Shown here piece by piece: positions 1 to 43,124 of a DNA stretch of 43,124 nucleotides. The stretch comes from an uncultured Flavobacteriales bacterium. Lineage in GTDB: Bacteria; Bacteroidota; Bacteroidia; Flavobacteriales_G; Salibacteraceae. Below the pieces are notes generated by a model, which did not search any database, was not told the DNA's origin, and worked only from the letters and a program-made list of their open reading frames with translations. The stretch is taken from NCBI GenBank assembly GCA_913057205.1, contig CAJXNO010000021.1, positions 1-43,124 of the forward strand, given 5' to 3'. The number at the start of each line of letters is the position of its first letter. Position 1 is the stretch's first letter. The position numbers and the translations under genes are program-made.

Positions 1-1
1 A

Positions 2-1045
2 CACCGCTTGGAGCTTGATCTCAGCGACCTTCATGTAGAAAAGCTCGATCCAAAGCTCTTTGTTCCTGCACCTGCGCAAGGTGTGCTTGCTTTTCAATGC
101 AGGGAAGACGATGAAGAAACCGCAGCGGTCATCCGAAAGATCCATGATCCTGCCATCGCCGAGGAAATCGATATTGAACGCAGCATCCTATCCGGATTTG
201 GTGGTGGGTGTCACATCCCAATCGGGGCCCATGTAACCCGCCTTTCCGAAGGCTTTGATGTCCGTGTAAGCTTTGCGGATGCATGGGAAACGGTAAACCG
301 ACGTGTTCGCTTCTACGCTCAAAGCAAGGCGGAAGCATTGAAACGTTTTGATGCCTTGAAGACGGAGGAAGGACTTCCTCGATCGGTTTTCATCAGCAGG
401 GAACTAGACGATGCATCCTACTTGAAACGCGCCTGCAAGAACTTAAGCATATCACTGGAAGACTGCGCCTTGATCGAAACCAAGAACCTAGGTTTCGACG
501 CTATCCCTGCCAAAGTAGATTGGGTGTTCTTTTCAAGTGGGAATGCTGTACGACACTTCTTCGAGCAAGTAAATGAACATGATTGGCAAAATCATCAGTT
601 TGGCGCGTTGGGCGAAGGAACGGCACATACGTTAGCACAGCATGTTCCGTCCATCGCTTTCATCGGAAAAGGAGGTGACACGGACGCGGTAGCTCAACAG
701 TTCAAAGCGGCCTTGGGGGCTGGTCGTGTGCTTTTACCCTCTTCAGATAAAAGTTTACATGCCATTTCAAAGGCGCTACGTCCTGACCAAGTTGAGGTGG
801 TGACGTGTTATACCACATCCTATGTGGAGCGCGAGATCAATGAAAAGGAAGCCTACATTTTCACCAGCCCGAGCAATGTAGAAGCCTTCATCAGCGCCGG
901 CAATGTGCTACCGGAAGAGGCGTGTGTTATCGCCATTGGCGACGCCACTGCTAGCGCACTCCGGGTTCATCATGCTGAAGTAAGGGTCGCTGCTATTCCG
1001 CATGAAGCAGAACTCCTCGCTTTGATGACCCGCCAGAATTCTTGA
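2..1045 (+). CDS. Fused hydroxymethylbilane synthase / uroporphyrinogen-III synthase (HemC-HemD), 5' end cut by window
   Basis: Two consecutive heme-pathway enzymes appear joined in one reading frame. HemC polymerises four porphobilinogens to hydroxymethylbilane, and HemD closes and flips the ring to uroporphyrinogen III. The first ~85 codons match the C-terminal part of HemC: the VPAPAQGVLAFQCR stretch, the IERSIL helix, and GGGCHIPIGA, whose Cys carries the dipyrromethane cofactor. A linker follows, then from about residue 125 a HemD-like domain beginning VFISREL and containing the FFSSGNAVRHFF and FTSPSNVEAF stretches typical of the family. The frame is open to the first base of the window (His-Arg-Leu-Glu-Leu), so the apparent TTG at 8 is not a start and the true start lies upstream. 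No stop or restart separates the domains. Both identifications are by motif and order. HemD is a fast-evolving family, so that half is less certain than HemC. Confidence 0.88.
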   Translation, partial: HRLELDLSDLHVEKLDPKLFVPAPAQGVLAFQCREDDEETAAVIRKIHDPAIAEEIDIERSILSGFGGGCHIPIGAHVTRLSEGFDVRVSFADAWETVNRRVRFYAQSKAEALKRFDALKTEEGLPRSVFISRELDDASYLKRACKNLSISLEDCALIETKNLGFDAIPAKVDWVFFSSGNAVRHFFEQVNEHDWQNHQFGALGEGTAHTLAQHVPSIAFIGKGGDTDAVAQQFKAALGAGRVLLPSSDKSLHAISKALRPDQVEVVTCYTTSYVEREINEKEAYIFTSPSNVEAFISAGNVLPEEACVIAIGDATASALRVHHAEVRVAAIPHEAELLALMTRQNS

Positions 1046-1047
1046 CC

Positions 1048-1076
1048 TTTGGGCCAACCAAGATGCCGTATCTTGC
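1048..1076 (+). promoter_or_regulatory. Possible Bacteroidota-type promoter for the 1110 secreted-protein gene
   Basis: TTTG at 1048-1051 is followed after 17 bases by TATCTTGC at 1069-1076, a partial match to the Bacteroidota -7 element TAnnTTTG at acceptable spacing. The gene starts 34 bases further on. The -7 match is imperfect at its last two bases, so this is tentative. Confidence 0.3.
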
Positions 1077-1109
1077 GTAACACTTATACCATCACCTAAA
1101 ATATGTGAT

Positions 1110-4100
1110 ATGAGGCATTTATTATTCACGCTTACGCTAATTCTGATTACTTCCCTTACAAGTCTCGGACAGATAACCTCCAGCGTAACCCACCAAGACG
1201 CCACCTGCTGGTATGGAAACGATGGCAGCATCGGCATAGATAGTATTGAAGGTTGTTTTACTCCAATCGAAATCACCGTAGATTCCAATACCTACGTGAT
1301 CAATCATTTGAAGAACGACGAATACAACCACCTCAATCACGGCTCTGGTACTGGCGAAGACCGAGCCTATTCGATCTGGGCAGGGAATACAAGCGTTGGG
1401 GATGTCTACATCGCTACTGGAACCTTTGTGAACTCGGTTTCCTTTGATACCCTAACCCTCAATGCAAGTGGAAGCCTTGATATGTTCACCGTGTGCTATG
1501 ATGCAACCACGGGCGGCGTTCTTTGGGCCATTCAAGGCGGTACCGCAGGAAACACCTTCACCGCCGGATATGCTATTACCGGAGCAAATGAAAAGGCTTA
1601 CGTAACCGGTTATTTTACCGGAAACTGTCAAATGGGCAACTTCAACATCACCTCTACCGGTGGATATCAAGCCTACGTTGCAAAGATCGATATCCCCACG
1701 GGTAATGTGGATACGGTGGTTCAGTACGGTGAAAGCAACGTTCAAGAAGGCTTCAACATCAATTATGCTGATGGACGCATCTACTTGGTTGGAAACTTCC
1801 AAGATTCCATCAACATTGCTGGCAACATGCTTAATGCCACAGGAGGTTTAGACGGATTTATCGCGTGCATCGATACAAACATGATTGATGAATACTGGTC
1901 TGCCGCCGTCCTTGGCGGTAACTCAGTGATCATGAATGATGTGGTGCCCTTTAGCAATGGCGGAACCGTAGAGAAAGCCTTTGTAGTAGGGTCGTATAAC
2001 AGTGCTACAACCATCGGATCAACCAACCTTACGGCTGTAGGTGGTAATGATTTCTTCGTCGCTGCCATAGACACCACAGGAACCTGGCTCTGGGCAGAGC
2101 AAGGTGGTTCAACAGGAGCAGACTTTTGTACGAGTATTGACATCAACAGCGGTGGAGAACGCCTCTATTTGGGCGGTTCTTGGACAGGAACAATGAACTT
2201 CGGTGGATCAAACTTCACCGCAACCACTGGCGACGATGGTTTCATCGCCTACATGGATACGGCGGGGGTTTTGGATACCCTCTATGTTCTTGCCGGTACT
2301 GGGGTTGAGCAAGTCAAAGACCTGCAATCAGTGGATGATGACTACTTGATCTTTACCGCTACTATGAATGCCAACCTGGATTACGCCGACAGCTCTTTTT
2401 CAACGAACGGAGGGTCGGATGCGTTTGTAGGGAAAATCGGAAAAGACTTTCATGAGATCTGGGGCAAGAACTTCGGAGGAAATGCTGGAGACCAGTTCGC
2501 TTCCGTGCGGACAGGGCCAAACGATCGATACCACGTTGCTGGTTACTTCCAGAACGATGCTTCAAGTTATCAAGCAGGCCTAATCTCTGCAGGTGGGTTT
2601 GATGTGATTGTTAGCAACGACTTCTTGATGGGTCAAGCCGATACAAGCATCGCCATCAATAACTTGATGGCAGGAACATACTTGGTGAACTACCTCGATT
2701 CCAATGGAAACACGATGGTAGACACCGTGATCCTTGGTCCTGATAGCATTACGGCTACGGCAAGTATTACCAACGCGAGCTCCGCATCCGCAAACGACGG
2801 GTCCATTGACCTAAGTGTTAGCGGCGGAACCCCTGGTTACACCTTCTTATGGAGCAATGGAGCAACCACGGAAGACCTCGACTCACTTACGGCTGGCACG
2901 TATTGCGTAACCATTACAGATACCAACGGCTGCGTAGATAGCAACAACTGCTTTGTAGTGGATTCAGCAGCGAGCAGTGCGACGTTAATGATCACAGGAG
3001 TAGTGCAAGACCTGAACTGTTACGATGACAGCACCGGGGCGATCAACGTGACCATAACTGGCGCGAATGGAGCTGTTAGCTACACGTGGAATACGGGTGC
3101 AACTACAGAAGACCTCACTGGATTAGGAGCTGGTATCTACACGATTACGGTTTCTGATAACGATACTACCGTTGTAGACTCCTTTATTGTAAATCAGCCG
3201 CCAGAGATTGTTGTCAACGGTATCATCACGCCTCCTAGCACGGGAAGCGCGAATGATGGTGCCATCAATGTGACCGTGAGCGGCGGAGTACCACCGTTTA
3301 GTTTCATTTGGAGTAATGGTGAAACTACCGAAGACCTCGATAGCTTAACGATTGGTAACTACAGCATCACGGTGACCGATAGCTCCGGATGTCAGGTCAT
3401 TCGCAATTTCGCTGTGGACACTTTACCGGCCTTAAGCCTGGTGAGTACTTCCATGGACGTGACCTGCCTTACAACCAACAATGGCAGCATAGACCTTACC
3501 GTGATTGGCGGCGCTGCGCCCTTCACCTTTGCGTGGAGCAATGGCGAAACCACCGAAGACATCTTTGGCTTGGCTGCAGGGACTTACACGGTAACCGTAA
3601 CAGACAGTGCCAACCAAACGGCCACATTAACAGATACCATTGCCTCTGACCCGATCTTCCCAGATCCTGTGGTGGGTCCAATCACCGGTGGAAACTCGGT
3701 TCAAGCATGGTCGAATTACAACTACAGCGTACCAAGTTCAAATGGCTCTGCCTTTGATTGGACCGTAACGGGTGGTAGTTTGGTAAGCAGCGCAAGCAAC
3801 GCTGCAGTGGTGCAGTGGAATGCCGGTCCAAATGGTACGCTCTATGTTACCGAAACGGATGTCAACGGCTGTATCGCAAGCGACAGTCTATCGGTGGCCA
3901 TCCTGTTTGTAGGCATCGGAGAGCGTCATGAACACGCGATTACCGTCTTCCCTAACCCGGTAGTTGATCAGGTATATATTCAGCTTCCAACGGCCTTAGA
4001 ATTGCCTCAGGTGCGCATCATCGATATGAACGGACAATTGGTTAAGTTCTTTACGGCTGACCGATACAACAGCTTCATCGATTTTCAGGATCAAGCTGCA

Positions 4101-4172
4101 GGCGCGTACTTCATCTCGTTTGAGTATAAAGACCTCGGTATAAGCGTGCAGCACAAACTCATCAAGAGATAA
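1110..4172 (+). CDS. Secreted T9SS cargo protein with beta-propeller-like repeats and SprB repeats (1020 aa)
   Basis: A large extracellular protein of unknown specific role. Residues 1-20 are a signal peptide (MRHLLFTLTLILITSLTSLGQ). Residues ~85-500 contain about seven divergent units of a D-x-F-V-A-x-x-D-T-T-G-x-W-L-W-A type with GG and Y-x-x-G-x-F elements, resembling SBBP/beta-propeller repeats. Residues ~553-836 hold four SprB-type repeats, each with a NDGSI/GAI strand, a W-S/N-x-G-x-T-T-E-D-L core and a GxYxITVTDxxG end. The last ~75 residues (VFPNPVVDQV ... GAYFISFEYK ... HKLIKR) form a T9SS type A sorting domain, so export is expected through the outer-membrane T9SS translocon to the surface or medium. 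SprB repeats are known from the F. johnsoniae gliding adhesin, but the repeat alone does not prove adhesion. It is a single transcription unit with its own terminator. Confidence 0.88.
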   Translation: MRHLLFTLTLILITSLTSLGQITSSVTHQDATCWYGNDGSIGIDSIEGCFTPIEITVDSNTYVINHLKNDEYNHLNHGSGTGEDRAYSIWAGNTSVGDVYIATGTFVNSVSFDTLTLNASGSLDMFTVCYDATTGGVLWAIQGGTAGNTFTAGYAITGANEKAYVTGYFTGNCQMGNFNITSTGGYQAYVAKIDIPTGNVDTVVQYGESNVQEGFNINYADGRIYLVGNFQDSINIAGNMLNATGGLDGFIACIDTNMIDEYWSAAVLGGNSVIMNDVVPFSNGGTVEKAFVVGSYNSATTIGSTNLTAVGGNDFFVAAIDTTGTWLWAEQGGSTGADFCTSIDINSGGERLYLGGSWTGTMNFGGSNFTATTGDDGFIAYMDTAGVLDTLYVLAGTGVEQVKDLQSVDDDYLIFTATMNANLDYADSSFSTNGGSDAFVGKIGKDFHEIWGKNFGGNAGDQFASVRTGPNDRYHVAGYFQNDASSYQAGLISAGGFDVIVSNDFLMGQADTSIAINNLMAGTYLVNYLDSNGNTMVDTVILGPDSITATASITNASSASANDGSIDLSVSGGTPGYTFLWSNGATTEDLDSLTAGTYCVTITDTNGCVDSNNCFVVDSAASSATLMITGVVQDLNCYDDSTGAINVTITGANGAVSYTWNTGATTEDLTGLGAGIYTITVSDNDTTVVDSFIVNQPPEIVVNGIITPPSTGSANDGAINVTVSGGVPPFSFIWSNGETTEDLDSLTIGNYSITVTDSSGCQVIRNFAVDTLPALSLVSTSMDVTCLTTNNGSIDLTVIGGAAPFTFAWSNGETTEDIFGLAAGTYTVTVTDSANQTATLTDTIASDPIFPDPVVGPITGGNSVQAWSNYNYSVPSSNGSAFDWTVTGGSLVSSASNAAVVQWNAGPNGTLYVTETDVNGCIASDSLSVAILFVGIGERHEHAITVFPNPVVDQVYIQLPTALELPQVRIIDMNGQLVKFFTADRYNSFIDFQDQAAGAYFISFEYKDLGISVQHKLIKR

Positions 4173-4196
4173 GCGCATAAGCGATAGAACATCTAG

Positions 4197-4226
4197 AACC
4201 CTGGCCTTTACTGGTCAGGGTTTTTT
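4197..4226 (+). terminator. Rho-independent terminator after the 1110-4172 gene
   Basis: AACCCTGGCC pairs with GGTCAGGGTT (one G-U) around a 6-base loop and runs into six T residues, 25 bases past the stop codon. Confidence 0.85.
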
Positions 4227-4443
4227 CATGCCTAGATACGAGAGCATTTGGCGCTCCTTCCTGCCACGACCTTAAAGGGTGGAGCATACCTTTCTTCGAA
4301 CGATCGGAAGGTTCACGGTCATTTCAGCACCCATCAACCGCTAGATATGTCTGCAGCAGTCAGATCAACACGAAATCATCCTGCCGCCAACTACACAATT
4401 AGCGATTGTGAAATTGAATAACCCGATGGCACAATCGCGCAAC
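4227..4443. other. Intergenic spacer between two convergent genes
   Basis: About 220 bases lie between the two facing terminators. I see no convincing ORF, RNA gene or long repeat here. Composition is like the surrounding chromosome. Confidence 0.5.
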
Positions 4444-4472
4444 AAAAAAGCCCTCTCATTTCTGAAAGGGCT
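4444..4472 (-). terminator. Rho-independent terminator after the 4498-6036 gene
   Basis: Read on the minus strand, AGCCCTTTCA and TGAGAGGGCT form a 10-bp stem (one G-U) followed by TTTTTT, 26 bases after the stop codon. It is distinct from the plus-strand terminator ~220 bases away. Confidence 0.85.
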
Positions 4473-4497
4473 CTTTCTAGTATCTTTTTCGATAAGC

Positions 4498-6036
4498 TTA
4501 CTCGAGGTAAAGCTTGCGTACGATCTGCTCACCGCTGTTTAGCTGAAGACGAGCGATGTAGATGCCTCCTGCTAAGTCGTTCTTCGCAATAACGGCTTGT
4601 GTGCTGTTTCCAGCTGCTACAGCTACTTCCTCACCAAGTAGGTTGAACAAAGAAACACAATTGATCACCTCTGTGGATTCAAATACCACTTGATCCACCT
4701 GATTCAATACAGTAAGTGATGCTTCTTCTGCATCTTCAATACCTGCAGGTGGGAATGGCTCACCAATGAAACAATCATCCACATTCAGGTTAATCGTTCT
4801 GGAAGTACCACATCCAATATCATCCAAGCCGCGAACGATCACAGGAATGGTTCCAGGTTCGTTTGGACTCACCGTCTGCACGTTATTGGTTGAGTTGATC
4901 ACAGAATTCGGAAGGGTCCAGATGTAAGAAACACAAACGGCACAAGTAGCTGTTAGCTCAGCCGTTTCATCCAAACACAAGCTCGGATCACCAGCGGTTT
5001 GTTGAAGCGTGAGGCCTGGTGCTGGATTCACTGTGATCGTAATGTCATCTGTTCTCACACAGCCGTCACTCTCCGCCTCTAGCGTGTACGTAGTGGTAGT
5101 AGTTGGAGACAGTGTTACGTCTTGCGATGTTGGATTATCCACCCCGGTCGTTGGAGTCCAGCTATAGCTGTTTCCTGTTGAAAGCACGTCGATGAAGATG
5201 CTTTGACCTTCGCATATCGTTGCCTCTTCGGGTTGGAATACGATGGTTGGTGGATTGCGGTTCACACGCACCAAGATGCTGGCGCTTCCTGTACAACCAT
5301 TCGAATCCGTTACCATCACGGTATAGGTGGTATTGCCTGTTGGCGTTGCAATAACCGACATGCTTGCGCTATCGTTCAAGGTTGCAATCGGAGACCATTC
5401 ATAAGAAGCTACACCATTTGCTACAGCGGTGAGGGTTGCGGAACCTCCTTCACAAACAAAGCCGTTGGTAGCAGACGTGGTGCTGTTGATGGTAACTACT
5501 GGAGAAGAGTCCACACTGATCATCATGCTCGTCATATCCATACAACCATTGGTATCCGTAACCATCAAAGTGAAGGTTGTATCAGCTGTTGGTGTTGCGA
5601 TAACCGTATCTCCACCTGTGGTATCCAACAAGCCGGCTGGTCCCCACGTGTAGGTAGCCATTCCCATAGGCATTCCAACCAACTCGGTGCTGCTACCTTC
5701 ACAAAGCGTCATACCAGCGCTTGACATCATAGCAGCCGTTGGGTTCGGATTTACCGTAATATCTATTCCAATGGTATCCGTATCTGCTGGAAAGATGTTG
5801 ATCCCAACCGCCCAAATGGTATGCGTTCCAACTACCGACGTGGTGAATTCATACGTCGCCATTGTTGTTGTGTCTTGGTTCAAGGTGTCTACCCATCCAA
5901 GGATCGTCATGCCAGAAGCCGTGTAGCTCAGCGTATCGTTCACACACATGGAAGAGTCGCCTCCATTCACGGAGAGCTGTGCTTTTGCTGAAAAGCTGAA
6001 CGCAGTGATGAGGGTCAATAGTAGAAGTTTCCGCAT
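4498..6036 (-). CDS. Secreted T9SS cargo protein with Ig/PKD-like repeats (512 aa)
   Basis: A predicted extracellular protein of unknown function. Residues 1-19 are a signal peptide (MRKLLLLTLITAFSFSAKAQ). The body consists of about five ~85-residue beta-sandwich-like units of Ig/PKD type, recognised by recurring C-E-G-x-S, Y-x-W-x-P and T-T-Y-T-V/L-x-V-T-D-x-N-G-C elements. The final ~75 residues, including VINCVSLFNLLGEEV, LAGGIYIARLQ and QIVRKLYLE, form a T9SS type A sorting domain although its opening P-N-P motif is not conserved. No enzymatic motif is visible. The protein is rich in Thr, Ser and Val. It is transcribed away from tadA from a well-formed promoter and ends in its own terminator, so it is monocistronic. 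Confidence 0.85.
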   Translation of the reverse strand: MRKLLLLTLITAFSFSAKAQLSVNGGDSSMCVNDTLSYTASGMTILGWVDTLNQDTTTMATYEFTTSVVGTHTIWAVGINIFPADTDTIGIDITVNPNPTAAMMSSAGMTLCEGSSTELVGMPMGMATYTWGPAGLLDTTGGDTVIATPTADTTFTLMVTDTNGCMDMTSMMISVDSSPVVTINSTTSATNGFVCEGGSATLTAVANGVASYEWSPIATLNDSASMSVIATPTGNTTYTVMVTDSNGCTGSASILVRVNRNPPTIVFQPEEATICEGQSIFIDVLSTGNSYSWTPTTGVDNPTSQDVTLSPTTTTTYTLEAESDGCVRTDDITITVNPAPGLTLQQTAGDPSLCLDETAELTATCAVCVSYIWTLPNSVINSTNNVQTVSPNEPGTIPVIVRGLDDIGCGTSRTINLNVDDCFIGEPFPPAGIEDAEEASLTVLNQVDQVVFESTEVINCVSLFNLLGEEVAVAAGNSTQAVIAKNDLAGGIYIARLQLNSGEQIVRKLYLE

Positions 6037-6063
6037 TTTAATTAGGTTTTTGACGTAAACTCA

Positions 6064-6095
6064 CAAATCTACCGGATAATTGCATACGTACAAAA
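6064..6095 (-). promoter_or_regulatory. Bacteroidota-type promoter for the 4498-6036 gene
   Basis: On the minus strand TTTTG (6091-6095) and a perfect -7 element TAGATTTG (6064-6071) are separated by 19 bases, matching the TTTG-N(19-21)-TAnnTTTG consensus. The start codon lies about 28 bases downstream of the -7 element. Confidence 0.7.
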
Positions 6096-6120
6096 CCGAA
6101 TCCTCAATTGATTCCACCGA

Positions 6121-6588
6121 ATGAAAGATGATGTTGAACTACTGAGTGTACAGTCCGACGAACACTTCATGCGCCTTGCATTGCAAGAAGCCCAGCAGGC
6201 GATGCACCGTGACGAAGTACCGGTAGGCGCCGTTGTGGTATCCAGGGGCAAGGTGATTGCCCGATCACACAACCTAACGGAAGCGCTGAATGACGTTACG
6301 GCCCATGCGGAAATGCAAGCCATCACCGCTGCAGCGAACCACTTGGGTGGCAAGTACCTCGAGAAGTGCACCCTCTATGTAACCTTAGAGCCCTGCGTGA
6401 TGTGTGCAGGAGCGTTGTTCTGGTCGCACATCGGACGGATTGTCTTTGGCGCAAATGATGAAAAGCGGGGCTACCGAAGGCTCGAGTCTAGCCTGCTTCA
6501 CCCAAAAACGGAAGTATTGGGCGGTGTGCTGGCAGACGAGGCATCCGCGCTCATCAAGGACTTTTTTCAGCATAAGCGAAACCGCTAA
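6121..6588 (+). CDS. tadA: tRNA-specific adenosine deaminase TadA
   Basis: Deaminates adenosine 34 to inosine in the anticodon of tRNA-Arg(ACG), letting one tRNA read CGU, CGC and CGA. It is a cytoplasmic zinc enzyme of the cytidine-deaminase fold. The zinc and catalytic motif AHAEMQA places His62 as ligand and Glu64 as proton shuttle. The second zinc motif PCVMCAGA supplies Cys92 and Cys95. The length (155 aa) is usual for bacterial TadA. The N-terminal helix (FMRLALQEAQQA) and the EVPVGAVVV strand also fit. It is divergent from the T9SS cargo gene and sits 68 bases before a bacilliredoxin gene that has its own -7 box. Guanine deaminases share the motif pattern, but this length and the ALFWSHIGRIVFGA segment favour TadA. 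Confidence 0.93.
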   Translation: MKDDVELLSVQSDEHFMRLALQEAQQAMHRDEVPVGAVVVSRGKVIARSHNLTEALNDVTAHAEMQAITAAANHLGGKYLEKCTLYVTLEPCVMCAGALFWSHIGRIVFGANDEKRGYRRLESSLLHPKTEVLGGVLADEASALIKDFFQHKRNR

Positions 6589-6625
6589 GGAGCTGTTAAG
6601 TCGAACACCCTTCCTTTCGGAGTGT

Positions 6626-6633
6626 TACCTTTG
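6626..6633 (+). promoter_or_regulatory. -7 promoter element of the bacilliredoxin gene
   Basis: TACCTTTG is a perfect TAnnTTTG -7 element 23 bases before the start codon at 6657. No clear TTTG lies at the expected -33 distance. Confidence 0.5.
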
Positions 6634-6656
6634 TATTCTATTTAAAACCAACAATT

Positions 6657-7070
6657 ATGTATCCAGAAGAAATCGTTGCACCGATGAAATCAGAGCTCAC
6701 CGAAGTGGGTTTTGACGAGCTGCTTACAGCGGAATCTGTAGACGAGATGATGAATGACATGAAGGGTACAGCACTGATCATGGTGAACAGTGTGTGTGGT
6801 TGCGCTGCTGCAAATGCACGTCCAGCCGTACGCATGGCCATCGATCATGCCAAGAAGCCAGACCGGCTCACCACCGTTTTTGCAGGTGTGGATCAGGATG
6901 CCGTTGCTCAAGCACGGAAGTACTTCCTGCCTTACCCACCTTCTTCACCTTCCATCGCATTGATGAAAGACGGAAAGCTGGTTCATTTCATTGAACGTCA
7001 TCACATCGAAGGCCGTCCAGCTGAATTGATCGCAGAGAATCTAAAAGCTGCGTTCGAGGAGTATTGCTAA
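6657..7070 (+). CDS. BrxA/BrxB family bacilliredoxin
   Basis: A small thioredoxin-fold thiol protein (137 aa, the usual length) of the YphP/YqiW family. In Firmicutes these remove bacillithiol from S-bacillithiolated proteins. In Bacteroidota the low-molecular-weight thiol partner is less settled, so the substrate here is inferred. The signature CGC motif is at residues 47-49 (NSVCGCAAANARPA), followed by the conserved region with PPSSPSIALMKDG and the RHHIEGR segment. The protein starts MYPEEIV like its homologues. There is no signal peptide, so it is cytoplasmic. It has its own promoter element and a shared bidirectional terminator immediately downstream. Confidence 0.9.
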   Translation: MYPEEIVAPMKSELTEVGFDELLTAESVDEMMNDMKGTALIMVNSVCGCAAANARPAVRMAIDHAKKPDRLTTVFAGVDQDAVAQARKYFLPYPPSSPSIALMKDGKLVHFIERHHIEGRPAELIAENLKAAFEEYC

Positions 7071-7095
7071 TCGGTGACCGTTGATTAAGATTCAA

Positions 7096-7124
7096 AGCCT
7101 TCCCATTTCGGGAGGGCTTTTTTA
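7096..7124. terminator. Bidirectional terminator between bacilliredoxin and the EnvC-like gene
   Basis: AGCCTTCCC and GGGAGGGCT form a 9-bp stem (one G-U) followed by a plus-strand run of seven T residues. The same hairpin overlaps the stop codon of the minus-strand gene at 7122-7124 and could also end that operon, although its minus-strand T tract is short. Confidence 0.8.
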
Positions 7125-8321
7125 TTTCGCCTGGTAGATCCAGTAAGATGGATTCACCGTATCCGTGCCTTTCCAGAGCTGGAACTCGAACTCGGTCTTT
7201 CCCCCATTCGTGAGGATGATTCCGAGCTCCTCCTTGGTCTTGATCTTATCGCCGGTGTTGACGAAGGTCTCTTTCAAGTTGGTGTAAACGGTGATGTATT
7301 CCCCGTGCCTCACCATCACCGCCTTGCCAGCACCTTGGATGATCAGGATCTTGGTCACCTCACCATCGAACACCGCTCGGGCTCTGCTTCCTTCAGTTGT
7401 AGAGATCTTGATGCCGTTGTTTTTCACCTTGATGCCACTCAAGAAGGGGTGCGGCTGCTCACCAAAGTATGCGGTGATCTCTCCTTTATCCACCGGCCAT
7501 GGTAGCTTGCCTTTGTTGGCCACGAAGTTGTTGCCCAGCTCACGCGCCTCAGGGGTGAGTTTGTAGGTGCTTCCCGATGTTCCTGCCGCCTTGTTCCTGG
7601 CTGCAATTTCCCGCTCGATTGCTTTCTTGATCATCTCACGAAGTTCATCTGCGGCCCGCTCTGCCTCCTTCAGCTCTTGTTTGTATTGCGCCTCTTTGCT
7701 GCTCAGCTTCTCAAGTTCACGCTCCTTCTCCTGCTTCTCTCGGTTGAGCGTCAGCTTTTCTTGGTTCTGGGCATTGAGCACCTTGTTCTTCTCCTTACGC
7801 TGTTCTTCGAGGCGATCACGCTTGGAGGCCAAGCTCTTCTGGGTCTGTAGAATGGCTTCTGCCTGTTTCTGGCGGTATTCACTCAGCTGCTGGAGGTACT
7901 TCATCCTACGATATGCCTGTTGGAAGTCTTCACTCGCGAAGATGTACATCACTTTGTCGGCGCTGTTCCTCGTCTTATAGGCCTGAACTACCATCTTGGC
8001 ATACTCTTCCTTCAACCGCTCGATATCTTCCTCTAGCGCTTGAATCAGCTCTTCGTTCTGCTTGATCTGTTCATCGATCAAAGCGATCTCGTCGCGGATG
8101 GATTGGATCAATGCCTCCCGTTGGTTGATCTTCTTTGAAATCAAAACGATCTTGGTATTGGAGCTCTTACTGTCTTGCTTGATCTGCTGCAAGAGCTTCT
8201 CCTTGTACTCGATGTCTTGCCGTAGCTTCTGTTGCCTACGCTTCAATTCATCGCTGCTCTGTCCGAACGCATGTGCGCCCAGCAGAAGAAGAATTACGGT
8301 ACTAAGGAGACAATGCTTCAT
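7122..8321 (-). CDS. EnvC-like amidase activator: coiled coil plus degenerate M23/LytM domain
   Basis: Predicted periplasmic activator of peptidoglycan amidases in cell separation. Residues 1-20 are a signal peptide (ends AHAFGQ). Residues ~22-250 form a long Lys/Glu/Gln-rich coiled coil of the EnvC type. Residues ~275-397 are a LytM (peptidase M23) domain starting LPWPVDKGEITAYFG. The zinc ligands of active M23 enzymes are missing: the usual H-x-G-x-D is replaced by NNGIKIS (about residue 302), and the usual H-x-H-F-E by TEFEFQLW (about residue 377). Catalytically dead LytM domains are typical of EnvC/NlpD-type activators, so an enzymatic role is unlikely. It is the last gene of the envelope cluster and overlaps the DUF4292 gene by 20 bases, which suggests translational coupling. 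Confidence 0.87.
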   Translation of the reverse strand: MKHCLLSTVILLLLGAHAFGQSSDELKRRQQKLRQDIEYKEKLLQQIKQDSKSSNTKIVLISKKINQREALIQSIRDEIALIDEQIKQNEELIQALEEDIERLKEEYAKMVVQAYKTRNSADKVMYIFASEDFQQAYRRMKYLQQLSEYRQKQAEAILQTQKSLASKRDRLEEQRKEKNKVLNAQNQEKLTLNREKQEKERELEKLSSKEAQYKQELKEAERAADELREMIKKAIEREIAARNKAAGTSGSTYKLTPEARELGNNFVANKGKLPWPVDKGEITAYFGEQPHPFLSGIKVKNNGIKISTTEGSRARAVFDGEVTKILIIQGAGKAVMVRHGEYITVYTNLKETFVNTGDKIKTKEELGIILTNGGKTEFEFQLWKGTDTVNPSYWIYQAK

Positions 8322-9153
8322 ACTTATCGGGAATCGTAAAGGAAAGGCTAACTTTCTTTCCCGATGAGAGCTTCATGACCGATGTTTTCACCTCGGCTTG
8401 TTCATTAGCAGAAATGGCCACGTACTCGGTGGTATATGGATAGAATGAATTACACGCCTCTTGATAATCAGAATACGTGGCCGTGAGCGTACGGCCCGAC
8501 TCAAAATCATTGATCGAGGTTTTGTCCATTCGGAAGTGATCCGGCTCAATCCAAAGGCCGATGTTCAGGTCGATGTCTTCATCCACCTCCTCTTTCTTCA
8601 TGGCACGTCTGAGCTGGCCTTTGCGCAGGTAGGATAAAAAGTAGTTGCCGTCCTGCTCATAGCTTCTGATCTTCTCCTTGTCTCCCTCTGCCTCCAATAG
8701 GCTGACGGTGTTGGCAAGGATCAACGACTGTAATACCTCGTAACTCGCCCCAATCTGGAAGCGCTCCGTTATGTATTCGTATCCCCCAACGTAGTATTGG
8801 TTGTTCTTGCGGTCCATGAACTTCACACTGTCTGGCGTGAAAAGAAAGCGGGCTACTTCAACGGCATAGTAGGTTGCCGAAACCCAGATGGCACTGTCTT
8901 GCCGTAAGCGGATGTACATCTTGAAACTGTCGTCAAAGTCGCTGGTCTTCACCTCAACTTCGTACTTCAGGCTCATCCAATCACAGTTGATCTCATTCTC
9001 CGACATGGCGGCCAAGATCTCTTCGGTCTTCATGTTCGGGAGCTTGCGTCCCTCCGTAACTTCCTTCGATCTGCTGCACGACATGATGAACAGTCCATAC
9101 AGCGCCACTCCAACAAGCAAGGATGTCTTAATCGTTGAGCTCACCGGTCTCAA
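8302..9153 (-). CDS. DUF4292 family lipoprotein
   Basis: A lipoprotein conserved in Bacteroidota and placed in DUF4292, which resembles LolA/LolB-type lipid-binding folds. The biochemical function is unknown. The N-terminus is a lipoprotein signal with lipobox FIMSC, so Cys25 would be acylated. The mature part (~258 aa) is rich in beta strand, with recognisable AIWVSATYYAVEVARFLFTPDSVKFMDR-type strands and YIGxxY/F-like turns. The longest frame begins with TTG at 9153. A GTG at 9144 would give an equally good signal peptide, so the start is uncertain. Either start lies within the end of the TPR gene (overlap 9128-9153), and the 3' end overlaps the EnvC-like gene. The tight overlaps argue for one operon. 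Confidence 0.82.
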   Translation of the reverse strand: MRPVSSTIKTSLLVGVALYGLFIMSCSRSKEVTEGRKLPNMKTEEILAAMSENEINCDWMSLKYEVEVKTSDFDDSFKMYIRLRQDSAIWVSATYYAVEVARFLFTPDSVKFMDRKNNQYYVGGYEYITERFQIGASYEVLQSLILANTVSLLEAEGDKEKIRSYEQDGNYFLSYLRKGQLRRAMKKEEVDEDIDLNIGLWIEPDHFRMDKTSINDFESGRTLTATYSDYQEACNSFYPYTTEYVAISANEQAEVKTSVMKLSSGKKVSLSFTIPDKYEALSP

Positions 9154-10846
9154 TTTTCTGGTTTAAAGGTTCATTCGGGGAGTTGCTGAAGCCCTTGGCG
9201 AGCTTCCATTGTTCCATTGCCTCTTCTTTTCTGCCCAATTTAAACAACGCATCGCCGTAATGTTCAAGGACCTCAGGAGAACTCTTGGCACCTTCTTCCA
9301 AGGCTCTGCTCAAAAAGAGTTCTGCCTCTTCATAGTTGCCCAATTGGTAAAGGATCCAGCCGTAGGTGTCTAGGTAAGACGGATTACTCGGCTCCAGTTC
9401 CAACGATCGGGCAGACATGGCCTTTGCTTCTTCCAGCCGCTCATTGCGCAGGGAGAGAAAGTAGCTGTAGTTGTTGAGCACATAGGCGTTATTCGGCTGG
9501 TAACTCAAGGCAGCGTTATAAGCGCTGTCTGAAGACGCGTTTCTGCCCAACTCATAATAGGCATCTCCCAAGCTTGCGAGCATCTGTGCAGAAAGGGCAT
9601 TGTTGCCGATTACCAGCTGGGATCCGCTCTTCAGGACATCTGCCGCTTCTTTATAGTTCGCTTTCTGGATCAAGGCCAGGCCGTGAAAAAAGTAGATGGT
9701 AGGCTGCGCAGGAAAAAGGTCCATCGCGCCTTTTGAGTCTAGCAACAAAGAGTCAAAGTCGCCCTGTTCTGAATCGATGTATAGGATCTGGTTCCAAATG
9801 GCAAAACGGGACGGATCGATCGCCGTGGCCTTCTTGTATTGACGTCGCGCGGCTACGCTTCTGCCGTCCAAGAAAAGGAAATCACCCAACACCGAATAGC
9901 TCTTAGCTTGATCTGGATGCGTGGCTACTACCAGCTCTGATAGTTCAATGGCTTGCTCCCTCACCTTCGGGAAGCGTTCAGCTTGCGGGTACATTTTTAG
10001 CAAAACACCAACTTTGGTGTCAATATCCAGGTTACGGTTACGATATGCTTCCTTCAAATAATGGTAAGCGGTATCGTTCTGGCCTTTGCTTTCATAGAAC
10101 TCGCTTAGAGAAAGCTGGATGTATGGATTGCCAGGGTCGGCTTTGCGCGCCTTTTCATACACCTCAATGGCTCGGTCAATGTCTCCTTGGACCTTATAGA
10201 GGTCGGCCAACATCCCGTAGAGTTGATTGTCGCCAGGAAACGCTTCGATCAGCTTCTCGATCTCCTCGGCTGCTTTGTCGAACTGCTCTCGTTTAACGTA
10301 GTATTGATACTTGCGTCGCGCAACCTCTTCCGTTGGACCTGCGGTCTCTTCAAAGGCATCAAACACCTTCATGGCCTTGCGCTCCTTGCCTGCGTAGAGT
10401 AAGGTGTTTGCATAATCCAGCCTGAGTTGAGGGTCGTCTGGATAGCGGTCTACCATCTCTTTGTACACCTTAGTAGCTTCCTTGTACTTCTCTCGGGCTA
10501 ACATTACCTGTGCCCAGCTTAGCCAGTACCACTTGTTCTGCTTATCGAGTTCTACCGCTTGTTCGAAGTTGCGTTCGGCATCGGGATACATCTTCTGTTC
10601 CAAGTAGATCTTTCCCAATCCAAAATAGGAGGCATCATGACTTGGGTCTAGGTCGAGGCATTGGTTGAACAAGATGACCGACTCCTGAAGGTTTCCCAGT
10701 TGGCGCTCTTTTTCAGCGTTGATGAAGGTTGTGACCAGCTTCTTCTGTTCATTGCTCATGAACTCGCCGTCCTGCGCGCGTACGCTGCTCACTGTGGCAA
10801 TGAACATCCACAGGCTCAAGATCAGGTATGCGATGGGTCTCCTCAA
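9128..10846 (-). CDS. Exported TPR-repeat protein (572 aa)
   Basis: A periplasm-facing scaffold protein made of tetratricopeptide repeats across almost its full length. About fourteen 34-residue units can be followed, for example ASYFGLGKIYLEQKMYPDAE, PYIQLSLSEFYESKGQNDTA and PSYLDTYGWILYQLGNYEEAE. TPRs mediate protein-protein contacts, and no catalytic domain is present. The frame opens with TTG at 10846, two bases after the stop of the nucleotidyltransferase gene. This start gives a good signal peptide (MRRPIAYLILSLWMF ... RAQ). An ATG at 10807 would remove its basic end, so I prefer TTG. It sits between a sugar nucleotidyltransferase and a DUF4292 lipoprotein, which suggests an envelope assembly role, but the partner cannot be named. 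Confidence 0.82.
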   Translation of the reverse strand: MRRPIAYLILSLWMFIATVSSVRAQDGEFMSNEQKKLVTTFINAEKERQLGNLQESVILFNQCLDLDPSHDASYFGLGKIYLEQKMYPDAERNFEQAVELDKQNKWYWLSWAQVMLAREKYKEATKVYKEMVDRYPDDPQLRLDYANTLLYAGKERKAMKVFDAFEETAGPTEEVARRKYQYYVKREQFDKAAEEIEKLIEAFPGDNQLYGMLADLYKVQGDIDRAIEVYEKARKADPGNPYIQLSLSEFYESKGQNDTAYHYLKEAYRNRNLDIDTKVGVLLKMYPQAERFPKVREQAIELSELVVATHPDQAKSYSVLGDFLFLDGRSVAARRQYKKATAIDPSRFAIWNQILYIDSEQGDFDSLLLDSKGAMDLFPAQPTIYFFHGLALIQKANYKEAADVLKSGSQLVIGNNALSAQMLASLGDAYYELGRNASSDSAYNAALSYQPNNAYVLNNYSYFLSLRNERLEEAKAMSARSLELEPSNPSYLDTYGWILYQLGNYEEAELFLSRALEEGAKSSPEVLEHYGDALFKLGRKEEAMEQWKLAKGFSNSPNEPLNQKIETGELND

Positions 10847-10847
10847 A

Positions 10848-11849
10848 TCAAGCCAACGTACTGAAATCCCCTAGGCTCAAGTCCATTGGGTCGATCTTTA
10901 TTTCGGTGTGCGTGCCGATGAGTGAATTCGTCAATACCGCTCCTGAGATGACAGCATCATTGCGCACGATGCTATCGCTCACCCGGGCATCCGTGATCTT
11001 TGCGTTGGCGCCTACGCTAACGTGTGGGCCCACGACGCTATTCTCAATGCGCACGCCCTCAGCGATCATCACCGGCTCAATCAAGGTGCTGTTGATCACT
11101 TCCGCAGACACATGCACGTCTCTGCTGTTTTCGGCAAAGCCCAAGATCATTCGGTTGGTTTCAACGGTTGCGTTTTTATTTCCACAGTCCATCCAATGAT
11201 CCACCTTTCCTGGCCGGAATGCGACGCCTTGTTGTTTCATGTTTTCCAGCGCGTCGGTGAGTTGGTACTCCCCACCTTTCACCACGTTGTTGTCCATCAG
11301 TGATTTCAGCTCTCGCTTCAGGTGATCTCCGTCTTTGAAAAAATAAATTCCGATGATCGCAAGGTCGCTCACATATTCTTTTGGCTTCTCAACGAAGTCG
11401 GTGATCACTCCTTCCCCATTTACCTTCACTACGCCAAACTGGCTTGGGTCTTCAATCTGCTTTACCCAGATCACCCCGTCTTGTGTGGCATCGATCTTGA
11501 AGTCTGCACGAAACAAGGTGTCTGCAAACGCAACGATCACCGGTCCACTCAAGGAAGGCTCAGCACAATAAATCGCGTGCCCAGTACCAAGGGCTACATC
11601 CTGATAATAGATCTTGCCTGTGGCGCCTTGTTGCTCCGCAATGTCTAAAAGCTCTTTTTCAACCTCCTCTCCAAAATCACCGATGATGAAGCCGATCTCG
11701 TTGATGGGTTCATCCACCATGGAAGCAATGTCTTCTACCAATCGCTGCACGATGGGCTTGCCTCCTACGGGAATCAAAGGTTTCGGAGTGTGCAGGGTGT
11801 GAGGTCGCATGCGTTTTCCCTTTCCTGCCATCGGTATAATGAGGTTCAT
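10848..11849 (-). CDS. Sugar-1-phosphate nucleotidyltransferase
   Basis: Transfers a nucleotide from an NTP to a sugar-1-phosphate to make an activated sugar for cell-surface glycans. The Rossmann-like N-terminal domain opens MNLIIPMAGKGKRMRPHTLHTPKPLIPVGGKP, with the G-x-G-x-R nucleotide loop and the PKPLIPV segment. LGTGHAI, AFADTLF (metal-binding Asp), FGVVKV and DFVEKP follow in family order. Residues ~245-325 are a left-handed beta-helix-like tail with hexapeptide character (SAEVINSTLIEPVMIAEGVRIENSVVGPHVSVG). The closest relatives by pattern are RmlA/GlmU-like enzymes, but the exact sugar cannot be read from the sequence. An 84-base gap separates it from dut upstream, and the TPR gene follows at two bases. 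Confidence 0.87.
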   Translation of the reverse strand: MNLIIPMAGKGKRMRPHTLHTPKPLIPVGGKPIVQRLVEDIASMVDEPINEIGFIIGDFGEEVEKELLDIAEQQGATGKIYYQDVALGTGHAIYCAEPSLSGPVIVAFADTLFRADFKIDATQDGVIWVKQIEDPSQFGVVKVNGEGVITDFVEKPKEYVSDLAIIGIYFFKDGDHLKRELKSLMDNNVVKGGEYQLTDALENMKQQGVAFRPGKVDHWMDCGNKNATVETNRMILGFAENSRDVHVSAEVINSTLIEPVMIAEGVRIENSVVGPHVSVGANAKITDARVSDSIVRNDAVISGAVLTNSLIGTHTEIKIDPMDLSLGDFSTLA

Positions 11850-11933
11850 GAGCGCTCGATTTGCCGCAAAAATGCGATTCTAAACGCAAAACGCAGGGAA
11901 TTCCTTGCCTTTGAAATGTTTAGGATTGTTATG

Positions 11934-12377
11934 CTAGTCCTTTCCTGTATGCCCAAAGCCTCCATCACCTCTTGCTGTCTCAGAAAGCACGTCAACCAAC
12001 TCCCATTCCACCTGCTCATAACGTGCGATGACCAGCTGTGCGATCCGCTCGCCATCTTGCACCTCAAAGGCTTCTTGGCCATGATTGATCAAGATCACTC
12101 CCACATCGCCGCGATAGTCAGCATCAATCGTTCCAGGGGCGTTCAGAACAGTTATGCCTTTCTTATACGCCAATCCAGAACGCGGACGCACCTGTGCCTC
12201 AAAGCCCTTGAGCAAAGCGATGTGGAGTCCGGTTGGAATCAAGGCGCGCTGGCCTGGCTGTAGGGTCACGCTTCCTTCTGGAAGGTGGGCCCGAAGGTCC
12301 ATTCCTGCACTTTGATCCGTAGCATAATGGGGAAGTTCGTGTTTGCTCTTATTGATGATCTCGATGCGTACTGCCAT
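11934..12377 (-). CDS. dut: Deoxyuridine 5'-triphosphate nucleotidohydrolase
   Basis: Hydrolyses dUTP to dUMP and pyrophosphate, which keeps uracil out of DNA and supplies the dTMP precursor. All five trimeric-dUTPase motifs are visible: [10 protein letters not shown] (1), [10 protein letters not shown] (2), [17 protein letters not shown] with the catalytic Asp (3), RIAQLVI (4) and the C-terminal [11 protein letters not shown] (5). The frame can be extended upstream to 12425, but the ATG at 12377 ([11 protein letters not shown]) gives the standard ~147-aa protein and is preferred. This start lies 29 bases inside the 3' end of the flippase gene, so the two are probably co-transcribed. The complete motif 5 implies a functional enzyme. 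Confidence 0.95.
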
Positions 12378-13866
12378 GTTGTTTCTGGGGTAAAATCCAC
12401 TCCAAATAAAACACAATGCCCGCAAACGAAAGCACCAAAACCACCCGAATCAAGGAGAGCACAACCCAGCTCCAATCAGGCAAGATCAAATTCAAGCCAA
12501 ACAAGGCGATTGCTGCTATGAAATAGAACGCCAATCTACCTAGGTCGTAAGGCACCTTGAAGTGGCGCTGACCTAGCATGTAGGAGGCGGCAGCCATGCT
12601 GAAGTAGCAGGCCAACGTAGCCCACGCCGAGCCGCGAAAACCGAGCACAGGAATCAACAGTACGTTCAATAAGATCGTGATCAAGGCTCCGACAACAGCG
12701 ATGTACGACCCCAAGTAGGTTTTGTCGGTCAGCTTATACCAGACGCTTAAGTTGTAGTACACGCCGAGGAAAACATTTGCAAGCAGCAACACCGGCACAA
12801 TGTCTAAGCCTACCCAATACGCTTCATTCGGAATGAAGTATTTGAACACATCGATGAAAAGGTTCACCCCCACAAAGACCAACATGACAAAGCCGAAGAA
12901 GATGTGCAACATCCGAGCATAAGTAGCCTTCGCGTGCTTATCATCCTTTTGATCAAAGAAAAAGGGTTCCGCTGCATAGCGATATGCCTGAATGCAAAGC
13001 GTGATGATGATCGATAGCTTGTAGCATGCTCCGTAAATGCCCAGCTGCGTCATCGTCAATTCCTCACCCAGATCTTCGAAGAGCATCCACTTGAGCAAGG
13101 CCCGATCAAGGGTTTCGTTCACGATACCCGCCAAGCCAGCCACCAGCAAGGGCAGTGCATAGCGCATCATCTGCCGCCATAGCTCAGCATCGAAACGCCA
13201 GCGCACATTGAAAATCTCTGGCAGCATCAATGCAAAACGACTCACGCTTGCGATCAGGTTGGCGATGAAGACATATCCCACCCCAATCTCAGGGTCGTAG
13301 GCCCAATCGATCAACTCATTGGTAGTACCGGCCTTGAACACCGGTAAGCAATATGCGAGAAAGAAAAGGTTGAGTCCGATGTTCACACCAATAAAAGCCA
13401 AATTGATCAGCGCAAAACGGATTGCTTTGTTCTCAGCACGTAGTTTGGCCAGTGGGATAGCGATCAACGCGTCGAGGCCTACGATGATTCCGAACCAAGC
13501 CACAAACTCCTTGTGGTCTGGATAGCCCAGCACATTGGCGATGGGTTGTGCGAAGAGGATGAGCACGGTGATGAATACCGTGGAGGTGACCAACAACGAC
13601 CAAAGTGCTGTTGAAAAAACCGTCTTTGGGTCTTCCTTCCGCTCAGAGAAGTAGCGGAAGAAGGCCGTCTCCATTCCGTAGGTGAGCAGCACCACCAAAA
13701 AGGCCACGTAGGCATACATCTCGGTGATGATCCCGTATTGATCGGGCTGAAAGACCAGCTTACTCGTGTAGAGTGGTGTAAGCAGGTAATTGAGAAACCT
13801 GCCGAGGATGCTGCTCAGCCCATAGACCGCGGTTTGACCGGCCAGCTTTTTAAGAGGCGATGCCAT
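12349..13866 (-). CDS. Wzx/MATE-like polysaccharide flippase
   Basis: A multi-pass inner-membrane protein of the polysaccharide-biosynthesis (Wzx/RfbX) branch of the MOP superfamily, expected to flip lipid-linked glycans to the periplasmic face. About 12-14 hydrophobic segments span 505 residues. The N-terminus has the family pattern [30 protein letters not shown], and the central part contains the [25 protein letters not shown] stretch. The frame could begin at 13875 (MHYMASPL), but the second ATG at 13866 ([10 protein letters not shown]) is the more usual start. It is first in the six-gene minus-strand cluster, overlaps dut by 29 bases and is divergent from the GT-C-like gene. Which glycan it moves is not readable, although the sugar-nucleotide enzyme two genes on fits the role. 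Confidence 0.88.
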
Positions 13867-13981
13867 GTAATGCACAAAGAAACGCGGGTATGTGCCCCAT
13901 TCTTGCCTCGCCCTGGAAAGATTTCAACCTCGTAAGGTCAGTGAAGCTTTGAAAAGATGGATTGTGTTCTTTTGAAAACAG

Positions 13982-15763
13982 ATGTCGCGCTTCCACCAAC
14001 TCAAGTCACTGCCCGCTCTGGCGATCACGATTTCGCTGGTAGGTATCCTCATCGCACAGGTGGTTTTCATTTACCCAGAGCTCGATGCAGCAGACGGTGT
14101 GATCAATGGTGATGGCCGCGGCTACTACGACTACCTTACGTCGGTATTCATCGATCATGATCTCCAAGCACAGCCGGTGAACGACCGTTTCATCCTGGAA
14201 TACAAGGATAAGGGCGTAAACAAGTATTTCTATGGAACGGGCCTGTTGATGCTCCCGTTCTTCTTACTCGCAATGCTCATCGCTTTGATTGCCGGGGCTC
14301 CCATGGATGCACTCTCCTGGCCATTTCAGTGGAGCATGACCCTTTCGGCTGCGGTGTATTGGATGATTGGACTTGTGTTCCTATCCAAATTATTGAAGTC
14401 CTTTCAGGTCAAAGACTCCTTGATCGCCGTTGCTCTGCTTGTCTTAACAGTCGGAAGCAACGCCCTCTACTATACCAGTGTGGACTGCACAGCCTCGCAC
14501 GTTTATTCCTTTGCGGCCATAGCAGGCTTCCTGTGGATGGCGAAGCAATGGCTGGATTCCAACAAGGCGCATCACTTCTTTCTAACCCTGTTGGTGCTGG
14601 GACTCATCGTGAGTATTCGTCCCGTAAATGGCTTGGTACTCTTCTTCCTTCCCGGCTTGGCGAAGGATGCACAAAGCGTTTCCAGTCGTTTGATTGGCCT
14701 ATTCCGGCACCCCCTCCGTTTGTTGGTTGGACTGCTCATCGCACTGATGCTTCCTGCTGTGCAATTGCTCTTCTACAAGCTTCAAACCGGCGATTGGATC
14801 GTATGGAGCTACGCCAACGAAGGGTTTTACTTTTCTGATCCAGCGTGGTGGAAATTTCTGTTCAGCTTTGAGCGTGGGTGGATGGTGTACTCCCCCGTCT
14901 TCTTGCTTTTGCTGCCTGCCTTTGCCCTGCTCATTAAGGCATCCCCTTGGCGAGGGATTGGTTGGACCACTTGGTTCATCTTGGTCGTCTACATCCTCAG
15001 CGCGTGGTGGTCATGGCATTACGGGGGTTCCTTCGGCAGCAGGCCCATGATCGATTTCTATGTTTGCTTCATGCTCATCATTGTTCTGGGGTGGCGACCC
15101 TTACTTGAAAAGCTTGTGGTGCGCCGCGTTCTGTTGATGGTGATCATGCTTTTCACCTTACTCAATGTGAGTCAGGTATACCAAGTTCAAGCAGGCATCA
15201 TCACGCCATGGCACATGAACCTTGGAAAGTACTTCTGGACGATCGGAAAACTGGATGAGTCCGATGAAGAGCGATTGGGAGGTAGAAATGATACCCCTCC
15301 TTTTCATCAGCATTCAGAAGTTTGGTATGATGAGCAACCTGTGGTCTCGAGCGATGATCCTCACTGGTCATTCATTCGAACCGACGGAGATGTGCTTGTC
15401 TTCGACCAGGAGATAGAGTTCAATGGGAGCTTTACGTATACCATTCGGAGGGAAGCATCGGTTTACCTAGGCTTCGAGCTGGAACTTGAGCGCTTGGAGC
15501 ATGAGCTCAATGCCGCTTCTGAGGCCTATGTGGTGATCGAAGCGGTAGACCCTGATGGTGAACGGTATCATTACGACGCGTTTTTCATCAATGACTATCC
15601 TGTCGGCAACACAGAAACGTGGAAGGCTTGGAGGTATCGCTATGTGATTCCACAAAAGGTAGAAACAGGGGATGAGGTTGCCTTGTACTTCTGGAATAAG
15701 GGCGCAGGTCAATTTGAGCTGCGTGACCTACACCTGAAACTACGGGCTTACAGCAACGAGTGA
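13982..15763 (+). CDS. Multi-pass membrane protein, GT-C glycosyltransferase-like (593 aa)
   Basis: Not recognised with certainty. Residues 1-~405 hold about ten to eleven hydrophobic segments. The first periplasmic loop (residues ~35-80) carries acidic residues in GDGRGYYDYL, reminiscent of the catalytic loop of GT-C glycosyltransferases, which use lipid-phosphate sugars. The next segments include GTGLLMLPFF and SVDCTASHVYSFAAIAGFLW. Residues ~410-593 are a soluble domain with alternating strands (YTIRREASVYLGFELELERL ... VALYFWNKGAGQFELRDLHLKLRAY), probably a beta-sandwich. A role in transferring sugars to surface glycans or proteins is an inference from topology and from the nearby flippase and GT4 genes. 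A weak promoter (TTTG 13948, TTCTTTTG 13967-13974) lies upstream. Its TGA stop abuts the stop of the next, convergent gene with no gap. Confidence 0.65.
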   Translation: MSRFHQLKSLPALAITISLVGILIAQVVFIYPELDAADGVINGDGRGYYDYLTSVFIDHDLQAQPVNDRFILEYKDKGVNKYFYGTGLLMLPFFLLAMLIALIAGAPMDALSWPFQWSMTLSAAVYWMIGLVFLSKLLKSFQVKDSLIAVALLVLTVGSNALYYTSVDCTASHVYSFAAIAGFLWMAKQWLDSNKAHHFFLTLLVLGLIVSIRPVNGLVLFFLPGLAKDAQSVSSRLIGLFRHPLRLLVGLLIALMLPAVQLLFYKLQTGDWIVWSYANEGFYFSDPAWWKFLFSFERGWMVYSPVFLLLLPAFALLIKASPWRGIGWTTWFILVVYILSAWWSWHYGGSFGSRPMIDFYVCFMLIIVLGWRPLLEKLVVRRVLLMVIMLFTLLNVSQVYQVQAGIITPWHMNLGKYFWTIGKLDESDEERLGGRNDTPPFHQHSEVWYDEQPVVSSDDPHWSFIRTDGDVLVFDQEIEFNGSFTYTIRREASVYLGFELELERLEHELNAASEAYVVIEAVDPDGERYHYDAFFINDYPVGNTETWKAWRYRYVIPQKVETGDEVALYFWNKGAGQFELRDLHLKLRAYSNE

Positions 15764-16546
15764 TCAGTTACCCTTGAAGTCTGGCTTACGTTTCTCTAGG
15801 AAAGCGGTTGTTCCTTCCTTAAAGTCTCCAGTACCAAAGGCTTCGCCAAACAGCTCGATCTCCTCTTGAAATCCGTCGACCTCCTTATTATCCAATGCGT
15901 TTACGGCCTGAATCGCAAATCCAATGGCTGTTGGTGAGTTCTTGATGATCTTACCGGCGATCTCATGCGCTTTGTCCATGAGTTCTGCTTGCGGCACAAC
16001 ATGATTCACCAAGCCATAATTCAAAGCCGTTTCCGCATTGATCATTTGTGCAGTAGTGATCATCTCCATAGCACGCCCTTTTCCTACGAGTCGCGGCAAG
16101 CGTTGGGTTCCCCCATAGCCAGGGATGACACCCAAAGACACCTCAGGAAGTCCCATGCGTGCATTGTCTGACGCAATACGGATGTGGCAGCCCATCGCCA
16201 ATTCCAAACCACCACCTAAGGCAAACCCATTCACGGCAGCGATCACGGGCTTATTCAACTCTTCTACCAAGGAAAAGAGCTTCCGGTGGCCCTCTTCGCT
16301 GAGGTCTCGACCTTGCTCCACACTGAAGTTGGCGAATTCACTGATATCCGCACCTGCAACAAAGGCCTTCTCCCCGGCTCCTGTGAGGATGATGCATCTA
16401 ACAGACCCGTCTTGTTCCAACTCCTGAAAGCACCGACTCAACTGATCGATCACCTCTCGGTTGAGGGCATTCAACTTATCAGGTCGATTGATCGTGATCT
16501 CTGCGATTTGCTCGCTTTTCTCTACCAAAAGGTGCGTGTAAGCCAT
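15764..16546 (-). CDS. Enoyl-CoA hydratase/isomerase (crotonase) family protein
   Basis: A cytoplasmic crotonase-fold enzyme, most likely adding water to trans-2-enoyl-CoA in beta-oxidation or a related route. The oxyanion-hole segments are intact: KAFVAGADISEF and GFALGGGLELAMGCHIRIAS. The catalytic glutamates are those of GGGLELA and GLPEVSLGVIPGYGGTQRLPRL, so a hydratase is more likely than an isomerase. The C-terminal helix ends FLEKRKPDFKGN as usual. The frame runs upstream to 16612, but the ATG at 16546 (MAYTHLLVEKSE) gives the usual 260-aa protein and is preferred. It is an isolated metabolic gene between two glycosyltransferase-type genes, and its stop codon directly abuts that of its convergent neighbour. 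Confidence 0.93.
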   Translation of the reverse strand: MAYTHLLVEKSEQIAEITINRPDKLNALNREVIDQLSRCFQELEQDGSVRCIILTGAGEKAFVAGADISEFANFSVEQGRDLSEEGHRKLFSLVEELNKPVIAAVNGFALGGGLELAMGCHIRIASDNARMGLPEVSLGVIPGYGGTQRLPRLVGKGRAMEMITTAQMINAETALNYGLVNHVVPQAELMDKAHEIAGKIIKNSPTAIGFAIQAVNALDNKEVDGFQEEIELFGEAFGTGDFKEGTTAFLEKRKPDFKGN

Positions 16547-16629
16547 GGTTTTTGAATTTGCAACGAATGTAACGTGCTCCGTACGAAGAAAAAAGTCTAA
16601 AAAGACCCGCATCTTTGAAGCACACCACC

Positions 16630-17682
16630 ATGCGAATTGGCGTTTACATACAACCGATCATCCAGCAGCAAGGAGGCATTCATCACTACACCAAGCAGTT
16701 GGTCATGGCCTTGGAGCGCTATGGTAGTTATGACTATGAACTGATCGGCAGCGAGCGGGTAGACGCTGGACTCCCCACCCGCTTCACACCTCAAGCCGCG
16801 CTTCCGATTTACCACCCGTCTAGGCGCAGGAATCCGGTCGATCTGAGCGGTTTTGACCTGTTGATCGATCCATCGCACTTTGGTTCTTGGGGACTCTTCC
16901 CTGCGGAGAAACGGATTGTGTGCCAACATGACCTGAGTGGCTTGCACTATCCCCACTACCACCGTTGGCAAACGGTTTGGGCTCATCGGTTGCTGCTGCG
17001 ATCTTGGCTGAAGAAGAGCAAGGGCTTGTTCACGGTAAGTCGGAGTATTCGAGACGAGATCCACAAACGCTATCCAAGCCTTCACCCTGCTGTGGTGTCT
17101 CCTGGCCTGGAATTCATCGAGCAACAAACGGAAAGACCAGCGACTGACCTGCCTGAGCGCTTCTTTCTTTTCACCGGTGCAGCGGAACCGAGGAAAAACC
17201 TCCGTCGCATCCTGCAGGCACTGAAGCCGCTGCCTGAAGGTGTTCATCTTGTGATCACAGGCCCACAGGGCTGGAAGTTCGATCTAACAGAAACCGTTGC
17301 GTCGCATGAGCTCAGCTCTCGGGTGCATCACCTTGGCTACGTTCCTCAGCGGCAGTTGGCCTACCTCCTTCAGCATGCTGTTGGCTTGGTTTATCCATCG
17401 ATCTACGAGGGGTTCGGACTGCCTGTTCTTGAGGCGATGCATCTAGGCTGTCCGGTAGTGACCAGCAACCGGGGTGCTTGTGCCGAATTGATCGACAGCG
17501 CAGGCATCAAGTTTGATCCATCAGACTCGCATGCGATTCAACTGGCTATGATGCAGCTACTGGAAGATGGATCACTGCGAACACAGTGCATTTCAGAAGG
17601 GAAGGCTCGGAGCAAGGCGTTTCTTTGGAAGCATAGTATTGCTCGTCTAGAACGCTATTTGGATTCCTTGGCGGCAAGTTGA
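16630..17682 (+). CDS. Family 4 glycosyltransferase (GT-B fold)
   Basis: Transfers a sugar from a nucleotide-sugar donor to a surface glycan or lipid acceptor at the cytoplasmic membrane face. The N-terminal domain carries the Gly-rich start MRIGVYIQP ... GGIHHYTKQL. The C-terminal donor domain begins near FFLFTGAAEPRKNLRRILQAL and contains the GT4 E-x7-E motif in YEGFGLPVLEAMHLGCPVV with the following SNRGACAE. The total of 350 aa is normal. The in-frame TTG at 16615 is disregarded because the ATG at 16630 aligns with family starts. CATCTTTG at 16610-16617 is a one-mismatch -7 element just upstream. The 3' end overlaps that of the convergent histidine-kinase gene by 28 bases. Acceptor and linkage are unknown. 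Confidence 0.9.
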   Translation: MRIGVYIQPIIQQQGGIHHYTKQLVMALERYGSYDYELIGSERVDAGLPTRFTPQAALPIYHPSRRRNPVDLSGFDLLIDPSHFGSWGLFPAEKRIVCQHDLSGLHYPHYHRWQTVWAHRLLLRSWLKKSKGLFTVSRSIRDEIHKRYPSLHPAVVSPGLEFIEQQTERPATDLPERFFLFTGAAEPRKNLRRILQALKPLPEGVHLVITGPQGWKFDLTETVASHELSSRVHHLGYVPQRQLAYLLQHAVGLVYPSIYEGFGLPVLEAMHLGCPVVTSNRGACAELIDSAGIKFDPSDSHAIQLAMMQLLEDGSLRTQCISEGKARSKAFLWKHSIARLERYLDSLAAS

Positions 17683-19106
17683 AAGCGCAAAAAGAATGAA
17701 GTTGGACCTCCTTCCTTGCTTTCGAAAGCGATGGAACCACCGACCGACTCCATGATCTGACTTGAAATCGACAATCCAAGACCGGTACCGCTGCTCTTCG
17801 TGGTAAAATTGGGACGGAAGATCTTATCCTTCAGCTCTTCTGAGATGCCCTCACCGTTGTCTCTCACTTCGATCACAGCTTCCTTTCCTTGAATGCTCAG
17901 CTGTATCAAGACCTCCGGTGATGCAGATTCCGCAACTGCATGCTTCGCATTCTTCAGGAGGTTATTGAGGACACGTCCCAACTGTTCGCGGTCCATTTGG
18001 ATCACGATATCCTCCTCTGGAACATCCACCCTCAGCCTAAAAGGCACATTTGAGAAAAGCTCCGCCACTTCACGAATGGACTGCTGGAGGCTCACCTGTT
18101 CAATTTGTGCCTTTGGCATCTTGGCGAAGTCAGAAAACTCGGTAGCGATCCTACTCAATGCATCGATCTGCTGAATGATGGTATGCATGGTTCGCTTGAA
18201 CTTCTCACGCCACTCCGGGTCGTCGTAGGCCGCTGTAGCCTGCAAGTGCTGCACACTCAAACGGATAGGGGTAAGTGGGTTCTTGATCTCATGGGCTACT
18301 TGACGCGCCATCTCACGCCAAGCGGATTCACGCTCCTGCTTTGCAAGTTCTTGCCGACTTTCCTCGAGTTTGAGAAGCATCGCGTTGTAGGTGTCTACCA
18401 ACTTACCCACCTCGTCATCAGAATGCCAATTGAAGGGTTCGTTTTCACCATTTAGGTCCACTCGTTCCATCCGCTCGCTCAAGGCCGTTAGGTTGCGTGT
18501 AATCGAGCGAGAAAGTAAAAACGTGAGCAGGATACCGCCCATGAAGATGAAGAGGTATACCAAGCCGATGGAGCTGAGAAAATCTTCGAGGTCTTTCTCA
18601 GCGATGTTGATGTCCTGCAGATAAGGAATATGGAGGATGGCGATGCGTTCGCCTTCGTCGTTGTAGAGGTTGGTATAATCAGAAAGGTAATCGCGCCCCT
18701 CCTCCCGCTCTGGGATGATGATGCGGTTGAAGCTCTCAAGTTCTTCGAGGGTGGTTTCAGGTACCCTGCGGTGGATGTATTCCGAGTGAATCGAATCTGG
18801 TCTGGCAGACACAAGCATCTCTCCATTCGTATTGAACACGTTGATCTCGAGTCGATGCGCCGAAGCCAGCTTGAGCAGCTCTTCTTCAAACTCGCGTACC
18901 ACCACATCGCGGGCTTCTTGCAGCTCTACCTCCTTGGAGAAAAACTCCATTTCGGTTTTGATTGTACGCTCTTTCCGTTGGAGTCGCTCACGGTGATACT
19001 CTTCATTCTGCTTGCTGAAGAACCAAATGGTCACGATCCCGATCACCAGGAGGGAGAATACCACCAAGGAAAGCATGGATAGGGTGATGCGGGTGCGCAG
19101 CTTCAT
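17655..19106 (-). CDS. NtrY-like membrane sensor histidine kinase
   Basis: A two-component sensor that autophosphorylates on His and passes the phosphate to a response regulator that is not in this window. Order: transmembrane helix ~7-29, periplasmic sensor region with coiled-coil start (~30-180), second transmembrane helix ~180-200 (LVYLFIFMGGILLTFLLS), HAMP-like linker to ~250, dimerisation/phosphoacceptor helix with H box VAHEIKNPLTPIRLS, then ATPase boxes N (NNLLKNAKHAV), G1 (DNGEGI), F (IFRPNFTT) and G2 (GTGLGLSI). The H-E-I-K-N-P-L-T-P-I box resembles NtrY. The ATG at 19106 (MKLRTRITLSML) is preferred over 19124 because it gives a clean first helix. The sensed signal is unknown. No regulator gene is adjacent, which makes it an orphan here. 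Confidence 0.9.
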   Translation of the reverse strand: MKLRTRITLSMLSLVVFSLLVIGIVTIWFFSKQNEEYHRERLQRKERTIKTEMEFFSKEVELQEARDVVVREFEEELLKLASAHRLEINVFNTNGEMLVSARPDSIHSEYIHRRVPETTLEELESFNRIIIPEREEGRDYLSDYTNLYNDEGERIAILHIPYLQDINIAEKDLEDFLSSIGLVYLFIFMGGILLTFLLSRSITRNLTALSERMERVDLNGENEPFNWHSDDEVGKLVDTYNAMLLKLEESRQELAKQERESAWREMARQVAHEIKNPLTPIRLSVQHLQATAAYDDPEWREKFKRTMHTIIQQIDALSRIATEFSDFAKMPKAQIEQVSLQQSIREVAELFSNVPFRLRVDVPEEDIVIQMDREQLGRVLNNLLKNAKHAVAESASPEVLIQLSIQGKEAVIEVRDNGEGISEELKDKIFRPNFTTKSSGTGLGLSISSQIMESVGGSIAFESKEGGPTSFFLRFQLAAKESK

Positions 19107-19144
19107 AGCGACTAATGTAGGCAAGAATAGTGCCGAAGCATACG

Positions 19145-19172
19145 AAAAAGGGCCGGTGTTGCTACCAGCCCT
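19145..19172 (-). terminator. Terminator of the atp operon
   Basis: On the minus strand GGGCTGGT and ACCGGCCC pair (one G-U) and are followed by TTTTT, about 25 bases past the atpG stop codon. Confidence 0.8.
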
Positions 19173-19196
19173 TCCTTATGCTATTCGACGCCTGAT

Positions 19197-20078
19197 TTAG
19201 CCATTCAAGGCCTCTGCGCCACCAACAATCTCGAGGATCTCTGTGGTAATCGCAGCTTGACGCGCTTTGTTGTAGGTCAACTTCAAGTCCTTCAGCAGGT
19301 CAGACGCGTTATCTGTTGCTTTGTGCATCGCCGTCATTCGCGCACCGTGTTCAGACGCGAAGCTGTCTAGCAGCGCCTTGTAGAACTGTGTGCGAAGTGT
19401 TTTTGGGATGAGGTCGTTCACGATCTCCTCCTTATTCGGCTCAAAGATGTAGTCTGAACTTACTTGGGCACCATCCTCTGCCGCTACCGGCTGGATCGGC
19501 AACCACTGTTCGGTCTTCACGACTTGAACGGCTGCGTTCTTGAATGAGTTGTACACCAACACCACCTTATCGAACTGCTTCTTTTCGAAGGCGTCCATCA
19601 CTTTGGTCGCCGCCTTTGAAGCATTCTCGAACGTGAGGTCATCGAAGATCTCGTTCGTGTGACGAGGCAACAAGGTCCCTTTGATGAAGTACTCGGTTCT
19701 ACGGAACGCATCTTCCGCCTTCTTACCGAAGGTGAGGATGGTAACGTTCTTGTCTTTGTACTCGCCACCGATCAGGTTCTTCACCTGCTTGATGATCTGA
19801 GAATTAAAAGCACCACAAAGCCCTCTGTTAGAAGTGATGGCTACGATCAGGATCTTCTCTCCCTTGGTTTCGCGCGCATACACATTCTCAGAGGTGTCGA
19901 GGCCTGTGCTCAAGCCTTCGAGGATCTCTTGCATCTTCTCAGCGTATGGACGCATCTGCGTGATGGCGTCTTGCGCTTTACGAAGCTTCGCCGCAGACAC
20001 CATCTTCATAGCAGATGTAATCTGCATGGTGCTGTTGACCGAAGAAATCCTTGTCCGTACCTCTTTTAAGTTAGGCAT
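19197..20078 (-). CDS. atpG: F1F0 ATP synthase gamma subunit
   Basis: Central rotor shaft of F1 that couples c-ring rotation to catalysis in the alpha/beta hexamer. The N-terminal coiled-coil helix (MPNLKEVRTRISSVNSTMQI TSAMKMVSAAKLRKAQ, in family order), the ITSNRGLCGAFN segment, and the C-terminal helix ending LTYNKARQAAITTEILEIVGGAEAL are all diagnostic. Length 293 aa. It is the last gene of the operon, seven bases after atpA, and is followed by a strong terminator. The genes for beta and epsilon (atpD, atpC) are absent here. In many flavobacteria they form a separate locus. Confidence 0.97.
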   Translation of the reverse strand: MPNLKEVRTRISSVNSTMQITSAMKMVSAAKLRKAQDAITQMRPYAEKMQEILEGLSTGLDTSENVYARETKGEKILIVAITSNRGLCGAFNSQIIKQVKNLIGGEYKDKNVTILTFGKKAEDAFRRTEYFIKGTLLPRHTNEIFDDLTFENASKAATKVMDAFEKKQFDKVVLVYNSFKNAAVQVVKTEQWLPIQPVAAEDGAQVSSDYIFEPNKEEIVNDLIPKTLRTQFYKALLDSFASEHGARMTAMHKATDNASDLLKDLKLTYNKARQAAITTEILEIVGGAEALNG

Positions 20079-20084
20079 GCCTTT

Positions 20085-21668
20085 TTATTTCTTGTCGTAC
20101 TTAGCAGTCAGCTCGCTGGCTACTTTTTCCAATGTTGCGATTACTTCATCCGTAAGTTTACCCGACTTCAAGGTATCCAAAGCATCACGGTGGTTTCGAT
20201 CCAAGAAATCGAGGTATTCCACTTCAAATGCCTTCACCTGATTCACGGGAACCTTCTGCAACAAGTTCTTAGAACCTGCATAGATGATCGCGATCTGCTT
20301 CTCTACCGGCATCGGCTGGTTTTCACCTTGCTTCAAGATCTCCACGTTACGTGAACCCTTGTCGATCACCGCCTTGGTAGCAGCATCCAGGTCAGATCCG
20401 AACTTAGCGAATGCCTCCAATTCACGGTATTGAGCTTGGTCAAGCTTCAAGGTACCTGCAACCTTCTTCATCGACTTGATCTGCGCGTTACCTCCTACAC
20501 GTGATACAGAGATACCCACGTTGATCGCCGGACGAACCCCTGAAAGGAATAAGTTGCTCTCCAAGAAGATCTGTCCATCAGTAATGGAAATCACGTTGGT
20601 TGGGATGTAGGCAGAAACGTCACCCGCTTGTGTTTCAATGATCGGAAGTGCTGTTAATGAACCACCACCTCTCACTTTGTCTTTCAACGCCTCTGGAAGG
20701 TCGTTCATCTGCTTCGCGATATCGTCGTCGTTGATCACCTTGGCCGCACGCTCAAGCAAACGGGAGTGCAAGTAGAAAACGTCACCAGGGTAGGCCTCAC
20801 GTCCTGGAGGACGACGAAGCAACAGGGATACCTCACGGTAAGCAACTGCTTGCTTTGAAAGGTCATCATAAACGATCAATGCAGGACGACCTGTATCGCG
20901 GAAGAACTCTCCGATCGCAGCACCTGCCATTGGCGAGAAGAACTGCATTGGCGATGGGTCAGAAGCGTTCGCAGCGACCACCGTGGTGTAGGCCATAGCT
21001 CCAGCATCCTCCAATCGCTTCACGATACCGGCTACGGTAGATCCTTTTTGTCCAGTTGCAACGTAGATGCAGTAAACGGGCTCTCCACGATCGTAGAATT
21101 CACGCTGGTTGATGATCGTATCGATCGCCACGGTAGTCTTACCCGTTTGGCGGTCGCCGATGATCAATTCCCGCTGACCACGTCCTACTGGGATCATCGC
21201 GTCGATCGCTTTGATTCCGGTTTGAAGCGGTTCACTTACGGGTTGACGGAAGATCACACCAGGGGCTTTACGCTCCAATGGCATTTCAAAGGTCTCCCCT
21301 TCGATCGGCCCCTTACCATCGATTGGTTCACCGAGGGTATTCACCACACGGCCAACGATACCCTCACCAACACGAAGGGATGCAATTCTACCGGTACGCT
21401 TTACGGTGTCGCCTTCTTTGATGTCATTCGAGTGACCGAGCAAAACCGCACCAACGTTATCCTCTTCCAAGTTCAACGCGATGGCTTGAAGGCCGTTTTC
21501 GAATTCGATCAATTCACCCGCCTGCACGTTTGACAAGCCGTAAATACGGGCGATACCATCACCCACTTGAAGTACCGAGCCAACTTCTTCGAGTTCTGCT
21601 TCGGTCTTTGCTCCGGACAATTGCTCTCGGAGGATTGCTGATACTTCTGCTGGTTTAATTTCAGGCAT
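20085..21668 (-). CDS. atpA: F1F0 ATP synthase alpha subunit
   Basis: Non-catalytic nucleotide-binding subunit of F1, alternating with beta in the hexamer. The Walker A loop GDRQTGKT (about residue 170) lies in [20 protein letters not shown]. The [46 protein letters not shown] block and the VSRVGG segment with the arginine finger (about residue 370) are intact. Length 527 aa, slightly above the ~513 of E. coli. The N-terminal crown domain and the C-terminal helical bundle are complete. It is the sixth gene of the atp unit, with short spacers to atpH (27 bases) and atpG. Confidence 0.98.
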
Positions 21669-21695
21669 AACTTCTTATGATTAGTTGCTGAAAGC

Positions 21696-22226
21696 TTATT
21701 TAGATATGTCTTGTTTTAATTCGTTCAATTTCTTGCGCAAGCTGGCGTCGAAACGTCGATCGCCAACGCGAACCTTCATTCCACCAAGGATGCTTGGGTC
21801 AACCGCTTCTTTGAGCTCAACCGTCTTGCCGAGCGATTGAAGGGAAGCGTTGATGTCCTTGCGCTGCTCATCTGTAAGGGCACTGGCGGTGGTCACCTCT
21901 GCGGTAACGATGCCTTTGTGTGCCTTGTACAGCTCGATGAAGGCTTGTGCGATCTGAATGATCAAGTTCTCGCGGTTCTTTTGCGTAACAACGTTCAAGA
22001 ACTTCATGCTCACCGCTTGGATCGATTGCTCGAATACCGCGGTCAGCACCTTAATCTTCTGGTCTTTCTTGATGATCGGAGACGCCAAGAGAAGCTCCAG
22101 TCCATGGTTCTCTGCGCAAACGCTTGCAACGAGCTCCATGTCTTGCTTCACCTCTTCAAGCTTGTTCAGCTCGATGGCGTAGTCGATCAACGACTGTGCG
22201 TATCTTCCTGCTGATTTAGCGCTCAT
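21696..22226 (-). CDS. atpH: F1F0 ATP synthase delta subunit
   Basis: Peripheral-stalk subunit that fixes the alpha3beta3 head to the b dimer (OSCP homologue). The six-helix N-terminal domain begins AGRYAQSLIDYAIE, a typical start. The C-terminal part shows the family GGMKVRVGDRRFDASLRKKLNELK. Length 176 aa is normal. It follows atpF at three bases and precedes atpA at 27 bases, so it is translated from the polycistronic atp message. Confidence 0.95.
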   Translation of the reverse strand: MSAKSAGRYAQSLIDYAIELNKLEEVKQDMELVASVCAENHGLELLLASPIIKKDQKIKVLTAVFEQSIQAVSMKFLNVVTQKNRENLIIQIAQAFIELYKAHKGIVTAEVTTASALTDEQRKDINASLQSLGKTVELKEAVDPSILGGMKVRVGDRRFDASLRKKLNELKQDISK

Positions 22227-22229
22227 GCC

Positions 22230-22724
22230 TTAGTTGAAGTTGATTTCGTTGATCGCGTTCGTAACAGACTCCTTTTGTTTGTCTGCGTCAGAGAGCTTCT
22301 CTGCCAATACCTTCTCAGCGATCTCAAATGAAATGGCTGCCACTTGGTTCTTCAACTCTTCAATGGCCTTGGCCTTCTCGTTCTTGATCTCATCCCGAGC
22401 ACTTGCAAGGATTTTATCGGCTTCTTCTTTCGCTTTGTTCTTTGCTTCAGCGATCACCTGATTCTTGCTTTCACGTGCCTCCTTCAAAAGCAGGTCACGC
22501 TCTTCACGCGCTTGATTCAACATCGCCTCATTGCTCTCCTTGAGCTGGCGCATTTCCTTCTTGGCCTTCTCCGCTGCCTCTAAGGCATCTTCGATGGTCT
22601 CTTCACGCTCTTTGAGCGACTTCAGGATTGGCTTCCAAGCAAACTTTGCCAACAAGAAGAATACCACCAAGAAGCTGATGGTCATCCAAACGACCAATCC
22701 AAAACCGGGAGTTACTAAATCCAT
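22230..22724 (-). CDS. atpF: F1F0 ATP synthase b subunit
   Basis: Membrane-anchored peripheral stalk that joins the a subunit to delta and F1. There is one N-terminal transmembrane helix (FGLVVWMTISFLVVFFLLAKFAW, about residues 7-29) followed by an unbroken charged coiled coil. The family pattern KPILKSLKEREETI follows the membrane segment directly. Length 164 aa is standard. A terminator-like hairpin lies immediately upstream, so expression relative to atpE may be reduced. Confidence 0.95.
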   Translation of the reverse strand: MDLVTPGFGLVVWMTISFLVVFFLLAKFAWKPILKSLKEREETIEDALEAAEKAKKEMRQLKESNEAMLNQAREERDLLLKEARESKNQVIAEAKNKAKEEADKILASARDEIKNEKAKAIEELKNQVAAISFEIAEKVLAEKLSDADKQKESVTNAINEINFN

Positions 22725-22757
22725 TTCTTATCTGATATAATTGTTCGTAATCGATTC

Positions 22758-22797
22758 AAAAAGGTTCACCCTACAGCCAACCGCTGCAAGGTGAACC
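22758..22797 (-). promoter_or_regulatory. Terminator-like hairpin between atpE and atpF (possible attenuator)
   Basis: On the minus strand GGTTCACC (22790-22797) pairs with GGTGAACC (22763-22770). Further CAGC/GCTG pairing is possible inside, and TTTTTG follows at once (22758-22762). The element begins 11 bases after the atpE stop and ends 34 bases before the atpF start. It has the form of a rho-independent terminator within the operon and could either lower transcription of the downstream genes or protect the 3' end of an atpE message. Confidence 0.55.
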
Positions 22798-22807
22798 GGT
22801 TTCATTC

Positions 22808-23053
22808 TTATCCAAGAACTACAAGCAGACAAACAACGATCGCGAAGAATACCGCACCTTCAACAAGTGCAGCAGCTACGATCATGTTCGCACGGATGTC
22901 ACCAGTAGCTTCAGGCTGACGAGCAATAGCTTCCAACGCTGAACCACCGATACGACCGATACCAACGCCAGCTCCCAAAGCAGCAACACCAGCACCAATT
23001 CCAGCACCCATGATTCCGAGTGCGTCTGCTAAAAAGATGGTTAAAAGATCCAT
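22808..23053 (-). CDS. atpE: F1F0 ATP synthase c subunit
   Basis: Proteolipid of the rotating membrane ring. Two hydrophobic helices of the usual hairpin are joined by the polar loop around ARQPE. The ion-carrying carboxylate is Glu65 in ALVEGAVFF. The first helix has the Gly/Ala pattern GAGIGAGVAALGAGVGIG, which allows tight ring packing. At the positions that bind sodium in I. tartaricus (Gln32, Ser66) this protein has Ile and Gly, which points to proton coupling. Length 81 aa. Many copies per complex are needed, and a hairpin directly downstream may help raise its output. Confidence 0.95.
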   Translation of the reverse strand: MDLLTIFLADALGIMGAGIGAGVAALGAGVGIGRIGGSALEAIARQPEATGDIRANMIVAAALVEGAVFFAIVVCLLVVLG

Positions 23054-23080
23054 AATATATTGATTTGAATTGATTGCTAA

Positions 23081-24196
23081 TTAATGTGCTTCCTCCACCG
23101 CTTGCCCGAAGTACAATGCGCTCAACAAGGTGAACACATAGGCCTGAAGGAAAGCTACCAACAACTCGAGGCACATCATGAAGATGCTGAAGAGTACAGA
23201 CCCTACAGAAACACCGTATGCGACGCCAGCTCCGCTGCTTTGGTTAAAGATGAAGATCAAACACGTGAATGATAGAATGATGATGTGACCTGCGGTGATG
23301 TTCGCAAACAAACGCAAACACAACACGATCGGCTTGTTGAACAACCCGATCAATTCGATCGGCAACATGATCGGCAACAACCACCATGGCACCCCTGGAG
23401 GAGCGATGATGTGCAACCAATATCCTCTGTTCGCAGAAATGCTGGTCAACATGAAGGTGAAGAACGCCAAGGTTGCCGTAACTGCGATGTTACCTGTAAT
23501 GTTCAATCCACCTAAGAAAGGAATCAACCCTAAAAGGTTCCCAATACATATAAAGAAGAAAATCGTCAACAAGAACGGCATAAAGCGCTCATACTTCTTT
23601 CCGATCGAAGGCTTGGCTACCTCATCACGAACGAAAAGGATCAATACTTCCATCATCGACTGAAGTCCAGATGGAGCGGCGATGCCTTTCTTAGCATAAG
23701 CTCTCGCTGTGCTGATGAAGATCCACAACATCAAGGCAACGGCCATAAAGATTCCAAATACATTCTTGGTAATAGAAAGGTCCATGAAGCTGGCATCACT
23801 CACACCCCAACCGGAATGCGCGATCTCCTCGCCTGCCTCGTCAACAATGCTCACATGTCCATGATCGTACGCGTAAATGTTTCCGGTACTCTCACTCTTA
23901 TAGGTCTTGCTGGGATGGTGATGATCGTCCCAAAAGTTTCCAAAACTGAAAACGTCAAACCCGTTCTGGGTGTAAACCATGATTGGTAGTGGGAAGCTAA
24001 GTCCGTCTGCAATGTGGATCTCATGCGCATCCAAAACGTGGTGCATAATCAACTCACCTGCCTTAAACTCTTCGGTATCGCCGGAATGGGTAGTGTCAGC
24101 TTCAGAAGCAACAACCGGAAGTGTCAATGAGAAAAGAGCGAAAACGATCGACATCGTTCGTAGGGCTCTTTTCGTTTTTCCTTTGATTTTCAGCAT
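23081..24196 (-). CDS. atpB: F1F0 ATP synthase a subunit with N-terminal extension
   Basis: Static channel subunit that leads protons to and from the c ring. The conserved arginine lies in VLCLRLFANITAGH (about residue 292). The last two helices contain the LELLVAFLQAYVFTLLSALYFG block. At 371 aa it is about 100 residues longer than E. coli AtpB. The extra part is N-terminal: a signal-peptide-like segment (TMSIVFALFSLTLPVVASEA) followed by a His/Asp-rich region of ~90 residues that would lie in the periplasm. Extensions of this kind are usual in Bacteroidota. A -7 element precedes it, so it can start its own transcript in addition to reading from the bactofilin side. Confidence 0.95.
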   Translation of the reverse strand: MLKIKGKTKRALRTMSIVFALFSLTLPVVASEADTTHSGDTEEFKAGELIMHHVLDAHEIHIADGLSFPLPIMVYTQNGFDVFSFGNFWDDHHHPSKTYKSESTGNIYAYDHGHVSIVDEAGEEIAHSGWGVSDASFMDLSITKNVFGIFMAVALMLWIFISTARAYAKKGIAAPSGLQSMMEVLILFVRDEVAKPSIGKKYERFMPFLLTIFFFICIGNLLGLIPFLGGLNITGNIAVTATLAFFTFMLTSISANRGYWLHIIAPPGVPWWLLPIMLPIELIGLFNKPIVLCLRLFANITAGHIIILSFTCLIFIFNQSSGAGVAYGVSVGSVLFSIFMMCLELLVAFLQAYVFTLLSALYFGQAVEEAH

Positions 24197-24232
24197 TTTT
24201 CTATCTTACTATATCCCCTCGAAAATGTGGCG

Positions 24233-24260
24233 CAAAAATAGAACTCTATCCGTCTCAAAA
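24233..24260 (-). promoter_or_regulatory. Promoter upstream of atpB
   Basis: On the minus strand TTTTG (24256-24260) is followed after 15 bases by TATTTTTG (24233-24240), a perfect TAnnTTTG element 36 bases before the atpB start. The spacing is somewhat shorter than the usual 17-21. Confidence 0.5.
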
Positions 24261-24272
24261 AAATCTTTCTTT

Positions 24273-24629
24273 TTACTTTTTGAAAAAGCGCAATAAGCGA
24301 ATGATTTCGAAGGTTGTAAAGGAGAAATAAACCAACAGAAAGCTGGCTGCGAACGGACGGAGATAATCCCGATTGAAATAGGCGTAGATGAGCAGGATAA
24401 ACATGCTCAAAATCAGTTTTCCTCCACTGAACGCCATGTACTTCGTGACAAACTTCTTGGCCTCGATATCGCGCATCAAGGAAAACTCAAAAAAGGCGCT
24501 TAAGCCAAACATGTAGGTGTAGACCACCGGTACAATCCAACGAAACTCCCATTCTAAGAAGTCAAAGATGAAGTAGTTCGCTGCGATCATCGCCAGCGTA
24601 AATGCGATCAGAGAAATGAGTCTGCCCAT
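24273..24629 (-). CDS. AtpI-like four-helix membrane protein
   Basis: A 118-residue membrane protein with four predicted helices (LISLIAFTLAMIAANYFIF, WIVPVVYTYMFGLSAFFEFS, GGKLILSMFILLIYAYFN, FAASFLLVYFSFTTFEIIRLL). Position and topology fit AtpI, which assists c-ring assembly, but the sequence itself is weakly conserved. The frame extends to 24704, yet the ATG at 24629 (MGRLISLIAFTL) is convincing because it overlaps the upstream stop as TAATG, a coupling arrangement. The product sits just before atpB. Function as an ATP-synthase assembly factor is inferred from context. Confidence 0.72.
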   Translation of the reverse strand: MGRLISLIAFTLAMIAANYFIFDFLEWEFRWIVPVVYTYMFGLSAFFEFSLMRDIEAKKFVTKYMAFSGGKLILSMFILLIYAYFNRDYLRPFAASFLLVYFSFTTFEIIRLLRFFKK

Positions 24630-24829
24630 TATTTCAGTAGGTCTTTGATCACGGAGTACATCGCTAGCGCCGCGCCAAGAAGCGCTCCAATCAAGGTGAA
24701 CCAACTGAATGTCGTCATAAAGTGATCGTCTAGGTAAACGCCGGAATAAGTAAAAACAAGGATAATGGCGATCATCTTGGTCGCCATGCTGGAATATTTG
24801 TAAAACGGATTAGGCTGATTTTTCGGCAA
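24629..24829 (-). CDS. AtpZ/AtpI family small membrane protein
   Basis: A 66-residue protein with two hydrophobic helices (IAIILVFTYSGVYLDD and FTLIGALLGAALAMYSVIKDLL), the arrangement of the putative F0F1-ATPase subunit (AtpZ) family, with the G-x-Y-L-D-D-x-F turn seen in that family. These proteins accompany atp operons and are thought to help ion or Mg2+ handling or ring assembly. That role is family knowledge and not shown here. Its stop and the start of the next gene share one base (TAATG), and its start lies 20 bases inside the bactofilin gene. Confidence 0.8.
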   Translation of the reverse strand: MPKNQPNPFYKYSSMATKMIAIILVFTYSGVYLDDHFMTTFSWFTLIGALLGAALAMYSVIKDLLK

Positions 24830-25232
24830 GCGCTTGCTCTTTTTCTTTCTCCGCGATGTCTTTGATCACGCCACCCATGCTACAAGAGCCGCTAAAGACA
24901 GCCCCTGGCTCAATGGCCAACTTGCCCGTGGTAATCTCTCCATGCAACTTGGCAGAAGCTTGCAGGGTGAGGAGCTCCTTTACGATGACCTTCGCCTTTA
25001 CTTCGCCGCTGATGTTAGCCGATGTGCAGCGGATGGCGCCGTCGATCCTTCCTGACGGACCAACAACAACTTTACCTGTTGACTCCACAGAACCAATCAG
25101 GGTACCATCAATGCGAAGTACCCCTTCGGTCTTGATATCACCTTTGATGCTGGTTCCTTTGGCGATCTGGTTGTGAGCTCCAAACTCACCGTCACCATTT
25201 CTAGACCCCGTCTTTCCGTTCTTACCCATCAT
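24810..25232 (-). CDS. Bactofilin
   Basis: A polymer-forming cytoskeletal protein of the bactofilin family, which forms membrane-associated filaments that position cell-wall enzymes or other machinery. The central ~100 residues form a right-handed beta-helix with the expected repeating hydrophobic pattern: GTSIKGDIKTEGVLRIDG, LIGSVESTGKVVVGPSG, IDGAIRCTSANISGEVKAKV, KLHGEITTGKLAIEPGAVFSGS. The termini are short and unstructured, as usual. Two adjacent ATG codons (25232, 25229) are possible starts. The frame extends to 25262 but without a better start. It lies between sprE/porW and the atp genes and overlaps the AtpZ-like gene, so it is probably co-transcribed with the latter. Confidence 0.9.
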   Translation of the reverse strand: MMGKNGKTGSRNGDGEFGAHNQIAKGTSIKGDIKTEGVLRIDGTLIGSVESTGKVVVGPSGRIDGAIRCTSANISGEVKAKVIVKELLTLQASAKLHGEITTGKLAIEPGAVFSGSCSMGGVIKDIAEKEKEQALAEKSA

Positions 25233-25290
25233 GATGCTAAGATTTCTGCAAAAGTATGACAATACCTGAAACCGTGTAACCTGCTTAAAA

Positions 25291-27921
25291 TCACTCGGTT
25301 TTCACATAGTTTTCATTGAAGAACTCCATGTAAGCCTCCACGTTCTGATCCTTGTAGAACTGCGCGTAGTTGTCATACGAGATCACAAAACGCGGAAAAT
25401 TCGGCTTCACCAATGAAGCCACTTGTTGGGCATTCGTAAAGGTTCCGAGGTAGTCCATCGCTTTGGACGCGTATCCCACGTTTGAAACAATCACCATGGA
25501 TGACCCGTCTTTCAAGGGAATCATCGATGTTTTAAAACCGCGTGTACTGAAGTAACGGCGATTGAAGTCCGAGACCTGTACCTGAACGTCGCCGGCCTTC
25601 ATGGTATCTGGAATGATCAAGATGAAGTTGTGGGCAGAGCCGATGCTGTACTCGAAGCGTGCCTTTGCTTCCTCCATTTCATTCTGCTCCATCTCCTCGT
25701 TCGCCTTCTCGACCTCGTTCCCAAGTTGCTTTCCGCCTTCCAAGTAGGCTACGATGTCTCCTGCTTCCTTGCCCACTTCAGACCCTCCGTATTTCTTGCT
25801 GACCTCTTTCAACTCCGTGATCATGCGTTGCTCGCTATCGATGTATCCAAGGCACAGCGCTTCCAAAAACTTCAATTGTGGCTCATACTCGCTGTTGGGG
25901 TACTGATCGAGAGCGGAACGAACGAACTCGTAAGATTTTCGATAGAAGCCTTGTTCAAAATAGACATAGGCCTCCTCGTAGATCTTCTGCACCGCGGCCG
26001 ACTTCTCCTCTTCCTGCGCGGCATATCCTGGATTCGCAATCACCTTTGCAAAGTCAGACTCAGGGTAGCGTGATAGGACTTGCTGGCGGTAATAATCCGC
26101 CTTGGTTTGATTCCCCATTTCCCCGTACATCAGGTACAGCTGATAGTAGCAGGTTGGGTGATACTTGGAGCTATCGTAGCGTGAAAGCAGGTCTTCAAAG
26201 GTCTCTACCGCAGGGGGGTAGTCGTTCATCTGCTCCTTGTACACCAAGCCGAGGTCATACAAGGCTTCAACGATCAACGAATTAGAACGTGCAAGCTTTT
26301 CATCTGTATCCGGTACTGACTTCCAGTAATAATTCGGGTTCTTGGGGTCGTTGGCGCCATCGATGGTATCTTCTGCCAATGGGTCTCCATCTCCTTCCAG
26401 CAATAAAGGAGCAGAAGAGGTTTTGTCTGACCTGCGCCAATCGTCTTCGTTCTTTCGGTTGCCTCCCCAGATCCGTTTGAACTCCTGTGACCCGAAGCCT
26501 ACTGCCCCTGGATTGTAGAAGTACCAATCACCGCTCCGCGCATTCTGGTTGAACTGCGAGTTCTGATCGAACTTGGCTTGCTGACCTCTGAGCTCCTCTA
26601 GTTCGCGCTGGCGTTCGGCGTCTTTTTCCGCTTGGATGAAATCATCGATCAAGGTTTCGATGATCTGTTCTTGCTCCTTCTTCGGCAGCTGTGCAAAGGC
26701 CTGCAAGCTGTCTTGCTCCTCCACAATGTTGATGTCGCGCATCATTTGTGTCAAGCTGTTTGCTCGGGCCAGAATGGTCTCATAATCTGGGTGCTCCGTA
26801 GACAAAAAGGCTACCGTACTGTCGTAGTAAGTCTGCGCCACCTCATAGTTGGGCTTCGCAAAGTAAATATCCGCCAGGCGGTAGTAAGCCAATCCCTTCG
26901 CATTACCGTTTCGAACCGATTTCTGTACCGCTTCCTTCAGGTATTCAACGCCTTTCTCTTCGTTTCCCTCCTTCAACTCCATCTCTGCGAGGGCATAGTA
27001 GATCTGATCCAAGAATTCCGCATTCTTTTCATCCTTGATCATATCCCAAAGGATCTCCTTGACCTCATCTGAATTCCCTGCATTCACGTCAAAAGCCAAG
27101 GCACGATTGATCTTCGCGTAGAATGCCATTTCATAATCTGGATTCCGCTTGATCACTTCCGCAAACAAGCGACTGGAACGAAAACCATCGCCTTGTTCAT
27201 CGTAGAACTGCGCCAGGATAAAGATCCGGCGTGTTTTCACCGCTCGCTTCTTGGTGAACTTCACCGAACGCTCCATCTCTTCGATCGCGTCGTCCAAGCG
27301 ATCTTGCCGGAGGTAGAAATCCGCTTTTACCGCATGCAGCTCGCCCAACATCTTCTCTGGGAAGCCATCTGCAACGCTTAGCTTTCTGAATTGGTCGCTC
27401 GCACGCTGGTATTGCTCTTGCTCGGTGTAGATGCGCCCAAGCCAGTAGTAAGACAATTGCTTGATTTCCTCATCCGGGTACTTGCGTTTGGTGAAATCAA
27501 AGATCTGCTTAGAAAGGGTCAACTCCTTTTTCAAGAACTGCGCCTCCCCCATCACAATCCATGTGTCATCGATCCATTTGCAGTACTCCTTCCCCTTGAT
27601 GTCCATGCTGTGCCGATCCACCACCAACGAAGTCTTCTCGATGGCCCGATCTAACTGCGGATACACTTGCTGGACGACCTCTTGATTGTTGTAGATGAAA
27701 ATAGGAAGCTGCTGCGTGTAGTCTTCCTCATAGGACTCCTCCATGTTGCGATGTGCATCCTGAAGGGCCAATCGACCATTGAAGAACCCGTTGTAGCGCG
27801 CCGTGATGTTGTGGTAGGTGCGGTTAACGATCGTGTTCTTTTCCTGTGAGCACGAAGCGAGCAATACGATAACCGCAAGGGTCGATATGATCTGGTTTAT
27901 CCTCAAAAGGCTGCTATTCAT
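25291..27921 (-). CDS. sprE: SprE/PorW-type T9SS lipoprotein with TPR repeats
   Basis: A periplasmic lipoprotein component needed for type IX secretion and, in gliding species, motility. PorW is thought to link the PorLM motor with the outer-membrane translocon. Length 876 aa matches SprE/PorW (~870). The lipobox is LLASC (Cys24), and the mature protein starts with the family pattern NTIVNRTYHNITARYNGFFNGRLALQ. Residues ~120-700 are mostly TPR helices. The C-terminal ~90 residues form a separate small domain (HNFILIIPDTMKAGDVQVQVSDFNRRYF). Identification rests on this start, the length and the architecture. The gene supports the idea that the four T9SS cargo proteins here are truly exported. 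It is divergent from the M23 gene and has its own -7 element. Confidence 0.87.
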   Translation of the reverse strand: MNSSLLRINQIISTLAVIVLLASCSQEKNTIVNRTYHNITARYNGFFNGRLALQDAHRNMEESYEEDYTQQLPIFIYNNQEVVQQVYPQLDRAIEKTSLVVDRHSMDIKGKEYCKWIDDTWIVMGEAQFLKKELTLSKQIFDFTKRKYPDEEIKQLSYYWLGRIYTEQEQYQRASDQFRKLSVADGFPEKMLGELHAVKADFYLRQDRLDDAIEEMERSVKFTKKRAVKTRRIFILAQFYDEQGDGFRSSRLFAEVIKRNPDYEMAFYAKINRALAFDVNAGNSDEVKEILWDMIKDEKNAEFLDQIYYALAEMELKEGNEEKGVEYLKEAVQKSVRNGNAKGLAYYRLADIYFAKPNYEVAQTYYDSTVAFLSTEHPDYETILARANSLTQMMRDINIVEEQDSLQAFAQLPKKEQEQIIETLIDDFIQAEKDAERQRELEELRGQQAKFDQNSQFNQNARSGDWYFYNPGAVGFGSQEFKRIWGGNRKNEDDWRRSDKTSSAPLLLEGDGDPLAEDTIDGANDPKNPNYYWKSVPDTDEKLARSNSLIVEALYDLGLVYKEQMNDYPPAVETFEDLLSRYDSSKYHPTCYYQLYLMYGEMGNQTKADYYRQQVLSRYPESDFAKVIANPGYAAQEEEKSAAVQKIYEEAYVYFEQGFYRKSYEFVRSALDQYPNSEYEPQLKFLEALCLGYIDSEQRMITELKEVSKKYGGSEVGKEAGDIVAYLEGGKQLGNEVEKANEEMEQNEMEEAKARFEYSIGSAHNFILIIPDTMKAGDVQVQVSDFNRRYFSTRGFKTSMIPLKDGSSMVIVSNVGYASKAMDYLGTFTNAQQVASLVKPNFPRFVISYDNYAQFYKDQNVEAYMEFFNENYVKTE

Positions 27922-27939
27922 TCACTTGCTCAGGGCTGG

Positions 27940-27947
27940 CAAAATTA
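27940..27947 (-). promoter_or_regulatory. -7 promoter element of sprE/porW
   Basis: TAATTTTG on the minus strand, a perfect TAnnTTTG element 19 bases before the start codon. No clear -33 TTTG was found at the matching distance. Confidence 0.45.
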
Positions 27948-27977
27948 CCTTAATTCTAAAGAGATACGAATGAACGC

Positions 27978-28005
27978 TTTGCCTCGTGTATTATTGAGAT
28001 ATTTG
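27978..28005 (+). promoter_or_regulatory. Promoter of the M23 peptidase gene
   Basis: TTTG (27978-27981), 16 bases, then GATATTTG (27998-28005), which differs from TAnnTTTG only in its first base. The start codon is 11 bases further on, so the leader must be very short. Confidence 0.45.
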
Positions 28006-28015
28006 AACGAAATTT

Positions 28016-28894
28016 ATGGCCAAGGGAAAAGAAGATAAAAAGTCGGGCCGAAAGCTCTACCAACGCTTGAGGAATCACTACAAGCTGGTTTTGCTGAACA
28101 TCGACACGTTTGAAGAGCGTTTCAGTCTGCTGCTCTCTCCGCTGAACGTAATCGTGATCGTGGGCTTAACCCTCTTCTTCATCGCCGTCTTTGCTTTTGC
28201 CTTATTGGGCTGGACCCCATTGCGCTATTACCTACCGGATTACGCAGAGGAAGTGCGGGTGAAGAAACTGGCAGTTGAGGCTGCCCTCAAGGCCGACAGC
28301 ATGGAGATTGCCTTAGCGCAGCGCGACGCCTACATTGAGAATATCCGCATGTTGATCGAGGGCCGAGTAGATACCGCCGTACTGGATTCCGGACTCCTCA
28401 CCGCGGTTGATCCACTTGAGGTGGAATACACCCGCAGCCCAGAGGACTCCATGCTTCGGTCAGAGATCGAGAAGGAAGACCTTTTGAACCTGAATCCGAA
28501 TTTCAACCGAAACGTAAAAACAGCTTTCATCCTCTTTCCTCCGATCGCTGGATCGGTCATGGACCGGTTCAATGCAGAGAAGAACCATTACGGGGTAGAT
28601 ATTGCAGCTCCAAAAGACGCTACGATCAAGGCGATCGATGACGGAACGGTGATTATCTCCGCCTATACTGCGGAAACGGGCTATGTGCTGCAAATACAAC
28701 ACGACAATGACCTGCTTTCTGTATACAAGCACAACTCCACGATCTTGAAAAAGGAAGGTGATAAAGTGCGCGCAGGTGAAGCGATCGCCATCATCGGTGA
28801 AACTGGAGAATACTCGTCTGGACCTCACCTGCATTTTGAGCTTTGGCGCAAAGGCGTTCCCATCAACCCAGAAACCTTCTTCTCCTTCGAATAA
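28016..28894 (+). CDS. Membrane-anchored M23 family metalloendopeptidase
   Basis: A peptidoglycan cross-link endopeptidase anchored in the inner membrane and facing the periplasm. Residues 1-40 are a basic cytoplasmic tail, 45-66 a transmembrane helix (VIVIVGLTLFFIAVFAFALLGW), and 75-160 a helical linker. The LytM/M23 domain spans ~172-290. The zinc ligands are intact: His191 and Asp195 in HYGVDIAAP and His273 in GPHLHFELW, with His271 as the catalytic base. It is therefore expected to be active, unlike the EnvC-like protein at 7122-8321. The stop codon shares a base with the rnhA start (TAATG), so the two genes are translated from one message. Two-gene operon. Confidence 0.92.
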   Translation: MAKGKEDKKSGRKLYQRLRNHYKLVLLNIDTFEERFSLLLSPLNVIVIVGLTLFFIAVFAFALLGWTPLRYYLPDYAEEVRVKKLAVEAALKADSMEIALAQRDAYIENIRMLIEGRVDTAVLDSGLLTAVDPLEVEYTRSPEDSMLRSEIEKEDLLNLNPNFNRNVKTAFILFPPIAGSVMDRFNAEKNHYGVDIAAPKDATIKAIDDGTVIISAYTAETGYVLQIQHDNDLLSVYKHNSTILKKEGDKVRAGEAIAIIGETGEYSSGPHLHFELWRKGVPINPETFFSFE

Positions 28895-29367
28895 TGGCGC
28901 GCATCACGGTATATACAGATGGCTCTTCACGTGGCAACCCCGGACCCGGAGGTTACGGAATTGTCTTAATGGCCGGTGAGCACAGGAAGGAGATGTCAGC
29001 GGGATTTCGTCATACCACCAACAACCGCATGGAGCTCTTGAGTGTGATCGTGGCGCTGGAGACTTTGAAAGGAAGTGGGCATCAGGTGTTGATCTACTCA
29101 GACAGCAAATACGTGGTGGATGCCGTTGAAAAGAAATGGGTTTTCGGTTGGCAGAAGAAAGGCTTCAAAGGCAAGAAGAATGAAGACCTATGGAACCGTT
29201 TTTTGCGCATCTACCCCAAACACCATGTGAAGTTTGTTTGGGTAAAAGGCCACGATGGCAACCCGCTCAATGAGCGTTGCGATACCCTTGCCGTTGAAGC
29301 TGCATTAGGAGGAAACCTGAAAGAAGACCGCGCCTTTGAATTGGAATCCGGATACGCTACTCGCTGA
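28894..29367 (+). CDS. rnhA: Ribonuclease HI
   Basis: Cleaves the RNA strand of RNA-DNA hybrids, removing primers and R-loops. The catalytic set is complete: Asp9 in VYTDGSSRGNPGPGGYG, Glu47 in NRMELL, Asp70 in YSDSKYVVDAV, His120 in KGHDGNP and Asp130 in NERCDTLA, at nearly the same spacing as in E. coli RNase HI. The basic protrusion (KKWVFGWQKKGFKGKKNEDLW) that binds the hybrid is present. The start at 28894 overlaps the stop of the M23 gene by one base. An in-frame ATG at 28843 lies inside that gene and is rejected. Length 157 aa. The 3' end overlaps the convergent M1 gene by 11 bases. Confidence 0.96.
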   Translation: MARITVYTDGSSRGNPGPGGYGIVLMAGEHRKEMSAGFRHTTNNRMELLSVIVALETLKGSGHQVLIYSDSKYVVDAVEKKWVFGWQKKGFKGKKNEDLWNRFLRIYPKHHVKFVWVKGHDGNPLNERCDTLAVEAALGGNLKEDRAFELESGYATR

Positions 29368-31987
29368 AGTGCTCATCCTCTCCTTGCAGTTCTCGTGCCT
29401 CTTCCATCAACGCCGCTAGACTGGCCTTCTTGTTTCTAAGCTTAGCCAGGTGTTCTGTTTGATCAGAGGTTATCTCCGGCAGCGACTCCAATTGTTCGAT
29501 CTCATTGGCGTAGTAGCCCACCGCCTTTTCTAAGGACTGAAGCGCCGCCAGCCTTGCCCACCACGAGGTCTCACTCAGGGCCTCCTTGCTGAGTTCTTTC
29601 ACCAGGGCATCATACACCTCTTCCGTGCCAACTACCTGAGCGAAGTTGCCGAAGTCATTGTTGAACAGGAATCGCTCGAATCCACTTAAGTCGGCCCCCG
29701 CTGTTTGAAAGAACCCCAAGGATGATGCAGCACCACAATTAGCGTGTAGCCGTGACAGCCAGGTAATCAACGCCTCTTTTTCCTCGGTGCTGAATGCTTC
29801 GGTGAACGACAAGCCCTTGCAGGGGTCACGCTCCAGCATCAGCGAGAGCGCTGAACGCATCACCTTGAAGGAGGTGTCATTGAGGGCCTGTTTGATCATG
29901 CTTATAGACAAGCCTTCTGACGAAAGCGAATCCAAGGCATACAAGGCCACCGATCGCACGTGTGAAGAGGTATCGCTCGCGAGCACCTCTTCCAATAAGC
30001 CAACCACCTTGGTGGTATCCATCTCCCTCAATGAAAAGAGGTGCTCCACCGCTCGGTAGCGGATCTGTTCGAAATGATCCTCCTCTTGGATGATCCTGAT
30101 CAAATTTGCCTCCAAGGCCCGCTCTTGCGCTTGGGTTTCAAGCTGAAAGGCAGACATCGCGTCGTTGATCGGATGAAAGCTGCTGCTTGCCGCCAACTGG
30201 GCCAGCCACACGTCTTGCGGTTTGACTTCTACCCGCTGCCAAAGCAGGTCGTGATCGGGGTCAACGGAGAACCACAAGGGCTCATCATCCAGCTTGAAGG
30301 TGTAGGATTCGTTCCAATCATCCACCCAGATGCGATGCGTGTCTTTCTTGTTGGCATAAGCAATCACCACCTCAGCGTGCTGGCGAAACGGCCGGTCAGA
30401 GGTTTGTGCCTGTTCGAGGCGCAGGCTCAACGTGGTCCACGCGCTGTCATTTGACCAATTGATGTTCATTTCAGGATGACCGGCCATGTTGTACCAATCG
30501 TCAAAGAACCAATTCAAGTCTTTTCCGGATGCGCACTCCAAAGCTTGCCTGAGGTCATCATCCTCCACGGTAGAAAACGCGTGCTGCTCAAGGTAGTACT
30601 GGAGTCCGCGGAAGAAAGCATCATCGCCCAGTTCTTTTCGGAGCATGTGAACCACCAAGCCTCCTTTCTGGTAGCTGTGGCTATCGAATAGATCATCCGG
30701 ATCATCATAGCGGTAGCGAATAAGCGGCTTAGCGCGCATCTCTGCATCCGTGAAGTAGCGTTGAGCATCTTGATGCAGATGATAGCGTGCTGCTTCCAAT
30801 CCATACTTGTATTCCTTCCACAGGTACTCCCCATAGGTAGCGAACCCCTCATTCATGGTGATCTGTGGCCATGATTCACAGGTAACAAGGTCACCAAACC
30901 AGTGGTGGAAGAGTTCATGCGCGATCACATCCTCGTGCGACTCATCGATCAATTGGCGACGCGTGAGCTGCACGAAATCGCCATGGATCACCGCTGAAGT
31001 ATTCTCCATTGCCCCGGTAACGAAGTCTTCTACCACCACTTGATGGTACTTTGACCATGGATACTCCACGCCAAGAACCTCCGAGTAGAAGGTCAACATT
31101 TCCGGCGTATTGCCGAAGATGGCCTCAGCGTCTTCTTCGTATTCCTTGTCAACGTAATACCACACGGGCAAGTCCTTCCATTCATCCTTATGCACCGCCC
31201 AAGATCCAATGGCGATCATGGTAAGGTAGGTGCTGTGGGGTTGATCTTGTTTCCAGTAGTCTGTTCGTGTGCCGTCCTCGTTCAGCGAGCCGTACATAAG
31301 GGTTCCATTCGACAAGGTTTGCAAGGTGCTATCTACCGTCAAGAAGATCTCTTGGGTGAACTTTTCATGCGGTTGATCGATGCAAGGGAACCAGCCGGAA
31401 TTGTAGGTGGTCTCGCCTTGGCTCCAGATCTGCGTCGGTTTGCCGTCTATCTCCTTTCTCGGATTGATGAAGTAGAGCCCTTGAGCAGAGGTAATGGCTC
31501 TTCCGTCTCCTTTGTCAAGCTTGATCGGCCGGGCTATGTAGTCGATCGATAGCTTGACCGTATCCCTACTACCTAAGGCTATATCAGGGATCACCTGCAG
31601 GATCTTTCCATCGTAGGCATAGTTAACGGAAGCGCTCGTGTCTGCTTCCAACCATTGCACCGCCTTGATCTCAAATCCACGGGCGTCCAAGTGCAGGGTG
31701 TCTAGGTTCTGATGATAAGGCGTGACGGTAAGCAAGGCAGAGCCGATCACCTCTTCATCTTCCCAGTTGAACCTCAGGTCGAGTTCCATGTGGATGACAT
31801 CCAGCAATCGCTCGGCAGGCTGCTGGTAGGGCAGGGTCTGATCGGCGTTGATCACGAAATCCATGGTATCTAGAAGAATTGCTGTTTCCGGGGTCATGCC
31901 TTCCTGCCCCCTTTTAAGCAATCCGCAGGCATTTAAAACGAACAAGAAGGTGAGGAAAATCACCGGCCTCAAGCGCTGAATAATCAT
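29357..31987 (-). CDS. M1 family zinc aminopeptidase, lipoprotein
   Basis: Removes N-terminal residues from peptides; probably attached to a periplasmic or outer membrane by lipid. The start at 31987 (MIIQRLRPVIFLTFLFVLNACG) gives a lipobox LNACG, whereas the longer frame to 32119 would bury the signal and is rejected. M1 landmarks: the GAMEN exopeptidase motif (~residue 326), the zinc site HELFHHWFGDL (HEXXH, ~352) with the downstream glutamate in NEGFATYGEYLW, and the transition-state tyrosine region SHSYQKGGLVVHML. The C-terminal half (~560-876) is helical with HEAT-like repeats. Complete length 876 aa. The start region is divergent from the biotin carrier gene with 43 bases between start codons. 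Confidence 0.93.
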   Translation of the reverse strand: MIIQRLRPVIFLTFLFVLNACGLLKRGQEGMTPETAILLDTMDFVINADQTLPYQQPAERLLDVIHMELDLRFNWEDEEVIGSALLTVTPYHQNLDTLHLDARGFEIKAVQWLEADTSASVNYAYDGKILQVIPDIALGSRDTVKLSIDYIARPIKLDKGDGRAITSAQGLYFINPRKEIDGKPTQIWSQGETTYNSGWFPCIDQPHEKFTQEIFLTVDSTLQTLSNGTLMYGSLNEDGTRTDYWKQDQPHSTYLTMIAIGSWAVHKDEWKDLPVWYYVDKEYEEDAEAIFGNTPEMLTFYSEVLGVEYPWSKYHQVVVEDFVTGAMENTSAVIHGDFVQLTRRQLIDESHEDVIAHELFHHWFGDLVTCESWPQITMNEGFATYGEYLWKEYKYGLEAARYHLHQDAQRYFTDAEMRAKPLIRYRYDDPDDLFDSHSYQKGGLVVHMLRKELGDDAFFRGLQYYLEQHAFSTVEDDDLRQALECASGKDLNWFFDDWYNMAGHPEMNINWSNDSAWTTLSLRLEQAQTSDRPFRQHAEVVIAYANKKDTHRIWVDDWNESYTFKLDDEPLWFSVDPDHDLLWQRVEVKPQDVWLAQLAASSSFHPINDAMSAFQLETQAQERALEANLIRIIQEEDHFEQIRYRAVEHLFSLREMDTTKVVGLLEEVLASDTSSHVRSVALYALDSLSSEGLSISMIKQALNDTSFKVMRSALSLMLERDPCKGLSFTEAFSTEEKEALITWLSRLHANCGAASSLGFFQTAGADLSGFERFLFNNDFGNFAQVVGTEEVYDALVKELSKEALSETSWWARLAALQSLEKAVGYYANEIEQLESLPEITSDQTEHLAKLRNKKASLAALMEEARELQGEDEHFSE

Positions 31988-32018
31988 CCGCCAAAGATGG
32001 CCATAAAAGCCTGAATGA

Positions 32019-32026
32019 TACTTTTG
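32019..32026 (+). promoter_or_regulatory. -7 element of the biotin carrier gene, almost abutting the ATG
   Basis: TACTTTTG is a perfect TAnnTTTG element that ends 4 bases before the ATG at 32031. If it is used, transcription would begin at or next to the start codon and the message would be leaderless. No -33 TTTG is evident. Confidence 0.45.
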
Positions 32027-32030
32027 CTTT

Positions 32031-32528
32031 ATGCAGGAAATAGTAATCGGAAAGAACAAATATGAAGTCGCTCCAGGCAAAGAAGCTGGTGAGGTGATGA
32101 TCAATGGAGCTGCTACCAACGTTGATCTGGTAGCACTAGGTGACGGACACTACCACATGATCTTCGAAGGACAGTCCATCAATATTGAGGTGGTTCAACC
32201 GGATGGTAAGGCGCCCCAGATCAAGATCGATGGTCGACTTTATCAGCCGGAGATCAAGGGCGAAACCGACCTTCTTTTAGAGCGTCTCGGCTTGAACATT
32301 TCATCCAAGAAAGCGGTTAAAGAATTGAAAGCTCCGATGCCAGGATTGGTCCTCGAGATCCGCGTTGAACCAGGACAAGCCGTGAAGGAGGGAGACCCAT
32401 TGGTGGTGCTGGAAGCGATGAAGATGGAAAACGTACTAAAAGCTCCAGGCGAAGCCGTAGTAAAGTCAATCGCGGTGAAGAAAGGAGACGCCATAGACAA
32501 GAACGCGATACTGATCGCATTTGAATAG
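32031..32528 (+). CDS. Biotin carboxyl carrier protein (acyl-CoA carboxylase subunit)
   Basis: Carries carboxybiotin between the biotin carboxylase and carboxyltransferase sites of an acyl-CoA carboxylase. Residues ~95-165 form the biotinyl domain with KAPMPGLVLEIRVEPGQAV and the biotinylation motif EAMKMEN, whose lysine takes biotin. The first ~90 residues are a beta-rich region (MQEIVIGKNKYEVAPGKEA ... YHMIFEGQSINIEVV) seen in the ~160-aa carrier proteins of Bacteroidota rather than in AccB of E. coli. No carboxylase or transferase genes are adjacent, so the partner complex (acetyl-, propionyl- or another acyl-CoA carboxylase) is not known. A perfect -7 box lies only a few bases before the ATG. 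Confidence 0.92.
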   Translation: MQEIVIGKNKYEVAPGKEAGEVMINGAATNVDLVALGDGHYHMIFEGQSINIEVVQPDGKAPQIKIDGRLYQPEIKGETDLLLERLGLNISSKKAVKELKAPMPGLVLEIRVEPGQAVKEGDPLVVLEAMKMENVLKAPGEAVVKSIAVKKGDAIDKNAILIAFE

Positions 32529-32548
32529 AACAACGTAAAAACGAAGAC

Positions 32549-33214
32549 ATGAAACGAGTATCGATTTTTTCCCTTGCGCTGACCACCTTGTTATTCACTG
32601 CCTGTTCCAGCGGGTCTGAATCAAGCGATGCTGCACAAACAGCGGCACCAGCAGCTGAAACAGCAACCCCGACTACTTGTACCTACGCGCACAGTGAAGG
32701 CATGCCAGAGGTGCTTTGGGTAGCGTACAAATACACCGAGAAAGTAGGTGTAAAAGGACAGTTTGAAGAAGTGAGCGTTAGCAATACCGGAAGCGGAGAG
32801 CAAATTGCTGATGTGTTGACCGGTGCTCAGATCGATATCAATACAACCAGTTCAAACTCCGGTGACCCAACACGTGATCCGAAGATCAAGGAGACCTTCT
32901 TTGGTGGACTGAACAACGGAGAACAGATCAAAGGCACCATCACCAACGTTTCTGGCGACGAGCAGTCAGGCACGCTAGAGGCGAACATCATGATGAACGG
33001 CGAAGAGAAGCCTGCGAAAGGATCTTACGAGATGCAAGGCGACCAGCTTGAGTTGAAGTTTGATCTGAACGTAGAGACGTGGTCGGCCATGGACGCGCTC
33101 AACGCACTGAACGAGGTTTGTGAAGACCTGCATAAAGGAGCAGATGGCAAAAGCATATTGTGGCCAGACGTGACGGTATACGTGACCACGAGCTTGATGA
33201 AGAACTGCGATTAA
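32549..33214 (+). CDS. YceI-like domain lipoprotein
   Basis: A lipoprotein of 221 residues. The signal MKRVSIFSLALTTLLFTACSS has the lipobox FTACS (Cys19). It is followed by an Ala/Ser/Thr-rich linker to ~45 and a beta-rich domain. The domain shows YceI-type features: W-V-A-Y-K-Y-T-E-K-V-G-V-K-G-Q-F at its start and GDPTRDPKIKETFF, corresponding to the D-x-R-D-x-x-x-x-x-F-F region of YceI proteins. These lipocalin-like barrels bind isoprenoids or other lipids, but the ligand here is unknown. The gene lies 20 bases after the biotin carrier gene and is probably co-transcribed with it. Confidence 0.78.
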   Translation: MKRVSIFSLALTTLLFTACSSGSESSDAAQTAAPAAETATPTTCTYAHSEGMPEVLWVAYKYTEKVGVKGQFEEVSVSNTGSGEQIADVLTGAQIDINTTSSNSGDPTRDPKIKETFFGGLNNGEQIKGTITNVSGDEQSGTLEANIMMNGEEKPAKGSYEMQGDQLELKFDLNVETWSAMDALNALNEVCEDLHKGADGKSILWPDVTVYVTTSLMKNCD

Positions 33215-33233
33215 GGCGAAGACTTAAGACAAC

Positions 33234-33254
33234 ATTGCCTGTTTAGAAGGCAAT
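33234..33254. terminator. Weak hairpin between two convergent genes
   Basis: ATTGCCT and AGGCAAT form a 7-bp stem with a 7-base loop, followed on the plus strand by TTTCTATTTG. It spans the stop codon of the kinase gene at 33243. It is likely a weak terminator for the YceI-like gene. Confidence 0.4.
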
Positions 33255-34172
33255 TTCTATTTGTGTGAGATCGATGAATTGCTGAACGCGAGCATCGATC
33301 TCTTCTTTTGTGAGCTTTTGTAGGCGCTCCGTGCCGAACTTTTCTACGCAGAACGATGCCATCGCCGAACCATAAATGATCGCGCGCTTCATGTTCTCAA
33401 AGCTGATATCACCAGAAGCAGCTAGATAGCCGATGAAGCCACCAGCGAAGGTGTCGCCAGCACCTGTTGGATCGAATACCTCTTCCAACGGTAACGCTGG
33501 AGCGAAGAACACTTCCTTATTGTTGAACAACAAGGCTCCATGTTCCCCTTTCTTGATGATCAAAACCTTTGGCCCCATGGTCAGGATTTTGCGTGCCGCC
33601 TTCACAAGGCTGTACTCACCTGAGAGGATACGTGCTTCTTCATCGTTGATGGTCAACACGTCTACCTTTTTCAATACCGCTTTGAGTTCCTCCATGGCTA
33701 CTTCCATCCAGAAGTTCATGGTGTCCATCACCACCAACTTAGGGCGGTTGGTCATCTGCTCAAGCACCGACATCTGCACCGCTGGGGTGAGGTTACCCAA
33801 CATCAAGAAATCGGCATCGCGGTCGCCATCAGGAACAACGGGTTGAAAGTTCTCGAGCACGTTGAGCTGTGTATCCAAGGTGTCGCGCGTGTTCATGTCG
33901 TTGTGATAACGTCCTGACCAGAAGAAAGACTTCTCTCCCTCACGTTGTTCAACACCGTCTAGTCGGAGGCCTCGACCTTCCAGATCCGTCATCATTTCTT
34001 GAGGAAAATCTTCTCCGATAACACTAACCATCTGAATACCATCAGCATAATAACTTGCCGATAATCCGATATAGGTTGCGGCACCACCAACGATGCGTTC
34101 TGCCTTACCAAATGGCGTTTCTAGTGAGTCAAATGCCATCGTTCCTACTACTACGGTCTTGGGTGTTTTCAT
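33243..34172 (-). CDS. PfkB family carbohydrate/nucleoside kinase
   Basis: A ribokinase-fold enzyme that phosphorylates a small hydroxyl substrate with ATP. The C-terminal signature DPTGAGDTFAGGFIGYLA contains the catalytic Asp and the anion hole. The N-terminal part has the family pattern VVVGTMAFDSLETPFGKAERIVGGAATYIG with the GG substrate loop, and VLTINDEEA follows as expected. Length 309 aa is normal. The substrate cannot be told from sequence alone. In flavobacterial genomes such genes are often simply called PfkB or sugar kinases, and adenosine-kinase-like activity is another option. CACTTTTG (34193-34200, minus strand), a one-mismatch -7 element, lies 20 bases upstream. Confidence 0.88.
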   Translation of the reverse strand: MKTPKTVVVGTMAFDSLETPFGKAERIVGGAATYIGLSASYYADGIQMVSVIGEDFPQEMMTDLEGRGLRLDGVEQREGEKSFFWSGRYHNDMNTRDTLDTQLNVLENFQPVVPDGDRDADFLMLGNLTPAVQMSVLEQMTNRPKLVVMDTMNFWMEVAMEELKAVLKKVDVLTINDEEARILSGEYSLVKAARKILTMGPKVLIIKKGEHGALLFNNKEVFFAPALPLEEVFDPTGAGDTFAGGFIGYLAASGDISFENMKRAIIYGSAMASFCVEKFGTERLQKLTKEEIDARVQQFIDLTQIEIAF

Positions 34173-34257
34173 CTCGCTTTCCTATTGGGCCGCAAAAGTG
34201 GGCATTTAGTTCTTGATCGACGAAATAATCTAATTTTACGGCCCTAAACGTTTTAAT

Positions 34258-35784
34258 ATGAAGCCTTTCTTAACAACAGCTATGATGCTCGTCGTCTTTG
34301 CGCTTTACTCGAGCTCTACGTTGAGCCAAACGGTTAGTATTACGAGCGTGTCTTTCTCTCCGAATCCCACGAGCTGCTCTACCAATACGATATCGGTTGG
34401 AGTAATGGTAGGCTGTATGAACTATCCCTATGTGAACACCACTTTCAACGTCATCGGAAACACGATTGATGTAAATGTGAATTATTCCGGAGGTGCGATC
34501 TGCCTTGGTGCGATCGTGAATGCAACTCATACCTCCAACATGCCTTCTGTTGGTGGCGGCACATACACAGTAAATGTGAAAACCTATTTGAACGGAGGGC
34601 TTCAAGCCTCTTGGGCTCCTCAGACCTGGACGGTCACTTCATGTGGTCCAGAGGCCGACTTTGACCTTTCAACAACATCGATTTGTATTCCAGATTCTAT
34701 TGTTGCCACGAATACGAGTCTTTCAAGTACAAGTTATTCTTGGTTTCTGAATGGCTTATTCATCTCGAACGATACGAGTGAGGTATTCTATCCATCCAAT
34801 CCAGGACCCAATGAGATCATGCTTGTAGCTTCAGATGGGTTGAGCACCGACACCTTCACGCAGAGCGTCGATGCATTCTTGGCTGCGCCTTTTCTCAATC
34901 TTGGTAGCGACACCATGATCTGTGAGCATGATTCGATTCCATTAGACATTGGAAGTACTTACACGAATATAGCTTGGTCAAATGGCGACACCTCTTCAAG
35001 CATTCTTGCTGGGCCGGGTGTGTACAGTGTGACCATTTCAGAGCCGGAGACTTGCGAGTCATCTGATACAATCAACATTGTAGCCATCAACCTAGACTCG
35101 TTTCACATCGTCAGCACCACTTCCTTAAACTGCGACCAAGCAACACTTGAGGCAACCCCGGGTTTTAATGATTACTTATGGTCAAATGGCGGGTTTGGCA
35201 ATGAGACTCAAGTGGAGTCTACTGGTACTTACTCAGTAACAGCTACTAGCACTGAGGGATGCTCGGTGGTTGATTCATTTTACGTTGAAGTATTCAACTC
35301 CCCTTTTGTTAACCTCGGCAACGATACGTTGATCTGTACGAATACTACATGGAGCCTACTCTTGGATCCTGGCGTCTCAGGTTCCTATGTTTGGAGTAAT
35401 GGCTCCACACAAAACATACTTGGGGTTAGTGGTGTATTTGGAACCTATTGGGTTGAAGTGACCGATAATAATGGATGCACTGGAACTGATACAATCAAAA
35501 TAGAAGAGAAAGATTGTTCGTCCGTTGGTTTGAAACAAACAAGTCCTGTTGAATTACTTTTCACCCACCCTAATCCAGTTCGTGAGACCATCAACATTAG
35601 TGGTGATTTCAAATATCTCAAAGCACGCATTTTCGACTTGGAAGGTAGAATAGTCTTCACCGCGAGCGAAGTTAGACCGAACTTGCCTGTATTGAATGTG
35701 CAGTCCCTTTCGAATGGCCTGTATATTCTGGAGTTAGCTTCAGAAAAAGGTTTACAGCATAATAGAATTATCATTGCGCAATAA
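34258..35784 (+). CDS. Secreted T9SS cargo protein with PKD/Ig-like domains (508 aa)
   Basis: A predicted extracellular protein, last gene before the tRNA and the mobile element. Residues 1-24 are a signal peptide (MKPFLTTAMMLVVFALYSSSTLSQ). Residues ~25-135 form a Cys-containing beta domain with no clear relative. Residues ~138-430 contain PKD/Ig-like units with Y-S-W, LGSDTMICEHDSIPLDIG and W-S-N-G repeats. The last ~75 residues (FTHPNPVRETINISG ... LSNGLYILELASEKGLQHNRIIIAQ) are a T9SS type A sorting domain. TAATTTTA at 34231-34238 is a one-mismatch -7 element. Codon and base use become more AT-rich toward its 3' end than in the upstream core genes. No terminator is visible before the tRNA promoter. 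Confidence 0.85.
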   Translation: MKPFLTTAMMLVVFALYSSSTLSQTVSITSVSFSPNPTSCSTNTISVGVMVGCMNYPYVNTTFNVIGNTIDVNVNYSGGAICLGAIVNATHTSNMPSVGGGTYTVNVKTYLNGGLQASWAPQTWTVTSCGPEADFDLSTTSICIPDSIVATNTSLSSTSYSWFLNGLFISNDTSEVFYPSNPGPNEIMLVASDGLSTDTFTQSVDAFLAAPFLNLGSDTMICEHDSIPLDIGSTYTNIAWSNGDTSSSILAGPGVYSVTISEPETCESSDTINIVAINLDSFHIVSTTSLNCDQATLEATPGFNDYLWSNGGFGNETQVESTGTYSVTATSTEGCSVVDSFYVEVFNSPFVNLGNDTLICTNTTWSLLLDPGVSGSYVWSNGSTQNILGVSGVFGTYWVEVTDNNGCTGTDTIKIEEKDCSSVGLKQTSPVELLFTHPNPVRETINISGDFKYLKARIFDLEGRIVFTASEVRPNLPVLNVQSLSNGLYILELASEKGLQHNRIIIAQ

Positions 35785-35787
35785 ATT

Positions 35788-35819
35788 TTTGCAGGATTCA
35801 TAACTCTACAGTAATTTCG
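35788..35819 (+). promoter_or_regulatory. Promoter of the tRNA-Asn gene
   Basis: TTTG (35788-35791), 20 bases, then TAATTTCG (35812-35819), one mismatch from TAnnTTTG. The mature tRNA begins 20 bases after the -7 element. Spacing and position fit a tRNA promoter. Confidence 0.6.
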
Positions 35820-35838
35820 CAGCCCTTTTTAGGGAGAT

Positions 35839-35912
35839 TCCTCCTTAGCTCAGTTGGTTAGAGCATCTGACTGTTAATCAGAGGGTCCTTGGTTCGAGCC
35901 CAAGAGGAGGAG
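35839..35912 (+). tRNA. tRNA-Asn (anticodon GTT)
   Basis: A complete cloverleaf of 74 bases without encoded CCA. The acceptor stem is TCCTCCT/AGGAGGA with discriminator G. The D arm is GCTC-AGTTGGTTA-GAGC and the anticodon arm TCTGA-CTGTTAA-TCAGA with anticodon GTT. The T arm is CTTGG-TTCGAGC-CCAAG. All stems pair. From the anticodon arm to the 3' end it is duplicated at 42841, which marks it as the integration site of the downstream element. The 3' half of the present gene is therefore probably supplied by the element, which restores a working tRNA. Confidence 0.97.
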
Positions 35913-35919
35913 CGAAAGC
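35868..35919 (+). repeat. attL core: 52-bp direct repeat (left copy)
   Basis: Starts TGACTGTTAATCAGAGGG within the anticodon arm of the tRNA and ends at GCGAAAGC, 7 bases beyond the tRNA. It is identical to 42841-42892. Flanking bases differ on both sides (C versus A before, C versus G after), so the repeat is exactly 52 bp. Its start in the anticodon loop region is a known preference of one subgroup of tyrosine integrases. Confidence 0.93.
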
Positions 35920-35943
35920 CTTGCAGAGATGCAGGGCTTTTTT
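35916..35943 (+). terminator. tRNA-Asn terminator inside the element
   Basis: AGCCTTGC and GCAGGGCT pair (one G-U) around AGAGAT and are followed by TTTTTT. It starts within bases of the tRNA 3' end. The sequence differs from the chromosomal terminator now displaced to 42899-42928. Confidence 0.85.
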
Positions 35944-35944
35944 G

Positions 35945-35956
35945 TTAACAGTCAGA
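35945..35956. repeat. Inverted copy of the tRNA anticodon arm
   Basis: TTAACAGTCAGA is the exact reverse complement of TCTGACTGTTAA at 35866-35877 in the tRNA gene. It lies 67 bases beyond that sequence and just after the terminator. It could be a second, inverted integrase core-binding site or chance. Confidence 0.55.
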
Positions 35957-36124
35957 GGTCGTCTTTATTCGCTTGAAAGTGTTGGTACGACTCGGTTTCA
36001 TGATTGTTTAAAAAACAATCACTCACCTTAATGCTCAACCAACTTTCGCTAAAAAACGAACCCAACATCGTTCTGTATGCTCAAGGCATTAAACTGGTCG
36101 AAAAGTACAAAAAACATCGTTTTG

Positions 36125-36153
36125 GACAGTTTTCAGACAGTTATGAGACAGTT
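36125..36153 (+). repeat. Left arm-type sites: three GACAGTT repeats at 11-bp spacing
   Basis: GACAGTT occurs at 36125-36131, 36136-36142 and 36147-36153, the latter two as AGACAGTTA. The starts are exactly 11 bp apart, so all lie on one face of the helix. The same heptamer with the same spacing occurs at the other end of the element. This is the expected form of integrase N-terminal-domain (arm) binding sites. Confidence 0.7.
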
Positions 36154-36174
36154 AATTTACCTTCAATGACGATG

Positions 36175-36690
36175 TCAGTTTGATTTCTTGTTCCTAAATA
36201 TTTCGACCCGATGCTTATGTACTATCTGTCGAGATAATTGAAGTAATTCAGCAATTTGAGCATTAGAATGATCAGGGAGTTTTTGAATAGTTCTTTTGAT
36301 TTTCTCCTTCGTTTTCAGCTTAGGGTTATTCCTGATTTTCATTACAGATTCAAGCTTATTAAGAAGACCAACTACATCATTGTAGTGCTTGATATCTGTA
36401 TTATCCTGCCGATGTCTGAGTTCTTTCTTGTACTGTCCTACCGTATAATTCCAGCAGTGTAGAAGTCTGTTATATCTATCAAATCCTTCTACTACCTGTG
36501 GTTCCCATTTCTTACCATGCAAACAATGTTCCCAAACAAATTGATCACCAACTAGCCTTACGCGATGGTTTACCATGCGAGATAGAGTATATAACTCCTC
36601 ATCGGTCCAACTAGTCGTTACTTGACATGTATTTTTCTTCTTCTTTTTTCGTGCCTTTTCTTGTTTTATCATAATGAAATACGTTTCCAT
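36175..36690 (-). CDS. Element-encoded DNA-binding protein with C-terminal helix-turn-helix
   Basis: Not assigned to a named family. The N-terminus has a strongly basic run at residues 11-19 (EKARKKKKK). Residues 27-45 (SWTDEELYTLSRMVNHRV) resemble the first helix of a SANT/Myb-like fold. A Trp/Tyr-rich middle (WEHCLHGKKWEPQVVEGFDRYNRLLHCWNY) and a helical region follow. Residues ~141-162 (HSNAQIAELLQLSRQIVHKHRV) read as a helix-turn-helix. The start may be 36690 or the ATG at 36672. No signal peptide. The gene lies at the left end of the element between the putative arm sites and a region with TTTACA/TGTAA palindromes, so a regulator or recombination directionality factor is a reasonable guess. 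It is AT-rich, like the rest of the element. Confidence 0.65.
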   Translation of the reverse strand: METYFIMIKQEKARKKKKKNTCQVTTSWTDEELYTLSRMVNHRVRLVGDQFVWEHCLHGKKWEPQVVEGFDRYNRLLHCWNYTVGQYKKELRHRQDNTDIKHYNDVVGLLNKLESVMKIRNNPKLKTKEKIKRTIQKLPDHSNAQIAELLQLSRQIVHKHRVEIFRNKKSN

Positions 36691-37308
36691 TATTAATTAC
36701 CTGGTTTACAAGAAAATTAATGAAGTGTAAACGAAATACTAACTATCATGTTGATTATCAATGAAATAAAAATCATTTACATGTAAGGTATATATACTCC
36801 CATATTCCTTGAAATAGAAAACTGAATTATCATGCATCGACATGTTTAAGATGATACTATGATTTAATATTTTCTTTCAGAAAGTAAAACTGTTTATAAA
36901 CCAGTTGCTCCCTATACCAATGCATAGTATCGTCAAATAGGTTTCAGGTTTTTATTGATTTTCAATCAATTACTGAGGTTTTCTATAGCCACCCCTACAC
37001 TCTAGAGTAACCCCTAACATTTACTCGGGACCACATCCAAATGAATGAGGTTCTTAATAAGAATTGCATACTCGATTATCTCGTTTAGGCTGCATGAAAC
37101 TCAGCATTGATAAACAAGCTTCAAAGAATTTCTCTGACGGGATTTTCTGAAGCAATTAAAATTCTTTAAATTGCCTAATCATGGTATTCCTTCCTGAAAA
37201 ATACTGGTCTCTATTCCGTCCAATTTAGGTAAGGGGCTTATTTGGTATTTCCTTTGTCCTCAATCAAACAAGCGTTGCCGTAAACTGTATTCAATAGGAG
37301 GCTATTTC
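36691..37308. other. AT-rich non-coding region at the left end of the element
   Basis: About 620 bases with no convincing gene. It holds the operator-like palindromes at 36704-36786, an inverted repeat AACTG...CAGTT around TTTATAAA near 36889-36906, and a short palindrome TTGATTTTCAA near 36957. It may contain promoters in both directions and remains of former genes. No RNA gene or repeat array is seen. Confidence 0.5.
36704..36786. promoter_or_regulatory. Operator-like TTTACA/TGTAA palindromes upstream of the HTH gene
   Basis: GTTTACA (36704-36710) and TGTAAAC (36726-36732) form a 7-bp inverted repeat 14-42 bases before the 36690 start. TTACATGTAA (36777-36786) is a perfect 10-bp palindrome with the same half-sites, 45 bases further on. 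Repeated half-sites next to a helix-turn-helix gene suggest autoregulation. Confidence 0.45.
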
Positions 37309-37548
37309 TTGCATCGAGAAGCCTTTAACGGTTGTATGTACGAAACACAAACCCAAAGTAAGAAGTACAGGCAACTGGATAAATCATTAGGGGCGTTTTT
37401 CAAAACAGATGACCTTTACAGCCAATTATACCAAAAGCACTTTAAAAAGACTTATGCAGGAAAGCCAACTAAAAAGTATTTGCGAATATTGGAGCAGATA
37501 CAGAAAGCTGAAAGCATACCATACCACGAAATTGAAGGCTTCTTATGA
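37309..37548 (+). CDS. Small hypothetical protein (79 aa, probable TTG start)
   Basis: A basic, aromatic-rich small protein (MHREAFNGCMYETQTQSKKY ... LYQKHFKKTYAGKPTKKYLR ... EIEGFL) with no recognised domain, signal peptide or membrane helix. The sequence AGGAGG at 37296-37301 lies seven bases before the TTG codon at 37309, a textbook Shine-Dalgarno position that supports TTG as start. The alternative ATG at 37336 would give 70 aa. It is the only plus-strand gene I can support within the element and faces the FG-GAP gene with eight bases between stop codons. Helical content looks high. It could be a short accessory or regulatory protein of the element, or a gene fragment. Confidence 0.45.
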   Translation: MHREAFNGCMYETQTQSKKYRQLDKSLGAFFKTDDLYSQLYQKHFKKTYAGKPTKKYLRILEQIQKAESIPYHEIEGFL

Positions 37549-37556
37549 CAATAGGC

Positions 37557-38714
37557 TTATTCAACCAAAAATTGATGAGAGTAATTCTCAGTACCAATCT
37601 GGATAATATAGTTTCCTTTTGGCAGTTTACTAACATCAATAGCGGAACTTAAACTCCTTAGCTCACCTTGTTTTATTTCTTGCCCAAGAGAATTAAAAAT
37701 TCTGAATTTTGACCCCAAAAGATTTGATTCAATTTTAATGTTTAACTCATTTGAGCTAGGATTAGGGTAGGTGTAAAAAACTTGTTTTGAAGGCATTACA
37801 GCTATATTATTTGTACTATTCAAAGAATATATCCGTACATGTCCAGCATGATTTCCATTGCCGTCGTTAAAAGGTGCTCCAATAGCTACGGTACTCCCAT
37901 CGCTGCTGAGTGAGACAGACCATCCAGACCAATCATCTGCTGCTTCTCCATCGATATCTGAGCCTTGTTGGGTCCAGGTGCCGCTTATGTTTTTGTATAT
38001 CCGTACATATCCATCATTAGGCAATCCATTCTCGTCGTTACCAGTTGCTCCAATAGCCACGGTACTCCCATCGCTGCTGAGTGAGACAGAAAATCCAAAG
38101 AAATCATCTGCTGCTTCTCCATCGATATCTGAGCCTTGTTGGGTCCAGGTGCCGCTTATGTTTTTGTATATCCGTACATGTCCAGCATCAGTTCCATTGC
38201 CGTCGTTAGAAGGTGCTCCAATAGCCACGGTACTCCCATCGCTGCTGAGTGAGACAGATTGTCCAGAGAAATCACCTACTGCTTCTCCATCGATATCTGA
38301 GCCTTGTTGGGTCCAGGTGCCGCTAATGTTTTTGTATATCCGTACATGTCCAGCATCGAATCCATTGCCGTCGTTAAAAGGTGCTCCAATAGCCACGGTA
38401 CTCCCATCGCTGCTGAGTGAGACAGATAGTCCAGAGAGATCACCTACTGCTTCTCCATCGATATCTGAGCCTTGTTGGGTCCAGGTGCCGCTTATGTTTT
38501 TGTATATCCGTACATGTCCAGCATCTAATCCATTGCCGTCGTTAGAAGGTGCTCCAATAGCTACGGTACTCCCATCGCTGCTGAGTGAGACAGACCTTCC
38601 AGACCAATCTTCTGCTGCTTCTCCATCGATATCTGAGCCTTGTTGGGTCCAATTTTGAGCAAAAGAGGAAACAAAAAATAATAAGGAGAGGGTTAAAAGA
38701 GAAACATATTTCAT
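37557..38714 (-). CDS. T9SS-secreted FG-GAP repeat protein carried on the element (385 aa)
   Basis: A predicted surface or extracellular protein. Residues 1-19 are a signal peptide (MKYVSLLTLSLLFFVSSFAQ). Residues ~21-305 are five tandem 57-residue units of FG-GAP/integrin-propeller type: WTQQGSDIDGEA, then SVSLSSDGSTVAIGAP, NDGNG and HVRIYKNISGT. The units are nearly identical, and the DNA (171-bp units) is almost invariant. Residues ~310-385 (VFYTYPNPSSNELNIKIES ... LPKGNYIIQIGTENYSHQFLVE) form a T9SS type A sorting domain. The function is unknown; FG-GAP propellers often bind ligands or other cells. As cargo it would depend on the host secretion system, for which sprE/porW is in this window. 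Confidence 0.87.
   Translation of the reverse strand: MKYVSLLTLSLLFFVSSFAQNWTQQGSDIDGEAAEDWSGRSVSLSSDGSTVAIGAPSNDGNGLDAGHVRIYKNISGTWTQQGSDIDGEAVGDLSGLSVSLSSDGSTVAIGAPFNDGNGFDAGHVRIYKNISGTWTQQGSDIDGEAVGDFSGQSVSLSSDGSTVAIGAPSNDGNGTDAGHVRIYKNISGTWTQQGSDIDGEAADDFFGFSVSLSSDGSTVAIGATGNDENGLPNDGYVRIYKNISGTWTQQGSDIDGEAADDWSGWSVSLSSDGSTVAIGAPFNDGNGNHAGHVRIYSLNSTNNIAVMPSKQVFYTYPNPSSNELNIKIESNLLGSKFRIFNSLGQEIKQGELRSLSSAIDVSKLPKGNYIIQIGTENYSHQFLVE
37800..38654 (-). repeat. Five tandem 171-bp coding repeats
   Basis: Each unit encodes 57 residues of the FG-GAP protein. Long stretches are identical between units at the DNA level; changes are concentrated in two short windows that encode residues after GEA and after the NDGNG motif. 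The fifth unit diverges near its end, where it passes into the sorting-domain linker. Confidence 0.85.
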
Positions 38715-38740
38715 AATTTAAAGCTAGTTAAATTTGCTGA

Positions 38741-39055
38741 ACTTCAAAAACAGAAGACAAGATACCTTCTCTGATTGACTGTGAATACCGTGATTTTGTA
38801 GATGGGAAATTAACTGATGTAAACAATCCAATGCTTGAAATAAATAAAAAGCTTTATCAAAGCGGTGATCCTAGTTATACTGATTCATACCTAGGAGAAG
38901 TTATATCTTACCAAAAGGATACTGCTGTTTGTTTTGAGGAGCAGCTCTACAATCCTGGTTTTTATAGTTGGCAATATGATAGTACGGTCAGCTTAAATGA
39001 TAAATTAAGCACAATTCGTTATAGTGGTACAATAGGAAATTGCTCTCAACTTTAG
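38741..39055 (+). pseudogene. Headless ORF, probable 5'-truncated gene
   Basis: A frame of 105 codons opens directly after a TGA at 38738 and runs to the stop at 39053-39055. It has no ATG in its first 30 codons (EDKIPSLIDCEYRDFVDGKL ...). The first ATG (38831) would leave a 74-residue piece and cut into what reads as continuous protein (...VNNPMLEINKKLYQSGDPSYTDSYLGEV). Composition looks protein-like, with two cysteines and a C-terminal ISGTIGNC-type end. I take it as the 3' part of a gene whose start was lost when the FG-GAP gene came to lie next to it. Family unknown; a 74-aa gene from 38831 is the alternative. Confidence 0.45.
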
Positions 39056-39465
39056 AGCTTTCTTTTTGGCGTTATCCACCTTATTTGTACCTTATTTGTA
39101 CCCTTAAAATATAAGTAACTGATATTCAATACTAATTACTTTCAAATTCGAAAAATTTATCTCAAATATTAGAAATAGAATCTTTATATCCTGCTTCAGC
39201 TTTTTTAGAAGCAGGGAATATAGCTCTAAGGGTCAGTCTCCCAGTCACCAAACCAATTTTTGAATGCAGGTGTCCTAACAGCATCATACTGAACATCATT
39301 ATTGCATCTGCTATACACTCACATATTGGGTCATACTATACATGTGAAACCTTAACCAAAACAGGAAACCGATTTAGAATCACACACCCCTGAGATAATT
39401 CGACACTTTAGGTTTTAGGTTTCAGGTTTTAGTTGGTCTGGTGCGAGTGTTTGGAGGTTTATCCT
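39056..39465. other. Non-coding AT-rich spacer in the element
   Basis: About 410 bases with no convincing gene. It contains two perfect 11-bp tandem copies of CCTTATTTGTA (39079-39100), an 8-bp inverted repeat CCTGCTTC/GAAGCAGG (39190-39215), and a short TTTTAGGT-like triplicate (39409-39432). The content suggests remains of an older element end. Confidence 0.5.
39079..39100 (+). repeat. Two tandem 11-bp CCTTATTTGTA repeats
   Basis: Exact copies at 39079-39089 and 39090-39100, followed by CCC. The 11-bp period equals that of the GACAGTT arm-type repeats of the element, although the sequence is different. Confidence 0.6.
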
Positions 39466-39666
39466 TTAAACCTTAGGCATATCATCCTCGGTTAATTCAG
39501 CTACCTCTAAGCCCCTTAAATAGGTTAGGGATACATTCAGGCTTGAATGACCCATCACCTTCTGTAGCTTCACTAATAAGCCTGTACGCATGTAGATTTC
39601 TGTCGCCCTAATATGTTTGAAAGAGTAAAGAGTCTGATTGTAGTAATCATGGGGGCGGTTGTTACC
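39466..39666 (-). pseudogene. 3' remnant of a tyrosine integrase gene
   Basis: Sixty-seven codons including the stop encode a C-terminal integrase piece: TLYSFKH ... KLQKVMGHSSLNVSLTYLRGLEVAELTEDDMPKV. They hold the H-G-H-S-S and catalytic Tyr motifs but none of the N-terminal, core-binding or first-Arg regions. The last ~165 bases match the end of the intact integrase gene (41699-42763) with about 14 mismatches by hand count. Further upstream (GNNRPHDYYNQ) the two differ, so the remnant derives from a related but distinct integrase. It lies three codons behind the TAG stop of the phosphatase gene and in the same frame. Confidence 0.85.
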
Positions 39667-39675
39667 TTCAATTTT

Positions 39676-41604
39676 CTAAAATCTCAATCCCAAGACAGAA
39701 ACATCATCAACTTGGCTATAGCTAGACTTCCACCCTTCAAATATTTCCATTAATTTCTGTTTTTGATCTGCCATAGGCAATTGATGGATTTCCAATAGGA
39801 GAGCTTTGAATTTAGAGGTTTTGAATTTTTTTCCTTTGTCACCACCAAATTGGTCGGCAAAGCCATCAGAGAATAAATAAATAATATCGCCCTTTTTCAG
39901 CTGGAAACACTGATTTGTAAAGGGCTTATATTGAATGAATTTCCCTACAGGCTGCTTATCAGGTTTGATTTCGATTAATTTATTATCGCGAATTATAATT
40001 AAGGGATTGTAAGCCCCTGCGTACTCTATATTCTCTCCTTTAATCGAACATAGGGCGATATCCATTCCATCAGATAGTACCTCATCCGCATCGTCAAATT
40101 CACTTACAATAAGTTCTCGGGTGCGGTTTAAAATTTGTGCAGGTTCGGTTATGTTTTCATGTAAGGTTTTATTCAGAGCGTTATAGCATACGGAACTAAC
40201 CATTGCGCCTGGCACGCCATGCCCTGTACAGTCTGCTAACGCAAAATATGTTCCAGCTTCATTAGAAGCTATCCAATAAAAATCGCCTGAGACAATATCA
40301 CGTGGTAAGAAAAGGATAAAGTGGTCATTGAGCAGCTCTTTTATTTTTTCTTCTCTAGGTAACAGGCTGTTTTGAACTCGTTGAGCATAACTTAAAGAGT
40401 CTGTTAACTCCTTGTTTTTGTTTTCGATTTGTTTTTTGTTCAGATTAATGATTTGGTTGCTTTGTTCTAACTTCTTCTTGCTGCGAGCCTGAAGATAAAC
40501 TACATAAAAAAGCAATAATACCATGACGATAGCTGCAAGTATTATAATCATTAACCTAGATTGTTTAAATGCTATTTTCTCGAAACGAACTTCTTGCTGG
40601 TGCTTTTCATTGTTTAGTCTTTGAATCTGTTCATATATCTGACGCCTGTTTTCAAATTCTTTTTCTGTATTTAAACTAACTAATTGGTTTCGAGCTAAGA
40701 GCAAACTCAAAGCTTTCTGATAATCTTTTTTTTGGATATTCACTTGGACCAAGGCATTAACGCAACTTAATCCAAGAGCTTTACTTGAGTCTGAAACATG
40801 TTCAAGTGACTTGTTAAGGCTTTTCTCGGCTTGGGCAATGTCTTGCAATCGAAAAGCTAAAAGACCTTCTAGCCAATAATAGTATGCCCAGGTTTTGGAA
40901 CTGTTGATTTGCTCTGAAATAGCATATGATTTTTGCACATAAACAGCTGCAGAATCACTATTTCCCACTTGAAAATATTCAAAGGAGAGGTTGTGATAAA
41001 CATTGGAAAGTGTCGACAGGTCCTCTTTTTTTGTTGCAATTTGGGCGACTTGTTCAAGGTATTCAATCGCCTGCTTGGGATTGGTATCTACTGTGGCTTT
41101 TAAAATTAATGGCGCGGTAAGCAGGCTGTCTTCACCCAATGATTCATAAAACAGATAAACGCTATCTGCCAATAGCATTGCTTTTTCGTGTTCATCTGTA
41201 TAGTTACTAATGAATGCAAGAACTTGCTGGGCTGAGGCGATGCCAGAATTGTATCCCGCTTTTCTTGATGCTTTCAAAATATCATTGGCCAATTGATGAG
41301 CGATATCAAATTGGTTGTATTCTAAACAAGAAAAGGCGAGAATTACTTGTTCTTCAATCTTTAGATACTTTGAGATAGACGCGTTAAAGCGCTTGGTATT
41401 TTCTTCAAATGCCTCGTGGATTTGGTCAGCAGAAAGGCCATCATCTTCAAATACTCTCGCTAATGAATCCGAAAAATGCACAAGTTTTAAGGAGTCTGTT
41501 GGGATTTTAGCAGCGTTGGCGTGGACGCTGAATAATAGAATCATAACCAGCCCAAGGCTAGCCATAATAAAGCGTGATTTACAGAAGAAATGAATGTTGT
41601 TCAT
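39676..41604 (-). CDS. Membrane TPR-SpoIIE (PP2C-type) serine phosphatase
   Basis: A signalling phosphatase with a periplasmic sensor region. Residues 1-32 form a signal peptide or first membrane segment (ends ANAAK). Residues ~60-330 are TPR-like helices (e.g. SNVYHNLSFEYFQVGNSDSAAVYVQKS). A transmembrane helix lies at ~350-375 (SRLMIIILAAIVMVLLLFYVVYL), followed by a coiled coil to ~415. The SpoIIE/PP2C domain occupies ~425-642, with metal ligands in DIVSGDFYW, ADCTGHGVPGAMVS and DIIYLFSDGFADQFGG and the final DDVSVLGLRF. These proteins typically act on anti-sigma-factor antagonists, but no such partner is present in the element. The gene is bracketed by two copies of an integrase 3' end, so it looks like inserted cargo. 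AT-rich. Confidence 0.88.
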   Translation of the reverse strand: MNNIHFFCKSRFIMASLGLVMILLFSVHANAAKIPTDSLKLVHFSDSLARVFEDDGLSADQIHEAFEENTKRFNASISKYLKIEEQVILAFSCLEYNQFDIAHQLANDILKASRKAGYNSGIASAQQVLAFISNYTDEHEKAMLLADSVYLFYESLGEDSLLTAPLILKATVDTNPKQAIEYLEQVAQIATKKEDLSTLSNVYHNLSFEYFQVGNSDSAAVYVQKSYAISEQINSSKTWAYYYWLEGLLAFRLQDIAQAEKSLNKSLEHVSDSSKALGLSCVNALVQVNIQKKDYQKALSLLLARNQLVSLNTEKEFENRRQIYEQIQRLNNEKHQQEVRFEKIAFKQSRLMIIILAAIVMVLLLFYVVYLQARSKKKLEQSNQIINLNKKQIENKNKELTDSLSYAQRVQNSLLPREEKIKELLNDHFILFLPRDIVSGDFYWIASNEAGTYFALADCTGHGVPGAMVSSVCYNALNKTLHENITEPAQILNRTRELIVSEFDDADEVLSDGMDIALCSIKGENIEYAGAYNPLIIIRDNKLIEIKPDKQPVGKFIQYKPFTNQCFQLKKGDIIYLFSDGFADQFGGDKGKKFKTSKFKALLLEIHQLPMADQKQKLMEIFEGWKSSYSQVDDVSVLGLRF

Positions 41605-41698
41605 TTTTAATTAATTGAAACTACATATTTTTCTATAATCTATATTAGATGGAATTTCTGGAGGCTCTGATTTTTTCTTTTTGGCAAAGAGAAATTGC
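41605..41698. other. Spacer between phosphatase and integrase genes
   Basis: 94 AT-rich bases upstream of the phosphatase start and downstream of the integrase stop. It contains an inexact TAGTTTCA -7-like element (minus strand) and a short GGCAA/TTGCC hairpin at the integrase end. It does not resemble the region that follows the integrase remnant at 39466. Confidence 0.4.
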
Positions 41699-42763
41699 CT
41701 AAACCTTAGGCATATCCTCCTCGGTTAATTCAGCCACCTCTAAGCCCCTTAAATAGGTTAGGGATACATTCAGACTTGAATGACCCATCACCTTCTGTAG
41801 CTTCACTAATGAGCCTGTACGCTGGTAGATTTCTATAGCCCCAGAGTGTCTGAAAGAGTATAGAGTCTGATTGGTGTCAATCAGCTTAGATTGGCTCTTA
41901 AATCGCCTCCAAAGGCACTTAAAGTAGTCCTGGTTGTATGCCTTCTGATTACCACTGAATACATTGCAGTTTAGGTCTCCAGCATGAAGGTTCTCTCGGA
42001 TGTATTTTGGGACAGGAACTATCCTGTTTCGTCCTGATTTATTCCGATGCCCTGATAGGTGTATTTGACTCAGATCGTTGGAGAAGTCCCCCCAACATAA
42101 CTCTCTTATTTCTCGATGTGGCCTGAGGAGGCATCCGTATGTCAGAAGACAACACAGGTAGAGGTTACTGTTAAAGGCTTTTATCTCATCTAGAATGAGG
42201 CCGATGTCTCTGAAGGGTTTATGGAGCTTAGCCTTTGCCTTTTTACTCTTATTCTTCAATAGGTCTCTCTCATCCATACCCAGGTTCACAGCCTCGTTTA
42301 TTAGGGCGTTTACATGTCTTCTAAAGGTGTTATAGCTTGAGGCATTGGTGTATCTGTTGAGCATAGCACTTAGTTCATTAGCGCATAGATTATTGCCTTT
42401 TGAGGCATCGACAATATCCCTGTAAGTGTAACGAAGGGTTGATTTGTATTTAGCTGAGTAGTTGCTATTCAGCTTACTCTCTAAAGCAAGCTTCAGGTAC
42501 TCTAGGTCAGATAACCGACCTGATTGAATTGTTTCTTTTCGATGTGACTTTAGAACACCCCCTTTGGTGATGTGACTATAAACCTCCGCAGCTAATAAAT
42601 TAGCCATTGATAGACGATGTTCTATGGGGTGGTTATTCGGGTTTAACGAGCTGTTAATTCTTTTGCCGCTATAAAGCCTTATTTTCTGATTATTCAGATG
42701 AAACGAGACGAAGACTTTAAGGTCTTTGGTTTGACCAACCTTGGGGTAACTTAGATTTATCAC
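41699..42763 (-). CDS. int: Tyrosine site-specific integrase
   Basis: Catalyses recombination between the element and the tRNA-Asn site. Residues ~1-85 are an arm-binding-type N-terminal domain, ~88-180 the SAM-like core-binding domain, and ~185-354 the catalytic domain. Catalytic residues can be placed: Arg214 (LLRPHREIREL), Lys242 (HRNKSGRNRIVPVP), Arg305 with His306 (YSFRHSG), His328 (GHSS) and the nucleophile Tyr337 (LTYLRG). Length 354 aa is complete. The start codon lies just two bases from the first of two GACAGTT repeats and 78 bases from attR, so integrase binding could repress its own gene. The 3' end is duplicated at 39466. It is of the type common in Bacteroidota integrative elements. 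Confidence 0.93.
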   Translation of the reverse strand: MINLSYPKVGQTKDLKVFVSFHLNNQKIRLYSGKRINSSLNPNNHPIEHRLSMANLLAAEVYSHITKGGVLKSHRKETIQSGRLSDLEYLKLALESKLNSNYSAKYKSTLRYTYRDIVDASKGNNLCANELSAMLNRYTNASSYNTFRRHVNALINEAVNLGMDERDLLKNKSKKAKAKLHKPFRDIGLILDEIKAFNSNLYLCCLLTYGCLLRPHREIRELCWGDFSNDLSQIHLSGHRNKSGRNRIVPVPKYIRENLHAGDLNCNVFSGNQKAYNQDYFKCLWRRFKSQSKLIDTNQTLYSFRHSGAIEIYQRTGSLVKLQKVMGHSSLNVSLTYLRGLEVAELTEEDMPKV

Positions 42764-42764
42764 A

Positions 42765-42782
42765 GACAGTTCTTAGACAGTT
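42765..42782 (+). repeat. Right arm-type sites: two GACAGTT repeats at 11-bp spacing
   Basis: GACAGTT at 42765-42771 and 42776-42782, in the same orientation and with the same 11-bp period as the three copies at the left end. They lie between the integrase start codon and attR, 58 bases from the core. Confidence 0.7.
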
Positions 42783-42840
42783 AAACATTTTTTAGATGTT
42801 TAATGCGCTGATATACTGCAACTTATGTGGATTGCGCTCA

Positions 42841-42892
42841 TGACTGTTAATCAGAGGGTCCTTGGTTCGAGCCCAAGAGGAGGAGCGAAAGC
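42841..42892 (+). repeat. attR core: 52-bp direct repeat (right copy)
   Basis: Identical to 35868-35919. It contains the anticodon loop, variable region, T arm and acceptor 3' strand of tRNA-Asn but no 5' half, so it is not a functional tRNA gene. It marks the chromosomal 3' end displaced by integration. Confidence 0.93.
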
Positions 42893-42898
42893 GACTTG

Positions 42899-42928
42899 AA
42901 AGCCTACACGTATGTGTGGGCTTTTTTT
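42899..42928 (+). terminator. Displaced chromosomal terminator of tRNA-Asn
   Basis: AAAGCCTACAC and GTGTGGGCTTT form an 11-bp stem (one G-U) with a GTAT loop and a T tract. It now follows only the attR tRNA fragment. A second copy is at 43054-43083 in the tandem repeat. Confidence 0.8.
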
Positions 42929-43053
42929 GTTTCACGAAGTGAAGCAAACCGATTGGGCGAGAAGTTTATCCCGAGCAACCGTAGGGTGACGAGGGAAGCC
43001 CAACCCGCCTGAGCAAACTCAGTCGGGCAGGGAGGAGGAGCGAAAGCGACTTG

Positions 43054-43083
43054 AAAGCCTACACGTATGTGTGGGCTTTTTTT
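43054..43083 (+). terminator. Second copy of the tRNA terminator hairpin
   Basis: Identical to 42899-42928, 155 bases downstream, within the second repeat unit. It is preceded only by the tRNA acceptor-strand bases and by no tRNA gene. Confidence 0.7.
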
Positions 43084-43124
43084 GTTTCACGAAGTGAAGC
43101 AAACCGATTGGGCGAGAAGTTTAT

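Follow-up and report, generated by a model that had tools for sequence, protein, structure and literature searches.

Small tRNA-linked islands rank among the main routes by which marine bacteria exchange genes, and the turnover of their cargo is poorly known. In the window discussed here (the whole stretch analysed, 43,124 nucleotides, which is the entire contig C21 of an uncultured Flavobacteriales bacterium), the last bases of an integrase gene stand a second time on the far side of a phosphatase gene, raising the question of how the 3' end of a mobility gene comes to border cargo on both sides. If the 3' end of the integrase were a fixed seam, cargo could be swapped while the mobility gene is kept, and copies of the integrase tail would provide a searchable signature of that seam.

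The tRNA-Asn island and its repeated integrase end

The repeated pair lies inside a 7.0-kb tRNA-Asn island with exact 52-bp attL and attR repeats, which the sequence-only reading of this DNA had missed, together with a short repeat that I call repeat R. The intact tRNA-Asn (GTT) was located by ARAGORN at 35839..35913 (plus strand), attL comprises its 3' part and flank (35868-35919, plus), and attR is an exact copy of the same 52 bp, found by repeat comparison at 42841..42892 (plus). From attL to attR, and all on the minus strand, the island carries a 171-aa protein at its tRNA end (36175..36690; a similar protein sits beside an internal att junction in a relative, at locus L063), a second cargo gene for an FG-GAP repeat protein with a Por secretion tail (37557..38714; Pfam), repeat R, the integrase tail, the cargo gene for a 642-aa TPR-SpoIIE (PP2C-like) phosphatase (39676..41604; Pfam SpoIIE 8.7e-23 plus TPR) and a 354-aa tyrosine integrase (41699..42763; Pfam Phage_integrase 1.2e-08 and PHROG integrase families), whose 1065-bp gene has its start codon 78 bp from attR. 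With an internal tyrosine integrase, and with an intact tRNA and a displaced 3' tRNA fragment as its bounds, this is a tRNA-integrated genomic island; no relative of its integrase was found among viral contigs. Two further repeats are present: the FG-GAP gene contains 168-bp tandem repeats (37828-38651), and a 155-bp tandem repeat just past attR (42877-42969 and 43032-43124), within which the contig ends, begins with the last bases of the tRNA-Asn copy and is matched in part, at 94%, by the start of contig C9 of the same genome.

Integrase bases 41700-41883 are repeated directly at 39467-39649 (minus), a copy of the last ~184 bp of the gene with 90.8% identity over 184 columns and, at an E-value of about 5e-68, not a product of chance; an ungapped comparison of 39467-39640 with 41700-41873 gives 92%. 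The sequence-only reading had described an integrase 3' end duplicated around the phosphatase, 2.2 kb apart and most alike near the stop codon, and the measurements agree on each point, since the spacing between the tail copy and the integrase end is 2233 bp with the TPR-SpoIIE gene in between, and the stop-proximal 114 bp match the resident integrase at 110/114 positions (96.5%) vs 57/69 (82.6%) in the preceding 69 bp. This step in identity has a Fisher p of 0.002, as a single comparison with few differences, and across the same stretch of relatives' intact integrases the differences are spread about evenly, with no step; the last 114 bp of the window tail have been refreshed. Of the two limits given earlier for the repeat, the one at the stop codon holds (the gene has TAG there and its copy TAA); the far end had been placed at 39666 and lies at ~39649, with 26 bp separating it from the stop codon of the phosphatase. 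A protein-level extension of the tail to 39744 proved spurious, as it enters the phosphatase coding sequence. The copy is in frame to its own stop codon over its last 22 codons and the integrase body is absent; the host genome otherwise holds one intact gene of this integrase family and a 44-bp tail piece on another contig.

Had the end of the resident integrase been duplicated locally, and the phosphatase been inserted between the two copies, the direct orientation and the 96.5% match of the last 114 bp would be as expected. Such an origin is highly improbable, however, because at 90.8% the tail is about as far from the resident integrase as from those of other species (88.6-91.2%), a comparison of the two C-termini by pairwise identity, 184 bp being too short to resolve a phylogeny. 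The 82.6% match of the upstream 69 bp also speaks against it, as does the junction itself: the phosphatase 3' flank is fused to the integrase interior at -184 from the stop in the window and near the same point in another species (G001), pointing to one old event, while in G004 and G009 this flank continues into other sequence. The fusion of phosphatase and tail looks like a deletion junction. The phosphatase also recurs beside a 953-aa gene in a 5.3-kb block (L058:4240-9512 and L065:4505-9767) that is 96% identical between two species, and a ~36-bp integrase tail lies ahead of the block in L058.

Tails, cassettes and stacked elements in relatives

Nearly all genomes compared, within the genus and beyond it, are draft or MAG-type assemblies. 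A search with the full-length integrase DNA across 13 genomes of the genus returned integrases that are intact or cut by a contig end, and among the partial copies away from contig ends 15 were 3' tails (two in G000, three in G004, five in G006, one in G009 and four in G010) vs one internal fragment (in G010); an extra tail in G001, at a contig end, falls outside the 15. Genus tails reach at most about 240 bp into the 1065-bp gene, and under uniform truncation the probability that all 15 would start within the last 240 bp is about 3e-11. The stop codon is the end point of most tails, and most are in frame across the last ~20 codons. Of 27 tail starts in all, ten fall within a single stretch of 28 bp that ends shortly before the catalytic Tyr codon, a moderate clustering (scan P 0.016), and the pattern is not universal, the complete genome G080 having an integrase without any tail copy.

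Integrases ~95% identical to each other have flanks that turn unrelated within a few bases of the stop codon. In the window this flank is the phosphatase leader, G006 and G010 share another leader that comes with repeat R, and a distant clade has at least four further flanks; the integrases of G006 and of contig C10 in G010 are without the insert. A full integrase with different cargo and then a tail, the arrangement that the sequence-only reading had suggested looking for, occurs in G102, G200 and G207; G204 agrees in its different cargo and departs in having a body-deleted integrase, and G010 has a split integrase at the same tRNA-Asn site. This last locus (L062) uses the window's tRNA-Asn site beside the same neighbouring kinase-like gene, and its integrase is split near the catalytic Tyr codon, the body ending ~-77 from the stop, followed by a 0.45-kb one-ORF cassette and a tail from -54. 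Together with relatives' tails, it delimits the putative seam in the window as the integrase 3' end from just upstream of the catalytic Tyr codon to the stop (41699..41780, minus). In G032, a genome of the same family, an integrase (L069:9148-10191, minus) has unrelated residues in place of its C-terminus, the catalytic Tyr region among them, and a convergent cargo ORF overlaps its stop by 4 bp.

The distant clade belongs to another order, comprises families f55 and f62 with tRNA-Met and tRNA-Asn elements, and also has tail-only copies. In G102 the array reads integrase, cargo, 80-bp tail, cargo, ~39-bp tail, cargo, tRNA-Met, and in G200 it reads integrase, cargo c1, tail, cargo c2, tail. A comparison of G200 with G204 gives 92-94% identity for the integrase, 99-100% for the ~1.0-kb cassette c1 and 79% for the tail that follows, and the sequence beyond is unrelated; in G214 the cassette is 99.7% identical to that of G204 and has the same end point, without a tail, whereas the chromosomal flanks of G204 and G214 are only 82-88% identical. 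A near-identical cassette in diverged surroundings suggests that c1 has moved recently, with sharp boundaries at the integrase end and the tail start, and its far end lies in three different contexts in three genomes.

These arrays suggest an integron-like cassette system, in which the recombination site would be the terminal ~65-75 bp of the integrase gene, running from the catalytic Tyr codon up to the stop, and each incoming cassette would bring a replacement integrase 3' end and move the old tail to its far side, yielding integrase, cargo, tail, cargo, tail. The arrays of G102 and G200 would follow if an integrase acted on the 3' end of its own gene, and the clustered tail starts, the preserved frame of most tails, the three contexts at the far end of c1 and the split of the L062 integrase at that very point all speak in its favour. 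I nonetheless regard it as possible but doubtful, since c1 does not begin and end at the same point of the tail frame (one boundary falls between -40 and the stop, the other at about -68), against one conservative crossover, and the window tail begins at -184. Cargo ORFs that abut integrase or tail stops are only modestly unusual as well; among all convergent pairs in these loci, abutment within 15 bp is seen in 29%, a control that weakens stop-codon abutment as proof of a cassette. A GTTRRRY-like core, noted by eye on the antisense strand of tails in the distant clade (the window has GTTAGGG), was inconsistent and was not used.

Several hallmarks of integrons are absent as well. The window integrase scores 17.5 bits against the IntI-type model TIGR02249, whose cut-off is 265, and no match over this cut-off occurs in any of the 13 genus genomes, ruling out an integron integrase in or near the island; tail ends fold inconsistently where attC sites would form conserved hairpins, repeat R lacks covariation, and the integrase 5' end, beside which an attI would be expected, faces attR. 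The resemblance, a tyrosine recombinase followed by a one-orientation array in which short sequences akin to one another stand between small cargo units, is offset by an array that ends in a tRNA gene and by cargo on the 3' side of the integrase. That the 3' coding end of a bacterial island integrase is itself a docking site for small cargo cassettes with replacement C-termini is a rather doubtful proposal, and it is with similar reserve that one might call the result a distinct cassette system, an integron-like array without IntI and without folded attC.

Stacking of elements is seen in relatives. At L063 the integrase is preceded by an att junction and then by the left-end flank of another element with its 171-aa-like gene, beyond which lies an internal fragment of a further integrase, and at L067 a second att copy stands 1.1 kb away. 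Decay is visible too: in G204 and G214 one and the same cargo lies behind integrases that are truncated at different positions, with the bodies lost beside the chromosome, an IS3-like sequence abuts a tail in G004, and stumps in relatives have variable 5' ends, some being frameshifted or IS-truncated. One could conclude that tails are nothing but eroding stumps of old integrases in tRNA islands and that the 3' end is not special, and the variable, frameshifted and IS-truncated stumps, the tandem att junctions and the N-terminal deletions next to the chromosome are all as expected from this; it is unlikely to be the full account, however, given the bias in stump length and end point, the apparent cassette exchange with sharp boundaries and the integrase split at the same site in L062. 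The sequence-only reading had held that a tail belonging to a complete second integrase beside an att site of its own would point to simple tandem accretion; none was found in the window, but stacked neighbours in relatives approach that arrangement.

The integrase 3' end as a possible cargo seam

Recurring tails with different cargo, taken with the identity contrast around c1, make the integrase 3' end look like a recurrent recombination seam for cargo swapping. For the window, the account that fits best, at a probability of roughly one half, is that two elements were stacked, that the inner one lost its integrase body, and that exchange at the seam came later. In the presumed order of events, the integrase would have stacked at least two related elements at one tRNA gene, each laid out as tRNA-attL, cargo, integrase with its 3' end facing the cargo, and attR; the inner integrase would then have been reduced to a 3' stump, without body or att site, that is joined to the phosphatase end of the next element; and integrase-end copies in the population would recombine, either homologously or through Int itself, such that cargo on either side is exchanged and the integrase end is left unchanged. 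Such exchange would account for the match between current integrases and the last 114 bp of the stump. Stacking needs an att site between phosphatase and tail, though, and the window has none there. Stacking plus random deletion alone would leave the ~250-bp limit on tail length unexplained. Homologous exchange between integrase ends is the simplest alternative to integrase action at the seam.

Both interpretations first offered for this locus find a place here. The tail as a remnant of an older element is supported for the window by its equal distance from resident and foreign integrases, by stacking and by the shared junction, and the integrase 3' end as a joint for cargo is supported at the level of the family by the different cargo in relatives.

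Known systems and repeat R

Tycheposons are small tRNA-linked islands of marine bacteria with a tyrosine recombinase and exchangeable cargo. The island resembles them in being small, marine and tRNA-linked, with a tyrosine recombinase and swappable cargo, a likeness set out by description and not by sequence. I know of no integrase-tail copies in tycheposons. Genomic islands targeted to tRNA genes, including tandem arrays, are known more widely (Islander, PMC4383910), and the tyrosine integrase, the intact tRNA at one end and the displaced 3' fragment at the other are common to these and to the island. Known tandem arrays are recognised through members that each have their own integrase and tRNA fragment; here, by contrast, all that seems left of an inner member is a short 3' stump of the integrase, and such stumps recur where one stretch of cargo meets the next. 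Recombinases that disrupt their own gene, through a target inside it, are described in PMC8371274 as exclusively archaeal. With the suicidal (SSV-type) archaeal integrases, which have att inside the gene, integrase pieces likewise mark recombination boundaries, and the split L062 integrase looks similar, but the window integrase is intact, its primary att is tRNA-Asn, and the seam lies at its 3' end. A limited literature search found no report of short integrase-3'-end copies as cargo boundaries, and neither of the cited passages of PMC4383910 and PMC8371274 describes them. If the integrase itself acts at the seam, this would be a cassette system unlike integrons and a bacterial parallel to the self-targeting archaeal integrases.

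Repeat R provides a second set of boundaries. One copy, detected by nhmmer with a 127-nt profile, lies at 39312-39437 (minus), ~30 bp downstream of the tail stop, and BLAST places a partial copy of the upstream part at 36938-37026 (minus). At the E-value used, the repeat is present in seven genomes of the genus, mostly as same-orientation arrays behind integrases or tails, and it also lies between cargo genes in L059, L061, L063, L064 and L066. Some cargo blocks shared between unlinked loci at 94-97%, vs ~65-73% for orthologous chromosomal stretches, have an end within R or at its margin, and there are half copies of R as well. Half copies and block ends together make R a candidate double-stranded site; a structured RNA or folded recombination site was rejected, with no Rfam match and no covariation or compensatory changes.

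Downstream of R, before convergent genes, there is a hairpin at L064:17698-17960, L059:5740-5986 and L066:8690-8946, with differing arms and a common TTTTAATG-like loop (for example GTATAAGCGG...CCGTTTATAC and GGCTATGGGGC...GCCCTATAGC), which could be an attC-like or terminator element. Adjoining R in L064 is also a C-terminal fragment of a different XerC/D-like recombinase (18216-18458, minus), a 91-bp piece of which recurs in L057 at 93%.
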